A stretch of 50,464 nucleotides of DNA, from contig NZ_QEAS01000010.1 in NCBI RefSeq assembly GCF_003130405.1, forward strand, positions 206,484 through 256,947. The letters are read 5' to 3'. Of this stretch, positions 1 through 50,464 are shown in pieces. The stretch comes from Pararcticibacter amylolyticus (GTDB taxonomy: Bacteria; Bacteroidota; Bacteroidia; Sphingobacteriales; Sphingobacteriaceae). How positions within the stretch are numbered: the stretch's first letter is position 1; every line of letters starts with the position of its first letter. The position numbers and the translations under genes are program-made. The notes under the pieces are model-generated. The model saw only the letters and a list, made by a program, of their open reading frames with translations. It was not told where the DNA came from and did no database searches.

Positions 1-2600
1 TATTTCTCCCTTAAGGGAGAAATACTGTAAAGATGGTATTCCCCTGGAGCGAGCGTTGCGGTATAAGTTCCTCCGCTTACGCTGATGGTCTGATTGCTGA
101 AGTTGTCTCTCCAGGTACCGGAGGCGGGGAATGGAATAGTTGCCTGCTGCTGTACAACATCAAAATTACCCGCCACTACTACATTTTCAGAGGCGCTCTT
201 CAGCACGATGTATTTTACGGCACCGCTTAATTGATATTGAAAATCGGTTGTTGAGAATACCGGATTATAGCGCTTGAACTTAATGATTTTGGAGAACAGG
301 TTATACAAAGCTTTCCGGGCTGTGTTGGTTCTGTATTCCCAATGCAGAGGTTTCTCTCCTGTGCGGCCGCTTTGTTCGATCGAAATATCATAGCCGGTTT
401 CACCGAACTGCCACAGCATTTTAGGGCCGGGGATGGAGAACAGGAAAACCGATGCAAGCTCCTGCCGCTTTAAGGCCGTGGTCAGATCCTTGACATTATA
501 AGTACCGGAGGAGTTGCCATACTGAAGATTTTTGAACATCAGCCGCTCTTCGTCATGACTTTCCATGTAGGTTACCAGGTTGTAAGGAGTTGTAAAATTA
601 TGACGGTCATAGAAAGCCCTGGAGAAATCTGAATTGCCGACATAGCCCATCGTCGCTTCGTTGAAATTATAATTGAGGTTGTTCCAAAGCATCATGCCCT
701 CATCCGACAGTTCCTTCTCCTCCCTGTCATCGGCAAAATGTTCGAGGATAACGTAGAAATTGGGATCGAGAGAATGCATGAAGCTGTTATATTCTTTCCA
801 TATCGCGATGCGGCCCGCATCGTAGGCACTCCAGGCTCCGACAGCCGACTCGGCCGTGCCGCTGTTCTTTTGTGTAAATCCTTTGGACAGGTCAAACCTG
901 AAGCCGTCTGCCTTATATTCCTTCATCCAGAACTCCAGCACCTTCTTCACGAAATATTTCGTCGCCGGGCTCTCGTGATTGAAGTCGTACCCCACATTGT
1001 AGGGATGCGTAGGCGTGGCATTGAACCAGGGGCTGCTGGCCGCTGGTTTCCCTGCCGGCTGATCAAAATAAAGCTGTACCATGGGCGATTGTCCGAATGA
1101 ATGGTTTAACACCATATCAAAGATGACGGCAATTCCGCGCGCATGGCATTCGTCAATCAGTTGTTTCAGTGCGTTCTTCGTCCCGTAGTACTTGTCGGGG
1201 GCAAAATAAAATGAAGGATTATAGCCCCAGCTGGAATTCCCTTCGAACTCGGTTACCGGCATGAGTTCGATCGCATTCACTCCCAGGTTAGAAAGATAGT
1301 TTAAGGTATCCTTCAGGGTGGTATAGTTCCGGGCAGCAAGAAAATCGCGCAGGTGCAGCTCATAGATCACCAGGTCCTTTTTCTCCGGCCTCGTGAACTG
1401 AGATGTTTTCCATGAATATGCGGGCTGATTGCCCTGCATAATACTGACGATGCCATTGGTCTTTCCGGAAGGATAAGCTTTCAAAGAAGGATACGTACCG
1501 GCGGGGATAAAAGAATCGTTCTGAGGGTCCAGTACCTTCTCCGAATATGGATCTGCAATTTTCAGGCTCCCGTCTACCCAAAACTGATAGGCATATTCCT
1601 TGTCAGCATCAAGGTTGTCTGCCTGAACCCACCAGCGGTTGCCGTCAGGCGTGCGGTTCATAAAATAAGCGGCTTCCGCCTTCCAGTCATTGAAATCCCC
1701 CAGAAGATAGACATACTGTTTTCCCGGTGCGTAGAGGCTGACAATAGCGGAGCGGCCGTTGTTGATGAACGTAACTCCATCTTTTGCCCCCGCAGGGAGT
1801 TCAGCTTCGCGAACAGTGCTATTGACAGTAAAGGAGAATGAGGCTTCAGCCGTAGTCCCCCCACCGGAAGCGGTCACTTTTACCTCCTGCGTTCCCGAAC
1901 CGGAAACAGTGATTTTCCCTGCTATTTTCGCAGCATTGGATACCCGGGCAAAGCTGTTTCCATTGAGACTGAGTGTGAGGTCCGCGCTTTGGGAAGCTGC
2001 TGCTGTAACAATGAGCTCCGAACCGGCTAGACGTACCTGTACGGCAGGTGCCGCAGTGTACAGAGGTTCAAATTCAGGGGTGAGAAAACGAACGGCCAGC
2101 TTGTTACTCTCCGTAACCGGCAGATAAATATCACTGTTATCTTTATTTCGTGCAACCTTGCTCCCATCCGCATTCTTAAAAAGCATCACAAGCTTCAGGA
2201 TCTTTTCGCCGGCAGGAACATTGAAAAAGCTCCTCGGACTAATGCCTATTTTATAGAGGTTATCCCCCACGGGGGTCATTTCCGAAGCAGGATCTGCACT
2301 GTTAAAAGATGGGCTCTTCACATATTTCCAGTCACCGGGCCCTGTGCTTTTATCCGTTATAACGCCAGCATAGAGGTACACTTTAGCGGAGGTCCCCTTC
2401 AATTCTCCATTCCCTTTCGAAGCGTCGAATGTGATCGTCACGGCATCCTCGCCATTCGGAAAATAAGGAGCCCAGGTAAGAAGTCCGGACTCTGCTTCCT
2501 CTATGCCTGTATCCGGATCACTTGTATCAACGGCATCTTTCTTCCGGCAGGAAGTAACTAAAAACAAAGGGAGCAGAAAGAAAACAAATATCTTTTTCAT
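1..2600 (-). CDS. Multidomain GH13 alpha-amylase/pullulanase-type lipoprotein (stop codon just off the left edge)
   Basis: Read directly from the minus strand: ATG at 2600, open to the window edge, 866 residues visible. The last readable bases give TA plus one missing base, so the stop codon probably straddles the boundary and the protein is near complete. Lipoprotein signal with Cys18 (LVTSC). Two Ig-like beta-sandwich regions (about 35-150 and 160-240) precede a CBM48-like segment (about 250-335, with GDFNDW) and a GH13 barrel. Catalytic residues are visible: nucleophile D570 in GFRFDLSKG, acid E620 in VILEHF, stabiliser D683 in ESHDEER; region I reads DMVLNHS. Likely cleaves starch, pullulan or branched dextrins at the cell envelope. 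It is the last gene of the sus operon. The exact linkage specificity cannot be told by eye. Confidence 0.88.
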   Translation of the reverse strand, partial: MKKIFVFFLLPLFLVTSCRKKDAVDTSDPDTGIEEAESGLLTWAPYFPNGEDAVTITFDASKGNGELKGTSAKVYLYAGVITDKSTGPGDWKYVKSPSFNSADPASEMTPVGDNLYKIGISPRSFFNVPAGEKILKLVMLFKNADGSKVARNKDNSDIYLPVTESNKLAVRFLTPEFEPLYTAAPAVQVRLAGSELIVTAAASQSADLTLSLNGNSFARVSNAAKIAGKITVSGSGTQEVKVTASGGGTTAEASFSFTVNSTVREAELPAGAKDGVTFINNGRSAIVSLYAPGKQYVYLLGDFNDWKAEAAYFMNRTPDGNRWWVQADNLDADKEYAYQFWVDGSLKIADPYSEKVLDPQNDSFIPAGTYPSLKAYPSGKTNGIVSIMQGNQPAYSWKTSQFTRPEKKDLVIYELHLRDFLAARNYTTLKDTLNYLSNLGVNAIELMPVTEFEGNSSWGYNPSFYFAPDKYYGTKNALKQLIDECHARGIAVIFDMVLNHSFGQSPMVQLYFDQPAGKPAASSPWFNATPTHPYNVGYDFNHESPATKYFVKKVLEFWMKEYKADGFRFDLSKGFTQKNSGTAESAVGAWSAYDAGRIAIWKEYNSFMHSLDPNFYVILEHFADDREEKELSDEGMMLWNNLNYNFNEATMGYVGNSDFSRAFYDRHNFTTPYNLVTYMESHDEERLMFKNLQYGNSSGTYNVKDLTTALKRQELASVFLFSIPGPKMLWQFGETGYDISIEQSGRTGEKPLHWEYRTNTARKALYNLFSKIIKFKRYNPVFSTTDFQYQLSGAVKYIVLKSASENVVVAGNFDVVQQQATIPFPASGTWRDNFSNQTISVSGGTYTATLAPGEYHLYSISPLREK

Positions 2601-2706
2601 AGCGATCGGAATAAGTGAGCAAGCCGCAGCCAATGCCTGCAAGCAAGCTCAGGGGGTTTTGTGAATCAGAAAATTACAGACCTTGTTTATTGCCGCTGCA
2701 AGAAAT

Positions 2707-4056
2707 TCAGCCTTCCTTCTTTATATGATCTTTTACATTCAGCACGGAGATGGCGCCCAGGATCATGAGAACACCGGCCATCACAATCGCATAGATCGCC
2801 TGACCTGCAAACAGATGCTTGACGATCATTCCACCAAAAAATCCGTTGACGATTTGAGGAAACGTAATAAAGAAATTAAAGATCCCCATATACACCCCCA
2901 TTTTTCTTGCGGGAATAGAGCCGGATAAAATCGCATACGGCATAGCCAGGATACTTCCCCAGGCCAGCCCAATCCCAATCATCGAAAAGATGAGCAATTG
3001 AGGATTGCTGATGAAATAGATGGAAAGCAGGCCCATTCCACCTGCAACTAAAGAAAATGCATGGGCCATTTTACGGCTGGTAAGCCTTGCTATAGACGGA
3101 AGCATCAAAGCGTACAGGGCCGACACTCCGTTGTAAATACCAAACAGGATTCCCACCCAGTTTCCGGCGTCTGCGAAGCGGACCGACGAGGTATCACCGG
3201 GAGCAACATGATAAATATGCTGTGCAATAGCAGGGGTAGAAAACACCCACATGGAAAACAAGGCAAACCAGGAAAAGAACTGCACCAGTCCCAGTTGCTT
3301 CATGGTAAGAGGCATCTTCGAAAAATCCGTAAAGATCGAAAGCAGGCCTTTCGCTTCTTCATCAGGCTGCTCCTCGTCTGCATGAAACTTCGCCCGTTCT
3401 TCTGGAGAATATTCTTTCGTGGTGACCACTGTCCACAGCAGGGCAGATGCAAGTACTACAGCTCCCGCATAAAATGAATAGATGACATTATCCGGAACAT
3501 GTCCGGGCGCCGCCGTTTTGGATACGCCGAAGTACTCAGAAAAGATATAAGGCAGCCAGGAACCCAGTACAGCACCGGCACCGATCAGGAAAGTCTGAAC
3601 AGAAAAGCCAACGCTTCTCTGGCTTTCAGGAAGATTATCCGCCACAAGGGCCCGGAAGGGTTCCATGGCCACATTAAATGACGCGTCCATAATCATCAGC
3701 AGCCCTGCACCCACCATGATGGGGGGAAGCAGACTGGCGAGCACAGCAGAATTCGGCATAAAAATGAGGGCCAGCGCTGCCAGCAATGCGCCGGTAAGAA
3801 AGTAGGGTCGTCGTCTTCCGAGGCGGGTCCAGGTACGGTCGCTGTAATGTCCGATGATCGGCTGCACGATCATTCCTGTAATAGGAGCCGCAAGCCAGAA
3901 AAGAGACAGATGTTCTACATCTGCACCAAATGTCTGAAGGATGCGGGAAGCATTGCCATTTTGAAGTGCAAAACCAAACTGGATGCCGAAAAAGCCAAAA
4001 CTCATATTCCATATCTGCCAGAATGAAAGCCTGGGTTTTTCAATAGTACTGTTCAT
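2707..4056 (-). CDS. MFS sugar transporter, SLC45/GPH-like, probable maltose importer
   Basis: 449 residues, about 12 hydrophobic segments. The cytoplasmic loop after the second segment carries the MFS motif SDRTWTRLGRRRPYF, typical of SLC45-like sucrose/maltose symporters. It probably brings maltose or short maltodextrins from periplasm to cytoplasm, delivering substrate to the GH65 phosphorylase encoded two genes upstream. It sits 26 bp after the lipoprotein GH13 gene and about 105 bp before the terminal GH13 gene, all on the same strand. Substrate is inferred from context; the fold assignment is firm. Confidence 0.85.
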   Translation of the reverse strand: MNSTIEKPRLSFWQIWNMSFGFFGIQFGFALQNGNASRILQTFGADVEHLSLFWLAAPITGMIVQPIIGHYSDRTWTRLGRRRPYFLTGALLAALALIFMPNSAVLASLLPPIMVGAGLLMIMDASFNVAMEPFRALVADNLPESQRSVGFSVQTFLIGAGAVLGSWLPYIFSEYFGVSKTAAPGHVPDNVIYSFYAGAVVLASALLWTVVTTKEYSPEERAKFHADEEQPDEEAKGLLSIFTDFSKMPLTMKQLGLVQFFSWFALFSMWVFSTPAIAQHIYHVAPGDTSSVRFADAGNWVGILFGIYNGVSALYALMLPSIARLTSRKMAHAFSLVAGGMGLLSIYFISNPQLLIFSMIGIGLAWGSILAMPYAILSGSIPARKMGVYMGIFNFFITFPQIVNGFFGGMIVKHLFAGQAIYAIVMAGVLMILGAISVLNVKDHIKKEG

Positions 4057-4082
4057 ATAATCGGTGTTTACTGGTTATCGTA

Positions 4083-5894
4083 TTAAAATTTGTAAATCGC
4101 GGCACCGCTGGCGGAGACCGCGACCGGAATGCCTGTCGTGAAATCCTCTACCGTAAAAGAACTGCCGGACAATACTTCCTTTACCTTCAGCGCTTTACCA
4201 TCCGACCGCTTTATGCCGGAGAGAATCGTATCCGGAAGAACGATGTGGGTTTTCAATACTTTCGCCCTGTCGAAATTCGCCACGACCAGCACCCGTTCCT
4301 TTGCAGTGTAACGAAGATAAACATACATTCTTCTGTTCAGATCTTTCCCTCCTGAAAGTTCAAGAAACTTACCTTTCGCAAGGGCTTCATCTGTGGCACA
4401 GAAAGTAAGAAGGGTTGAATAAAATGCTCTCAGCTTTCGCTGATCTGCCGACAGCCGGCCACCATCGAATGCTCCTCCGTTCACCCATTTCTGGTGTTCG
4501 GGCACTCCCCAGTAGTCAAATATCGTCGTCCGGTTGTCCTCTCCTCCAAACCCTTCTTTTCCCTTACCCGGTTCGCCCGACTCCTGACCGAAATACACCA
4601 TGACGGGCCCTCCGGATAAAGTAGCCGAAACGACCATTCCGGGCACTGCATACCATGGATTTCCTGCAAAGCCCGCAGAAGCAATCCTTTCTTCATCATG
4701 GTTTTCCAGAAAACGCAGCATTCGGGAAGGAAAGTCCCTGCTCTCCACCTGAGAGACATAGCTGATGTCTTTCACATCCGCTTTCGCCTCATTCCGGATC
4801 AGCCTCTTTAAACCATCATAAAGACCCACCTTGTCGTAGAGGTAATCAAACCTGCCTTTTGTCAGATAGGTCTTGTATTCCTTCGGATTATAAGCCTCTG
4901 CAATAAAGACCAGTTCCGGCTTTCGCTTCTTTACCTGCGGGATTACCCAGTTCCAAAACTCCACAGGAACCATCTCCGCTACATCGCACCTGAAGCCATC
5001 CACATTTTTCGATGCCCAGAACACCAGGATATCCCTCATCTTATTCCATACCGGAGGAACCGGGTTAAAGTGCTTTTTCTCCCCGTGCTGGTAATCTATA
5101 CCATAGTTCAGCTTAATAGTCTCCGACCAGTCACCCAGCCCGGGCTGATCAGAGAACACATTGTTACCGGTCGCCCTGGCAGGATTTTCATCGAACTTGC
5201 CATCCTTCAGCGGACTTTTAAAGTTATCTCCTCCTGCGTTAGTGCCTTTGGGCACGACAAACGGCTTTCCGGGGATATAGTAAAAGTCATTCTTTGGATC
5301 AAAAGCCTTCGACTGATCGTCATCTGCTCCAAAATCATGAACACCGGCAGGTTTAGCATCCGAGTGATAGGTACGGGCAACATGGTTGGGAACAAAGTCT
5401 ATGATCACCTTCAGCCCCTTTTCATGGGTCCTTTTAACCAGTGATTCGAATTCGCCCATCCGGTTCTTTACATCAACTGCCAGATCAGGATCAACATCGT
5501 AGTAATCCTTTATGGCGTAAGGAGAGCCCGCCCGGCCTTTTACAATATCCGGATCATCGGGGCGGATACCTGAGGCCGAATAATCGGTCATGGTAGCATG
5601 CTCAATCACGCCGGTATACCAGACATGCGAAATCCCCATCTTTTTCAGTTCATCCAGGGCTTTATCCGATATGTCGTTGAACTTACCCACCCCATTCTCT
5701 TCCTTCGAACCATAGTATTTGTTCGTTTCGTTCTGGTTGCCGAACAATCGTACCATCATCTGGTAGATGACGATCTTGCCGCTATGTCCCGGAGCTGATG
5801 ATTTCATATTCTTTCTTCCTGAGCCTGCGCCTCCGCAGGCACTCAAAAATAGTGCAACGACGGCCAAAACGAGCGGATATTTTTTTACTGCCAT
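4083..5894 (-). CDS. GH13 alpha-amylase family lipoprotein
   Basis: 603 residues with a lipoprotein signal ending LSAC (Cys20). GH13 barrel from about residue 38. Region I is DFVPNHV (165-171), nucleophile D304 in GFRCDVAE, acid E333 in FIAEAYNP, stabiliser D400 in LENHDEER, so all three catalytic carboxylates are present. A short beta-sandwich C-domain follows from about 500. It lacks the N-terminal domain seen in the SusA-like enzyme and the CBM48-like block of the terminal GH13, so the three operon amylases are not recent duplicates. Likely an envelope-anchored alpha-amylase or alpha-glucosidase acting on maltodextrins. It lies 17 bp downstream of the GH65 gene. Confidence 0.9.
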   Translation of the reverse strand: MAVKKYPLVLAVVALFLSACGGAGSGRKNMKSSAPGHSGKIVIYQMMVRLFGNQNETNKYYGSKEENGVGKFNDISDKALDELKKMGISHVWYTGVIEHATMTDYSASGIRPDDPDIVKGRAGSPYAIKDYYDVDPDLAVDVKNRMGEFESLVKRTHEKGLKVIIDFVPNHVARTYHSDAKPAGVHDFGADDDQSKAFDPKNDFYYIPGKPFVVPKGTNAGGDNFKSPLKDGKFDENPARATGNNVFSDQPGLGDWSETIKLNYGIDYQHGEKKHFNPVPPVWNKMRDILVFWASKNVDGFRCDVAEMVPVEFWNWVIPQVKKRKPELVFIAEAYNPKEYKTYLTKGRFDYLYDKVGLYDGLKRLIRNEAKADVKDISYVSQVESRDFPSRMLRFLENHDEERIASAGFAGNPWYAVPGMVVSATLSGGPVMVYFGQESGEPGKGKEGFGGEDNRTTIFDYWGVPEHQKWVNGGAFDGGRLSADQRKLRAFYSTLLTFCATDEALAKGKFLELSGGKDLNRRMYVYLRYTAKERVLVVANFDRAKVLKTHIVLPDTILSGIKRSDGKALKVKEVLSGSSFTVEDFTTGIPVAVSASGAAIYKF

Positions 5895-5911
5895 ACCTAA
5901 TACTTGCTGGT

Positions 5912-8236
5912 TTATACCTGGTATTTTCCGTATTCAGCGAACACCTCTTTTCCCCCGGCCACTTCAAAGGCATTTCCAAAAACGTATACTGTAACATTTT
6001 TTTTGGACTGGTTACTTAAAACAACCGAGTCCCTGTTGATCTTCACATTCAGGATACTTTCCCGGAACAGGATGTTAAAGGAGAACGACGTCCATTGTCC
6101 CGGCAGGAAGGGTCTGAAATGAAGAGCATCGTTCTTTACTCTCATCCCTGCGAAACCCTCTACTACGCTCATCCAGGTGCCGGCCATGGATGTAATATGC
6201 AGCCCGTCTTCGGTGTCATTGTTATAATCATCCAGGTCGAGCCTTGAGGTGCGAAGGTAAAAGTCATACGCACGCTTCTCGTCCCCAAGCTTTGCCGCTA
6301 ATATCGAGTGCACGCAGGGGGAGAGAGAGCTTTCATGAACGGTACGAGGTTCATAGAAGTCGAAATTTCTCCGGATAGTTGCCTCGTCGTACCGGTCTTC
6401 AAAGAAATAGAGTCCCTGTAATACGTCGGCCTGCTTGATAAAGACCGAACGCAGTATCCTGTCCCAGCTCCACTTCTGGTTCAATGGCCTGTCTGCCTGG
6501 TCAAGATCTTTCACCAGCACCTGCTCCTTATCCAGGAATCCATCCTGCTGAAGGAAGACGCCGTACTCCGCACTTTCCGGAAAATACATGTTCGCGGTAA
6601 TATGCCGCCAGGCCGGGATTTCTTCTGACTCATCGAAAGCCATTTTCGAAATAAGCTCTTCATACCGTTCAGGAGAGGCCCGCTTCACATATTCCAGGGC
6701 TTCTACCGCATAATCCATACACCAGCTGGCGATAGTGTTGGTGTACCAGTTGTTGTTTACATTATTTTCATACTCATTGGGGCCGGTAACTCCCAGCATC
6801 ACATACTTATGCTTCTCTTCGCTCCAGTTTACCCTCTGGCTCCAGAAACGTGCAATTCCCACCAGCACTTCCAATCCGTAAGCCGCCAGATAGTCTTTAT
6901 CTCCTGTATACCGGATGTAATTCCAGATCGCATAGGCGATTGCCCCGTTACGATGAATCTCTTCAAAAGTGATCTCCCATTCATTATGACACTCCTCCCC
7001 ATTCATCGTCACCATAGGATACAGGGCCGCTCCGTTCTTAAATCCCAGTTTAGCCGCATTTTCAATCGCTTTTTCCAGGTGCTTATACCGGTATATCAGG
7101 AGGTTACGGGTAACCTCAGGCGGAGCTGTTGCCAGGTAAAAGGGCACACAGTAGGCTTCAGTATCCCAGTAGGTAGAACCTCCGTATTTCTCGCCTGTGA
7201 ATCCCTTCGGACCGATATTCAGCCGGGCATCCTCTCCTGTATACGTCTGGTTCAGCTGGAAAATATTAAAACGGATACCCTGCTGTGCAGCAGCATCCCC
7301 CTCTATCACAATATCACTTTCCTGCCATTTCAGTTCCCAGGCTGCAGCCTGTTCCTGCAGCATCTTATCAAAACCTTTGGAATATATCCGGTCCAGTGTT
7401 TTCTTACATTCGGATACCAGCACTTCCGAAGGATAATTCTCTGAAGAAAGGTTTGCCGCGTACTTGCAGACCGTTATGGTCTCTCCCTCACTGACGTGGA
7501 CCGTTACTTCACTTGCTGCATATTTCTCTCCTGTAAGAGGACGGATTTGATATTCCGGTTCGCCCCTATCGGAGCTGATGCTGAATTTCATTCCGGTACA
7601 AACTTCGAAGCCCGTTTTCTTTGTACGCATCAGCACAATTCCCAGGTGGTCATCTGCCTCTTTATGAACTTCATCCCAGAATTTCTCATCGTAGTTGGAG
7701 TCCTGGTTTTTCACATCTCCGTTAACAGCGGGGGTAATCTTGATGCCGGCACTGAAATTCATTGGAGTTAGCGAATAGGAGATGGCCCCTGTTTCGTCGT
7801 CAACAATACTGCAAAAACGCTTTGATAGCACTTTTAGCTGCTTACCTCCGCTCAGTTCAGCCACAAAAGACCGCTCCAGGTAACCTTCCTTCATGTGCAG
7901 CACGCGGCGGAACTCCCTCACGGTGCAGCTATTCAGATCAAGTATCTCCTCCCCTATCCGGATCCCTGTCTCAATCCAGTTGGCTGCATTCAGAACCTTT
8001 GCAAAATATTCGGGATAGCCGTTTTTCCACCAGCCCACACGGGTTTTATCGGGATAATAAACGCCGGCTACATAGTTACCCTGCAAGGATTCACCTGTAT
8101 ATGTTTCCTCAAAGTTGGCACGCTGCCCCATTCTTCCGTTACCCAGGCTGAAGATGCTTTCAGATATCTTATTCAGGTGAGGATCAAAACCTTCCTCTAT
8201 TATCTTCCACTCGTCAACTTTTATATAATTCTTCAT
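5912..8236 (-). CDS. GH65 maltose phosphorylase
   Basis: 774 residues from the ATG at 8236; a TTG three codons upstream is a less likely start. Glycoside hydrolase family 65, inverting phosphorylase: maltose + phosphate gives beta-D-glucose-1-phosphate + glucose. The GH65 catalytic-acid motif TGPNEYENNVNNN places the general acid at E488, nearly the same position as E487 of the Lactobacillus brevis enzyme. Also visible are STYWDTEAYCVP and the ECHNEWEITFEE block. No signal peptide, so cytoplasmic. Its partner beta-phosphoglucomutase gene lies immediately upstream. Trehalose or kojibiose phosphorylase activity cannot be excluded from sequence, but a sus context favours maltose. Confidence 0.93.
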   Translation of the reverse strand: MKNYIKVDEWKIIEEGFDPHLNKISESIFSLGNGRMGQRANFEETYTGESLQGNYVAGVYYPDKTRVGWWKNGYPEYFAKVLNAANWIETGIRIGEEILDLNSCTVREFRRVLHMKEGYLERSFVAELSGGKQLKVLSKRFCSIVDDETGAISYSLTPMNFSAGIKITPAVNGDVKNQDSNYDEKFWDEVHKEADDHLGIVLMRTKKTGFEVCTGMKFSISSDRGEPEYQIRPLTGEKYAASEVTVHVSEGETITVCKYAANLSSENYPSEVLVSECKKTLDRIYSKGFDKMLQEQAAAWELKWQESDIVIEGDAAAQQGIRFNIFQLNQTYTGEDARLNIGPKGFTGEKYGGSTYWDTEAYCVPFYLATAPPEVTRNLLIYRYKHLEKAIENAAKLGFKNGAALYPMVTMNGEECHNEWEITFEEIHRNGAIAYAIWNYIRYTGDKDYLAAYGLEVLVGIARFWSQRVNWSEEKHKYVMLGVTGPNEYENNVNNNWYTNTIASWCMDYAVEALEYVKRASPERYEELISKMAFDESEEIPAWRHITANMYFPESAEYGVFLQQDGFLDKEQVLVKDLDQADRPLNQKWSWDRILRSVFIKQADVLQGLYFFEDRYDEATIRRNFDFYEPRTVHESSLSPCVHSILAAKLGDEKRAYDFYLRTSRLDLDDYNNDTEDGLHITSMAGTWMSVVEGFAGMRVKNDALHFRPFLPGQWTSFSFNILFRESILNVKINRDSVVLSNQSKKNVTVYVFGNAFEVAGGKEVFAEYGKYQV

Positions 8237-8326
8237 CAGACGCAAACTTTTGGATACCGAACAGGACGCACGGTTCTCATGGAACCCATCCCCGCTCTTT
8301 ATCCTGTTATTAATTCTCTAAACGCT

Positions 8327-8977
8327 TTATAAATGATATAACAGATCTGTACTCAACTCGTAAAGACCCTTCACTACCAGGTCTGCATCATGAAGTATTT
8401 CGGGAGACCCAACCCCTACCACTTTCATGCCTCCTGCTTTTGCAGCCTCAATCCCGGCCACTGCATCTTCAAACACCACACATTGATGAGGCGCGGTATT
8501 TAACGCTTCAGCTCCCTTTAAGAATACCTGCGGATCAGGCTTAGAGGCAGTGACACTGTTCCCATCCACAATGGCATCGAAAAGAGACAGCAGCCCTGTT
8601 CTCTCCAGGATGAGACCTGAGTTTTTACTAGCCGATCCCAGCGCCGTTTTCATACCTGCCGCCCGCACCTCTTCTAAAAACTCTCTCGCTCCCGGCAATA
8701 CCTCTTCAGGCTGCATACTGCTGATCATGTCTACATACCAGCTGTTCTTACGGGCAGCCAGTTCGGCTCTCTCTTCTTCTGTTTTTGTTATCCCGGCCCA
8801 TTCGAGGATCAGCTCAAGTGACCTGACCCGGCTTACTCCCTTTAATTTTTCATTTTCCTCTTCCGTGAAGTCGAAGCCTAGTTCATTTGCAAGACGCTTC
8901 CATGCACGGTAATGGTAGACGGCGGTATCAACAATTACACCGTCAAGATCAAATAAACATGCTTTTATATCCGACAT
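8327..8977 (-). CDS. pgmB: Beta-phosphoglucomutase (HAD superfamily)
   Basis: 216 residues. HAD motif I is FDLDGVIVD, with nucleophile D10 and acid/base D12. The later motifs ASKPDPQVF (lysine) and VFEDAVAGI (metal-binding acidic pair) follow in the normal order, with a helical cap in between. Converts beta-glucose-1-phosphate made by the GH65 enzyme into glucose-6-phosphate for glycolysis. Cytoplasmic. Its start lies directly beside the stop of the SusA-like gene (1-bp gap), which suggests translational coupling. Length and motif spacing match the PgmB family; the GH65-pgmB pairing makes the call secure. Confidence 0.94.
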   Translation of the reverse strand: MSDIKACLFDLDGVIVDTAVYHYRAWKRLANELGFDFTEEENEKLKGVSRVRSLELILEWAGITKTEEERAELAARKNSWYVDMISSMQPEEVLPGAREFLEEVRAAGMKTALGSASKNSGLILERTGLLSLFDAIVDGNSVTASKPDPQVFLKGAEALNTAPHQCVVFEDAVAGIEAAKAGGMKVVGVGSPEILHDADLVVKGLYELSTDLLYHL

Positions 8978-8978
8978 A

Positions 8979-10832
8979 CTATTTTTTTAACTCGAGTACC
9001 CATGTGGTTTTTGCCGGCACCGTCAACTGGGTGAACGAAGGCAGGCTTTCCCCGGAGACGATGTTTACAGCAGCATTAAAGCCAGCCGTACGCTCGTTGA
9101 ACCTCGCTATTTTCAGCGTTTCTTCTTTATCACCGGTATTCATGATGACCATTACGGTCTTATCTGTATTGTACCTGAAATACACATATACCCCGTTTTC
9201 AGGGACGTACTGCATCAGCTTTCCTGTTTGCAGCACTTCATTATTTTTACGGTAATTGGCCAGCGTGCGGACATAGTTGAATGCATCGTTCTCACGTTCG
9301 GTCCTGCCGTCCGGCCTGAACTTATTTACCTTATCTCCCGGCCAGCCTCCTTTGAAATCCTCCCGCACAAGTCCATCCGGATTAGAAAAATTTTTCATCA
9401 GGATCTCCGTACCATAATACATCTGCGGAATCCCGCGGGTGGTGAGCAGCCAGGCGATCCCGGACTTATATTTATTCAGGTCTTCTCCAACTACCGAATA
9501 AAAACGGCTCAGATCATGGTTGTCAAGGAACATCACATTCCTTGTTGCATCCTGGTACACAAAATCACTGGCCGTAGTGGTATACAAACGGGTTACACCT
9601 TCGTCCCAGCCGAACTTCCCGTTGAGGGTCTCATTGATCGCCCAGAGACTTTGAAAGTCAGTCACACCCGGCAGCCCGGTATCAAAGCCCCGGTTAACGG
9701 TATTCCCCTGGGTGAAGAACACCTGGTTGGGCACTCCATGCACCCAGGTTTCGGCAAAGAATGTGAAGCGGGGATACTCCCTTTTTATTTCCTTTGCCCA
9801 CTCAGCCATAAATACAGGATCGTTATAAGCGTAGGTATCCAGCCTGAAGCCGTCAAGCCCGGCAAATTCGATCCACCAGATATGACTTTGTGTGAAATAT
9901 TTCTTTACATAGGGATTCGCCTGGTTCATATCAGGCATATGGACATCAAACCAGCCATCGGTCATCTGTTTCTTCTCTGATTCTGCAGCATAAGGATCAA
10001 AAAGAACCTGGTCGCGGAAAGACGACTTGGTATAGGAAGGCCATTGATGGATCCAGTCTTTTGAGGGCAAATCTTTTATCGTCCAGTGCTCACTTCCAAG
10101 GTGGTTATGCACCAGGTCCTTTATCATTTTCATTCCCCTGGCATGGCATTCATCTACCAGCTTCCTGTAAAGCTCGTTAGTGCCGAAGCGGGGATCAATC
10201 TGATAGTTCTCCGTATTGGCATAGCCATGATAGGAGGTTTTCGGCTGATCGTTTTCAAGCACAGGATTAAGCCAGAGCGCCGTCACCCCCAGGTCTTTCA
10301 GGTAATCGAGATGATCGATGATGCCCTGAATGTCTCCTCCGTGACGGTAATACATCGAATCGCGGTTCAGCGCAGTTTCCTTCATCCCCTTTATCACATC
10401 GTTCTTCTTGTCGCCATTGGCAAAGCGGTCGGGCATGATGAGATAGATGAAATCTTTGCTGGTTACGCCCTGGATCCTGTTGGGGGAAGTATCGCGGGCT
10501 TTGAGGGTATAATTATAAGAAAGTCTTTTCTGCCCTTTTTTGTTAAAACTGATAGAAAATGTTCCGGGAGCTACGTCAGGTGAAAGCTCTAAATCAAGAA
10601 ACAGATAATTAGGGTTCTCAACTTTATTGACTCCCTTAAGTGTCACTCCCGGATAGCTGATACTCGCTTCCCTGTCAGCAATATTTTTTCCATGGACGAT
10701 TAGTTGAAGTTCCGGATTTTTCATCCCTGCCCACCAGAATGCAGGCTCCACCCGTTCAAGAGCAGGAATTTGCCCGGATACAGCGGCACTTATAAAAAGA
10801 TAAAATACTGCCAGTAAAAATTTAGATCGCAT
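8979..10832 (-). CDS. susA: SusA-like neopullulanase/cyclomaltodextrinase (GH13)
   Basis: 617 residues with an SPI-type signal peptide (cleavage after about residue 20, AVSGQ), so periplasmic. Residues 27-112 form the cyclomaltodextrinase N-terminal domain. The GH13 barrel runs from about 120 to 530 with DLVHNHL, nucleophile D332 in GFRLDTYAY, acid E361 in FFAETWVHG and stabiliser D440 in FLDNHDLSR. A C-terminal beta-domain follows. This architecture is that of Bacteroides SusA-type neopullulanases, which hydrolyse imported maltodextrins in the periplasm. It follows susE after a 137-bp gap that carries a strong hairpin, so its expression may be lower than susCDE. Confidence 0.92.
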   Translation of the reverse strand: MRSKFLLAVFYLFISAAVSGQIPALERVEPAFWWAGMKNPELQLIVHGKNIADREASISYPGVTLKGVNKVENPNYLFLDLELSPDVAPGTFSISFNKKGQKRLSYNYTLKARDTSPNRIQGVTSKDFIYLIMPDRFANGDKKNDVIKGMKETALNRDSMYYRHGGDIQGIIDHLDYLKDLGVTALWLNPVLENDQPKTSYHGYANTENYQIDPRFGTNELYRKLVDECHARGMKMIKDLVHNHLGSEHWTIKDLPSKDWIHQWPSYTKSSFRDQVLFDPYAAESEKKQMTDGWFDVHMPDMNQANPYVKKYFTQSHIWWIEFAGLDGFRLDTYAYNDPVFMAEWAKEIKREYPRFTFFAETWVHGVPNQVFFTQGNTVNRGFDTGLPGVTDFQSLWAINETLNGKFGWDEGVTRLYTTTASDFVYQDATRNVMFLDNHDLSRFYSVVGEDLNKYKSGIAWLLTTRGIPQMYYGTEILMKNFSNPDGLVREDFKGGWPGDKVNKFRPDGRTERENDAFNYVRTLANYRKNNEVLQTGKLMQYVPENGVYVYFRYNTDKTVMVIMNTGDKEETLKIARFNERTAGFNAAVNIVSGESLPSFTQLTVPAKTTWVLELKK

Positions 10833-10843
10833 AACAGTTTTAA

Positions 10844-10867
10844 GTTATAAGTTGTACGTTATAAGTA
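10844..10867 (+). repeat. Short AT-rich intergenic repeat, copy 1
   Basis: GTTATAAGT occurs twice (10844-10852 and 10858-10866) separated by TGTAC, just upstream of the SusA-like gene. A related 23-bp stretch occurs on the opposite strand at 45450-45472 (19 of 23 positions agree by eye). It may be a dispersed non-coding repeat of this genome. Function unknown. Confidence 0.45.
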
Positions 10868-10924
10868 CAGAGTGCAGAATGTTCTTTTCATCCTGAAGAT
10901 TACGTTTCCATACGTTATAGCTAT

Positions 10925-10960
10925 CCGGTTACTGCACGATATCAACCGGGCAGTAACCGG
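10925..10960 (-). promoter_or_regulatory. Intercistronic hairpin between susE and susA-like gene
   Basis: Perfect 11-bp inverted repeat CCGGTTACTGC / GCAGTAACCGG with a 14-nt loop, starting about 10 nt after the susE stop. No T-run follows on the minus strand, so it does not look like a full intrinsic terminator. More likely it is an mRNA-stabilising or partial attenuation hairpin that separates high-level binding-protein expression from enzyme expression. Confidence 0.55.
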
Positions 10961-10969
10961 AAGATCTTA

Positions 10970-12019
10970 TTAAACTTTCTTTAATTTATAGAGATAATAA
11001 CCGGGGTTACTCAGGTCTAAAGTAATCTGGTAAGATCCCGGCTCTGTAATCTTTAAGTTACCCCCTCCGGCCTTTAAGAGTCCTTCCTCTGCTCCTGCTC
11101 CATAATTCAGATCCCAGCTACTGTTGGCTCTGAATTTCATTTCTCCGGCAGAAAGGGTTAGTGTGGCCTTCCATACCCTGGCAGCGGCATCATAAGTAAG
11201 CGGTTTATCAACGTCCCAACTTCCGGCAGCATCCCCAATAACTCCCCAGGTCACTTTAAGGGCCGACCATTTAAGGGTGCCGGTATTAGCTTTCAGATAA
11301 TAATACCCGGCTCCGGAAATCTGCAGGTTGCCGCCATCTGTGCTAAGGGTGCCTGTGGTCGCACCTGCTCCATAATTGGTATGGCTCCAGTCCCGGGCAC
11401 TTGTGAATTTAAATTCGCTTGAAGCATCGGGGAAATTAATATACCCCTCATACTCAGTATTGCTTTGCGGAGAAGACACTTTAAGGGCAGTCGGAGGATC
11501 CCATCCCTGGTAGCTACCTGCCACATACAGGGATGGATACTCAGGTACATCCCGGTACGGCGTGGCTGTAATGTTCAGCACATTTGAATAGGCAGGGGTG
11601 GTATTTGAAGCTAAAGTCGATTTTAAGCGAAGTTCGATATTAGCAGGTGTCCCCGGAGCGAGCTCAAGCTTTGTCAGCATTGCATTGAATGCTGATACGG
11701 TAAATACTTTGCTTGTGCCGTTTACATCGGTAATTACAGGAGACGCAAAGTTCTGTCCTTTTATATCTGCCTCGATGGTATATTTAACGATGTCCGACTT
11801 ATACTGATCGGCTGACCAGGTAAGAGCATAAGCGTCCCATGAAAATGTAACTGCATTTTCGGTAGCGTCATCCTGACTTAGTACCAGGGTAGAAACAGAA
11901 GATTTTAACGCCGGAGGATCTCCCGCACGGACAGTGATCCTTTCTTCATCCTTTTTACAGGAAGCCAGAATCAGCAATACGGCCCCCAGCAGTACTATTT
12001 TGTTATACAGAGTTTTCAT
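10970..12019 (-). CDS. susE: SusE/SusF-like starch-binding outer-membrane lipoprotein
   Basis: 349 residues from the ATG at 12019; the TTG six codons upstream is an unlikely start. Lipoprotein signal ILASC with Cys21. A SusE-type N-terminal domain (about 25-165) is followed by two tandem carbohydrate-binding modules (about 170-255 and 258-349). The two modules resemble each other: both carry a W-x(3-4)-NYGAGA core followed by a GGNL strand, which points to internal duplication. Surface starch-binding proteins of this kind assist SusC/SusD in Bacteroides. It lies directly downstream of susD. SusE versus SusF cannot be separated by eye. Confidence 0.88.
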   Translation of the reverse strand: MKTLYNKIVLLGAVLLILASCKKDEERITVRAGDPPALKSSVSTLVLSQDDATENAVTFSWDAYALTWSADQYKSDIVKYTIEADIKGQNFASPVITDVNGTSKVFTVSAFNAMLTKLELAPGTPANIELRLKSTLASNTTPAYSNVLNITATPYRDVPEYPSLYVAGSYQGWDPPTALKVSSPQSNTEYEGYINFPDASSEFKFTSARDWSHTNYGAGATTGTLSTDGGNLQISGAGYYYLKANTGTLKWSALKVTWGVIGDAAGSWDVDKPLTYDAAARVWKATLTLSAGEMKFRANSSWDLNYGAGAEEGLLKAGGGNLKITEPGSYQITLDLSNPGYYLYKLKKV

Positions 12020-12121
12020 ACGAAATAGTTTTATCAATATTTTATAGCATTTCCGGTTAAGTTTTCATACACACCTGGATGGAGACACCCGGGCATGCAT
12101 GAAAAATCAGCTTTACGTTAC

Positions 12122-13708
12122 TCAATAGCCCGGGTTCTGGGTAAGATTGGTGTTAGCAATTACATCACTGACCGGTAAAGGATATAGCGTCTTATAAGCC
12201 TCAAGACCTTTTCCCGCAGCTATACCTCCTTTAAACGGCCATAAGTAGGTGTCGGACGTATATTTACTATATCTGATGAGATCTGTGCGTCTGAATCCTT
12301 CCCAATACAGTTCTCTTCCTCTTTCATTAAGGATATCGTCAACAGTATAAGAACTGAGATTTCCCGAAGCATCACCGTAAGCCCTCTGACGAAGCAGATT
12401 AAGGTAGCCCAATGCAGTAGCCGTGCTTCCGGAACCGCCTCTGGCGACTGCTTCGGCATAGACAAGATACATTTCAGCAAGGCGGAACAAAGGAAAATCG
12501 GTTGAACAGTAAGTGCCTCCAACTGATGGAGGAGTAGTGCCAGTTGAAGTCAGGTTGGTAAACTTGGTAACTGCCAATCCCTGTTTGAAAATGGAAATAT
12601 CTGTGATATTGGGGTTATCTCCCCAGAACATAGCCCTCTTATCTTTGGTGTTCTTGTAGTCGCCAAATAAGTTCGGAAGGTTCGGACGGCTGCGGTTGCC
12701 ACCCCATCCCCCGTTCGGGATACCGAAACCAACCGGGCCCATGTCTCCGTTTACTGCAGCGTTGATGAGATAAGTAGTTCCTCCGTAATTCTGCGTTTTA
12801 ACACCATCATAATTAATAGAAAGGATCACTTCAGGATTGTTCTTATCGTTATCGCCTTTAAACAGATTTGCGTAAACAGGGTGCAGGGAATAATGTCCTG
12901 AGGAAATCACCTTCCCGGCATATTGTGCAGCCTCGTTATATTTATTTGTCCCGGTATAAACTCCTGCGTTCAGATACAGCCTTGCCAACAATGCCCAGTC
13001 AGCAGCTTTCGTCACACGGCCATATTCATTCGTCTCCTTCAGCAAAGGCTCGATGGCCAATAATTCAGATTCTACATATTCGAACAGTTTTGCACGGGTG
13101 ATCTGTTGAGGCGATTCTTTGCCCACTTTGTTTTCCTCTGTTATAAAAGGAGGATTTCCGAAAAAATCCATCAGCACCCAGTATTGAAATGCCCGGATAA
13201 AACGGGCTTCCGCTGCAAAATATTTAATCTCCTGCGCATCATTCCCGGTTATCCCTCTTGATGCAACTTTTGCATCGGTACTTTCCCTTAAGAATTCATT
13301 TACCACGGAGATCTGATACATACTGCGTGCATACATTCCGAGGATCAATACATTTGATGGCACATAGCTATTGTAATCTAAGCCCTGAATACCACCACCG
13401 GCGTCTCCTATCCAGGCACAGGCAGCTTCATCTGTCGGCAACTCCTGTAAGTTCCAGTATCCTCTGAGAAAATCCGCAAATCCCGGATCCTGACCGGAAA
13501 CATCACTGGTCCCCGTCCCGATGTTACTGGGGGTAGCGTAACTTCCGTATACTTTAGCAACGCCGCTTTGATATCCGCTGAAATCCGCATAGGCCTTATC
13601 GGCTGTAATATCGTTTGTAGGCGTAAGATCCAAATCCTTTTTACAGGAACTGAAGGCCAGCGACAACACAGTTGCCATCGCCAATATTTTATAGTTATAA
13701 TTGTTCAT
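12122..13708 (-). CDS. susD: SusD-family starch-binding lipoprotein
   Basis: 528 residues from the ATG at 13708, which has AAAGGA about 7 nt upstream; the TTG five codons upstream is less likely. Lipoprotein signal with Cys22 (LAFSSC). RagB/SusD family: N-terminal TPR-like helices, the late motif EGFRRTDLIRY and the typical C-terminal end YPLP...NPGY. It forms the lid of the SusC TonB-dependent transporter and binds maltooligosaccharides at the cell surface. It starts 18 bp after the susC stop, as in most SusCD pairs. Starch specificity is inferred from the amylolytic neighbours. Confidence 0.94.
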   Translation of the reverse strand: MNNYNYKILAMATVLSLAFSSCKKDLDLTPTNDITADKAYADFSGYQSGVAKVYGSYATPSNIGTGTSDVSGQDPGFADFLRGYWNLQELPTDEAACAWIGDAGGGIQGLDYNSYVPSNVLILGMYARSMYQISVVNEFLRESTDAKVASRGITGNDAQEIKYFAAEARFIRAFQYWVLMDFFGNPPFITEENKVGKESPQQITRAKLFEYVESELLAIEPLLKETNEYGRVTKAADWALLARLYLNAGVYTGTNKYNEAAQYAGKVISSGHYSLHPVYANLFKGDNDKNNPEVILSINYDGVKTQNYGGTTYLINAAVNGDMGPVGFGIPNGGWGGNRSRPNLPNLFGDYKNTKDKRAMFWGDNPNITDISIFKQGLAVTKFTNLTSTGTTPPSVGGTYCSTDFPLFRLAEMYLVYAEAVARGGSGSTATALGYLNLLRQRAYGDASGNLSSYTVDDILNERGRELYWEGFRRTDLIRYSKYTSDTYLWPFKGGIAAGKGLEAYKTLYPLPVSDVIANTNLTQNPGY

Positions 13709-13726
13709 CTTATTTCCTTTCAATAT

Positions 13727-16714
13727 TTAGAAACCAACATTCAATCCCAGCACATAGGTCCTTGGTCTTGGATAAAACTTGTAATCTATGCCGTTATAAT
13801 TCTCGGGATCAACACCTTTGTAATCTGAAACCACAAACACGTTCTGCACATTCGCTGATATTGTCAGGTTCATCTTGCTGTTTCTGACGATATTTCCTGC
13901 GGCATAAGCCAGACCGAGATTATCCATTTTGAGGAATGAGGCGTTCTTTACATAATAATCTGAATAATACTGATTGGCGGAGAAGCCGGTATTAAGAAAA
14001 TCTTTTACCACATTATTTACTACCCCCGAAGTGGCGTCCAGAATGACTGTTCTGGAAGAAAGATTTGAGCTCACGTTGTCATAGATGTAATTTCCAATGC
14101 TTGACCTTAGTACAGTACTAAGCGTCCATTTGTGGATTGACAGAGACGTCGAAAAACCAAGGGTGAACTTTGGAAGCGGCGACTTATAAAAATATTTATC
14201 CGCCTCTGTAATTGTTCCGTCGCCGTCCAGATCAGCATAAACCCCACTTAAAGGTTTTCCACTTTCGTCGTACACCTGCTTCCACACATAATAAGAGAAA
14301 GGAGGACGGTCAAGCGCATGCGCCTGGATCTTATTGCCGGTAGAACCGGTGATATCTCCTACAGCAACCATATAGTCGGGATCATAAGAAGCCGTAAGAT
14401 TGGTGACTTTTGTTTTGTTATAAGTAAAGTTAAAGCCTACATCCCATGTAAGATCATTCTTAAGCACTGGCTTGGCATTGATAGCCAGCTCTATACCGTC
14501 CGCTTCCATGTTTCCGACATTCGTCAGCAGCTGGTTGCTGAAGTTAGATCCGATAGGAATAGGAATGACACTGAGCAGATCCTTTGTTTTCTTTCTGTAA
14601 ACATCGATACTACCATTGATACGCCCGTTAAGGAATCCGTAATCAATACCAGCGTTATAGGTGGTTGTAGTTTCCCACTTAATATCCCCGTCATAAGCAA
14701 CGGGCGCATTCATGTAGTAAAACGTGTCGCCGATCTGATACATCGCCTCATTATTACTTACTGAATAGTTAGGCAGGTAAGAGTAGTTGGCGATACCTTC
14801 CTGCTGCCCGGTCACACCGTAACTGAGGCGTAATTTTAAATCGGATAATGTACTGCTGCCTTTCAGGAAGCTTTCTTCATTCATCCTCCAGGTAAATGCC
14901 GCCGAAGGAAATATCCCCCAGCGGTTGTCTTTGCTGAACCGTGAAGAACCGTCGGTACGAACAGTTCCTGATAAAATATACCGGTTATTTAAGGTGTATA
15001 TTAAACGTCCGTAATAGGATAATAACCTGTTTTCAGGAATATCATATGGGAATTTCGGAGTACTCTTAACTGTCGTGGTATCTGCCTCGTAACTCGGGAA
15101 ATTATAGTTCTTGGTCCGGTTAGCATAATAGCCATATCCCGCTGTTGCGTTAATATTGCTGTTGATGGACGAGATATCTTTCGTATAATTCAGATATGCT
15201 TCCACTACATAGTTGGATATAGTCGACTTATACCGGTTATAATTTCCCCTGGTGCTAAAGCTTATAGCGGCATCAGCCGGGATAAACGTAGAACCCTGTC
15301 CTTTCGACACATCATAACCTGCGTTCAGGTTGGCATGCAGTTCGGGCAGAAAATGAAACGAATAATCCAGCTGCAGATTGCCGAAGCTTCGCATGGTGTG
15401 AGCATTGTCATCTTTCATCCTTATAGCAGAAACAGGATTGCGCGGAGCATTTGGATTTAAGGTTCCGTCGGGCCTGGTCCATTCAAAGTATCCGCCATAA
15501 GGGCTTTGGGGATCAGTTACAGCCTGGGTAGGATTAAACTGTATAGCACCGGAAATTGCATCCTGATTAGCAAATTGTGAAATTGCCAGCGAGTTCTTCA
15601 TGTTGAAATCTACCTTCAGGTGATTATCCAGTAAACGGGGACTCAGGCTGAGAGCAGCAGTTCCTCTTTCTAATTTGTCGGTAATAAGCGTACCATTCTG
15701 ATTAAGATATCCAAAGGAAACCCGGTATGGCGTGATCTTCGATGTTCCCGATATACTTAAATTATTGTCGGTTGATACTGCGTTGCGAAAGATCTCATCC
15801 TGCCAGTTCGTATTTGCGGTACCCAATAGTTTCTTTAAATCTTCAGAACCATTCGCATTTACGTACTCCCTTACCTGATCCGCTGTTAAAACGTCCACTT
15901 TCTTAGCCACCGTAGAAACCGAATTCTGACTGCTGAAGTTTATTGCAGGAGCTCCGCTTTTCCCTTTTTTCGTGGTGATCAAAATCACTCCATTCGAAGC
16001 ACGTGATCCGTAAATAGCGGTCGCATTCGCATCTTTCAGAACGGTGAAAGTCTCAATATCATTCGGATTGAGCAATGCCAGCGGGTTTCCAATACCAGGT
16101 AAGGTATTTTTCCCTGACGCATCTTTGAAATTGGAAAAAGGCACCCCATCTACAACGATCAGGGGATCATTGCTGGCATTCAGTGAAGCGCCTCCCCTGA
16201 TACGGATTGTGCTGGGACTACCTGGCTGACCACCGTTAGTTGTCACCTGCACGCCTGCTACCTTACCTACTATAAGCTGCTCAGGCGTGGCGATATTACC
16301 TTTTTGAAAATCCTTTGAACTTACCGTCGAGATAGATCCGGTAAGATCTTTCTTCTGCTGGGTACCATAACCAATCACGACAACCTCTGTCAGGTTTTGC
16401 GTGTTGGGGACCAGCTTTACATTCATTTTTCTTTCGCCGTTCACCGTAACAGGTGTTTCTGAAACCTGGTACCCAATGAAACTGACAGAAAGAACATAAC
16501 TACCATTCGGAACAGCGTTCAGCTTAAACACCCCGCTGGCATCAGTAGAGGTTCCCCTGTTAATACTCTTAATACTAACGGAAGCCCCAGGCAATGGCTC
16601 GCCTTTTTCATCCAGTACCTGCCCGCTGATACTTCCGGTCTGCGAAAACCCGCAAACTGAAAAGAGGACGAGGCTGAGCAAAAGAAGCAAGCTCTTCATG
16701 TAATCTTTTTTCAT
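13727..16714 (-). CDS. susC: SusC-family TonB-dependent maltooligosaccharide transporter
   Basis: 995 residues. Signal peptide ends near residue 25 (GFSQ). A carboxypeptidase-D regulatory-like domain follows (about 26-115), then the plug (NLTEVVVIGYGTQ at its start; motif SRASNGVILITTKKG) and a 22-strand-type barrel ending in LGLNVGF with terminal Phe, as expected for BamA-assembled barrels. It has no STN domain, so it is unlikely to signal through an ECF/FecR pair and is more probably controlled by the LacI regulator next door. It imports maltodextrins across the outer membrane with TonB energy. First gene of the degradative operon. Confidence 0.95.
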   Translation of the reverse strand: MKKDYMKSLLLLLSLVLFSVCGFSQTGSISGQVLDEKGEPLPGASVSIKSINRGTSTDASGVFKLNAVPNGSYVLSVSFIGYQVSETPVTVNGERKMNVKLVPNTQNLTEVVVIGYGTQQKKDLTGSISTVSSKDFQKGNIATPEQLIVGKVAGVQVTTNGGQPGSPSTIRIRGGASLNASNDPLIVVDGVPFSNFKDASGKNTLPGIGNPLALLNPNDIETFTVLKDANATAIYGSRASNGVILITTKKGKSGAPAINFSSQNSVSTVAKKVDVLTADQVREYVNANGSEDLKKLLGTANTNWQDEIFRNAVSTDNNLSISGTSKITPYRVSFGYLNQNGTLITDKLERGTAALSLSPRLLDNHLKVDFNMKNSLAISQFANQDAISGAIQFNPTQAVTDPQSPYGGYFEWTRPDGTLNPNAPRNPVSAIRMKDDNAHTMRSFGNLQLDYSFHFLPELHANLNAGYDVSKGQGSTFIPADAAISFSTRGNYNRYKSTISNYVVEAYLNYTKDISSINSNINATAGYGYYANRTKNYNFPSYEADTTTVKSTPKFPYDIPENRLLSYYGRLIYTLNNRYILSGTVRTDGSSRFSKDNRWGIFPSAAFTWRMNEESFLKGSSTLSDLKLRLSYGVTGQQEGIANYSYLPNYSVSNNEAMYQIGDTFYYMNAPVAYDGDIKWETTTTYNAGIDYGFLNGRINGSIDVYRKKTKDLLSVIPIPIGSNFSNQLLTNVGNMEADGIELAINAKPVLKNDLTWDVGFNFTYNKTKVTNLTASYDPDYMVAVGDITGSTGNKIQAHALDRPPFSYYVWKQVYDESGKPLSGVYADLDGDGTITEADKYFYKSPLPKFTLGFSTSLSIHKWTLSTVLRSSIGNYIYDNVSSNLSSRTVILDATSGVVNNVVKDFLNTGFSANQYYSDYYVKNASFLKMDNLGLAYAAGNIVRNSKMNLTISANVQNVFVVSDYKGVDPENYNGIDYKFYPRPRTYVLGLNVGF

Positions 16715-16774
16715 TGAATTTTATTTTAAGTTTAACATCCCGGTTAGTACATAATTGGAATGGGATAAAGATAA

Positions 16775-16790
16775 TCGGGAACGTTCCCGA
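16775..16790. promoter_or_regulatory. Perfect 16-bp palindrome, candidate LacI-family operator
   Basis: TCGGGAACGTTCCCGA is identical on both strands, has the central CG typical of LacI-family operators, and lies 60-76 bp upstream of the susC ATG. The only LacI-type regulator in the window is encoded immediately upstream. Confidence 0.75.
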
Positions 16791-16960
16791 AGCAAAGCAA
16801 AACGAGTAAAAGTTTTCCACATTTTATTGTAAGCGAGGGAGCATTATCTAAGTGTACTTGTTACACATCGAACCAAAACCAATATAAAATATTGATTAAC
16901 AATGATTTAGTAACGATGCTACACCTAGAACAGTATGTCATCTAAAGGGCGTTAATCTCC

Positions 16961-16972
16961 GGGAACGATACC
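16961..16972. promoter_or_regulatory. Second, imperfect operator-like site
   Basis: GGGAACGATACC keeps the full left half of the main palindrome (GGGAAC) and 4 of 6 bases of the right half. Its centre is 184 bp from the centre of the perfect site, so the pair could support DNA looping or autoregulation. Confidence 0.45.
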
Positions 16973-17091
16973 GATAATGCCTTGTAAAAATGTTGAAAAC
17001 TAATAAAATAGTAGTTTTAGCAAACTCCGGATTCTTCCCGGAATGGAGGAATTTGCCTAAGCTGTAATATAAGTGAAGATGAATTTTCAGA

Positions 17092-18105
17092 TCACGATCC
17101 CAGGGTAGATTGCCTTATAACAAGCTCCGATTCAAGCACCACATGCTCAATGATATCATCATTATTTTCTGAATTCAACCGGCGGAAAAGGATATTCGCA
17201 GCCTCCATTCCCATATCGTAAGCAGGTTGCGTGATAGTAGACAGGGCTGGATTCAAAAGGGAAGCTATTTCAAGGCTTGAAAAACAAATAATCCTGATGT
17301 CATTCCCTATTTTAAGGTTCATATTGTGGCAAACATAATAGCTGGCAATTGCGAGCCTTTCTACAGAGGCGAAAACTCCATCAGGCCGGATAGCGCTGAA
17401 AACCCTCCCGAGAATATCAAGGTTCTTCCCGAGTTCATTGCTGCAGTCGATCACGAGGTTTTCCACAAACGGGAGGCCTGCAGCTTCAAGAGCGTCTTTA
17501 TACCCTTGCATACGCATCTTTCCGATCGACAGGTTCTTGTTCACCACCAGGTAAACGATCCTGCTGCATCCCCGGTCAATCAGATGTTTTGTAGCTGAAA
17601 AACTACTCTCATAATCGTTTGTTGACACCTTGGAAGCTTTTACATCATCATAGGTCCTGTCGAAGAAAACAAGCGGGATGCTCTTTTTTCTCAGTTTATG
17701 CATGTAGCTGTGATCATTGGCTTCACCTGTAACGGACATAATGATCCCCTCTACCCTGCCGTTATGCAGCTGCGACATAAAAGAAACTTCACGCTCAAAG
17801 TCATCGTTTGTAAGATAAATCTGCAAATGATATCCATTGTCCCGGGCGACGCGCTCCACGCCGTTGATCGCCCTTGAAAAGAAATTGTTGGCGATCTCCG
17901 GTACTATTACTGCTATTGTGCGGCTCTTCTTGTCACGGAGATTGCTGGCCATGTGATTAGGCTGGTAATTCAGCTCACGGGCCATTGCCAGGATCTTCTC
18001 TTTAGTCTCCTTGTTAATATCACTATGTCCGCGGAAGGCCCTGGATACTGTAGAAGTCGAAAGATTGAGTCTTTCGGCCAGTTGCTTGATATTAATGGAA
18101 TCCAT
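17092..18105 (-). CDS. LacI-family transcriptional regulator of the sus operon
   Basis: 337 residues. N-terminal helix-turn-helix (about 4-50, core LAERLNLSTSTVSRAF) and hinge helix, then a periplasmic-binding-protein-like sensor domain beginning at TIAVIVPEIANNFFS and running to about 330. It probably binds the GGGAACGTTCCC palindrome in front of susC and responds to maltose or a related sugar. Same strand as the operon, 377 bp upstream of susC. Bacteroides uses an unrelated membrane regulator (SusR) for its sus genes, so the control here differs. The effector is inferred. Confidence 0.9.
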   Translation of the reverse strand: MDSINIKQLAERLNLSTSTVSRAFRGHSDINKETKEKILAMARELNYQPNHMASNLRDKKSRTIAVIVPEIANNFFSRAINGVERVARDNGYHLQIYLTNDDFEREVSFMSQLHNGRVEGIIMSVTGEANDHSYMHKLRKKSIPLVFFDRTYDDVKASKVSTNDYESSFSATKHLIDRGCSRIVYLVVNKNLSIGKMRMQGYKDALEAAGLPFVENLVIDCSNELGKNLDILGRVFSAIRPDGVFASVERLAIASYYVCHNMNLKIGNDIRIICFSSLEIASLLNPALSTITQPAYDMGMEAANILFRRLNSENNDDIIEHVVLESELVIRQSTLGS

Positions 18106-18139
18106 ATAGAGTAATTATCACGATGACACGAAAACAATT

Positions 18140-18147
18140 CAAATATA
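18140..18147 (-). promoter_or_regulatory. Candidate -7 element for the LacI-type gene
   Basis: On the minus strand this reads TATATTTG, a match to the Bacteroidota -7 consensus TAnnTTTG, 35 nt upstream of the regulator ATG. A clear -33 TTTG is not seen. Confidence 0.4.
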
Positions 18148-18205
18148 GACGCTTTTCTTAAAGTTCTTGTTACGAAACGTAAAACTCTATTGTTTAGAGA
18201 AGCCC

Positions 18206-18700
18206 CTACTTCACTGCTTTAATGACCTCTTTGATATCTTTCTGGCCGCTCATGTACTTGCTCAGTGCTCCTTTATCAGAGTAAATAAACATGGCCGGGA
18301 ATTTATCGGGATAAAACTTCTGTACAAACTCGGGGCGGTAGTCATGGAGCACTGTCACATTCGGTTTTCCGTAAAGATTTTTGCCATATGTTGACATAAA
18401 CTTCATTATAGCAGGCTTGGTATCCATAGATACCAGGTAAATAGCGACGTGCTTAAATTCTTCATACTTCTTTCCGATCCCTTCAATTTCGTGCTGACAG
18501 TGATTACAGGTGACGTCGAACAGGATAAAAACAACCTTTCGGTTCTTCACAAGGTCTTTCTTTGAGAAGTCGCGGTTGTCGAGTCTCTGAAAAGTAAACT
18601 CGGGGATAAAGGGAGCGGGCTTAGTTTGAGCTCTCGCCCCGGATAGTATGGCTACGAACGCAAGTAACAGGGATATCTTTGAAAAAAGCTGTAGTTTCAT
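18206..18700 (-). CDS. Exported thioredoxin-like (TlpA/redoxin) protein
   Basis: 164 residues with an N-terminal signal peptide (cleavage near SGARAQ, about residue 25). One thioredoxin-fold domain with redox motif CNHC in FDVTCNHCQHEI; the late segment FPAMFIYSD supplies the cis-proline. Probably an envelope thiol-disulfide reductant or redoxin. It lies upstream of the LacI gene on the same strand with a 100-bp gap, and divergent from the S9 peptidase. It has no evident link to starch metabolism. The exact partner protein is unknown. Confidence 0.8.
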   Translation of the reverse strand: MKLQLFSKISLLLAFVAILSGARAQTKPAPFIPEFTFQRLDNRDFSKKDLVKNRKVVFILFDVTCNHCQHEIEGIGKKYEEFKHVAIYLVSMDTKPAIMKFMSTYGKNLYGKPNVTVLHDYRPEFVQKFYPDKFPAMFIYSDKGALSKYMSGQKDIKEVIKAVK

Positions 18701-19061
18701 CTCTTATTAATCATTAGTGAACACAAAATGTTTAGTATGCAATTTTAAGTAATTTTAATCGGAGTGGTGATGCCCTACCCACAAGAAATGATTAGTGGCA
18801 GCAGGACAACAGCTTCCGGTACTGGTGCCCCGGCTTTAAGTCAGAAGCAAAGGAAACTTGTGTTAAGGGCAATACCGGCAGCTATGTACGCTCGGCATTT
18901 AGGATAGACAATCTTTTTTGCTATTTTTCCATAAGCACTACCCCAATTTCAATTACTTAACAAAAAACCCGACGACAATTTGCTTATGAAGAAGTAATTT
19001 TACTATTACTCTATTAAAATCAGCCTTACTATTACCATATTAGCGTAACAGATTATTATTT
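18701..19061. other. 361-bp divergent intergenic region
   Basis: It separates the thioredoxin-like gene (minus) from the S9 peptidase gene (plus) and must hold both promoters. No gene is recognised. The central part, about 18760-18905, is visibly richer in GC than its AT-rich flanks and contains short complementary segments, but I could not fold it into a known RNA. Confidence 0.5.
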
Positions 19062-21482
19062 ATGAAAATTTTTAAGCTTATTTTACAGGGTTTCCTCATT
19101 ATCCTGTTTCCGGCACATGTTCTTCACGCACAAACCAAACTTACATATCAAAAACCGCCTGCTGAAATTCTTGAGCTGCTGAATGCTCCTGCTACTCCCC
19201 TGGTCAGCATCAATGGCAAAGGCGATAAAATATTATTGCTTGAGCGTTCTGATTACCCTTCCATTGCACAAGTTGCCCAACCAATTTTAAGGATAGGAGG
19301 CTTAAGGATCAACCCGGCTACCAACGGATCTGCTAACAGCAGCGGATATACGAATATAAAAGTAAAAACGCTGAAAGATGGAAAAGAACTCCAGGTGAAG
19401 GGCTTGCCTTCAAATGCGCAAATAGGAAATATCACATGGAGTCCTGACGAATCTTGTATCGCATTTACCCAGGAAACAGAAAACTCCATTGAGTTATGGA
19501 TAATAGAGCTCAACACACTGACCGCGAAAAGACTAAGCAAAGAATCTTTAAATGATGCGTATGGAAATACCTTCAAATGGGCATCAGACAGCAAAAGCAT
19601 TGTGGCTCAGTTCGTTCCTTCCTCAAGGGGTGGAAAACCTGCAGAGAACACAGTACCTGAAGGTCCAGTAGTCCAGGAGAACTTAGGTAAAACTGCGGCA
19701 GCCAGGACCTATCAGGACCTTCTGAAGAATCCTTATGATGAAAAACTTTTTGACTACTATCTCACCGCTCAATTAAAACGAATTGATCTCCAGGGGAATG
19801 CTGCTAATATCAGTTCTCCCGCGATCTTCAGGAGGTTCGATTTTTCGCCTGACGGAACGTATATCCTGACACAAACCATCCAAAAGCCCTACTCTTACCT
19901 CGTGCCGGCATCAATGTTTCCTTACAGGATCAGCATTCTCGATGCAAACGGAACTCTGGTAAAAGATCTGTATGACGCGCCCCTGGCCGACAACAGGCCG
20001 AGGGGATTTGATGCAGTGGACAAAGGCCCGCGCGGACATTTCTGGCGTGCTGATCAAAATGCCACTTTATACTGGACTGAAGCACAGGATGAAGGAGATC
20101 CCAATAAGGATGCCCCTGTAAGGGATATTGTTTATACCCTTTCGGCCCCCTTTACGGCTGCACCTTCTGAACTGGCAAAATGCACCTATCGTTTCCAGGG
20201 TATAAACTGGGGAGCTGAAAATATTGCCATTATTAACGAGCGCTGGTGGAAAACCAGGAGAGAAAAAAAGACGCTGATCGATCCGGCAAAGCGGAGCGTG
20301 ATAAAAGTCATCGCGGACCGCTCTTATGAACAATCCTACACGGATCCGGGAGATTTCATTACAACAAAAAACGCTTCGAGGAGAACGGTCCTTCTGCTGG
20401 CAAAAGAAGGCAGCAATCCTGTAGCTTTTACCATTAGTACAGGCGCTTCACCACTTGGCGACCGCCCCTTCCTTCTTCGGTGGAACCTGGTGAGCGGCAA
20501 AGCCGATACACTGTTCCGCTCAAAAGCTCCTTACTATGAATTGCCGGTATATTTTAACAATACAGGGAATCTGATCATCAGCCGTGAATCTAAGGACGCC
20601 GCTCCGAATTATTTCTTAGTCAACCTTAAAAACCGGTCGGCAAAAGCCATAACTGCTTTTCCCGATCCCTATCCTTCCCTGGGAGGAGTACAGAAACAAC
20701 AACTCAAATATAAACGCGCAGATGGCATCGACCTGTCGGCCACCCTATACCTGCCTAAAGGATACAAGAAAGCGGATGGCCCTCTCCCGGTGCTCATGTG
20801 GGCATACCCGCGGGAGTTTAAAACAGTGGATGCAGCGTCGCAGGTAAAAGGTTCCCCCTACCGGTATACCAGAATAAGCTGGGGATCTCCTGTCTATTGG
20901 GTAACAAGAGGGTACGCGGTGCTGGATAATGCCGATATGCCGATCGTGGGAGAAGGCAAAAATGAACCCAATGATACATTTGTACAGCAGGTGCAGGCAA
21001 ACGCAAAAGCGGCAGTAGACTACCTGGTGAGCACAGGAGTAGCAGACAGGAACAGGATCGGGGTCGGCGGCCATTCCTATGGCGCCTTCATGACTGCCAA
21101 CCTCCTGGCCCACACCAATCTCTTTGCAGCCGGGATCGCCAGGAGCGGCGCATATAACCGTACACTCACGCCTTTCGGATTCCAGCAGGAAGAAAGGACC
21201 TACTGGCAGGCACCGGATGTTTACTTCAAAATGTCGCCCTTCAGTTATGCCGATAAGATCAAAACTCCGATCCTGCTGATCCACGGCGAGGCAGACGACA
21301 ATTCCGGCACGTTCCCGATCCAGTCTGAACGGCTTTACAATGCATTAAAAGGGCATGGCGCAACCACGAGACTTGTGTTTTTACCGAATGAAGCACATCA
21401 TTATTATGCAAAGGAGTCGGTAATGCATATGCTTTGGGAGATGGATGAGTGGCTGGAGAAGTATGTAAAGGGAAGGAAATGA
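19062..21482 (+). CDS. S9 family peptidase, glutamyl endopeptidase-like (S9D)
   Basis: 806 residues with a signal peptide ending near residue 24 (HVLHAQ). An N-terminal beta-propeller (about 40-560) caps a C-terminal alpha/beta-hydrolase domain. Catalytic triad visible: S672 in GGHSYGAFMTANLL, D745 in HGEADDNSGTFP, H779 in PNEAHHYY. The stretches ARSGAYNRTLTPFGFQ and MSPFSYADKI closely resemble plant chloroplast glutamyl endopeptidases, which supports subfamily S9D over DPP4 or POP. Probably periplasmic, cleaving peptides after Glu/Asp. It stands alone on the plus strand and ends at a strong palindromic terminator. Confidence 0.88.
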   Translation: MKIFKLILQGFLIILFPAHVLHAQTKLTYQKPPAEILELLNAPATPLVSINGKGDKILLLERSDYPSIAQVAQPILRIGGLRINPATNGSANSSGYTNIKVKTLKDGKELQVKGLPSNAQIGNITWSPDESCIAFTQETENSIELWIIELNTLTAKRLSKESLNDAYGNTFKWASDSKSIVAQFVPSSRGGKPAENTVPEGPVVQENLGKTAAARTYQDLLKNPYDEKLFDYYLTAQLKRIDLQGNAANISSPAIFRRFDFSPDGTYILTQTIQKPYSYLVPASMFPYRISILDANGTLVKDLYDAPLADNRPRGFDAVDKGPRGHFWRADQNATLYWTEAQDEGDPNKDAPVRDIVYTLSAPFTAAPSELAKCTYRFQGINWGAENIAIINERWWKTRREKKTLIDPAKRSVIKVIADRSYEQSYTDPGDFITTKNASRRTVLLLAKEGSNPVAFTISTGASPLGDRPFLLRWNLVSGKADTLFRSKAPYYELPVYFNNTGNLIISRESKDAAPNYFLVNLKNRSAKAITAFPDPYPSLGGVQKQQLKYKRADGIDLSATLYLPKGYKKADGPLPVLMWAYPREFKTVDAASQVKGSPYRYTRISWGSPVYWVTRGYAVLDNADMPIVGEGKNEPNDTFVQQVQANAKAAVDYLVSTGVADRNRIGVGGHSYGAFMTANLLAHTNLFAAGIARSGAYNRTLTPFGFQQEERTYWQAPDVYFKMSPFSYADKIKTPILLIHGEADDNSGTFPIQSERLYNALKGHGATTRLVFLPNEAHHYYAKESVMHMLWEMDEWLEKYVKGRK

Positions 21483-21492
21483 TACGTTCAGG

Positions 21493-21540
21493 AGACATAA
21501 TAAAAAGCGCCGGCAGCTGCCGGCGCTTTTTATTATGTCT
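21493..21540. terminator. 48-bp perfect palindrome, bidirectional intrinsic terminator
   Basis: The two 24-base arms are exact reverse complements about a centre between 21516 and 21517. The GC core AGCGCCGGCAG/CTGCCGGCGCT is flanked by five T (or A) and AT-rich sequence on each side, giving a stem plus T-run for both strands. It sits between the convergent S9 peptidase (stop 21482) and DUF4302 (stop 21564) genes. Confidence 0.9.
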
Positions 21541-21563
21541 TATAGATTAACTCCACTTTGAGA

Positions 21564-22904
21564 CTATTCTGCAAGCGATCCAAACGTCCCTGTGAAATAT
21601 ATTCCGGGACGATCCACACTGGTAAATTGACCTAACAGGCCACCGAGTTCAGGAGCCTCGTAATAATCTATTTTGAACCTGTCAAGACTTACAACATCTG
21701 TTATGCTCTTTACATAGCCCTTAATTAAATTTGCATTTGCTCCAGACCCCGTCGTTCCGAGAGGCTGTGCTGCAAACTTGAAGACTCCATCGTCTGTTTT
21801 AGAAAACTTATATGGAAACCTGGCTGTATATAATGAATTATTGCTCACGAAATAAATGTCAAGATTCATCGTGCCTGCCGGAATGTTCATACTGAAATCT
21901 GCAAAATAAAGAATGAGCCGGTATGGACTCCCTATCATAGCGGCATCAGATGTTGCCCATAATCCCGAAAATGCAGTCGACCAGCCGGGTATAGACGCAT
22001 ATCTGGTCGGAGACGGAACAGATATAACAGACGGAAACTCATTACCAAGCAAATAATGAAGCGGTATTATAGGTAACGCAGCATCATTAACCTCTGTTCT
22101 GCTCCCCCCCGTGGAAAAGAAGAACGCCTTTTTTTGTTCATCCCAAATGAACTCATCAATAAGGATATTACCTACTTTCAAAGCGTTCCGGAACCTTATT
22201 CCGTTTAAGGTGTAGGAGAATTCAGAGCCGACATTCTCAGCCTTCTTTTTTGCATTTACATATGTTGCAACCAAAGTCCTTGTACCTTCATTAACAGACA
22301 GCTGAAGAGCAGAAGACGGATCTGGCTGTAATTGAAGGAACCGGCTGCTGCTGAGGAACTCAGAAATACTTTTCATTGATGCTTCAAGGCTCTTCCCTTC
22401 ATACTGCTGCCGTTCAGCCGCGGATGCTTTAACAAGGGTCAGTTCGTCTCCAAATCTATTGCCCTGTAACCGGATAGTATCGCCATTTGAATACAAAAAT
22501 GAATATTGACGATCAGAACCTTTCGAGGGGTCTTCAAACTGGATCAGGTCAAGATGAGAGCCTTCTTCCAGGCTTAAGGTCGCGTTAATCCCTTGTGTTA
22601 TTTCAAATTTATAACCGCTTTCGGAAGGAACAGATGCTGTGGTCTCATTAATATCTGCATATAAAGACAGCTTTCCGCCAGCTGGATTCAATTTTAAAAA
22701 CAGAGAATAAAACCCTCCATCCTTTAATTTCAAAATCGCCTTCCATCCGTCCGCAGAAGCACCTGTAGCCTCCTGCAACTCCGCCAGTTTTTCCAGGGGA
22801 TCCTTGAACGACTTTTCTATTGAATACTCCAGATCATCATCTTTGTTACACGATATCAGAATGAACGGCACGATTAATAAAAATAGTAATGCTTTTTTCA
22901 TCAC
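21564..22904 (-). CDS. DUF4302 lipoprotein, copy 1
   Basis: 446 residues, lipoprotein signal with Cys19 (LISC). The N-terminal part has the family features: a charged helix, then GWKAILKLKDGGFYSLFLK and LSLYADINETT. It is paralogous to the next gene upstream: same length, same order of blocks, shared C-terminal features (DGVFKF, ANLIK, DRFKIDYY, FTGTFG versus DGVFKF, ADLIK, DRFSMEYY, FTGNLE). DUF4302 proteins accompany SusC/SusD pairs together with a zinc lipoprotein; a surface binding role is likely but unproven. Last gene of its cluster, with a terminator-like hairpin between it and its paralogue. Confidence 0.85.
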   Translation of the reverse strand: MMKKALLFLLIVPFILISCNKDDDLEYSIEKSFKDPLEKLAELQEATGASADGWKAILKLKDGGFYSLFLKLNPAGGKLSLYADINETTASVPSESGYKFEITQGINATLSLEEGSHLDLIQFEDPSKGSDRQYSFLYSNGDTIRLQGNRFGDELTLVKASAAERQQYEGKSLEASMKSISEFLSSSRFLQLQPDPSSALQLSVNEGTRTLVATYVNAKKKAENVGSEFSYTLNGIRFRNALKVGNILIDEFIWDEQKKAFFFSTGGSRTEVNDAALPIIPLHYLLGNEFPSVISVPSPTRYASIPGWSTAFSGLWATSDAAMIGSPYRLILYFADFSMNIPAGTMNLDIYFVSNNSLYTARFPYKFSKTDDGVFKFAAQPLGTTGSGANANLIKGYVKSITDVVSLDRFKIDYYEAPELGGLLGQFTSVDRPGIYFTGTFGSLAE

Positions 22905-22938
22905 AATTTGATTGTTAATTTCTAATCATTGTAAATAA

Positions 22939-22969
22939 AAGGCAGGTAGCTGCAATTGCTACCTGCTTT
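22939..22969 (-). terminator. Terminator-like hairpin between the two DUF4302 genes
   Basis: On the minus strand GCAGGTAGC pairs with GCTACCTGC around a 7-nt loop and is followed by CTTTTATTT. It lies just after the stop of DUF4302 copy 2 and before the start of copy 1, so it may reduce read-through into copy 1. Confidence 0.6.
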
Positions 22970-22976
22970 AAACGAT

Positions 22977-24290
22977 TTATTCTAAATTGCCCGTGAAATA
23001 GAAGCCGGCATTGTCTATGCTTGCAATCTTTCCCAAAATGCGCTTATCCGGGTCACTATAATACTCCATCGAAAATCTATCGTTATTGATATAATTCAGC
23101 AGAGGTGCCATGGCATTCTTAATCAGATCTGCATTCCCGTTAGCCCCTGTATACCTGAACTTAAACACTCCGTCACTGGTTTTTGTATAGCTATAGCTAA
23201 ACCGTGCCAGGTAAGCCTGGTTATTTTGATATATGTAGGCGTCCATATCCATTAACCGCTCCTCCGTATTGAATACAAAATCGATATCGGCCAGAGTTAG
23301 TGGCGAGCTAAGAAGAGCATAAACATTTGCTGCTGCCTGCTGGCGCCTGGTAATAAATTCAGGAGACATTCCTGATATCGTACCGGCAGGCACCGCAACT
23401 GTTGTGAAGTTTGTTCCCAGCAACAAATGCATCGGGAACACCGGAGTTTCAGAAGCCTGGATTTCCAGTCGCTTATTGTCGTGTGTCAGGATGTAAAGCC
23501 CTGGCTTGTCATCATCCCAGTAGACATCGGTAAAAGCATTTCCGCCATATCTCATAGTGTCCTGAAGATGAATCCCGGTAAGAGTAAAACTAAAGAAGGA
23601 GCTTGTCGCTTTAATACCGCCTTCCTCAGCGTTCAAAATTGAGAAGGTCTTCATTGCAGCATTGACGGAGGTTTGAACTTTTTTGCCGTCTCCGAATTCG
23701 GTAAAAAGAAAAGGCTCCCCGGCAACATACGCAACTGTTTCATCAATGGCTTTTTTAAAATCCCCGGCCTTGTAAGAATCAGCCTGCGCTTTTGATGCCT
23801 TTACGAGGATCAGTTTGCTGCCCGACAGATTCCCCTTCAGTTCTATACTATCTCCTTTAACAGATGAAAACGCAAATTCAAAATCCGAAAACACGCCCCA
23901 TCCTCTTGTTCCTCCATATACACTGGGATCGGGATCCGCAAGAATATGGATGTAGGAATAAGTATCGAAATAAAGGGAAGGAACCATTGCGGCTTTAAGC
24001 CTGTAAGTACTCCCATACGCGGCACCAGCTGTTGAGCTTGCAATGTCTGCAAACATGCTTACGCGGTCATTTTCCTCAAAATCTATATAGAAATTATATC
24101 CACCGCCACCCGCAGGATAAAGAGTCGCCACCCATCCGTTTTCAGAAGATACAAGCTCGCTCTTATACTGTTGCAGCGCTTTCTCAACGCGCACTTCCGG
24201 TTTCTCTCCAAATGCCAGATCAACATCATCCTTTTTGCACGCCGTCAGGCCGAAAGCTATTGCCATACAAAACCACAGCAGTCTTTTCAT
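22977..24290 (-). CDS. DUF4302 lipoprotein, copy 2
   Basis: 437 residues from the ATG at 24290, which puts the lipobox (LTAC, Cys18) at normal distance; an ATG eight codons upstream (24314) is possible. Family features are VSSENGWVATLYPAGGGGY and a VSMFADIASS strand near the N-terminus and DGVFKFRY near the C-terminus. Diverged tandem paralogue of the downstream gene. It starts close behind the zinc lipoprotein gene, so these are co-transcribed. Expected at the outer membrane, accessory to the neighbouring SusC/SusD pair. Ligand unknown. Confidence 0.85.
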   Translation of the reverse strand: MKRLLWFCMAIAFGLTACKKDDVDLAFGEKPEVRVEKALQQYKSELVSSENGWVATLYPAGGGGYNFYIDFEENDRVSMFADIASSTAGAAYGSTYRLKAAMVPSLYFDTYSYIHILADPDPSVYGGTRGWGVFSDFEFAFSSVKGDSIELKGNLSGSKLILVKASKAQADSYKAGDFKKAIDETVAYVAGEPFLFTEFGDGKKVQTSVNAAMKTFSILNAEEGGIKATSSFFSFTLTGIHLQDTMRYGGNAFTDVYWDDDKPGLYILTHDNKRLEIQASETPVFPMHLLLGTNFTTVAVPAGTISGMSPEFITRRQQAAANVYALLSSPLTLADIDFVFNTEERLMDMDAYIYQNNQAYLARFSYSYTKTSDGVFKFRYTGANGNADLIKNAMAPLLNYINNDRFSMEYYSDPDKRILGKIASIDNAGFYFTGNLE

Positions 24291-24319
24291 TATCTTGTGT
24301 TTTAAGCTTCCCATAATTA

Positions 24320-25165
24320 TTAATTATTAATAGCAGCAAATACTTTTGCCTGCAAACTATAGAAATCCATATTCCATGATTCTTTATAGTAGCGTACAAT
24401 CACTTGTTCCTTTTGCTTTATTGCCGCTTTGGCAGATGCAGATTGTATACTGTTAACAATTGCATTAAACCCTTCGCGCCCTTCTGTCAGCATTAAGGAA
24501 ATCATTTCCACAAAATCTTCATCCACCCCGGCCCTTGAATAAGAGGTAATAAACCCTAGTTCACGCGATTGCGCATCAGTATAACTTGTCCAGGTAGCCG
24601 TGTAACCGGATGGTGTTATAGACCGGTAGTCGTCTGAATACCGGATCGTCTGATGAAGAATATGTGCAAACTCATGATGAATGGTATGCAGCATTCTTTT
24701 AACTTCAGCTTTATCCGTCTTTTCAAAATCATTCAGAACAAACAAAACGATCTTTCTGCCTCCTTCAGCCTGGCCGAGGGTGATGGTTCCATTGCTGTTC
24801 CATTCTGCACTTCCCACCAGTACATATTGCTTCGGACAGTAGGTCTTAATAAAAGCCTCTCCCGCCTCTGCGACATAGGGCTCTATCCAGACCTTTTTAA
24901 CAGTCTCCATTACAGGGATCACTACGTCTTCCCTGGGAGGCGTCATATTCTTTGTCACCTCCAGTTCATAGGGATCCCAGCGGTATTTTACTTCGATATT
25001 GTAGGGGACAGTAAAATTATCATTCAACCATTTATCAAGTTCTCCCTTCACCCATGTATCCCCTTCAAGCCCTTCGGGAGCAGCTACTTTTTCCTCCTTC
25101 TGGCATGCAAGGGTGCCTGTCAGTAATAGCAGGAGCATTAATGATTTTATATTCGCAAACTTCAT
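24320..25165 (-). CDS. Substrate import-associated zinc metallohydrolase lipoprotein (HExxH)
   Basis: 281 residues, lipoprotein signal with Cys21 (TLAC). The zinc site HHEFAH gives H164-E165-x-x-H168, followed about 60 residues later by the acidic segment DEDFVEM. The sequence matches the lipoprotein metallopeptidase type that accompanies SusC/SusD pairs (TIGR04549-like, putative zinc-binding metallopeptidase). It probably hydrolyses a peptide-type bond in the imported ligand at the cell surface. It is placed 12 bp after the SusD gene. The substrate is not known. Confidence 0.85.
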   Translation of the reverse strand: MKFANIKSLMLLLLLTGTLACQKEEKVAAPEGLEGDTWVKGELDKWLNDNFTVPYNIEVKYRWDPYELEVTKNMTPPREDVVIPVMETVKKVWIEPYVAEAGEAFIKTYCPKQYVLVGSAEWNSNGTITLGQAEGGRKIVLFVLNDFEKTDKAEVKRMLHTIHHEFAHILHQTIRYSDDYRSITPSGYTATWTSYTDAQSRELGFITSYSRAGVDEDFVEMISLMLTEGREGFNAIVNSIQSASAKAAIKQKEQVIVRYYKESWNMDFYSLQAKVFAAINN

Positions 25166-25177
25166 AACGTCAATTAT

Positions 25178-26644
25178 TTACCTTGGATTCAATTCTAAAC
25201 CAGCAGATTGCGCCTCAGCAGGCAATTGCAAAACCCTTCTTGGATCATTCGGTCCGACCACTATTTCCTCTTCCCCGACAGGACGATGTACTACCGTTAG
25301 CTTATGTCTGAGAATATCGAACCACCTGAGCCCCTCGAACAGAAATTCTGCTCTCTTAAGATCGAGTACTGTCTTTATAATCCCTTCTTTTGGATCAATG
25401 GTATTGTAATAAGAATAAATGGCATCCAGGTCAATATTATCCGAGGGGATATACCCTACTATCCGGACACTTAAAAATGTATTAATATCATCAACTGCAG
25501 ATCCATAATTACCACTCGCAGCAAAAGCCTCTGCCCTGTTAAGCAACACTTCTTCTGCTGAAAACAAAGGAACCATATTATAGGGGAAGCCGATATTTGA
25601 GTTTATTCCATCTCTCACAAAATGTTCCCGAAACTTCGGAATGAAAATGTTCGATGGGTCTCCCCTGGTATATAAATAAGATGTATACGCAAGCTGCTGA
25701 CCGGATACGTTACTGCTAAGAATACCAGGATATAACTGCTGCGTTAAACCAAAACGGTAGGTCGGATAAGACCGTCCCCAGATGGAAGGCATTTCTGTCA
25801 GGAGCAGATTTGAGCTTTCGGTGGCTTTCGTATACCGTGCTTCGAGCTCATTAAAAGAACCAGATAAATTACGGTATTCCTGTGAATTCAGCTGACGCAG
25901 CATTCCGGCCGGATTCGTACCTAAAAATACTTCATTTGCATGAGCGATGACCTTAGGATAGTCTCTCTTAAAAAGATAAAACCGGGATGCGAAGGCATGT
26001 GCAGCAGAGGTAGTAAAGTGATATTTCTGAACCTTATAAGATGTATTCACAATTAAAGGAAGTCCTTCGGTCAGATCCTTTTCTATTTGCTCGTAGACGA
26101 ATGCTACAGTTTTACGTTCATATTTAGCTATTACCACATCTTCCGGCTTCGTTACGTAGGGTATCCCGGGATCAACAGCAGCTGTAGCTGGATCGTACAC
26201 CTTAGAAAACAGGGTAACCAGCATAAAGTGTGCGTACGCTCTTGCTACCAGGGCCTCTCCCTTTGAAGATTTATAATCCTGGGGCTTATCAGCCTTATCG
26301 ATAGCTTCCAAAGCATGATTTGCCGCAGCAATAGCCGCATAGCAAGCCCTCCAGTAGAACGCTGGTGAATCCCGGTCATTGTACCGTACGTCCCTGAAAA
26401 ACCAGGGATCGCTGTTTACAGATTCAGATTGGGAAACAATCCCCTTATCAGCAGCATTATCAGACATTGCTTCCGTAAAAGGAATATAATTTGCCTGAGG
26501 ATAAGCCGTTGCCAGCAATTCTGCAACCTTTTCCGGGCTGTTTAATTCGGTCCTTTGATCCGGCAATTGTTCCAGATACTTTTTACAGCTGCTAAAACCA
26601 GTCGCAGCTATAAGAACCGTTAGTATGATCTTTATATTTTTCAT
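25178..26644 (-). CDS. SusD/RagB-family nutrient-binding lipoprotein
   Basis: 488 residues, lipoprotein signal with Cys20 (GFSSC). The N-terminus KKYLEQLPDQRTELNSPEKV is typical of RagB/SusD proteins, as is the late EGLRWFDILRHK. It starts 16 bp after the stop of the STN-SusC gene and forms its cognate lid. The neighbours (zinc metallohydrolase, DUF4302, no carbohydrate enzymes) point to a peptide or glycopeptide ligand rather than a plain polysaccharide. This is inference from context. Confidence 0.92.
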   Translation of the reverse strand: MKNIKIILTVLIAATGFSSCKKYLEQLPDQRTELNSPEKVAELLATAYPQANYIPFTEAMSDNAADKGIVSQSESVNSDPWFFRDVRYNDRDSPAFYWRACYAAIAAANHALEAIDKADKPQDYKSSKGEALVARAYAHFMLVTLFSKVYDPATAAVDPGIPYVTKPEDVVIAKYERKTVAFVYEQIEKDLTEGLPLIVNTSYKVQKYHFTTSAAHAFASRFYLFKRDYPKVIAHANEVFLGTNPAGMLRQLNSQEYRNLSGSFNELEARYTKATESSNLLLTEMPSIWGRSYPTYRFGLTQQLYPGILSSNVSGQQLAYTSYLYTRGDPSNIFIPKFREHFVRDGINSNIGFPYNMVPLFSAEEVLLNRAEAFAASGNYGSAVDDINTFLSVRIVGYIPSDNIDLDAIYSYYNTIDPKEGIIKTVLDLKRAEFLFEGLRWFDILRHKLTVVHRPVGEEEIVVGPNDPRRVLQLPAEAQSAGLELNPR

Positions 26645-26660
26645 TGTTTAGCTATCTTTT

Positions 26661-29600
26661 TTAAATGCCCACTTTTAATGACAATGTAAACTGGCGGGGG
26701 ATCGGCAAAGCGACACCTCCGGAACCAAAAAACTCAGGATCCATTCCATTCAGTTTTTTATCTGAGTAAATCAGCCAGACATTGTTGGCAATGCCGCTCA
26801 GGGCAACGCTGTTCAATCCAATAGTTTTCAGCACCTTTGAAGGAAAGTTATATGATAATACCACTTGCTTGAGACGAACATACCCTCCATCTGCAACACG
26901 TACAGAAGAGTAGTTGTAACTGTTGTACGGATATATGCCATAAAGACCAGCCATCGTCCGTGTATCTATAATGGAAGGAATATTAGTCCCCCCCTCGTCA
27001 CCCGGAAGAACCCAGCGGTTTATAAATTCTTTGGGCATAGCATCAAGATCTGTAAAACTGGTATTTACATCCTGATAACTATTATTAAACATTGGAGACA
27101 ATCTGATCTTATTTCCGGCACTATAGGTAAAAAGAGCAGATAAACTTAAATTTTTCCAGGACAGCGAATTATAAAATCCTCCGCTGATAGTAGGATCTAC
27201 AGAGCCTTCGTATTTAAGATAAGAAGTTTCATCATCCTGCAGATATACATCGCTGCTTTTCTCCCCGTTCTCATTTATAAATTGAGGCAAGCCGTTTTCA
27301 GGATTCAGACCCTGAAAATCCAGAGAGAAAAGCCCCCTGTAGGGATGACCTTCCATTGGACCGCCATCGGGTTCAATTAAAGACCATATGTTCTCTGAAA
27401 CACGAAGATTGGTAATCTTATTCTTATTATAAGCAAAGGTCAGATTTGTTCTCCATTTCAGATCAGTATTTTGTATCACACCGGCACCCAGTGTAAGCTC
27501 AATACCATGAGACCTCATATCCGCGTAATTAGCATTCTTCTGATACTCACCTCCGATCGCTGAAGTTCTGATAGGACTAATCAGATCAAATCCATCCCTG
27601 CGGTAACCATCTACAGTCAGCGTGAAGCGTTCATTCAGAAACCCAAGGTCAATACCAACATTCAGGTCATACGATTTTTCCCAGGTTAATTCCGAATTTT
27701 CAAGATTATCTATGGTGATCCGTGATTCAACTTCACTGAGATATGGGCGTAAGGTACTTCCGCTTCTCAGCACCAGGCTCGAATTAGTGGCATTACCCAT
27801 ACTGGCTGTTAAACCATAACTGGCCCTAAGTGTGGCTCTGTTTATTACGGATTGTTTCTTCATAAAATCTTCCGTGTCTGCATTCCATGCCCCGCTAACA
27901 TTCCAGGTTGGAAGCCAGCGTGCTGTCCGGGCCCGGCCCAAAAGATTCGATCCGTCGTATCTCACGGTTCCATTGAAGTTATACTTTCCTTTATATGAAT
28001 ATGCCCCGTTTACAGCATATGCGATAAACCGGTCATAATTCCACTCCATTCCGTAATAATTAAAATTCCCCTCTACATCACGTTTAATTACTCTTGGATC
28101 TATATAAGGAACTCCACCTTTGTCGAACTGATAACCATAGCCATTATTAAATTTATTCTGCCTGTCAGCGTATCTGATCTCATGAGTAGCTAAAGCATGA
28201 AGAATATGATCTTTACGGATGGTCTTATCCCATTCCAGCTGGTGGCGAAAATTATAGCTGATAAGGTAATCGTCGTTCGTGTTATAAAATCCCCCATAGG
28301 GAAGAATTACAACCGGCTCCGCATCAGGATTATCAGGGTCCCTGTATAAAAATCTGTTACGTTCTCTAACTGTTGCATCGCCGGCAGCCCGGTAGGCTTC
28401 AGACATATTCGCCTTCTCCTTTACCTTATGTTCGCGATTCGTTTTAGCATACCTGAGAGCTCCCAACGCAGTATATTTCAGCGAGGGTATAATTTTGTAA
28501 GTCCCCTCACCCTGAAGCTTCAGATCTATCATGGAAAGATCCAGCGTATTATTGTCAAGCTCATTTATAATATTGAAGGGAGCAAAATTTCTTCTGAAAT
28601 ATTCAAGATCACCATTTCCGTCATAAGCAGTCAGCGTACGGCTGGTGTTAAGCGCATAACTAAACGGATTTATATCAAAATCACGGTCGTAACGGCCTTC
28701 TACGGGATTACTGTTCCTTCCTACTGTTCCGGGAGCTTGCTGGTCCCGGATCGATCCTTGCGTTATAAAACCGAGGGAAATTTTCTTTGAAAGATCAAAA
28801 TTGGCCCTCATGTTTCCCGTATATCTTTTTACATTATCCCCAATCGTCCATCCATTATCATGAAGATAACTTGTAGATACATACAACTGCGATTTCTCAC
28901 TTCCTGAAGACACACTGAAGGAATGTTCCTGCAGCAAAGAATTCCGAAACAAAACATCAAACCAGTCAGTATTGGCCTGGGCATACCTGGTGAGAAAAGT
29001 ATTCCTCGCCTCCGCAGTTTTAGGCAAGCCAAACTGCCCGTTACTTTGCTCATACTGATTATACAGATCATTCAGCTTGGTAAAGATCCCTCCATCAGCC
29101 TTTCTGGATGTTTCAGATGCCAGCAACCACCCTTTGTTCTCCATCTCCATGTACACCGCCATTTGATCTGCCGAGTTCATGATATTAAAATTGTCATACG
29201 AAGGCTTGAGGTAAGTAGAGAAGTTACCGGTATACGCAACCACTGGTTTTCCTATCTTTCCTTTCTTTGTAGTTACTACAATGACACCATTCATGGCTCT
29301 GGCACCATAGAGAGAGGTAGCTGAGGCATCTTTTAATATCTGGAAGCTCTCTATATCTTCTGCATTCAACCCCGCCACGGAAGATCCGATCAAAGTTGTT
29401 GCATCACCAGTAGAAAGCTGCTCATTGGAGACATTCACCACATCCTCCAAAATCACACCGTCCACAACCCACAGAGGTTTGTTATCGCCGGTAATGGAAG
29501 TGGCTCCCCGGATTCGAATTTTGGGCGCAGCACCAAAGGTTCCCGATACGTTCTGAACCGACACACCCGCTGCCCGTCCCTGAAGCATTCTGCTGACATC

Positions 29601-30305
29601 TGTAATACCTTCCTGCTTTACATCACTTCCTTTTAGGGTGACTGCAGATCCGGTAAAAAGTTTCCTGGGTATAGACTGATATCCATTCACCACTACCTCT
29701 TCCAAAGCATTCACATCCTCTTCCAATGTCACGTTAATCGCCGTTCTCCCGTTAACAGGCACTTCCTGGCTTTTAAAGCCTATCATCGAAAAAACAAGAG
29801 TAGCTCCTTCTTTAACCCGGAGGGAATATTCGCCGTTCATTCCTGTTGCCGTACCATTCTTTGTGCCTTTTTCAAGCACATAAATACCCGGTGTAGCATC
29901 GGTTCCGGCTTTGGTCCTGACATGTACAGTACCTTTTACTACTATATCATCTCCCTGCTTTTTCACGGCCGATGAAGCCACGGCCTTCTTCAGGATCACT
30001 TTATTATCAATGATCTTATAAGTTATCCCATTAGATAAAAGTTGATTCAGCGCTTTATCCAGTGGCGCCGTATTTTTATCCGCTTCTATTATGCTTTCCT
30101 TATTGATCTGCGCCGCGTCATATACAAAACTCACCTGGTATTGCTTTTCCAGGCTTTTTATAAAATCACCCAGCTTCTGTCCCACCGGAGTGCCATGCTG
30201 GCTATTCACTTCAGCTCTTAAGCTGAAAACCGAAAAGACCATGGCTGTTGCCAGCAGCAGAAGCAGCAACATCCGCTTTTTCTTTTTGTAAACGTTTTCG
30301 TTCAT
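26661..30305 (-). CDS. SusC/RagA-family TonB-dependent transducer with STN domain
   Basis: 1214 residues, about 220 longer than the window's other SusC. After the signal sequence (to about 31) there is an STN domain (44-107, with FIKSLEKQYQVSFVYD), a carboxypeptidase-D regulatory-like domain (about 123-205), the plug (EEVVVNGYQSI; motif ARAMNGVIVVTTKKG) and the barrel ending LSLKVGI. The STN domain is the signalling module that contacts an anti-sigma factor, here the FecR protein encoded 39 bp upstream. It imports an unknown ligand with its SusD partner and reports its presence to the ECF sigma factor. Confidence 0.94.
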   Translation of the reverse strand: MNENVYKKKKRMLLLLLLATAMVFSVFSLRAEVNSQHGTPVGQKLGDFIKSLEKQYQVSFVYDAAQINKESIIEADKNTAPLDKALNQLLSNGITYKIIDNKVILKKAVASSAVKKQGDDIVVKGTVHVRTKAGTDATPGIYVLEKGTKNGTATGMNGEYSLRVKEGATLVFSMIGFKSQEVPVNGRTAINVTLEEDVNALEEVVVNGYQSIPRKLFTGSAVTLKGSDVKQEGITDVSRMLQGRAAGVSVQNVSGTFGAAPKIRIRGATSITGDNKPLWVVDGVILEDVVNVSNEQLSTGDATTLIGSSVAGLNAEDIESFQILKDASATSLYGARAMNGVIVVTTKKGKIGKPVVAYTGNFSTYLKPSYDNFNIMNSADQMAVYMEMENKGWLLASETSRKADGGIFTKLNDLYNQYEQSNGQFGLPKTAEARNTFLTRYAQANTDWFDVLFRNSLLQEHSFSVSSGSEKSQLYVSTSYLHDNGWTIGDNVKRYTGNMRANFDLSKKISLGFITQGSIRDQQAPGTVGRNSNPVEGRYDRDFDINPFSYALNTSRTLTAYDGNGDLEYFRRNFAPFNIINELDNNTLDLSMIDLKLQGEGTYKIIPSLKYTALGALRYAKTNREHKVKEKANMSEAYRAAGDATVRERNRFLYRDPDNPDAEPVVILPYGGFYNTNDDYLISYNFRHQLEWDKTIRKDHILHALATHEIRYADRQNKFNNGYGYQFDKGGVPYIDPRVIKRDVEGNFNYYGMEWNYDRFIAYAVNGAYSYKGKYNFNGTVRYDGSNLLGRARTARWLPTWNVSGAWNADTEDFMKKQSVINRATLRASYGLTASMGNATNSSLVLRSGSTLRPYLSEVESRITIDNLENSELTWEKSYDLNVGIDLGFLNERFTLTVDGYRRDGFDLISPIRTSAIGGEYQKNANYADMRSHGIELTLGAGVIQNTDLKWRTNLTFAYNKNKITNLRVSENIWSLIEPDGGPMEGHPYRGLFSLDFQGLNPENGLPQFINENGEKSSDVYLQDDETSYLKYEGSVDPTISGGFYNSLSWKNLSLSALFTYSAGNKIRLSPMFNNSYQDVNTSFTDLDAMPKEFINRWVLPGDEGGTNIPSIIDTRTMAGLYGIYPYNSYNYSSVRVADGGYVRLKQVVLSYNFPSKVLKTIGLNSVALSGIANNVWLIYSDKKLNGMDPEFFGSGGVALPIPRQFTLSLKVGI

Positions 30306-30344
30306 AGTAATCCTGTTTGTTGAATAGAAAATTATAGAGATTGA

Positions 30345-31316
30345 TTAATTGCTTTGTACTACCAGCACGCTATCTTGCTTGCTGATCTGCAGAGGATAGG
30401 TTTCCTGGAGAATCTCCAGTATTTCCTCCAGCTTATTGTCTTTGAAGTTTGCATTAAACTTATTGAAAGAAGACAACGAATCCTTGTATCTGAATTTTAC
30501 TCCATAGCATTTCTCAAGGATTTTAAAAACCTCGGGAAGAGGAGTATCGACGAATTTCAATTCATGAGTAAGCCAGGCATATTCAGTTCCGGCTTTGTCA
30601 GTAAACCGGCTGATCCGGCCTGTTTCTGATGAGTAAATAAGTCCGTCGCCCGCAGTAAGAACCGAAGAACTGTTTCCGTCAGGTGCTTCAAATTTGATTT
30701 TCCCGCTTCTTACTGCCAGCTCAATTTGCTTATGCTCGTTTTTTACATTAAAAGAGGTTCCCAGTACTGTGACTTTCGATGATTCCACGGCGACAACAAA
30801 CTCCTGGTTGGCCTTCTTTACAATATCAAAAAAAGCCGCACCCCTTACCAGGAAAACCGATCTCGTGCCTGCCTTCATTTTTTCCGGGTACCGCACCGTA
30901 GTGCCTTTAGACAAATAAATTTTCGAGCCATCGGGCAATAAAACGGAATCAATGGCAGTACCGGTCGTCTTTGTGATATAATGAACTTCGGTAAATGTTG
31001 AGTACCCCCAGTAACCGGCAATAAAGAGAACTGCGACAGCAGCAGCTGCGTACCATATTTTCCATCTCCCGCTTCCCCTGTTTTTGCTGCTGTACCCCAG
31101 CCGGTTTGACAAGCGTTCAAGAGCATCTTCGGTGTTTAATGCATCCAGATGCTTCACCTCGGGTGAAATATTCCATACTCTCTCGATTTCAAGATAGAAC
31201 TCGTCATTCTCTATTGAGGCAGATCTGAAACGACTAACCTCTTTCTCCAGTTCCTGATCAGACGGATCGTTTAGGTATTGGACAATATTGATTATAAAAG
31301 CCGTATTTTCCCTCAT
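30345..31316 (-). CDS. FecR-family anti-sigma factor
   Basis: 323 residues from the ATG at 31316; a GTG six codons upstream (31334) is the alternative start. A short cytoplasmic N-terminal region is followed by one transmembrane helix (around residues 86-107, IWYAAAAVAVLFIAGYW), a periplasmic FecR domain (VLLPDGSKIYLSKGT onward) and a C-terminal DUF4974 region (from about 250), which is the part that meets the STN domain of the transducer. It holds the ECF sigma factor inactive until the ligand is bound. It lies between the sigma factor gene and the STN-SusC gene, all on one strand. Confidence 0.92.
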   Translation of the reverse strand: MRENTAFIINIVQYLNDPSDQELEKEVSRFRSASIENDEFYLEIERVWNISPEVKHLDALNTEDALERLSNRLGYSSKNRGSGRWKIWYAAAAVAVLFIAGYWGYSTFTEVHYITKTTGTAIDSVLLPDGSKIYLSKGTTVRYPEKMKAGTRSVFLVRGAAFFDIVKKANQEFVVAVESSKVTVLGTSFNVKNEHKQIELAVRSGKIKFEAPDGNSSSVLTAGDGLIYSSETGRISRFTDKAGTEYAWLTHELKFVDTPLPEVFKILEKCYGVKFRYKDSLSSFNKFNANFKDNKLEEILEILQETYPLQISKQDSVLVVQSN

Positions 31317-31468
31317 CCTTACATACTTTCCCACAGAGACAAATAACAGCGAGCTTTACCCCTAGTTGTTTTCAAAAAAAAATTAAATTCTTTAAAAACA
31401 CCCAAAAACAACAGGTTATTTCAATAAAACTGATTTAAAAAAGACAAACAATACAAAAAAACAACTTA

Positions 31469-32104
31469 TCAACACATCTCTCCCAAGCCAAAAGCAGTCA
31501 AAACAACAAACACTGAAAGCAACTTAAGTCTATATTCACCACTCCTCTCACCTTTCCCTTCTAAAAGACGAAACCTGAGAATCTTCAAAGCATTTGAAAC
31601 ATGATTTTCAACCGTTCTTTCTGAGATATTCAACAGGGCAGCAATCTCCCGGTATTTAAGACCTTCGAATCTGCTCATCTTAAAAACCCGTTTACATTGC
31701 TCGGGCAATTTCTCAATTTCCAGAAAAATAATCTTCTTAATTTCCTGTTCCTCGTGTAAATCATCGAAACTCTCATCCGCCATTGTACCGGCAATTTTTA
31801 AATGATGCAACTCGATGTTCTTTTGCCGGTTAACATAATTTATAGACATATTGATAACCGAACGATACAGATAAGGCCTCACCACATTAACTCCTTCCAG
31901 CAAAGACGGCTGTTCCCAAATCCTCACAAATACATCCTGAACGATTCCCTCTGCGATAAATGTGTCTTTTACATATTTAACAGATGCAAGAGCCAGGTTC
32001 TGAAAATAGCTCGAGTACAATAGTGTAAAGATCCCGTAGTCATAACTACGAAGTCCCGACAAAATTTGCTCGTCTGTAAATCCACTTAGTCCCTGTTTGC
32101 TCAA
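31469..32104 (-). CDS. ECF RNA polymerase sigma factor
   Basis: 211 residues. Sigma-2 region about 25-95 (TFIAEGIVQDVFVRIWEQ), sigma-4 region about 125-182 with helix-turn-helix YREIAALLNISERTVENHV. The reading frame has no ATG near the expected N-terminus; the start is TTG at 32104, just after an in-frame stop, and the sequence from there begins as ECF factors usually do. A short hydrophobic C-terminal tail (about 193-207) is present. It should direct transcription of the downstream SusC/SusD locus when released by FecR. It is divergent from pntA. Confidence 0.92.
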   Translation of the reverse strand: MSKQGLSGFTDEQILSGLRSYDYGIFTLLYSSYFQNLALASVKYVKDTFIAEGIVQDVFVRIWEQPSLLEGVNVVRPYLYRSVINMSINYVNRQKNIELHHLKIAGTMADESFDDLHEEQEIKKIIFLEIEKLPEQCKRVFKMSRFEGLKYREIAALLNISERTVENHVSNALKILRFRLLEGKGERSGEYRLKLLSVFVVLTAFGLGEMC

Positions 32105-32354
32105 TGCGGTTTAGAAAATGTTTTCCAACTACTAATATATGAACACTGGCGGTAAATTCCCTTTTTTTTAACAAAAACTTATCCTGCAGGCAACAACATG
32201 ATTGAGGCAATACAAAATCCCCACGCGGCCCGTCAAAAACACCAAAGCTCCTCAGCCACAAATTATTTACACCCCTTTCTTGCTATAGTAAACAATGTTG
32301 CTTAACATTGCTTCAACCATTCAGGTAAAACTAAACTAATAAATAAACCAGGCA
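32105..32354. other. 250-bp divergent promoter region (sigma factor / pntA)
   Basis: No gene is seen. It contains the inverted repeat CAATGTT-GCTT-AACATTG at 32293-32310, 45 bp upstream of the pntA start, which could be an operator or a small hairpin. I could not identify a firm promoter for either side. Confidence 0.45.
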
Positions 32355-33494
32355 ATGAAGATAGGCGTTCCAAAAGAGTCCAAACTTCACGAAAAAAGAG
32401 TAGCCCTTACTCCGGACATAGCAAAACAACTTATAGCAAAGGGATTCGAAATAACCATTGAAGCAGGAGCCGGCGAAGGATCATTTTTCTCCGACGAATG
32501 CTACCGGCAGGCAGGTGCAAAAACTGCATTGACGGAAGAAGTTTTTGACGCGGATATAGTACTAAAAGTCGATGCCCCCACACAGGAAGAGGCGAACCTG
32601 ATGAAAGAAGGATCCGCCTGCATATCCATGCTATATGCTTATACCAGGCCGGAGCTGATAGAAACTTTTATTAACAGGAAGATCACTTCTTTTGCCATGG
32701 ATGCCGTTCCGCGTATATCGCGGGCTCAAAAGATGGATGCACTCAGTTCCCAGGCAAATATTGCAGGCTACAAAGCGGTCATCCTCGCTGCCGACCAGCT
32801 CGGCAGAATATTCCCCCTCATGATGACGGCCGCAGGAACAGTAACACCGGCAAAAGTGCTTATTTTCGGAGCCGGAGTTGCGGGCTTACAGGCTGTTGCC
32901 ACAGCTAAACGCCTTGGCGCTGTAGTGGAAGTGTCAGATGTAAGGCCGGAAACGAAAGAACAGGTGGAATCTCTTGGAGGCAAGTTTCTGACTGTAGACG
33001 GCGCAGGCGACGTAAAAATACAGGGAGGATATGCCCGGGATGTTTCTCCCGAATTTCTTCAGAAGCAAAAAGAACTGATCGCTAACAAAATCAAAGAAGC
33101 CGACATTGTGATCACTACAGCTTTAGTAATGGGTAAAAAGTCACCGGTACTGGTAACCGCAGAAATGGTCAGGTCAATGAAAAACGGATCTGTCATAGTA
33201 GATCTTGCGGTTGAATCCGGCGGAAACTGTGAACTCAGTGAATACAATAAAACAGTCAATAAGCATGGCGTGACTATCATAGGCGAAGCTAACCTCCCTG
33301 CACTTGTACCGGTAAACTCCAGCCAGCTTTACGCTGTTAATATTTCAACACTTTTACTTCATCTGGCCACAAGCGAAGGCTTTAATCTCGATCCGGAAGA
33401 GGAAATAACAAAAGGCACCCTGATCACCAGGGAAGGAGAGCTCGTCCATGAGTTCACAAAATCCATCCTGGACAAACATACAAATCTGGTGTAG
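32355..33494 (+). CDS. pntA: NAD(P) transhydrogenase alpha-1 subunit (PntA domain I), stand-alone
   Basis: 379 residues, the size of the soluble NAD(H)-binding domain I subunit of three-part transhydrogenases. The start is MKIGVPKESKLHEKRVALTP. The RQD-type loop is seen in RISRAQKMDALSSQANIAGY and the Rossmann motif in IFGAGVAGLQAVATA. Alanine dehydrogenases share the fold but lack this RAQKMDALSSQANIAGY loop, which is diagnostic for PntA. Normally genes for a small membrane subunit and PntB follow directly; here an FMN reductase gene follows instead, after a hairpin terminator. The partners may be elsewhere, or this protein acts alone. Confidence 0.88.
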   Translation: MKIGVPKESKLHEKRVALTPDIAKQLIAKGFEITIEAGAGEGSFFSDECYRQAGAKTALTEEVFDADIVLKVDAPTQEEANLMKEGSACISMLYAYTRPELIETFINRKITSFAMDAVPRISRAQKMDALSSQANIAGYKAVILAADQLGRIFPLMMTAAGTVTPAKVLIFGAGVAGLQAVATAKRLGAVVEVSDVRPETKEQVESLGGKFLTVDGAGDVKIQGGYARDVSPEFLQKQKELIANKIKEADIVITTALVMGKKSPVLVTAEMVRSMKNGSVIVDLAVESGGNCELSEYNKTVNKHGVTIIGEANLPALVPVNSSQLYAVNISTLLLHLATSEGFNLDPEEEITKGTLITREGELVHEFTKSILDKHTNLV

Positions 33495-33497
33495 ACA

Positions 33498-33532
33498 CAA
33501 AGCGGGGCAGCATCGTCGTCCGCCCCGCTTTG
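33498..33532 (+). terminator. Hairpin terminator after pntA
   Basis: 11-bp perfect stem CAAAGCGGGGC / GCCCCGCTTTG with a 13-nt loop, starting 4 nt past the pntA stop. The T content after it is modest, so it is a probable rather than certain intrinsic terminator. Confidence 0.65.
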
Positions 33533-33636
33533 CACTTATTCTTCGCAACAACCACCTTTATCCTAAATTTCTTAATCTATATCAAGAGTTTTTCAAAAAG
33601 CCTTTTCTTGTTTTGTATAAGCAAAAACGAAGACTC

Positions 33637-34203
33637 ATGTTTAATCTAAAGATCATCAACTCTACCACGAGACCCGGAAGAAAAGGTCCGGTAATTGCCG
33701 CATGGATTGCGGAGACCGCTAAAAAACATCCTGAATTTAATATCGAGCTCCTGGACCTTGGAGAGATCAACCTGCCCATGATGGATGAACCCTCGCATCC
33801 AAGGCTTCAGAAATATGAACACCAGCATACTAAAGACTGGAGTGCTAAGATTAATGAAGCGGATGCTTTTATAATGGTTACGGCCGAATACAACTTTGCT
33901 TTCCCCGCTCCGTTAAAAAATGCACTGGACTACCTTGCACATGAGTGGGCCTACAAACCCGTCGGCATTGTCAGCTATGGAGGAGCCTCCGGAGGTACGC
34001 GTTCAGCACAAATGCTAAAGCAGGTGCTGACTACCTTAAAGATGGTTCCCCTGGTTGAAACGGTAGCTCTTCCTTTTTATAATCAGTTCCTGACACAGGA
34101 CGACCAGTTTAATCCAAATGAGATCACGGCAAAAGCTGCCGAAGACATGCTGAATGAACTTGTACGCTGGGCGGAAGCACTAAAGCCTCTCAGAGGGAAA
34201 TAA
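33637..34203 (+). CDS. NADPH-dependent FMN reductase family protein
   Basis: 188 residues from the ATG at 33637; the frame stays open further upstream but that part overlaps pntA and the hairpin, so it is not used. Flavodoxin-like fold: phosphate-binding loop NSTTRPGRKGP at the N-terminus and TAEYNFAFPAPLKNALDYL in the middle, followed by GGASGGTRSAQ, as in azoreductase/chromate-reductase-type FMN reductases. Cytoplasmic, uses NAD(P)H to reduce quinones, azo dyes or flavin. Placement behind a transhydrogenase domain suggests a redox-balance role, but the terminator in between argues against tight co-transcription. Confidence 0.88.
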   Translation: MFNLKIINSTTRPGRKGPVIAAWIAETAKKHPEFNIELLDLGEINLPMMDEPSHPRLQKYEHQHTKDWSAKINEADAFIMVTAEYNFAFPAPLKNALDYLAHEWAYKPVGIVSYGGASGGTRSAQMLKQVLTTLKMVPLVETVALPFYNQFLTQDDQFNPNEITAKAAEDMLNELVRWAEALKPLRGK

Positions 34204-34266
34204 TAGAATCTCAGGCGATTAGTTGCAGCAGAAGACGATAATTACATATACCTCATTATAAGAAAA

Positions 34267-34295
34267 GGGAGACTCGCGCCTCCCTCTCTCTTTTT
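34267..34295 (+). terminator. Possible terminator after the FMN reductase gene
   Basis: Short GGGAG/CTCCC stem with an 8-nt loop followed by a pyrimidine run ending in five T. It lies between convergent genes (FMN reductase plus, bestrophin minus). Confidence 0.45.
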
Positions 34296-34310
34296 GATTT
34301 AATATTTGTT

Positions 34311-35240
34311 TTAAAGAATGTAGAATACTTTAGCTCCTTCCAGAGATCCGGATGCCTGTTTATTTTCGTGATGATAGGTTTCCTTCAGCATTTGTTTGAT
34401 ATCCCGTTCGATAGTCTGCGATATTGTACTTGTCGGAGTATCGGTGGGTTTGTTCTCAAACGGATCCTGCAGATGAATTGCCATTTTCTGAATCAGGAAG
34501 AAAGAGCAGGAAATCGCAATTACCAGCGGAACTTCGACGATACCAAAGAACTCGATCAGCCCGAAGGGAAGCAGCATGATGAACATAATAAGGGAGAAAT
34601 GAATATATACACTGTAGGTAGCTGGGAAAATCGTGTTCTTAATCCTCTCACAACCACCCATCTCATTCGAGAAACGAGTCAGGGTTTTATCCATTTCCAC
34701 CTGCTGATACTCATTGATCCAGCCAAGCTTGAAGGCATTTCTTAAATCTTCTCCATGGAGTTCAAGTAAGGCCATCGGCACATTGCTATAGCGGCTAACA
34801 TAGTCAAGTTCCTTGCCTGAGATATATTTCTCAAGTCCGTGCAGGGGGTCCTGCTTTCTGAGATGCCTGCTCAAGCTGTAACACCACGCAATCTGCCTTT
34901 TGGCCATACGCTCACAAAACGCTCTTTCTTCGGCACTCCCCATGTGGGTATCCACAAATGTGAGCAATTGCCTGGTCAGTGTCCTTGAATCGTTCACAAT
35001 AGCTCCCCAGATCGTCCGGGCCTCCCACCAGCGATCATAAGCCTGGTTCGACTTAAATGCCAGCAGCAGCGAAATAACGGTACCGAGAATAGTAGGAACT
35101 GCAATAGGTATTGAGATCCGCGTAAAATGAAAACTATTATATAAAACGGCTATGGCCACTGCATAGATGGTAACAAATAGGATCTCCTTTTTGATCTTAC
35201 CTGCTATATAACTAATTGGAATATTCTCTTTTAATAACAT
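34311..35240 (-). CDS. Bestrophin-like channel (UPF0187) family membrane protein
   Basis: 309 residues. Hydrophobic segments near 22-42, 46-64, and two more at about 213-256. The hallmark LAFKSNQAYDRWWEARTIWG (about 59-78) matches bacterial bestrophin homologues, which form pentameric ion channels in the inner membrane. It lies 18 bp downstream of the universal-stress-like gene and is likely co-transcribed. Ion selectivity (cation versus anion) cannot be told by eye. Confidence 0.87.
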   Translation of the reverse strand: MLLKENIPISYIAGKIKKEILFVTIYAVAIAVLYNSFHFTRISIPIAVPTILGTVISLLLAFKSNQAYDRWWEARTIWGAIVNDSRTLTRQLLTFVDTHMGSAEERAFCERMAKRQIAWCYSLSRHLRKQDPLHGLEKYISGKELDYVSRYSNVPMALLELHGEDLRNAFKLGWINEYQQVEMDKTLTRFSNEMGGCERIKNTIFPATYSVYIHFSLIMFIMLLPFGLIEFFGIVEVPLVIAISCSFFLIQKMAIHLQDPFENKPTDTPTSTISQTIERDIKQMLKETYHHENKQASGSLEGAKVFYIL

Positions 35241-35258
35241 ATACTTCTTTTTCTTAGG

Positions 35259-35750
35259 TTAAACTTCTGCGAATACGTTTCCGTTAACAACGGACTTTCT
35301 TTCCTGCGCCACTCCTCCTTTTGTAGCTCTCCCTGCTACATCTATTACCGGAACGCCGCTTTTTTGAAGCAGCACAGAGGGATCAATACTGTATTTGTGA
35401 ATCTTCTTCACAGAGCAGCTCAGAGGATTGAGGATGTAGTTTACATCGTTTCTCTCTATAAAATTCCTTAACATACTAAGGGTACTGCCATAAAAGAATT
35501 CGATCTTTATTGATTTCACTGAAGGGCAGATCAATTTAATTTCCCTGCATCTTCTGTAAAAATCATCACTTACGAGTTCAAACTCGCTGCTTCTTCTTGA
35601 TAAAAGAAGCAATTCAGTCTCCGAATCAGAGAGCTTAAACATGTGAGTGAAAACTACGGTCAGATCTTTACCTTCAAAACGGGCACAAAGTGACGGAATA
35701 CAATCTAAAGCTGAGACACTAAAATCTGTCGGGATTAATACTGTTTGCAT
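35259..35750 (-). CDS. Universal stress protein (UspA)-like protein
   Basis: 163 residues from the ATG at 35750; a longer frame to 35777 is less likely because MQTVLIPTDFSVSAL is the usual start of the family. Single Usp alpha/beta domain; the nucleotide-binding G-x2-G-x9-G-S/T signature is not evident, so ATP binding is doubtful. The middle of the protein is diverged. It forms an operon with the bestrophin-like gene. An unusual AT-rich repeat array lies directly upstream of its start. Confidence 0.75.
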   Translation of the reverse strand: MQTVLIPTDFSVSALDCIPSLCARFEGKDLTVVFTHMFKLSDSETELLLLSRRSSEFELVSDDFYRRCREIKLICPSVKSIKIEFFYGSTLSMLRNFIERNDVNYILNPLSCSVKKIHKYSIDPSVLLQKSGVPVIDVAGRATKGGVAQERKSVVNGNVFAEV

Positions 35751-35807
35751 AGTTAAAAATTTAAAAATCCAACTCAATTATCTATATCACAATATTACCG
35801 CCGACTT

Positions 35808-35953
35808 ATTAAAAGAATTTAAGACACCTATTAGAATATTATTAGAAGTTATTAAAGAAATTTAAAGAAAAACTCACCAAAAGAACACACAACACCCGAT
35901 ACTTATTAAAAAACAAGCACACTAAAACAAATTACATTAGAAAGTTATTAGAA
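35808..35953. repeat. Helically phased ATTA(G/A)AA repeat array upstream of the stress-protein operon
   Basis: ATTAGAA occurs at 35830, 35841, 35937 and 35947, with the related ATTAAAAGAA at 35808 and ATTAAAGAA at 35851. Spacings are 22, 11, 10 and, in the second group, 10 bp, i.e. whole helical turns. The array lies 58-203 bp upstream of the Usp-like ATG and ends 22 bp short of the histidine kinase stop codon. Direct repeats at one-turn spacing are typical of OmpR-family binding sites, and an OmpR-type regulator is encoded next door. Confidence 0.5.
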
Positions 35954-35974
35954 ACAACAAAAAAGCTTCAGAAA

Positions 35975-37336
35975 TTACACGCTACATGGAAGCAAAATCT
36001 GCATTTCAGTACCCATCTTTTCTTCCGACCGGATCCCTATAGATCCCTTATGCAGCCTGATAATATTGAGCGTTAGAGGCAGGCCAATTCCATACCCCTC
36101 AAACTCGCTGGTATTGGAAGCCCTGAAGAAAGGTTCAAAGACATGCTGCTGCTCTTGTTTAGGAATACCGATACCCTGATCTGTAACAGAGATGATCACC
36201 ATGTTGCTATCGGCTATAATTTTAATCCTGACAGGCTGATTATTAGAATATTTACAGCCATTCATCACGATATTGCTCACAGCCAGATGAAGCAGGTTCA
36301 CATTCCCGTCAATACACAGTCGGGATTCATCTTCCGGTAATGCCGAATAATCTATATCAATAATACTGTCGGGCTCTATCTTCTTCACCGAATCAACCAC
36401 CTGCCAAATCAATTCATCTACCCTGATCTTTTGCCAGTTCTGTTTTTTCCCGTCAAAGCCCGACTGGGCCAGGCCGAGGAGGCTGGTCAGGATATGTTCA
36501 AGCTTTCCGGCTTCCGCCAGTACGGCCTGAGCAGATTTTTCAGCTTCCTTTGATAATCCGGGCCGGCTGAGGAGGTATTCTGTCTCACTTGTGATAATAG
36601 CCAGGGGCGTTCGCAGTTCGTGAGAGGCATTGCTGACAAAATTATTCTGTGTTTCGAAGGCCGTTTCAAGGCGGGTTAGCATGTTGTTAAAGGTATGTGC
36701 CAGTTCTGCTATTTCATCCTTTCCTTTTACCTCATCCAGCCTCGAATGCAGGTTGTTGGCTGTAATAGACTTTACACTGCTGATAATGGCCCCCACAGGC
36801 TTAATGGTATAGTGAGAGAAAACCTTTCCGGCAATAAAAGCCAGGATAATAGAAACAAAAAAGCTAATAGCCAGCACCTTCTTCAAATCGGCAAGTTCTT
36901 TAAATCCATAAGGATCAGACGCCGCAACAATCACGATGTACTGGCCATAGGCCGTGTTGAAAAGCGCCCCCGCATAAAACCGGTTCCGGTCACTGAACCG
37001 GTCCTTTCCCCTGCTCAGGATATTGGAATAAAACTTCTCCGGCAGATCCAGGGGCCTCCTGAACCCTTCCTTCTCAGAAGGATCAAGCTTTATGATGTAA
37101 TCTTTTTCATCCTCCAGTTTCTCCAGGTAGCGCGTCCGGATCTCATGGTAGGTTTCCGGGCTCGAATTAGGATAAATATTGATCCGGGCAGCGAGATTAA
37201 CACGCGATTCAAGCCTCTCAAAAAAGTCTTCGAAATTAAACTCCGATACAAAATAAAATATAGAAGCATTCAGAAGGATAAGGCCAATAGTTGAAATGGA
37301 GAAAAACAGGAGAGTGATCTTAGTTTGAATTTTCAT
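35975..37336 (-). CDS. Two-component sensor histidine kinase
   Basis: 453 residues. TM1 about 8-30, periplasmic sensor region about 31-152, TM2 about 153-174, HAMP about 175-228, HisKA with phospho-acceptor H239 in SNASHELRTPLA, then a HATPase domain with the N, G1 and G2 boxes (NIVMNGCKYS, TDQGIGIP, GYGIGLPL). The sensor region has no recognised ligand motif. It overlaps the upstream response regulator gene by 17 bp, so the two are translated as a unit. Confidence 0.94.
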   Translation of the reverse strand: MKIQTKITLLFFSISTIGLILLNASIFYFVSEFNFEDFFERLESRVNLAARINIYPNSSPETYHEIRTRYLEKLEDEKDYIIKLDPSEKEGFRRPLDLPEKFYSNILSRGKDRFSDRNRFYAGALFNTAYGQYIVIVAASDPYGFKELADLKKVLAISFFVSIILAFIAGKVFSHYTIKPVGAIISSVKSITANNLHSRLDEVKGKDEIAELAHTFNNMLTRLETAFETQNNFVSNASHELRTPLAIITSETEYLLSRPGLSKEAEKSAQAVLAEAGKLEHILTSLLGLAQSGFDGKKQNWQKIRVDELIWQVVDSVKKIEPDSIIDIDYSALPEDESRLCIDGNVNLLHLAVSNIVMNGCKYSNNQPVRIKIIADSNMVIISVTDQGIGIPKQEQQHVFEPFFRASNTSEFEGYGIGLPLTLNIIRLHKGSIGIRSEEKMGTEMQILLPCSV

Positions 37337-38021
37337 TCACAGGCTCAGCTTTAAATATATATCCCATCCCGAAAACAGTATGAATTAATTTTACAGGGTA
37401 ACCGTTATCAATCTTCTTCCTCAGATAGTTCACATAAACGTCTACCACATTGGTCCCCATATTAAAATCAATATCCCAAACGTTTTCCAGGATCTGTATC
37501 CGCGACAATACCTTGTCCCGGTTTTGCAGAAAATACTCAAGCAGCCTGTATTCTGTAGCAGTGAGGCTCACCGGCTTATCGTCTCTTTTAACAGTCTTCG
37601 AATTCCTGTCGAGCTTAAGATCGGCAATTGAAATAATATGATCAGCAGCAGTAGTGCTGCTCTTGCTCCTCCGAACCAGCGACCGGATCCTCGCTTCGAG
37701 CTCTGCAAACTTAAATGGCTTGATCAGGTAGTCATCCGCCCCGCTATCCAGGCCCGTAACAATATTCTCTGTACTGCTGAGCGCCGTCAGCATTAAAACC
37801 GGCGTGCTGCCGTCCTTCTTTCTTATCTCCTTGCACACCTGAATACCGTTCATGCCCGGAAGCATAATATCCAGGATCACAAGATCGAAATTATGTTTCA
37901 CGGCCATTTCCAACCCCGTATCCCCATCCCCGGCGACACTTATTTCCATCCCCGCTTCAGTCAGGCCCCTGACTACTACCGACACCAGTCCCGGTTCATC
38001 CTCTATTAACAATATCTTCAT
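37320..38021 (-). CDS. OmpR/PhoB-family response regulator
   Basis: 233 residues. Receiver domain 1-115 with acidic pocket E7-D8, phospho-acceptor D51 and K101 in YLIKPF. The C-terminal winged helix (about 130-225, with TATEYRLLEYFLQNRDKVLSR and VDVYVNYLRKKI) is OmpR/PhoB type. First gene of an operon with the sensor kinase, divergent from the Ric-like gene across 213 bp. The target genes are unknown; the phased repeats before the Usp-like gene and the divergent promoter are the nearest candidates. Confidence 0.95.
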   Translation of the reverse strand: MKILLIEDEPGLVSVVVRGLTEAGMEISVAGDGDTGLEMAVKHNFDLVILDIMLPGMNGIQVCKEIRKKDGSTPVLMLTALSSTENIVTGLDSGADDYLIKPFKFAELEARIRSLVRRSKSSTTAADHIISIADLKLDRNSKTVKRDDKPVSLTATEYRLLEYFLQNRDKVLSRIQILENVWDIDFNMGTNVVDVYVNYLRKKIDNGYPVKLIHTVFGMGYIFKAEPVNENSN

Positions 38022-38204
38022 ACGACTTCTCCGAAAATAAAAGCACAGTCCCTATAACCAAAAAAGTTTATGTTAGTTTACCTTTAAATGACTGAAATCA
38101 CTCTTTTACCCCTTTCCCCCTCACAATAAAGGACATAGTTGTATTTTATTACATTCTTCCGACACAAAATGAACGATTAAACTTTTTTCAACTAAAATAA
38201 AAGA

Positions 38205-38212
38205 TATTTTTG
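38205..38212 (+). promoter_or_regulatory. Candidate -7 promoter element for the Ric cluster
   Basis: TATTTTTG matches the Bacteroidota TAnnTTTG consensus, 22 nt before the ATG of the Ric-like gene. A run of T near 38183-38188 lies at about the expected -33 distance but is not an exact TTTG. Confidence 0.5.
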
Positions 38213-38234
38213 TCTTCTATTAAACATATAAGCG

Positions 38235-39182
38235 ATGAGTACAAGTATATTAGACGTGACGATCCTGGAACCCCGCCTGAAGCACCCGACGATTTTTGAA
38301 AAATTTGACTCTCTTAACCCGGGGGAAGATTTTATTATTCATAATGACCATGACCCCAAACCTCTTTACTACCAGCTGCTCGCTGAAAGAGGACAAACAT
38401 TTGTATGGGAATACGTTGAAAACGGACCGGAATGGTGGAAGGTGAGAATAGGAAAACTGGCCGAAGGAGAGAAAGAAACCACAATCGGCGAACTGGTAGC
38501 AAAAGACTACAGAAAAGCGCAGGTATTTAAGAAATTCGGAATTGATTTCTGCTGCGGAGGAAAAAAAACACTCTCCGAAGTATGCAATAAGAAAGGAATC
38601 GACATCCACCGGGTGGAAGATGAGCTTAAAAATGTAGATCAGCAAAGCCAGAGGACAGGAGATAACTATCAAAACTGGGAGCTTGACTTCATGTGCGACT
38701 ATATCATAAACACTCATCACAATTATGTGAGAGAAAGCATTCCTTTCCTTAGTGAGATTTCTCAGAAAGTAGCGAGAGTGCACGGCGAACATCATCCTGA
38801 ATTGGTGAAAGTAGCAGAGGTCTTTGCAGGAATAGCGGCCGACCTGAGCATGCACCTGATGAAAGAAGAAAATATTCTCTTCCCCTATATAAAGGAAATG
38901 GTGCTGGCGAAAAAGACCGGCATGCCTCTTCCCCAGGCACAATTCGGACAGGTAGCCAACCCTATCACTGTGATGGAACAGGAACATGAGGGAGCCGGAG
39001 AAGATCTCAGCGAGATCCGTGAACTGACCAATAACTACGATGTACCTGCGGATGCCTGTACCTCTTACCGGATACTATTCAAAAAACTGGAAGAATTCGA
39101 AGATGACCTGCACCAGCACGTACACATGGAAAATAACATTCTCTTTCCGAAAGCGATAGAACTGGAAAAACAATTTAAATAA
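38235..39182 (+). CDS. ric: Ric/ScdA-like Fe-S repair di-iron protein with N-terminal DUF2249 domain
   Basis: 315 residues. Order: DUF2249 domain (about 15-73, with PLYYQLLAERGQTFVWEY), DUF542/ScdA-N domain (about 82-135, with FGIDFCCGGKKTLSEVC, Cys106-Cys107), hemerythrin domain (about 150-310) with H161/H162, H184/H186/H187, H207, E211, H251 and H295/H297 as candidate di-iron ligands. Ric proteins repair Fe-S clusters damaged by NO or oxidants. The standard Ric is about 220-240 residues; here DUF2249 is fused in front. First gene of a six-gene same-strand cluster. Confidence 0.92.
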   Translation: MSTSILDVTILEPRLKHPTIFEKFDSLNPGEDFIIHNDHDPKPLYYQLLAERGQTFVWEYVENGPEWWKVRIGKLAEGEKETTIGELVAKDYRKAQVFKKFGIDFCCGGKKTLSEVCNKKGIDIHRVEDELKNVDQQSQRTGDNYQNWELDFMCDYIINTHHNYVRESIPFLSEISQKVARVHGEHHPELVKVAEVFAGIAADLSMHLMKEENILFPYIKEMVLAKKTGMPLPQAQFGQVANPITVMEQEHEGAGEDLSEIRELTNNYDVPADACTSYRILFKKLEEFEDDLHQHVHMENNILFPKAIELEKQFK

Positions 39183-39203
39183 TCTCCCGGGGGCCTGAGT
39201 GAT

Positions 39204-40040
39204 ATGAAGCCTGAGAATTTGATTATCGGCAGAGACACCACTATCAAACAACTTCTTGAAGTAAATCAGGAAGCGGTGATCGAAGCACTCGTGAAACTGA
39301 ACAAGAACTTCAGTAAACTCAGGAACCCCTTTCTCCGGAAACTGCTTGCCAGGCGGGTGTCGGTTGCCGATGCCTGCAGGATAGCAAACTGCAGTATTTC
39401 CGACTTTTTTAAAGCTATGAATGCAATAGGTTTTCAACTTCTGGATAATGACCGGGACAACGGAAAACAGGATGCCGGGGCATTCGTACTTCCGGCGCCC
39501 GGGCTGATAGTGGATCTTGATGTCAGGCCAATTCTGGATGGCGGCAAAGACCCGCTAAAACTGATCATGCTGAAGATAAATGAACTTGCAGAGGGTGAAG
39601 TATTGAGGATCATAAATACATTTGAGCCTTTACCACTGATCAACCTCCTCGGCAATAAAGGATTCGGGGCTCATACTGAAAAGCCAGACCCTGGTGAGGT
39701 TCACACATATTTCTTTAAAAATGAGAATCCCCAGCCCGATCACACTCCAAAGACCACGCCTTCTGTTGAGCCGCCTGACACCTCTCTTCCCTCCTTCAAT
39801 GATCTGCTCCGGCAATACGAAGGGAGGCTGAAGGTAATCGATGTAACCATGTACGAAATGCCCAAGCCGATGATGACGATCCTGGAAAGCCTGGAAACGC
39901 TGGAGAACGGACAAGCCTTATTTGTCCATCATAAAAAGGTGCCTGTTTATCTGTTGCCACATCTGCACGACAAAGGTTTTAATTATCTGATACAGCAGGA
40001 GGAGGAAACAAAGGTCTCCCTTCTGATATACAGGAAATAA
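39204..40040 (+). CDS. DUF1858-DUF2249-DUF2249 protein
   Basis: 278 residues, no signal or membrane segment, so cytoplasmic. A DUF1858-like helical domain at 1-65 (TTIKQLLEVNQEAVIEALVK) is related to the ScdA-N type domain of the gene before. Two DUF2249 domains follow at about 105-180 (IVDLDVRPILDGGKDPL, ending GEVHTYFF) and 210-278 (VIDVTMYEMPKPMMTILESL). DUF2249 proteins resemble TusA-like folds but no catalytic Cys is visible in either copy. The gene starts 21 bp after the Ric-like stop and ends 3 bp before the membrane protein gene, so it is part of one operon. Confidence 0.85.
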   Translation: MKPENLIIGRDTTIKQLLEVNQEAVIEALVKLNKNFSKLRNPFLRKLLARRVSVADACRIANCSISDFFKAMNAIGFQLLDNDRDNGKQDAGAFVLPAPGLIVDLDVRPILDGGKDPLKLIMLKINELAEGEVLRIINTFEPLPLINLLGNKGFGAHTEKPDPGEVHTYFFKNENPQPDHTPKTTPSVEPPDTSLPSFNDLLRQYEGRLKVIDVTMYEMPKPMMTILESLETLENGQALFVHHKKVPVYLLPHLHDKGFNYLIQQEEETKVSLLIYRK

Positions 40041-40043
40041 GAT

Positions 40044-41324
40044 ATGAGCCGGTCTACCGAAAAATCATATGGCTTGGTAGTCAGCCACTATCTCCTTTCA
40101 GCAGTTTTTTTCCTTGCTATGGCAGTTATGCTGCTTTTTTCTGTGAGGGATCTGCAAGGGCATTATTTCCACCCAAAACTACTGGCAATAACCCATATGG
40201 CAGCTTTGGGATGGGGAACTCTCATCATATTCGGAGCAGCCTATCAGCTGATTCCCGTTGTCTTCGAAACAGAACTCAGTACTTACCGGCTTCCGTGGGT
40301 CAGCCTCATCCTCTTCATCAGCGGCCTGCCCCTCCTGGTATTTTCCTTCTGGAATTTTAATCCCGGGAGCCTGATGCAGACTGGAGGTGTCCTGCTGTTA
40401 CTATCAGTTATCCTGTTTTGCATAACAGTATTTCGCACAGCAAAAGACAACCCGAAGAAAGCAGGCATACAACAGAAGTTCATTATAACATCCTGCGTGT
40501 GGCTGATACTGACAGTGCTCCTGGGCGTTCTGCTGGTTTTCAACTTCAGACACCCTTTCCTGTCAAAAGATCATCTTCATTTTCTCAGGCTGCATGCCCA
40601 CATGGGCATAGGTGGCTGGTTCCTTCTTTTAATTATAGGGGTCAGTTCACGCCTGATCCCCATGTTTATAGTCTCCCGCGTTCAAAACACTAAGCCGCTT
40701 AGCCGAAGCTACTACCTGATCAACCTGTCGCTTGTCCTTTTTGTTATCGATACTTACTTTTTTGGGATAAACCATAAAACATGCCTGATCTTTTTAATCA
40801 TGCTCGCGGGCATTATCCTGTTCTTCATATATGTAGTTTCCTGCTTCCGGTCCAGGATCAAAAAGCAGATCGAACTGCCCCTTAGCAATACCATACTGTC
40901 TTTCGTCCTGATGGCATCGGCGGTGGCACTTCTTCCTCTGATCATTCACCGTCATTTAAAGGGAGATCCGTCTTCGGTTCATTTTACCACCTTGTATGGC
41001 TCCCTTTTGTTCATGGGATGGATAAGCGCACTCGTTCTTGGTCAGGCATTTAAAACATTTCCGTTTATAGTATGGACCAGAAAATATGAACAGCTTGCGG
41101 GCAAACAAAAGACACCGCTGCCCGCTGATCTGTATAAAAAGAACCTGTTGAAATGCCAGACGGCAGCGTTTATCCTCTTTTGCATTTCGTTCTTTACCGG
41201 CTTCGCCGTCAAATCGGAAACGCTGTTATTCGCCGGTTCCGGTTTCCTGATCATAACAGCAGCGGTGTATATCATCAATCTGATCATCGTCTTTTTCCAC
41301 CGGTCACAAACAATAACAACATGA
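40044..41324 (+). CDS. Polytopic membrane protein, heme-copper oxidase subunit I-like or NnrS-like (1)
   Basis: 426 residues with about 12 hydrophobic helices. Histidines sit within helices in patterned motifs: H15 (VVSHYLLSA), H51 (ITHMAALGWGT), H184/H186 (LHAHMGIGGW), H302/H304 and H313. The HAHxxxxGW motif followed by SRLIPMFI recalls heme-ligand helices of heme-copper oxidases and the NO-response protein NnrS. No CuB-type HH pair or proton-channel signature could be confirmed, so catalysis is unproven. Cluster context (Fe-S repair, Rrf2 regulator) suggests a role with NO or O2. Confidence 0.65.
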   Translation: MSRSTEKSYGLVVSHYLLSAVFFLAMAVMLLFSVRDLQGHYFHPKLLAITHMAALGWGTLIIFGAAYQLIPVVFETELSTYRLPWVSLILFISGLPLLVFSFWNFNPGSLMQTGGVLLLLSVILFCITVFRTAKDNPKKAGIQQKFIITSCVWLILTVLLGVLLVFNFRHPFLSKDHLHFLRLHAHMGIGGWFLLLIIGVSSRLIPMFIVSRVQNTKPLSRSYYLINLSLVLFVIDTYFFGINHKTCLIFLIMLAGIILFFIYVVSCFRSRIKKQIELPLSNTILSFVLMASAVALLPLIIHRHLKGDPSSVHFTTLYGSLLFMGWISALVLGQAFKTFPFIVWTRKYEQLAGKQKTPLPADLYKKNLLKCQTAAFILFCISFFTGFAVKSETLLFAGSGFLIITAAVYIINLIIVFFHRSQTITT

Positions 41325-41656
41325 ACAGCTTCAACATCACCGACAGCAGCACATTCACCAGGATGAATGTCATGGAAACTCTCCGGACAATTCCTGATCC
41401 GGAATTAAACGTCAATATTATTGACCTGGGGCTTGTATACAATGTAGAGGTGAAAGAACCCGAAAAGGAAATCATTATAACGATGACACTTTCTTCAAAG
41501 CATTGTCCCATGGGCGAAGCCATCCTGCAGTCAGTAAAGAACGGAGTGAAACATAATTTCGAAGATTTTTCTGTAGAAGTAAATCTCACATGGGAACCAC
41601 AGTGGGGCTATGACAACATTACGGAAGAGGGATTAAAACAGCTTAGAGGGCAATAG
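41321..41656 (+). CDS. MIP18/SufT-type (DUF59) Fe-S assembly protein
   Basis: 111 residues from the ATG at 41321, which overlaps the TGA of the gene before (ATGA), a clear coupling signal. Core of the family: TIPDPELNVNIIDLGLVYNV, then TLSSKHCPMGEAI with the conserved Cys in the TxxxCPM position, and a C-terminal LTWEPQWGYDNIT. PaaD/SufT relatives help mature Fe-S proteins. Finding it inside this operon links the cluster to metal-cofactor assembly. Its stop codon overlaps the GTG start of the next gene by one base. Confidence 0.9.
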   Translation: MNSFNITDSSTFTRMNVMETLRTIPDPELNVNIIDLGLVYNVEVKEPEKEIIITMTLSSKHCPMGEAILQSVKNGVKHNFEDFSVEVNLTWEPQWGYDNITEEGLKQLRGQ

Positions 41657-42870
41657 TGGTGAATGAAAAAAGGGCATATAGTATCTGGGCTGCAGGTGGA
41701 TTTTTACTGGTATCTTTCTTTGGAGTAATCCTGAGGTTGATGTTTGTCTGGCCGGTGCCGGGTGTCAACTATAGTTTCTTCCTGCACGCCCATTCCCATT
41801 TTGCATTTTCCGGCTGGATCTTTCTGGCTCTTAGTGTGCTGATCAGCTGCCAGATTCACGGCTCCATGCTCAGCGCGGGATTCAAAAAGATGTTTATGCT
41901 GACACTTATCAGCGCCTTCGGAATGCTGATAAGTTTCTCTGTTCAGGGGTATAAACTGATCTCTATCTCCTTCTCCACCCTCTTCATCTTTACCAATTTC
42001 TATTTTACATGGCTCGTTCTGCGGGACAAACAGTTTCATGCAGGGTTCACCCGTGACAGCTTAAAATTACTTAAAGCCTCCCTGTTCTTTTTATGTTTTT
42101 CCTGCCTCGGCCCCTTCGCACTTGCTCCGCTCATGAAAATGGGGTTGAAAGGATCAGTCCTTTATCAGGATGCCATCTATTTTTATCTCCACATGCAGAT
42201 GAACGGATGGATGCTGCTCGCGGCATTAGCTCTGATTGTCAACCGGTACAAGATAGAAGCGGGCAACAGGTCAGCCAGGCGCTGGTTGCAGATCTTTATC
42301 TGGAGCACTTTACCGCTATACCTCATTTTTACATTATGGGGTTCACAATCCGTCGTCATAAGAGGCATCGCCCTGGCAGCCACCCTATTGAATGTTTTTG
42401 GATGGTTTAGAATATTGATCTCCATAAGAAACAAAAAGCCTCAGCTGCCTGCATTCATTAAGATAGCCCTGATCGCAGTCTCCATAAAATGTGTCTTCCA
42501 GGTTGTGATATGCTTCCCTGCTATAGGCAATTGGGCATTTTCGCAAAGGAACCTGATCATCGGCTATATTCACCTGTTGATGCTGGGAGCTATCACCTCT
42601 GTGATACTGGACTCATTCACTTTCTCCGGCCTGTTTTCCGGGCCGGATATCCCTAGACTGAATCGTTCATTTGCTTCAGTCGTGATACTGTATGTTACGC
42701 TGCTGTTTCTACAGCCAGCCCTGTCTCTTATTTCGATAACGATCCCCTCCTATCAGGTTGTCCTTCTGGTAATTTCAGTTTTGTTCCTGCTTCTCAGTTG
42801 TCTTTATTTCAGAAATGCTTTAAGATCCAAAACAATACCAGGAATGAATAAAACCTTCAATGCTATTTAA
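41656..42870 (+). CDS. Polytopic membrane protein, heme-copper oxidase subunit I-like or NnrS-like (2)
   Basis: 404 residues with about 12 hydrophobic segments. The reading frame opens with GTG-GTG (41656 or 41659) and has no ATG for about 28 codons, so a GTG start coupled to the preceding stop is the best choice. Membrane histidines: H44/H46/H48 (FLHAHSHFAFSGW), H179 (YLHMQMNGWM), and the H of GYIHLLMLGAITS. It shares the LHAHxxxxxxGW-type motif with the first membrane protein of the cluster, so the two are probably distant paralogues or partners. Function is not established. Confidence 0.62.
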   Translation: MVNEKRAYSIWAAGGFLLVSFFGVILRLMFVWPVPGVNYSFFLHAHSHFAFSGWIFLALSVLISCQIHGSMLSAGFKKMFMLTLISAFGMLISFSVQGYKLISISFSTLFIFTNFYFTWLVLRDKQFHAGFTRDSLKLLKASLFFLCFSCLGPFALAPLMKMGLKGSVLYQDAIYFYLHMQMNGWMLLAALALIVNRYKIEAGNRSARRWLQIFIWSTLPLYLIFTLWGSQSVVIRGIALAATLLNVFGWFRILISIRNKKPQLPAFIKIALIAVSIKCVFQVVICFPAIGNWAFSQRNLIIGYIHLLMLGAITSVILDSFTFSGLFSGPDIPRLNRSFASVVILYVTLLFLQPALSLISITIPSYQVVLLVISVLFLLLSCLYFRNALRSKTIPGMNKTFNAI

Positions 42871-42882
42871 AATAAAAAATAC

Positions 42883-42890
42883 TACGTTTG
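42883..42890 (+). promoter_or_regulatory. Candidate -7 promoter element of the Rrf2 gene
   Basis: TACGTTTG fits TAnnTTTG and lies only 12 nt before the ATG at 42903, which predicts a very short leader of a few bases and separate expression of the regulator. Confidence 0.5.
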
Positions 42891-42902
42891 CAATTGAATA
42901 CG

Positions 42903-43331
42903 ATGATACTTTCAAAATCATGTGAATACGCGATACGTGCTGCCGTATACATCGGGCATAAAAGCCATGAAGGTGAAAGGGCAGGAATTCCTGAAATTGC
43001 GGAGGCAATAGGTTCCCCGATGCATTTTACCGGCAAGATCCTCCAGACCTTGTCGCGAAAAAAAGTGATCTCCTCTGCAAAAGGTCCGAACGGAGGTTTT
43101 TTTATTTTGGATCCGGCAACCTTGTACCTTATCGATATTGTAAGGGCAATTGACGGGAATGAATTATTCAGTTCCTGCGTAATGGGGTTAAAAAATTGCT
43201 CTGATACGAAGCCTTGTCCGATGCATGAACAAATCAAACCTATCCGCACGCAATTATTGATCGAATTCAGTAAAAAGTCTATCCAGGAACTTATACAGGA
43301 CTACGAACAAAAAAAATACTTCCTGAAATAA
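42903..43331 (+). CDS. Rrf2-family regulator with cysteine cluster (NsrR/IscR-like)
   Basis: 142 residues from the ATG at 42903; a TTG five codons upstream overlaps the promoter motif and is rejected. Winged helix at about 2-65 (SKSCEYAIRAAVYI, GIPEIAEAIGSPMHFTGKIL, GPNGGFFI). Three cysteines in the SSCVMGLKNCSDTKPCP segment (about 100-115) match the Fe-S ligand spacing of NsrR/IscR/RsrR-type proteins. It probably senses NO, O2 or Fe-S status and controls the cluster upstream. Confidence 0.9.
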   Translation: MILSKSCEYAIRAAVYIGHKSHEGERAGIPEIAEAIGSPMHFTGKILQTLSRKKVISSAKGPNGGFFILDPATLYLIDIVRAIDGNELFSSCVMGLKNCSDTKPCPMHEQIKPIRTQLLIEFSKKSIQELIQDYEQKKYFLK

Positions 43332-43666
43332 GCGCTGACTCCGTCCCCAACCAGGATCTTCGGCAGAAAAATTATACTTTTCTCATTTTCTTCTTGGAAA
43401 ATAAAAAATTCTTCGTAATTTAACGTTAAATAATTACCGCTCTCACTTTTTTATTTCCTGTCTGCAAAATTCAGCATCCTATAACTGGGTTTTGAGAATA
43501 TTTCTGTCTGCTAATCTCTTGTCATAAGGATCCTTTTATTTAGTGATTCCTGTCATGAAGCACATATTCCTGTTTCAATTTCCAAAAAAATAAGTTTTCT
43601 TTGACCCATACGTGCAAGCAGCACTGTTGTTTCACGTCAGTAGCACACACACAATTCAGATAAATA
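43332..43666. other. 335-bp intergenic region before the GH28 gene
   Basis: No gene is supported. AT-rich. It contains the 14-bp perfect palindrome ATTTAACGTTAAAT at 43418-43431, a possible operator of unknown regulator. No hairpin with T-run was seen after the Rrf2 gene. Confidence 0.5.
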
Positions 43667-45301
43667 ATGAGAAGTTTGATCCAAGCATCATCCCCCCCCC
43701 TGGCATTCCATGACATTAAGCAGGGAATAATACTAGCCTTTATCGCCTTTTTTTGTTTTCCTTTAATCTCCCCGGCATCAGTCACCGACTCGCTCCTTAA
43801 AAAAGAACAGGTAGGAGCCAGCAATCTTCCCGAAACCATTGCTCCGGTTAAGGCACCGTTTAAAATGCCTGTTTTTAAAAAGCCGGTATTTGCTTCCCTT
43901 TCTATATCGATAAGAGAAAAGGGCGCGCAGGAAGGAATGATGAATACCAAAGCGATTCAGGAAACGATCGATGAAGTCAGCAGCCGGGGAGGTGGAACAG
44001 TAGTTGTGCCACCGGGAGCCTGGAAAACAGGAAGGATCAGCCTGAAAAGCAATGTTAATTTCCATATAGCTGAAGGCGCTGAACTCCATTTCAGCGGAGA
44101 AGTAGAAGACTATCGCCCAGCGGTATTTACAAGAAATGAAGGAGTCGAGGTGATGTCGTTGGGGGCGCTGATCTATGCCAACGGACAGGAAAATATTGCC
44201 ATTACAGGTAAAGGCAAACTGATAGGGCCGCCGGATGGATCTGTACGAAAGCAGGTGATGAAGTCTGACGTAGTAGAAAATGTCATTAATGCCAACACGC
44301 CTGTATCCCAGCGGGTGTATGAGGGCTACAATGGAGGTCCCGTTTTTCTTCCAATGTTCATCTCTCCCATCAATTGTAAAAATGTCTATATAGAAGGAGT
44401 ATCCCTCGAAAGAACTGCATTCTGGAATATTGTACCTGTATATTGCGATGGAGTAATTATCCGGGGAGTAACTGTTCATTCCGTTGGGATTCCGCGGGGG
44501 GATGGCATTGACATCGAATCTTCACGGAATGTCCTGATCGAATATTGTACATTAAGTTCCGGCGATGATTGCTTCACCATTAAGGCAGGCCGCGGAGAAG
44601 ACGGAATCAGAGTCAATAAACCAACTGAAAACGTGGTAGTCCGCTATTGTCTTGCGCAGGAAGGACATGGCGGCATCACCTGCGGAAGCGAGACGGCCGG
44701 GATGATCCGTAATTTGTATGTTCACGACTGCGTCTTTGATGATACCGGAGTAGGCATCCGCTTTAAAACACGCCGGGGCAGAGCTGGCGGCGGAGAAAAC
44801 ATTCATTATGAGAGGATCCGCATGAAATTGAAAGCAACCGCATTTAATTGGGATATGCTGGGCAGCCAGATGTATGTAGGAGAACTTGCCAGCCGCCTGC
44901 CTGCAAGAGAAATCAACAACCTCACTCCGGCTTACAGGAACATCACCATCCGCGATATCATCGTTGAAAAAACGCCCCAGTTCCTGAAGATCAATGGAAT
45001 TCCGGAATCGCCGCTCACCAACGTCCTCATAGAGAATATCGACATCAACTGCGATAACCTGGTCATCGCACGCGATTCAAAAGATATTACAATAAAAAAT
45101 GCAACTATCCGTAGTGCTGCCGGCACGATGGAAATACTGGACAGCAGAAACATCCTTTTTGAAAAAGTAAATTTTATCGTACCCTCAAAGTTAACTACCC
45201 GGATAGAAGGAGATCTTTCCGATAATATCAGGTTTAAAGATTGTAGTCCGGCACGTCCGGCCGGTTGGAAAAGTAACACATGGAGAAAGAAAAATAAATA
45301 A
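43667..45301 (+). CDS. GH28 polygalacturonase-like glycoside hydrolase
   Basis: 544 residues. Hydrophobic N-terminal segment at about 20-38 (IILAFIAFFCFPLISPAS) acts as a signal sequence; the ATG at 43667 is kept although the n-region is long. Right-handed beta-helix with GH28 motifs: D279 in RGDGIDIESS, D300/D301 in SSGDDCF, H334 in EGHGGITCGSE, R365 and K367 in IRFKTR. Likely hydrolyses galacturonans in the envelope. It has no SusC/SusD, pectate lyase or uronate genes beside it, so its substrate may be rhamnogalacturonan side parts or a non-pectic glycan. Confidence 0.9.
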   Translation: MRSLIQASSPPLAFHDIKQGIILAFIAFFCFPLISPASVTDSLLKKEQVGASNLPETIAPVKAPFKMPVFKKPVFASLSISIREKGAQEGMMNTKAIQETIDEVSSRGGGTVVVPPGAWKTGRISLKSNVNFHIAEGAELHFSGEVEDYRPAVFTRNEGVEVMSLGALIYANGQENIAITGKGKLIGPPDGSVRKQVMKSDVVENVINANTPVSQRVYEGYNGGPVFLPMFISPINCKNVYIEGVSLERTAFWNIVPVYCDGVIIRGVTVHSVGIPRGDGIDIESSRNVLIEYCTLSSGDDCFTIKAGRGEDGIRVNKPTENVVVRYCLAQEGHGGITCGSETAGMIRNLYVHDCVFDDTGVGIRFKTRRGRAGGGENIHYERIRMKLKATAFNWDMLGSQMYVGELASRLPAREINNLTPAYRNITIRDIIVEKTPQFLKINGIPESPLTNVLIENIDINCDNLVIARDSKDITIKNATIRSAAGTMEILDSRNILFEKVNFIVPSKLTTRIEGDLSDNIRFKDCSPARPAGWKSNTWRKKNK

Positions 45302-45305
45302 TACA

Positions 45306-45346
45306 TAATGGCATTCCTGCTGCTATGAGCCAGAGGAATGCCATTA
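45306..45346 (+). terminator. Inverted repeat after the GH28 gene
   Basis: 13-bp perfect stem TAATGGCATTCCT / AGGAATGCCATTA with a 15-nt loop, 5 nt after the GH28 stop. The bases that follow are A-rich rather than T-rich, so termination is likely but not of classic form. Confidence 0.5.
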
Positions 45347-45449
45347 ATAAAAAAACTACGAATCCGCTCCTTAATCTTCCATAGCCCTTTATACTCAACA
45401 CGCCATGTAATTAAGTCCATCCTGCCTGAAAAAAGCCACCAATACTTAA

Positions 45450-45472
45450 TACCTATAACCTACGACTTAAAA
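45450..45472 (-). repeat. Short AT-rich intergenic repeat, copy 2
   Basis: On the minus strand it aligns with 19 of 23 positions to 10845-10867 (TTTTAAGTCGTAGGTTATAG here). It lies between the GH28 and PepSY genes. Confidence 0.35.
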
Positions 45473-45575
45473 CTTATTTGGCTTTTTGAATAAAGAACCC
45501 TTTCTTTGAGCTAATTTTTATTAAATCTAAATAGCAGCGAACATTACGGTGAAATGTAATGGAAGGTTTTAAAAT

Positions 45576-46856
45576 ATGACAAAGAAAAGGAAGAGCGCAG
45601 TTAAGTATTGGATAGGAAAGATTCACTTGTGGATGGGCTTAATATCAGGTCTTTTCGTTTTCTTCCTCGGTATTACAGGCTGTATCCTGGCATTTGAAAA
45701 AGAAATAGGAGATCTTACACAGCGCTACCGGTTTGTAAAAATAGAAAACAAACCCCGCCTGCTCCCCTCTCAGCTAAAAAACATTGCTGATTTAAAATTG
45801 CCGGGTAAGCACGGCCACAGTGTCAGCTATGAGCCAGGTAAAGCAGCTAAGGTGCTCTACTACAATGCTGATCCTGAATACTATTACATTGTCTACATGG
45901 ATCCTTATAGCGGACAGGTATTGAAAGTAAAGGATATGAACCGCGATTTCTTCAGGATCATCACAATTGGCCATTATTACCTGTGGCTCCCTCCTGCTAT
46001 AGGACAGCCTGTCCTGGCCACAGCCACCCTTCTTTTTGTACTCCTTCTTATCTCCGGACTGGTGCTCTGGTGGCCTAAAAACAGAGCCAGCTCAAACAAA
46101 AGATTCACCATTAAATGGAATGCCCGCTGGCGGAGGGTGAACTATGACCTCCATAATGTACTTGGCTTTTACATTACCTGGATCGTGATTTTCATAGGCT
46201 TAACAGGCCTGGTGATGGGCTTTCAATGGTTCTCGAAATCCGTTTACTGGGTATCGTCAGGAGGTAAAAAGCTTAATCTTTTCGAAGAGTCATTTTCCGA
46301 CACCACGCGCACCTTGCCGGTTGCCGCTGGCGCTCCAATTGACCGTCTATGGCTGAAAGCCCTTAATGAAAACCCGGATCATAAAGGCAGCATCGAAGTT
46401 CATATACCCGATAGTCCAAAAGCGGCACTTGAACTCGCCTTAAATCCCGACACTGAAACTTACTGGAAAGCAGATTATCGCTATTACGATCAGTACACCC
46501 TCAAAGAAATCGACGTCAAACATGTTTTCGGACGGTATAGCAAGGCAAGTGTAGCAGACAAGATCATCCGCATGAACTACGATATTCACATAGGCGCTAT
46601 TGGTGGCCTTCCAACAAAGATCCTTGCATTTATCGGCAGTCTCATTGCTGCCAGCCTCCCTCTTACAGGCTTCATCATCTGGTGGGGACGGAGAAATAAA
46701 ACGAAAGGGAAAAAGATGAAGCAGCGGAAATCTGGAAGAAGTGGCAATCTTGCAGAACAAGCGGAGACTGTCGGAGCTCGCGTACACAATACAGAAAGGA
46801 AGCCGGGCAGCGATGCCCCTGTATCAGGAACTACTAGTATCAAGCGGCAGGAATAA
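45576..46856 (+). CDS. PepSY-associated transmembrane protein (possible inner-membrane ferric reductase type)
   Basis: 426 residues. About four transmembrane segments: 17-37 (LISGLFVFFLGITGCILAF), about 143-167, 191-213 and 352-369. A PepSY domain in the loop (HGHSVSYEPGKAAKVLYYNA) and conserved histidines at helix ends (H12, H132, H192) fit the PepSY_TM family, often found with siderophore receptors. No siderophore receptor lies next to it here. The C-terminal tail, about the last 55 residues, is highly charged and predicted disordered, longer than usual for the family. Substrate unknown. Confidence 0.85.
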   Translation: MTKKRKSAVKYWIGKIHLWMGLISGLFVFFLGITGCILAFEKEIGDLTQRYRFVKIENKPRLLPSQLKNIADLKLPGKHGHSVSYEPGKAAKVLYYNADPEYYYIVYMDPYSGQVLKVKDMNRDFFRIITIGHYYLWLPPAIGQPVLATATLLFVLLLISGLVLWWPKNRASSNKRFTIKWNARWRRVNYDLHNVLGFYITWIVIFIGLTGLVMGFQWFSKSVYWVSSGGKKLNLFEESFSDTTRTLPVAAGAPIDRLWLKALNENPDHKGSIEVHIPDSPKAALELALNPDTETYWKADYRYYDQYTLKEIDVKHVFGRYSKASVADKIIRMNYDIHIGAIGGLPTKILAFIGSLIAASLPLTGFIIWWGRRNKTKGKKMKQRKSGRSGNLAEQAETVGARVHNTERKPGSDAPVSGTTSIKRQE

Positions 46857-47032
46857 CATTATCAGACGCCCGATATTACAGGTGCAGGTTAGGGAATAAC
46901 GGACCACAATAAAATGAAGAGATAGCTCCCTTACGCAACTCCATTTAAGAATACCGGACGATGCCTGCGCAACCAAATAACTGGCTTATATCTCCTGCAG
47001 GATAGGCTTTGTGAAAACAACACATAAAACTG

Positions 47033-48166
47033 CTAGTACACGAAAGCGAAATGAGCAGGAATATCACCTGTAGTCACTGAATATTTTCTTTTGCCGGTAC
47101 TGTCAAAACAATAAAGTTCTCCGGGAGAGACATAATCCTTCGCATCCGTAACGAAAATATCCTTGGTATGAGGATTAACGGCAATACCGTAAGGACGCAT
47201 GATCTTTGCTTCCGTTCCGTCTGTGATAAATTGCTTGCCATTAAGTTGCTCATCCCTGACATCAAGCATACCGTAAGTAACCGTGTATTTTCCTGTATGA
47301 TAGCTGAACTCCGTACTGTAGAAATAAGCAGTATCATCGTCTATCGCAAGATTACTGACGGCAATATCAAAGGACTTTTTAATGCTTTCAGTCCGGGTAT
47401 CAATTACAAAAAGCTTTGAGGGAATATCATAGTAATCTCCTCTCGATGTCACATACAAATCCCCGTATTTGTCTGCCTTAATGCGGTGGAGATTGATGGC
47501 GACGTCGATATTCTTAAGCACTTTGAAACTGGCAATATCGATCACAGATACCGTTCGTTCATAGTTGGACGGGTTGTACCCTCCTGAGTTAGCCACATAG
47601 ATCTTTTCGCCGGCAACAGCCATTTCCTCCGGCTGCCTTCCCACTTCAACACGCCTTTCTTCTCTCAGCGTCGCCGTGTCGATTTGAGCGACAATGCCGT
47701 TCGCAGCATTTGGATTACCAACTTCTCCGAGGTAGGCACTCACGTAAACTTTGCCATTATGAAACGTAATATACCGGCAGTTGAGAATATTGATCTGTGC
47801 AATCTTTTTACTGGTATTGACGTCCATCACTTCTACCTTGTCCGACCCATTGACGACCACGTAGAGCTTCGAACCGTACACAGCAATATCATTCGCAACA
47901 TCTCCCAGCCCCTTCACCACAGTCGGATTAGCCTCATTATAAATATTTCTTCTGTACAATCCCTTCCTGAAATCAAGGTAATCAACAGAGGCCTTATTCA
48001 TATTCGAAACCCCTTCATTCACCAGGTAGAAACCCTTCGCGACACTGGAAGGGTCGGCTGTCAGCTCCTCGCTTTCTTCCTTCAATGGTTTAGGATCTTT
48101 ACGGCATGCCCCCACAAAGGACATCAGAGCGCAAAGAATGATTAACAGACGGTATTTGTACTTCAT
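47033..48166 (-). CDS. btuG: BtuG-like surface B12-binding beta-propeller lipoprotein (DUF5074/YncE-like)
   Basis: 377 residues, lipoprotein signal with Cys21 (FVGAC). Repeated blades of a propeller: YLVNEGVSNMNKASVDYLD, GDVANDIAVYGSKLYVVVNG, NCRYITFHNGKVYVSAYLG, and so on to the C-terminus. The order and wording of the blades match the Bacteroides BtuG family, surface proteins that bind cobamides very tightly and hand them to BtuB. It starts 2 bp after the btuB stop and shares the riboswitch-controlled transcript. The symbol is given by homology and context; binding has not been shown for this protein. Confidence 0.82.
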   Translation of the reverse strand: MKYKYRLLIILCALMSFVGACRKDPKPLKEESEELTADPSSVAKGFYLVNEGVSNMNKASVDYLDFRKGLYRRNIYNEANPTVVKGLGDVANDIAVYGSKLYVVVNGSDKVEVMDVNTSKKIAQINILNCRYITFHNGKVYVSAYLGEVGNPNAANGIVAQIDTATLREERRVEVGRQPEEMAVAGEKIYVANSGGYNPSNYERTVSVIDIASFKVLKNIDVAINLHRIKADKYGDLYVTSRGDYYDIPSKLFVIDTRTESIKKSFDIAVSNLAIDDDTAYFYSTEFSYHTGKYTVTYGMLDVRDEQLNGKQFITDGTEAKIMRPYGIAVNPHTKDIFVTDAKDYVSPGELYCFDSTGKRKYSVTTGDIPAHFAFVY

Positions 48167-48168
48167 AA

Positions 48169-50196
48169 TTAGTAAGTATAGCTTAAAGTGAAACGATATG
48201 ACCTGCCCGGCATCGGAAAATTAGCCACCACATCGAAATCCTGATTAAAGAGATTAAGGATCTCGCCTGTGATACGATATCGCTGATACCTTTTACTACG
48301 TTCATACCGCAGCGCGATATCGTGTGTATACCAGGGCTGCACATGATTTGCAGGAATATTAGCCGATTGATTATACCGCTCCCCGGTATAGATATAACTG
48401 TAATTTAATCCCAAATGCCTCCATTCACATCCGGCGGTAAGTGTGCCGCTGTGGATTGGCACGTAGGGTATTTGATTCTTGTAATTCAGCTCCGGATTGG
48501 TCACATCCTCAGCCCTCTGGTAAGTATAGGTGATTCCGGCATTTCCCGAAATCTGATCAGAGAATTTCCAGCCTGTCTGGGTGTTCAGGTCAAATCCGGA
48601 AATATGCACCCTGCCCAAATTTCTCATTTCCCATCTGAACAAGCTCGCAGACGGAGTAGCAACGATCTTGTCACGAACAACGTTATAATAACCATCAGCC
48701 TGCACACTGATCTGGCTTAAAAGAGCCCCTTCATCCAACAGCGCAATATAAGTAAACCCTAAATCATACTGAGTTGCATATTCCGGCTTCAAAAATGTAC
48801 TGCCTATATTAGTGTAATAAAGATCGTTGAAAGTGGGCATCCTGAAAATATTCTTATAAAAGGCGCGCAGACGAAAATCACTATCGTGAAACGGCTTCCA
48901 GGAAGCCATCACTGTTGGCGTCAGTTCGCTTTTTTTTCCGGCGGAGAAATATTGCTCAACATGATCATCAACCAAAGTAGCAAGCAAATTTCCCTGGATC
49001 TCTATATCACTGTATTTAATCTCCGTTGCCAGTGCTGCAAGCAGCGAATGACGAGTGGGATAGGGAAACCGTTCCAAATTAGCATCAAGGGAATTCCGCT
49101 GATAATCAGCCGAAAACGCTACGCCCCAGTTAGATGTAAGGCTATAACGGTTGGCTACCGAAATATAGAATTCCTGCTGCTTAAAAACATTATTAAGCAG
49201 CAGTCCCTCATCCTTCACATATTCAGGATCAAGAAACCGGGTGTAATCGTTAGTATATTTAGCAGAAGCTATCAGCCGGTATCTTCCCCGTTCTTTCCGG
49301 AATGAAGTTTGAAGAAAGAGATTCCTGTCCCATTGCCGCTGGCTAAAATCATACACATTACTGACAATAGATCCCGGGACGCCCTGTTGATCCTTATAAA
49401 AATAAAACCTTGAAGTAACCTGGCTCGAATCAGCAAGAAGAGCCGACACACTCGCCTCAAACCTGCCTGATTCTATGTCGGCATTGCGCCTCACAATTGT
49501 CGTATCATACTCACCGTTCCTGTCCCGGAACTTATATCTGCCATTCGCCCGCTTATATTCAGTACTTAATGTGAAATAGAAATTTTCCCCGCCTTTCTTC
49601 TGTAGCAATAAAGAAGGATTGATAAGACCGAACGAGCCGCCTTTTAAAGAAGTCTTCATCCGGAAAGTCCTGCCCTCTTCAAATTTAGGAAGAGCAGTAT
49701 TCAGATAAAGGGAACTGCCAGAAGCAAAACCTCTCGCAGGCTGCAGTATCGTGCTTTTCTGCCCGTTATACAATTCAATCTCCTCCATATTATCCAGGGA
49801 AAGCTTACCCAGATCAACCTGTCCGTTCTGTGCATTGCTCAACTGTACGCCGTCGTAGAACACAGCGGTATGATTTGTACCCATGCTCCTCACATTAATG
49901 GTCTTGAGCCCACCCACACCTCCATAATCTTTTAGTTGAACTCCTGAAAAAAAACGCACAGCATCCGCAACAGAAAGACTATTCAAACGCTGCAACGCTT
50001 CCCCGGAAAGGATCTGTAAAGGCGTCTGGGATGTTTGTTCCTTATTAATCTTAACTTGTCTGATCTTTACTTCATTAAGCCAGTTATCTCGTCCCGCAGT
50101 ATCAGCCGTGAAGTGTTCCTGAGCACATAAGGGCAAGCTTAAAAAAAGCAATGCAATGCCGGAAAATATTCCTAAACTCAATTTCACTCCGTTCAT
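48169..50196 (-). CDS. btuB: TonB-dependent cobalamin receptor BtuB
   Basis: 675 residues. Signal peptide to about residue 25 (LPLCAQ). Plug domain about 50-160 (LSVADAVRFFSGVQLKDYGG, NVRSMGTNHTAVFYDGVQL), then a 22-strand barrel ending PMPGRSYRFTLSYTY. No carboxypeptidase-regulatory or STN domain, so it is of the classic vitamin/metal type and not a SusC. The cobalamin riboswitch directly upstream and the BtuG-like gene directly downstream make B12 or another cobamide the expected ligand. Confidence 0.93.
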   Translation of the reverse strand: MNGVKLSLGIFSGIALLFLSLPLCAQEHFTADTAGRDNWLNEVKIRQVKINKEQTSQTPLQILSGEALQRLNSLSVADAVRFFSGVQLKDYGGVGGLKTINVRSMGTNHTAVFYDGVQLSNAQNGQVDLGKLSLDNMEEIELYNGQKSTILQPARGFASGSSLYLNTALPKFEEGRTFRMKTSLKGGSFGLINPSLLLQKKGGENFYFTLSTEYKRANGRYKFRDRNGEYDTTIVRRNADIESGRFEASVSALLADSSQVTSRFYFYKDQQGVPGSIVSNVYDFSQRQWDRNLFLQTSFRKERGRYRLIASAKYTNDYTRFLDPEYVKDEGLLLNNVFKQQEFYISVANRYSLTSNWGVAFSADYQRNSLDANLERFPYPTRHSLLAALATEIKYSDIEIQGNLLATLVDDHVEQYFSAGKKSELTPTVMASWKPFHDSDFRLRAFYKNIFRMPTFNDLYYTNIGSTFLKPEYATQYDLGFTYIALLDEGALLSQISVQADGYYNVVRDKIVATPSASLFRWEMRNLGRVHISGFDLNTQTGWKFSDQISGNAGITYTYQRAEDVTNPELNYKNQIPYVPIHSGTLTAGCEWRHLGLNYSYIYTGERYNQSANIPANHVQPWYTHDIALRYERSKRYQRYRITGEILNLFNQDFDVVANFPMPGRSYRFTLSYTY

Positions 50197-50251
50197 CAGC
50201 TAAGTATAAGTGTCATTCTTCAACCCCAATCCACGAAGGTCGAGAAATGAG

Positions 50252-50410
50252 TTGCTAAGGCAGGTCTTCTGACTCACTCCCGGTATTCAGCCTTCCCGTT
50301 TGCTATCCTTTGGTAAGATAAAACAGTGGCAATGATTAGAATACCGTTGCAGAGCACACAGCTGCGGGACAGTAACGGACTTTCACCGTTTTCCCTTTTA
50401 TTCCTTAATA
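50252..50410 (-). promoter_or_regulatory. Cobalamin riboswitch
   Basis: On the minus strand the core elements occur in order: GGGAAAACGGTGAAAGTCCG and the conserved ACTGTCCCGCAGCTGT part, then GGGAAGGC and the 3' B12 box AGTCAGAAGACCTGCC. It sits 55 nt upstream of the btuB ATG. No terminator stem with T-run is visible between it and the ATG, so control of translation initiation is more likely than early termination. Confidence 0.93.
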
Positions 50411-50436
50411 AACTATTAAAGAAACCATTAGCGGGG

Positions 50437-50444
50437 CAAATATA
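50437..50444 (-). promoter_or_regulatory. Candidate -7 promoter element upstream of the riboswitch
   Basis: Minus strand reads TATATTTG, matching TAnnTTTG, about 27 nt before the riboswitch core. The matching -33 element would lie at or beyond the window edge. Confidence 0.5.
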
Positions 50445-50464
50445 AGGAATTCCGGGTAAAGAGA

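Follow-up and report, generated by a model that had tools for sequence, protein, structure and literature searches.

A predicted NsrR-type NO regulon unit in Pararcticibacter amylolyticus combining Fe-S repair genes with two putative heme-copper-oxidase-fold membrane proteins

The catalytic subunits of heme-copper oxidases (HCOs), including CcoN of the cbb3 oxidase and NorB/qNOR, are built from 12 helices in three 4-helix repeats. The HCO-homology (HCOH) proteins, NnrS among them, are said to be three-repeat, HCO-like proteins with few histidines, probably holding a single heme and occurring in denitrification and NO contexts. In the consulted portions of PMC9246220 and PMC11526790, NnrS is a heme protein of NO regulons that guards the iron pool against dinitrosyl iron complexes. 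The consulted text of Rodionov et al. 2005 (PMC1274295) describes the NsrR regulon, in which an Rrf2-type regulator places dnrN/ytfE, hmp, nor, and nos under one palindrome. DrpA, DrpB, and haloarchaeal DUF2249 proteins lie in denitrification clusters and are induced under denitrification, according to the parts consulted of PMC11218638, which cites Pei et al. 2014 (Protein Sci 23:1220) for an association between DUF2249 and HCOs.

The locus under study comprises six co-directional genes at positions 38235-43331 of the window, the 50,464-nt stretch of contig NZ_QEAS01000010.1 that was analysed and to which all coordinates refer. Gene order, regulon sites, predicted folds, and conserved residues were computed for the following features.

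38127..38148, no strand assigned: additional copy of the operator palindrome, with 2 mismatches (pattern scan)
38198..38219, no strand assigned: predicted operator TAAAAGATATTTTTGTCTTCTA, 1 mismatch to TAAAAGAYA-N4-TRTCTTTTA, 15 bp before the Ric ATG (pattern scan)
38235..39182, + strand: Ric/YtfE/ScdA-type di-iron Fe-S repair protein with DUF2249 at its N-terminus (TIGR03652, Pfam, YtfE structure match)
39204..40040, + strand: D1858, a DUF1858 - DUF2249 - second DUF2249/TusA-like domain protein (domain search)
40044..41324, + strand: MemA, predicted 12-TM HCO-fold protein with conserved H51, H184, H186, and Y318 (model, alignments)
41321..41656, + strand: MIP18/SufT-like Fe-S assembly protein (PF01883, alignment)
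41656..42870, + strand: MemB, predicted 12-TM HCO-fold protein with conserved H46, H48, H179, and H306 (model, alignments)
42903..43331, + strand: Rrf2-family regulator, NsrR/IscR-like (domain search, Cys3-His motif)

The spacings reported in the first-pass annotation were confirmed, with gaps of 21 bp between Ric and D1858 and 3 bp between D1858 and MemA, a 4-bp ATGA overlap at the MemA/SufT-like junction, and a 1-bp overlap (TAG/GTG) at the SufT-like/MemB junction. For Rrf2, the ORF list gives a TTG start at 42888, and the ATG at 42903 is the choice adopted here. Ric exceeds the cut-off of the Ric/YtfE/ScdA model TIGR03652 (268 against 204.7 bits), carries the PF04405 (ScdA_N) and PF01814 (HHE) domains, and matches the solved YtfE structure 5fnn at E 8.1e-37. 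The SufT-like protein passes the PF01883 cut-off and retains C62 in 30/30 family members, with scores below both SufT cut-offs (TIGR03406, 80.6 vs 202.6 bits; TIGR02945, 79.2 vs 143.4 bits). The neighbourhood proved conserved in relatives: across 22 MemA loci, D1858 lies immediately upstream in 21 and Ric in the same gene run in 20, while the SufT-like gene directly follows MemA in 21, the sole miss being an ORF-call error in the window itself.

The Rrf2 protein contains a C-x6-C-x5-C-x2-H motif (C92, C99, C105, H108), kept in 72/72 family members. Its PF02082 domain (75.7 bits) together with the three Cys ligands classifies it as NsrR-type at the domain level; against the NCBIfam NsrR equivalog model it scores 44 bits, under the cut-off of 182. 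The palindrome TAAAAGAYA-N4-TRTCTTTTA was derived from Ric upstream regions, occurring in 28 of 61, where the commonest repeat in three letter shuffles reached 6, 6, and 7. With up to 3 mismatches it is found in 28/60 Ric regions against 0/60 shuffled, and 25 of the 740 genes classed as 'other' have it as well (5 when shuffled). Within the 6.3-Mb genome, only three sites have at most 1 mismatch, one each at this operon, at the nosZ operon, and ahead of qNOR (control, 0). Three of the five two-mismatch sites lie at genes with no evident link, and allowing as many as 3 mismatches gives 47 sites, compared with 24 for the control.

Across 60 genomes, 39 sites with at most 1 mismatch were obtained, compared with 9 for a control pattern. 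Of these, 28 are at Ric, D1858 or other DUF2249, nos, qNOR, nirK, Rrf2, or cbb3-like oxidase genes; the remaining 11 are unexplained, approximately the number given by the control. Among the sites at Rrf2 genes of relatives, one is divergent from hmp and one lies beside a globin gene. Since the operator is common to the nosZ operon, qNOR, this operon, and NO genes of relatives, the operon is predicted to be one unit of an NsrR-type NO regulon. We infer that the operon's own Rrf2 protein binds the sites, which lie at nosZ, qNOR, Ric, nirK, hmp, and Rrf2 genes. A second, Crp/Fnr-like palindrome is likewise enriched, upstream of Ric in 24/60 regions (3 when shuffled) and upstream of the nosZ-operon cytochrome in 25/46 (9 when shuffled), which leaves room for a main NO regulator other than Rrf2. 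The first palindrome stands directly before MemB in only 4 of 57 regions. Relative to the NsrR regulon as presented in the consulted text of PMC1274295, this predicted regulon has another operator sequence, belongs to Bacteroidota, and includes MemA and MemB; relative to the DUF2249 proteins covered in the consulted parts of PMC11218638, DUF2249 is here fused to DUF1858 or Ric and adjoins HCO-like proteins.

The genomic setting bears on the earlier proposal of a stand-alone NO/O2 sensing or detoxification system, which is consistent with the absence of any labelled nos or nor gene beside the operon within the window. The accompanying statement that norB, nosZ, and nir are missing held for this neighbourhood and failed for nor and nos at genome scale. 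The genome carries a qNOR (quinol NO reductase; E 4.8e-256 to solved qNORs), a clade II NosZ (926.9 bits vs a cut-off of 625), and a NorCB-like pair; searches of it for NirK (E up to 1e-20) and for NirS found neither. Many clade II members are Bacteroidota. With qNOR and nosZ sharing the predicted operator, a self-contained system is extremely improbable. The NO-related function suggested for the operon is supported. Among 60 genomes, nosZ or qNOR is present in 21 of 22 with MemA against 10 of 38 lacking it (p 1e-7), and in 23 of 24 with MemB against 8 of 36 lacking it (p 6.8e-9), both values carrying no kinship correction.

MemB relatives are widespread, the genome collection yielding at least 431 confirmed stretches; a search of plasmids returned one match, annotated 'hypothetical protein'. 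In 52 of 80 MemB loci, nosZ or a NorB-labelled gene lies within 10 kb, rising to 59 when nosD/nosY are added and to 63 with NorB-like proteins; some labels among these loci are fragments at contig ends, and the 'qNOR' label in 5 of the 80 denotes a 443-447 aa protein with ~28% identity, perhaps a cNOR NorB.

MemA and MemB are both predicted to adopt the 12-helix HCO fold, with structural models that match HCO subunits over their full length. The MemB model (pLDDT 93.9) aligns with CcoN over 391 residues at Z 34.4, and the MemA model (pLDDT 84.7) over 393 residues at Z 31.5; for each model, all 23 Foldseek matches at E<=1e-3 are HCOs. The MemA profile also matches CcoN at E 2.4e-7, and 13/21 members of its family match COX1 (PF00115) at E<=1 (best, 4.4e-14). 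Against solved-chain sequences the MemB profile has no match, its best single-repeat E against HCO profiles is 0.0021, and weak matches in its family are confined to COX1 in 3/60 members (best, 0.024) and DUF2871 in 8/60 (best, 0.0012). Because such sequence matches are absent or weak, it is the predicted fold, together with MemA (repeat E 1.6e-6, uncorrected), that ties MemB to HCOs. The heme-oxidase relationship suggested in the first-pass annotation is thus supported for both proteins, and the family models proposed for checking it did not recover them: for COX1, window MemA reaches 17.6 bits against a gathering cut-off of 34.8, and for NnrS (PF05940) 9.4 against 28, with window MemB matching neither, nor any other Pfam or NCBIfam model at E<=1. 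NnrS was found in 0 of 60 genomes, in a search that also gave no match in any control genome. A circular permutation of the repeats was considered and is not claimed, as scores against CcoN, qNOR, and NorB-like profiles failed to separate three orders.

The histidine motifs noted earlier are present as HAHMGIGGW in MemA (H184, H186) and HAHSHFAFSGW in MemB (H44, H46, H48). H51, H184, and H186 of MemA are kept in 22/22 members, H186 being Ser in 1/12 of another set. In MemB, H46, H48, H179, and H306 occur in 26/26 and H44 in 23/26, with H179 replaced by Tyr in 1/60 of another set. MemB resembles HCOs in that its motifs place histidines at the positions of the low-spin heme ligands of helix 2 and helix 10 and of the His in helix 6, and it probably binds one heme b through H46/H306, at the HCO low-spin site. 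MemA differs from HCOs in lacking this pair; its single bis-His heme b probably sits at H51/H184, possibly in a different pore, an assignment based on alignment with hand-set anchors, not coordinates.

A new NO- or O2-reducing enzyme with an unusual active site would fit the HCO fold, the full-length match to CcoN and cNOR, and the TM6 His retained in both proteins (MemA H186, MemB H179). However, where HCOs carry the high-spin heme ligand, MemB has Tyr or Phe (60/60) and MemA has Tyr (21/21), and alignments with predicted helix spans show no conserved helix-7 His, so that the CuB His pair is absent. Neither protein has the full HCO/NOR set of low-spin pair, high-spin His, and three CuB/FeB ligands. 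With the high-spin ligand and helix-7 histidines missing, MemA and MemB are not expected to work as conventional oxidases or NO reductases, and a novel enzyme is very unlikely.

A role in maturation or assembly of NosZ, NO reductase, or cbb3 oxidase, through heme or metal insertion or complex stability and not NO handling, draws on the many loci in which MemB adjoins nos clusters, NorB genes, or cbb3 clusters, and the MemA-SufT pairing could also mean maturation. Against it, MemA accompanies Ric in three loci (L093, L094, L097) with no nos or nor gene labelled within 8 kb, and MemB stands beside NrdD-NrdG in one Flavobacterium locus. Moreover, among 31 genomes with nosZ or qNOR, MemA is absent from 10 and MemB from 8, and therefore neither is required, which leaves this role unlikely.

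The best explanation overall, with a probability of roughly 0.6, is that the operon is a unit of an NsrR-type NO-stress regulon in Bacteroidota carrying nos or nor, in which MemA and MemB are HCO-fold heme proteins, NnrS-like or forming a quinol-linked relay, beside Fe-S repair. The Fe-S Rrf2 protein would repress from the palindrome until NO damages its cluster, whereupon the operon, qNOR, and the nosZ operon would be derepressed together. Ric, the DUF1858/DUF2249 protein, and the MIP18/SufT-like protein would then repair or re-mature Fe-S proteins. In the membrane, MemA and MemB may, like NnrS, limit NO damage to iron centres, or alternatively may act as a quinol-linked heme relay serving repair. 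A more specific version is offered tentatively, as a possibility on the doubtful side: MemA and MemB would be degenerate HCO-fold families with a bis-His heme, held by MemB in the low-spin pore of HCOs and by MemA in a pore that HCOs leave empty, and would form a membrane heme module passing quinol electrons to the Ric/DUF2249/SufT repair machinery of NO-/N2O-reducing Bacteroidota, or screening it from NO.

Fold, histidine set, and genomic context make MemA and MemB candidate members of the HCOH proteins. A literature search found no description of the operon, MemB, or the operator, with most subscription papers outside its reach, so novelty is unproven. MemB relatives are frequent neighbours of nosZ, nor, and Ric. 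With an operator and regulon predicted, along with a fold and putative heme ligands, a role in NO tolerance and N2O respiration can be put to a direct test, and MemA and MemB bear on the reuse of the oxidase scaffold.

All six genes are spaced as given in the first-pass annotation, and both membrane proteins carry the histidine motifs it describes. The Ric fusion combines DUF2249, ScdA_N and hemerythrin domains (TIGR03652, 268 bits), the second gene (D1858) encodes DUF1858 and two DUF2249-like domains, and the remaining domains belong to one MIP18-domain protein and one Rrf2 regulator. The resemblance to oxidase or NnrS proteins suggested by the motifs did not reach significance at the domain level: membrane protein A (MemA, 40044..41324) was sub-threshold to both COX1 (17.6 bits, cut-off 34.8) and NnrS (9.4 bits, cut-off 28), and membrane protein B (MemB, 41656..42870) matched neither, nor any other domain, in the same search.

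Predicted structures bore out the oxidase likeness of both proteins. The AlphaFold2 models, each with 12 TM helices, reached pLDDT 93.9 and pTM 0.92 for MemB (60 sequences) and pLDDT 84.7 and pTM 0.84 for MemA (12 sequences). With VIA-align, the MemB model aligned with CcoN 8smr_E at Z 34.4 (391 aligned, 3.4 Å, 11% identity) and with cNOR 4xyd at Z 32.0, and the MemA model gave Z 31.5 (393 aligned, 3.4 Å). In Foldseek, all 23 matches of each model at E<=1e-3 were heme-copper oxidase (HCO) subunits. By sequence, the MemA profile matches CcoN (E 2.4e-7) through residues 35-107 (TM2-3), the matched CcoN segment presumably being TM10-11, and the MemB profile gave no CcoN-type match among solved-chain sequences. 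The first MemB repeat matches the second MemA repeat (E 1.6e-6, a single uncorrected comparison), and permuted-repeat tests of the two proteins gave scores that did not separate the three orders.

In HCOs, the low-spin heme is bound by the TM2 His and the second TM10 His, the high-spin heme by the first TM10 His, and CuB by the TM6 and TM7 His. The ligand register, with hand-set anchors, compares motif positions 0 and +2 on TM2, TM6 and TM10.

Residues at motif positions 0/+2
CcoN: TM2 H/N; TM6 Y/H; TM10 H/H
MemB: TM2 H/H; TM6 Y or F/H; TM10 Y or F/H
MemA: TM2 mostly I/H; TM6 H/H; TM10 Y/variable

The register is backed by a Pro at +22, present in all three MemA repeats (21/21 each) and, for CcoN, in the second and third (11/11); MemB and CcoN repeat 1 give no such support. 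Judged against the HCO ligand arrangement in this alignment, MemB retains both low-spin heme ligands, H46 and H306, together with H179 on TM6 (His in 59/60 sequences), and lacks the high-spin heme ligand and the TM7 His pair. In the same alignment, neither His of the HCO heme pair is present in MemA; three-fold symmetry would instead place H51 and H184 as the corresponding pair in a different pore, where H186, replaced by Ser in 1/12 sequences of another set, would face Y318.

The proposal of a stand-alone system did not hold, since the Pararcticibacter amylolyticus genome (6.3 Mb, 97.7% complete) carries clade II nosZ, qNOR (quinol NO reductase) and a NorCB-like pair (best solved matches cNOR, 1.3e-6, and CcoN, 2e-5); neither NirK nor NirS was detected there. 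The NorC/NorB-like pair lies at L058:5972-7819, a locus on contig C137. In a hand-anchored alignment (9/9 sequences), the customary TM6 His and first TM10 His are missing from its NorB-like protein, whose own sequence nevertheless shows a pair of His on TM7 and which may represent a divergent NOR-like family; several MemB loci have similar pairs nearby.

When inverted repeats ahead of Ric genes were enumerated de novo, TAAAAG-N10-CTTTTA turned up in 28/61 regions; in three letter shuffles, the most frequent repeat had counts of 6, 6 and 7. The refined predicted operator, TAAAAGAYA-N4-TRTCTTTTA, was found with <=3 mismatches upstream of 28/60 Ric genes (shuffled, 0/60) and 25/740 other genes (shuffled, 5/740).

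Operator upstream counts (<=3 mismatches)
qNOR 5/17; NorC-like 4/8; D1858 4/15
nosZ-operon cytochrome 9/46; Rrf2 7/30
HHE 3/24; MemB 4/57

Exactly three sites with <=1 mismatch occur in the P. amylolyticus genome.

Operator sites in P. amylolyticus (C, contig)
C106:298709, 0 mismatches, immediately ahead of where the cytochrome c gene preceding nosZ probably starts
C79:19047, upstream of qNOR, with a second copy at 19086
Window 38198-38219, before Ric; second site at 38127-38148

Taken at its longest, the cytochrome c ORF extends at its 5' end into the C106 site. As the motif derives partly from Ric regions, the operon's included, the nosZ and qNOR sites constitute the independent test. Five 2-mismatch sites comprise the two second copies (qNOR, the window) and three at genes without evident link; at <=3 mismatches the count rises to 47, with 24 in the control.

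Across the 60 surveyed genomes, 19 contain 39 sites with <=1 mismatch (reversed-pattern control, 9), 28 of which are positioned at genes for Ric, for D1858 or other DUF2249 proteins, or for nos, qNOR, nirK, Rrf2 or cbb3-like oxidases. One site is shared between two divergent genes, encoding an Rrf2 protein and an NO-inducible flavohemoprotein (NF009805, 529 bits); another stands before an Rrf2-truncated-globin pair, and a third before an Rrf2-qNOR pair. The 11 unexplained sites fall in genomes G002 (1), G007 (3), G030 (1, adjoining a U32 peptidase), G038 (5) and G057 (1). In locus L208:1501-2798, a zero-mismatch operator stands where a U32 peptidase-family gene (PF01136) begins. The window Rrf2 carries C-x6-C-x5-C-x2-H, a Cys3-His set kept in 72/72 sequences labelled Rrf2, and we infer that it acts at the predicted operator. 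A second, Crp/Fnr-like palindrome, ATATGAT-N4-ATCATAT, is likewise enriched, upstream of Ric in 24/60 cases (shuffled, 3) and of the nosZ-operon cytochrome in 25/46 (shuffled, 9), and a Crp/Fnr-family gene (L141:9290-9886) adjoins MemB in one locus. This hints at two regulators in control, one of the Rrf2 and one of the Crp/Fnr family.

In the same 60 genomes, P. amylolyticus among them, full-length MemA occurs in 22, MemB in 24, nosZ in 25 and qNOR in 15. Either nosZ or qNOR accompanies MemA in 21/22 genomes (10/38 without MemA) and MemB in 23/24 (8/36 without MemB), co-occurrences whose significance is overstated by the p values, given the relatedness of the genomes. The neighbourhood of MemA is conserved: D1858 precedes it in 21/22 loci, a SufT-like gene follows in 21/22 (the single miss being a mis-called ORF in the window), and Ric lies in the run in 20/22 and Rrf2 in 16/22. 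MemB is less tied, sharing the MemA run in 7/22 by script (8 counting the window); its best named relatives among the matches listed are from Desertivirga, a Sphingobacteriaceae MAG, Pedobacter and Mucilaginibacter. Among the best 80 of at least 431 confirmed MemB stretches, with gene labels approximate because they were assigned by BLAST to a small reference set, 52 contain nosZ or a NorB-labelled gene, 59 when nosD or nosY is counted and 63 with NorB-like proteins added; Ric is present in 59.

Individual MemB loci show further arrangements. One Flavobacterium locus (L118:6032-11684), ordered Ric - NrdD - NrdG - MemB - Rrf2, ties MemB to anaerobic ribonucleotide reduction. L116:8938-10026, flanked by a qNOR-labelled gene and MemB, encodes another membrane protein (363 aa) whose helices contain His, with no NCBIfam match at E<=0.001. 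In L127:9971-16157, MemB is followed by genes for a CopA-type ATPase and a fused cbb3 oxidase, an order repeated, judged by size, in other Aequorivita loci.

HCO-like proteins in NO contexts are an already known kind, reportedly described by Pei et al. 2014. PMC11218638 cites Pei et al. 2014 for a DUF2249-HCO association. The literature searched yielded no description of the six-gene operon, the MemB family or the operator. NnrS is reported not to remove NO but to guard the iron pool against dinitrosyl iron complexes (PMC9246220, PMC11526790). MemA and MemB might alternatively serve maturation of NosZ or NO reductase, or constitute a novel enzyme; as members of a predicted NO regulon encoded beside Fe-S repair proteins, they are most economically read as having an NnrS-like role, in which both, as probable single-heme HCO-like proteins, would act as NnrS does.
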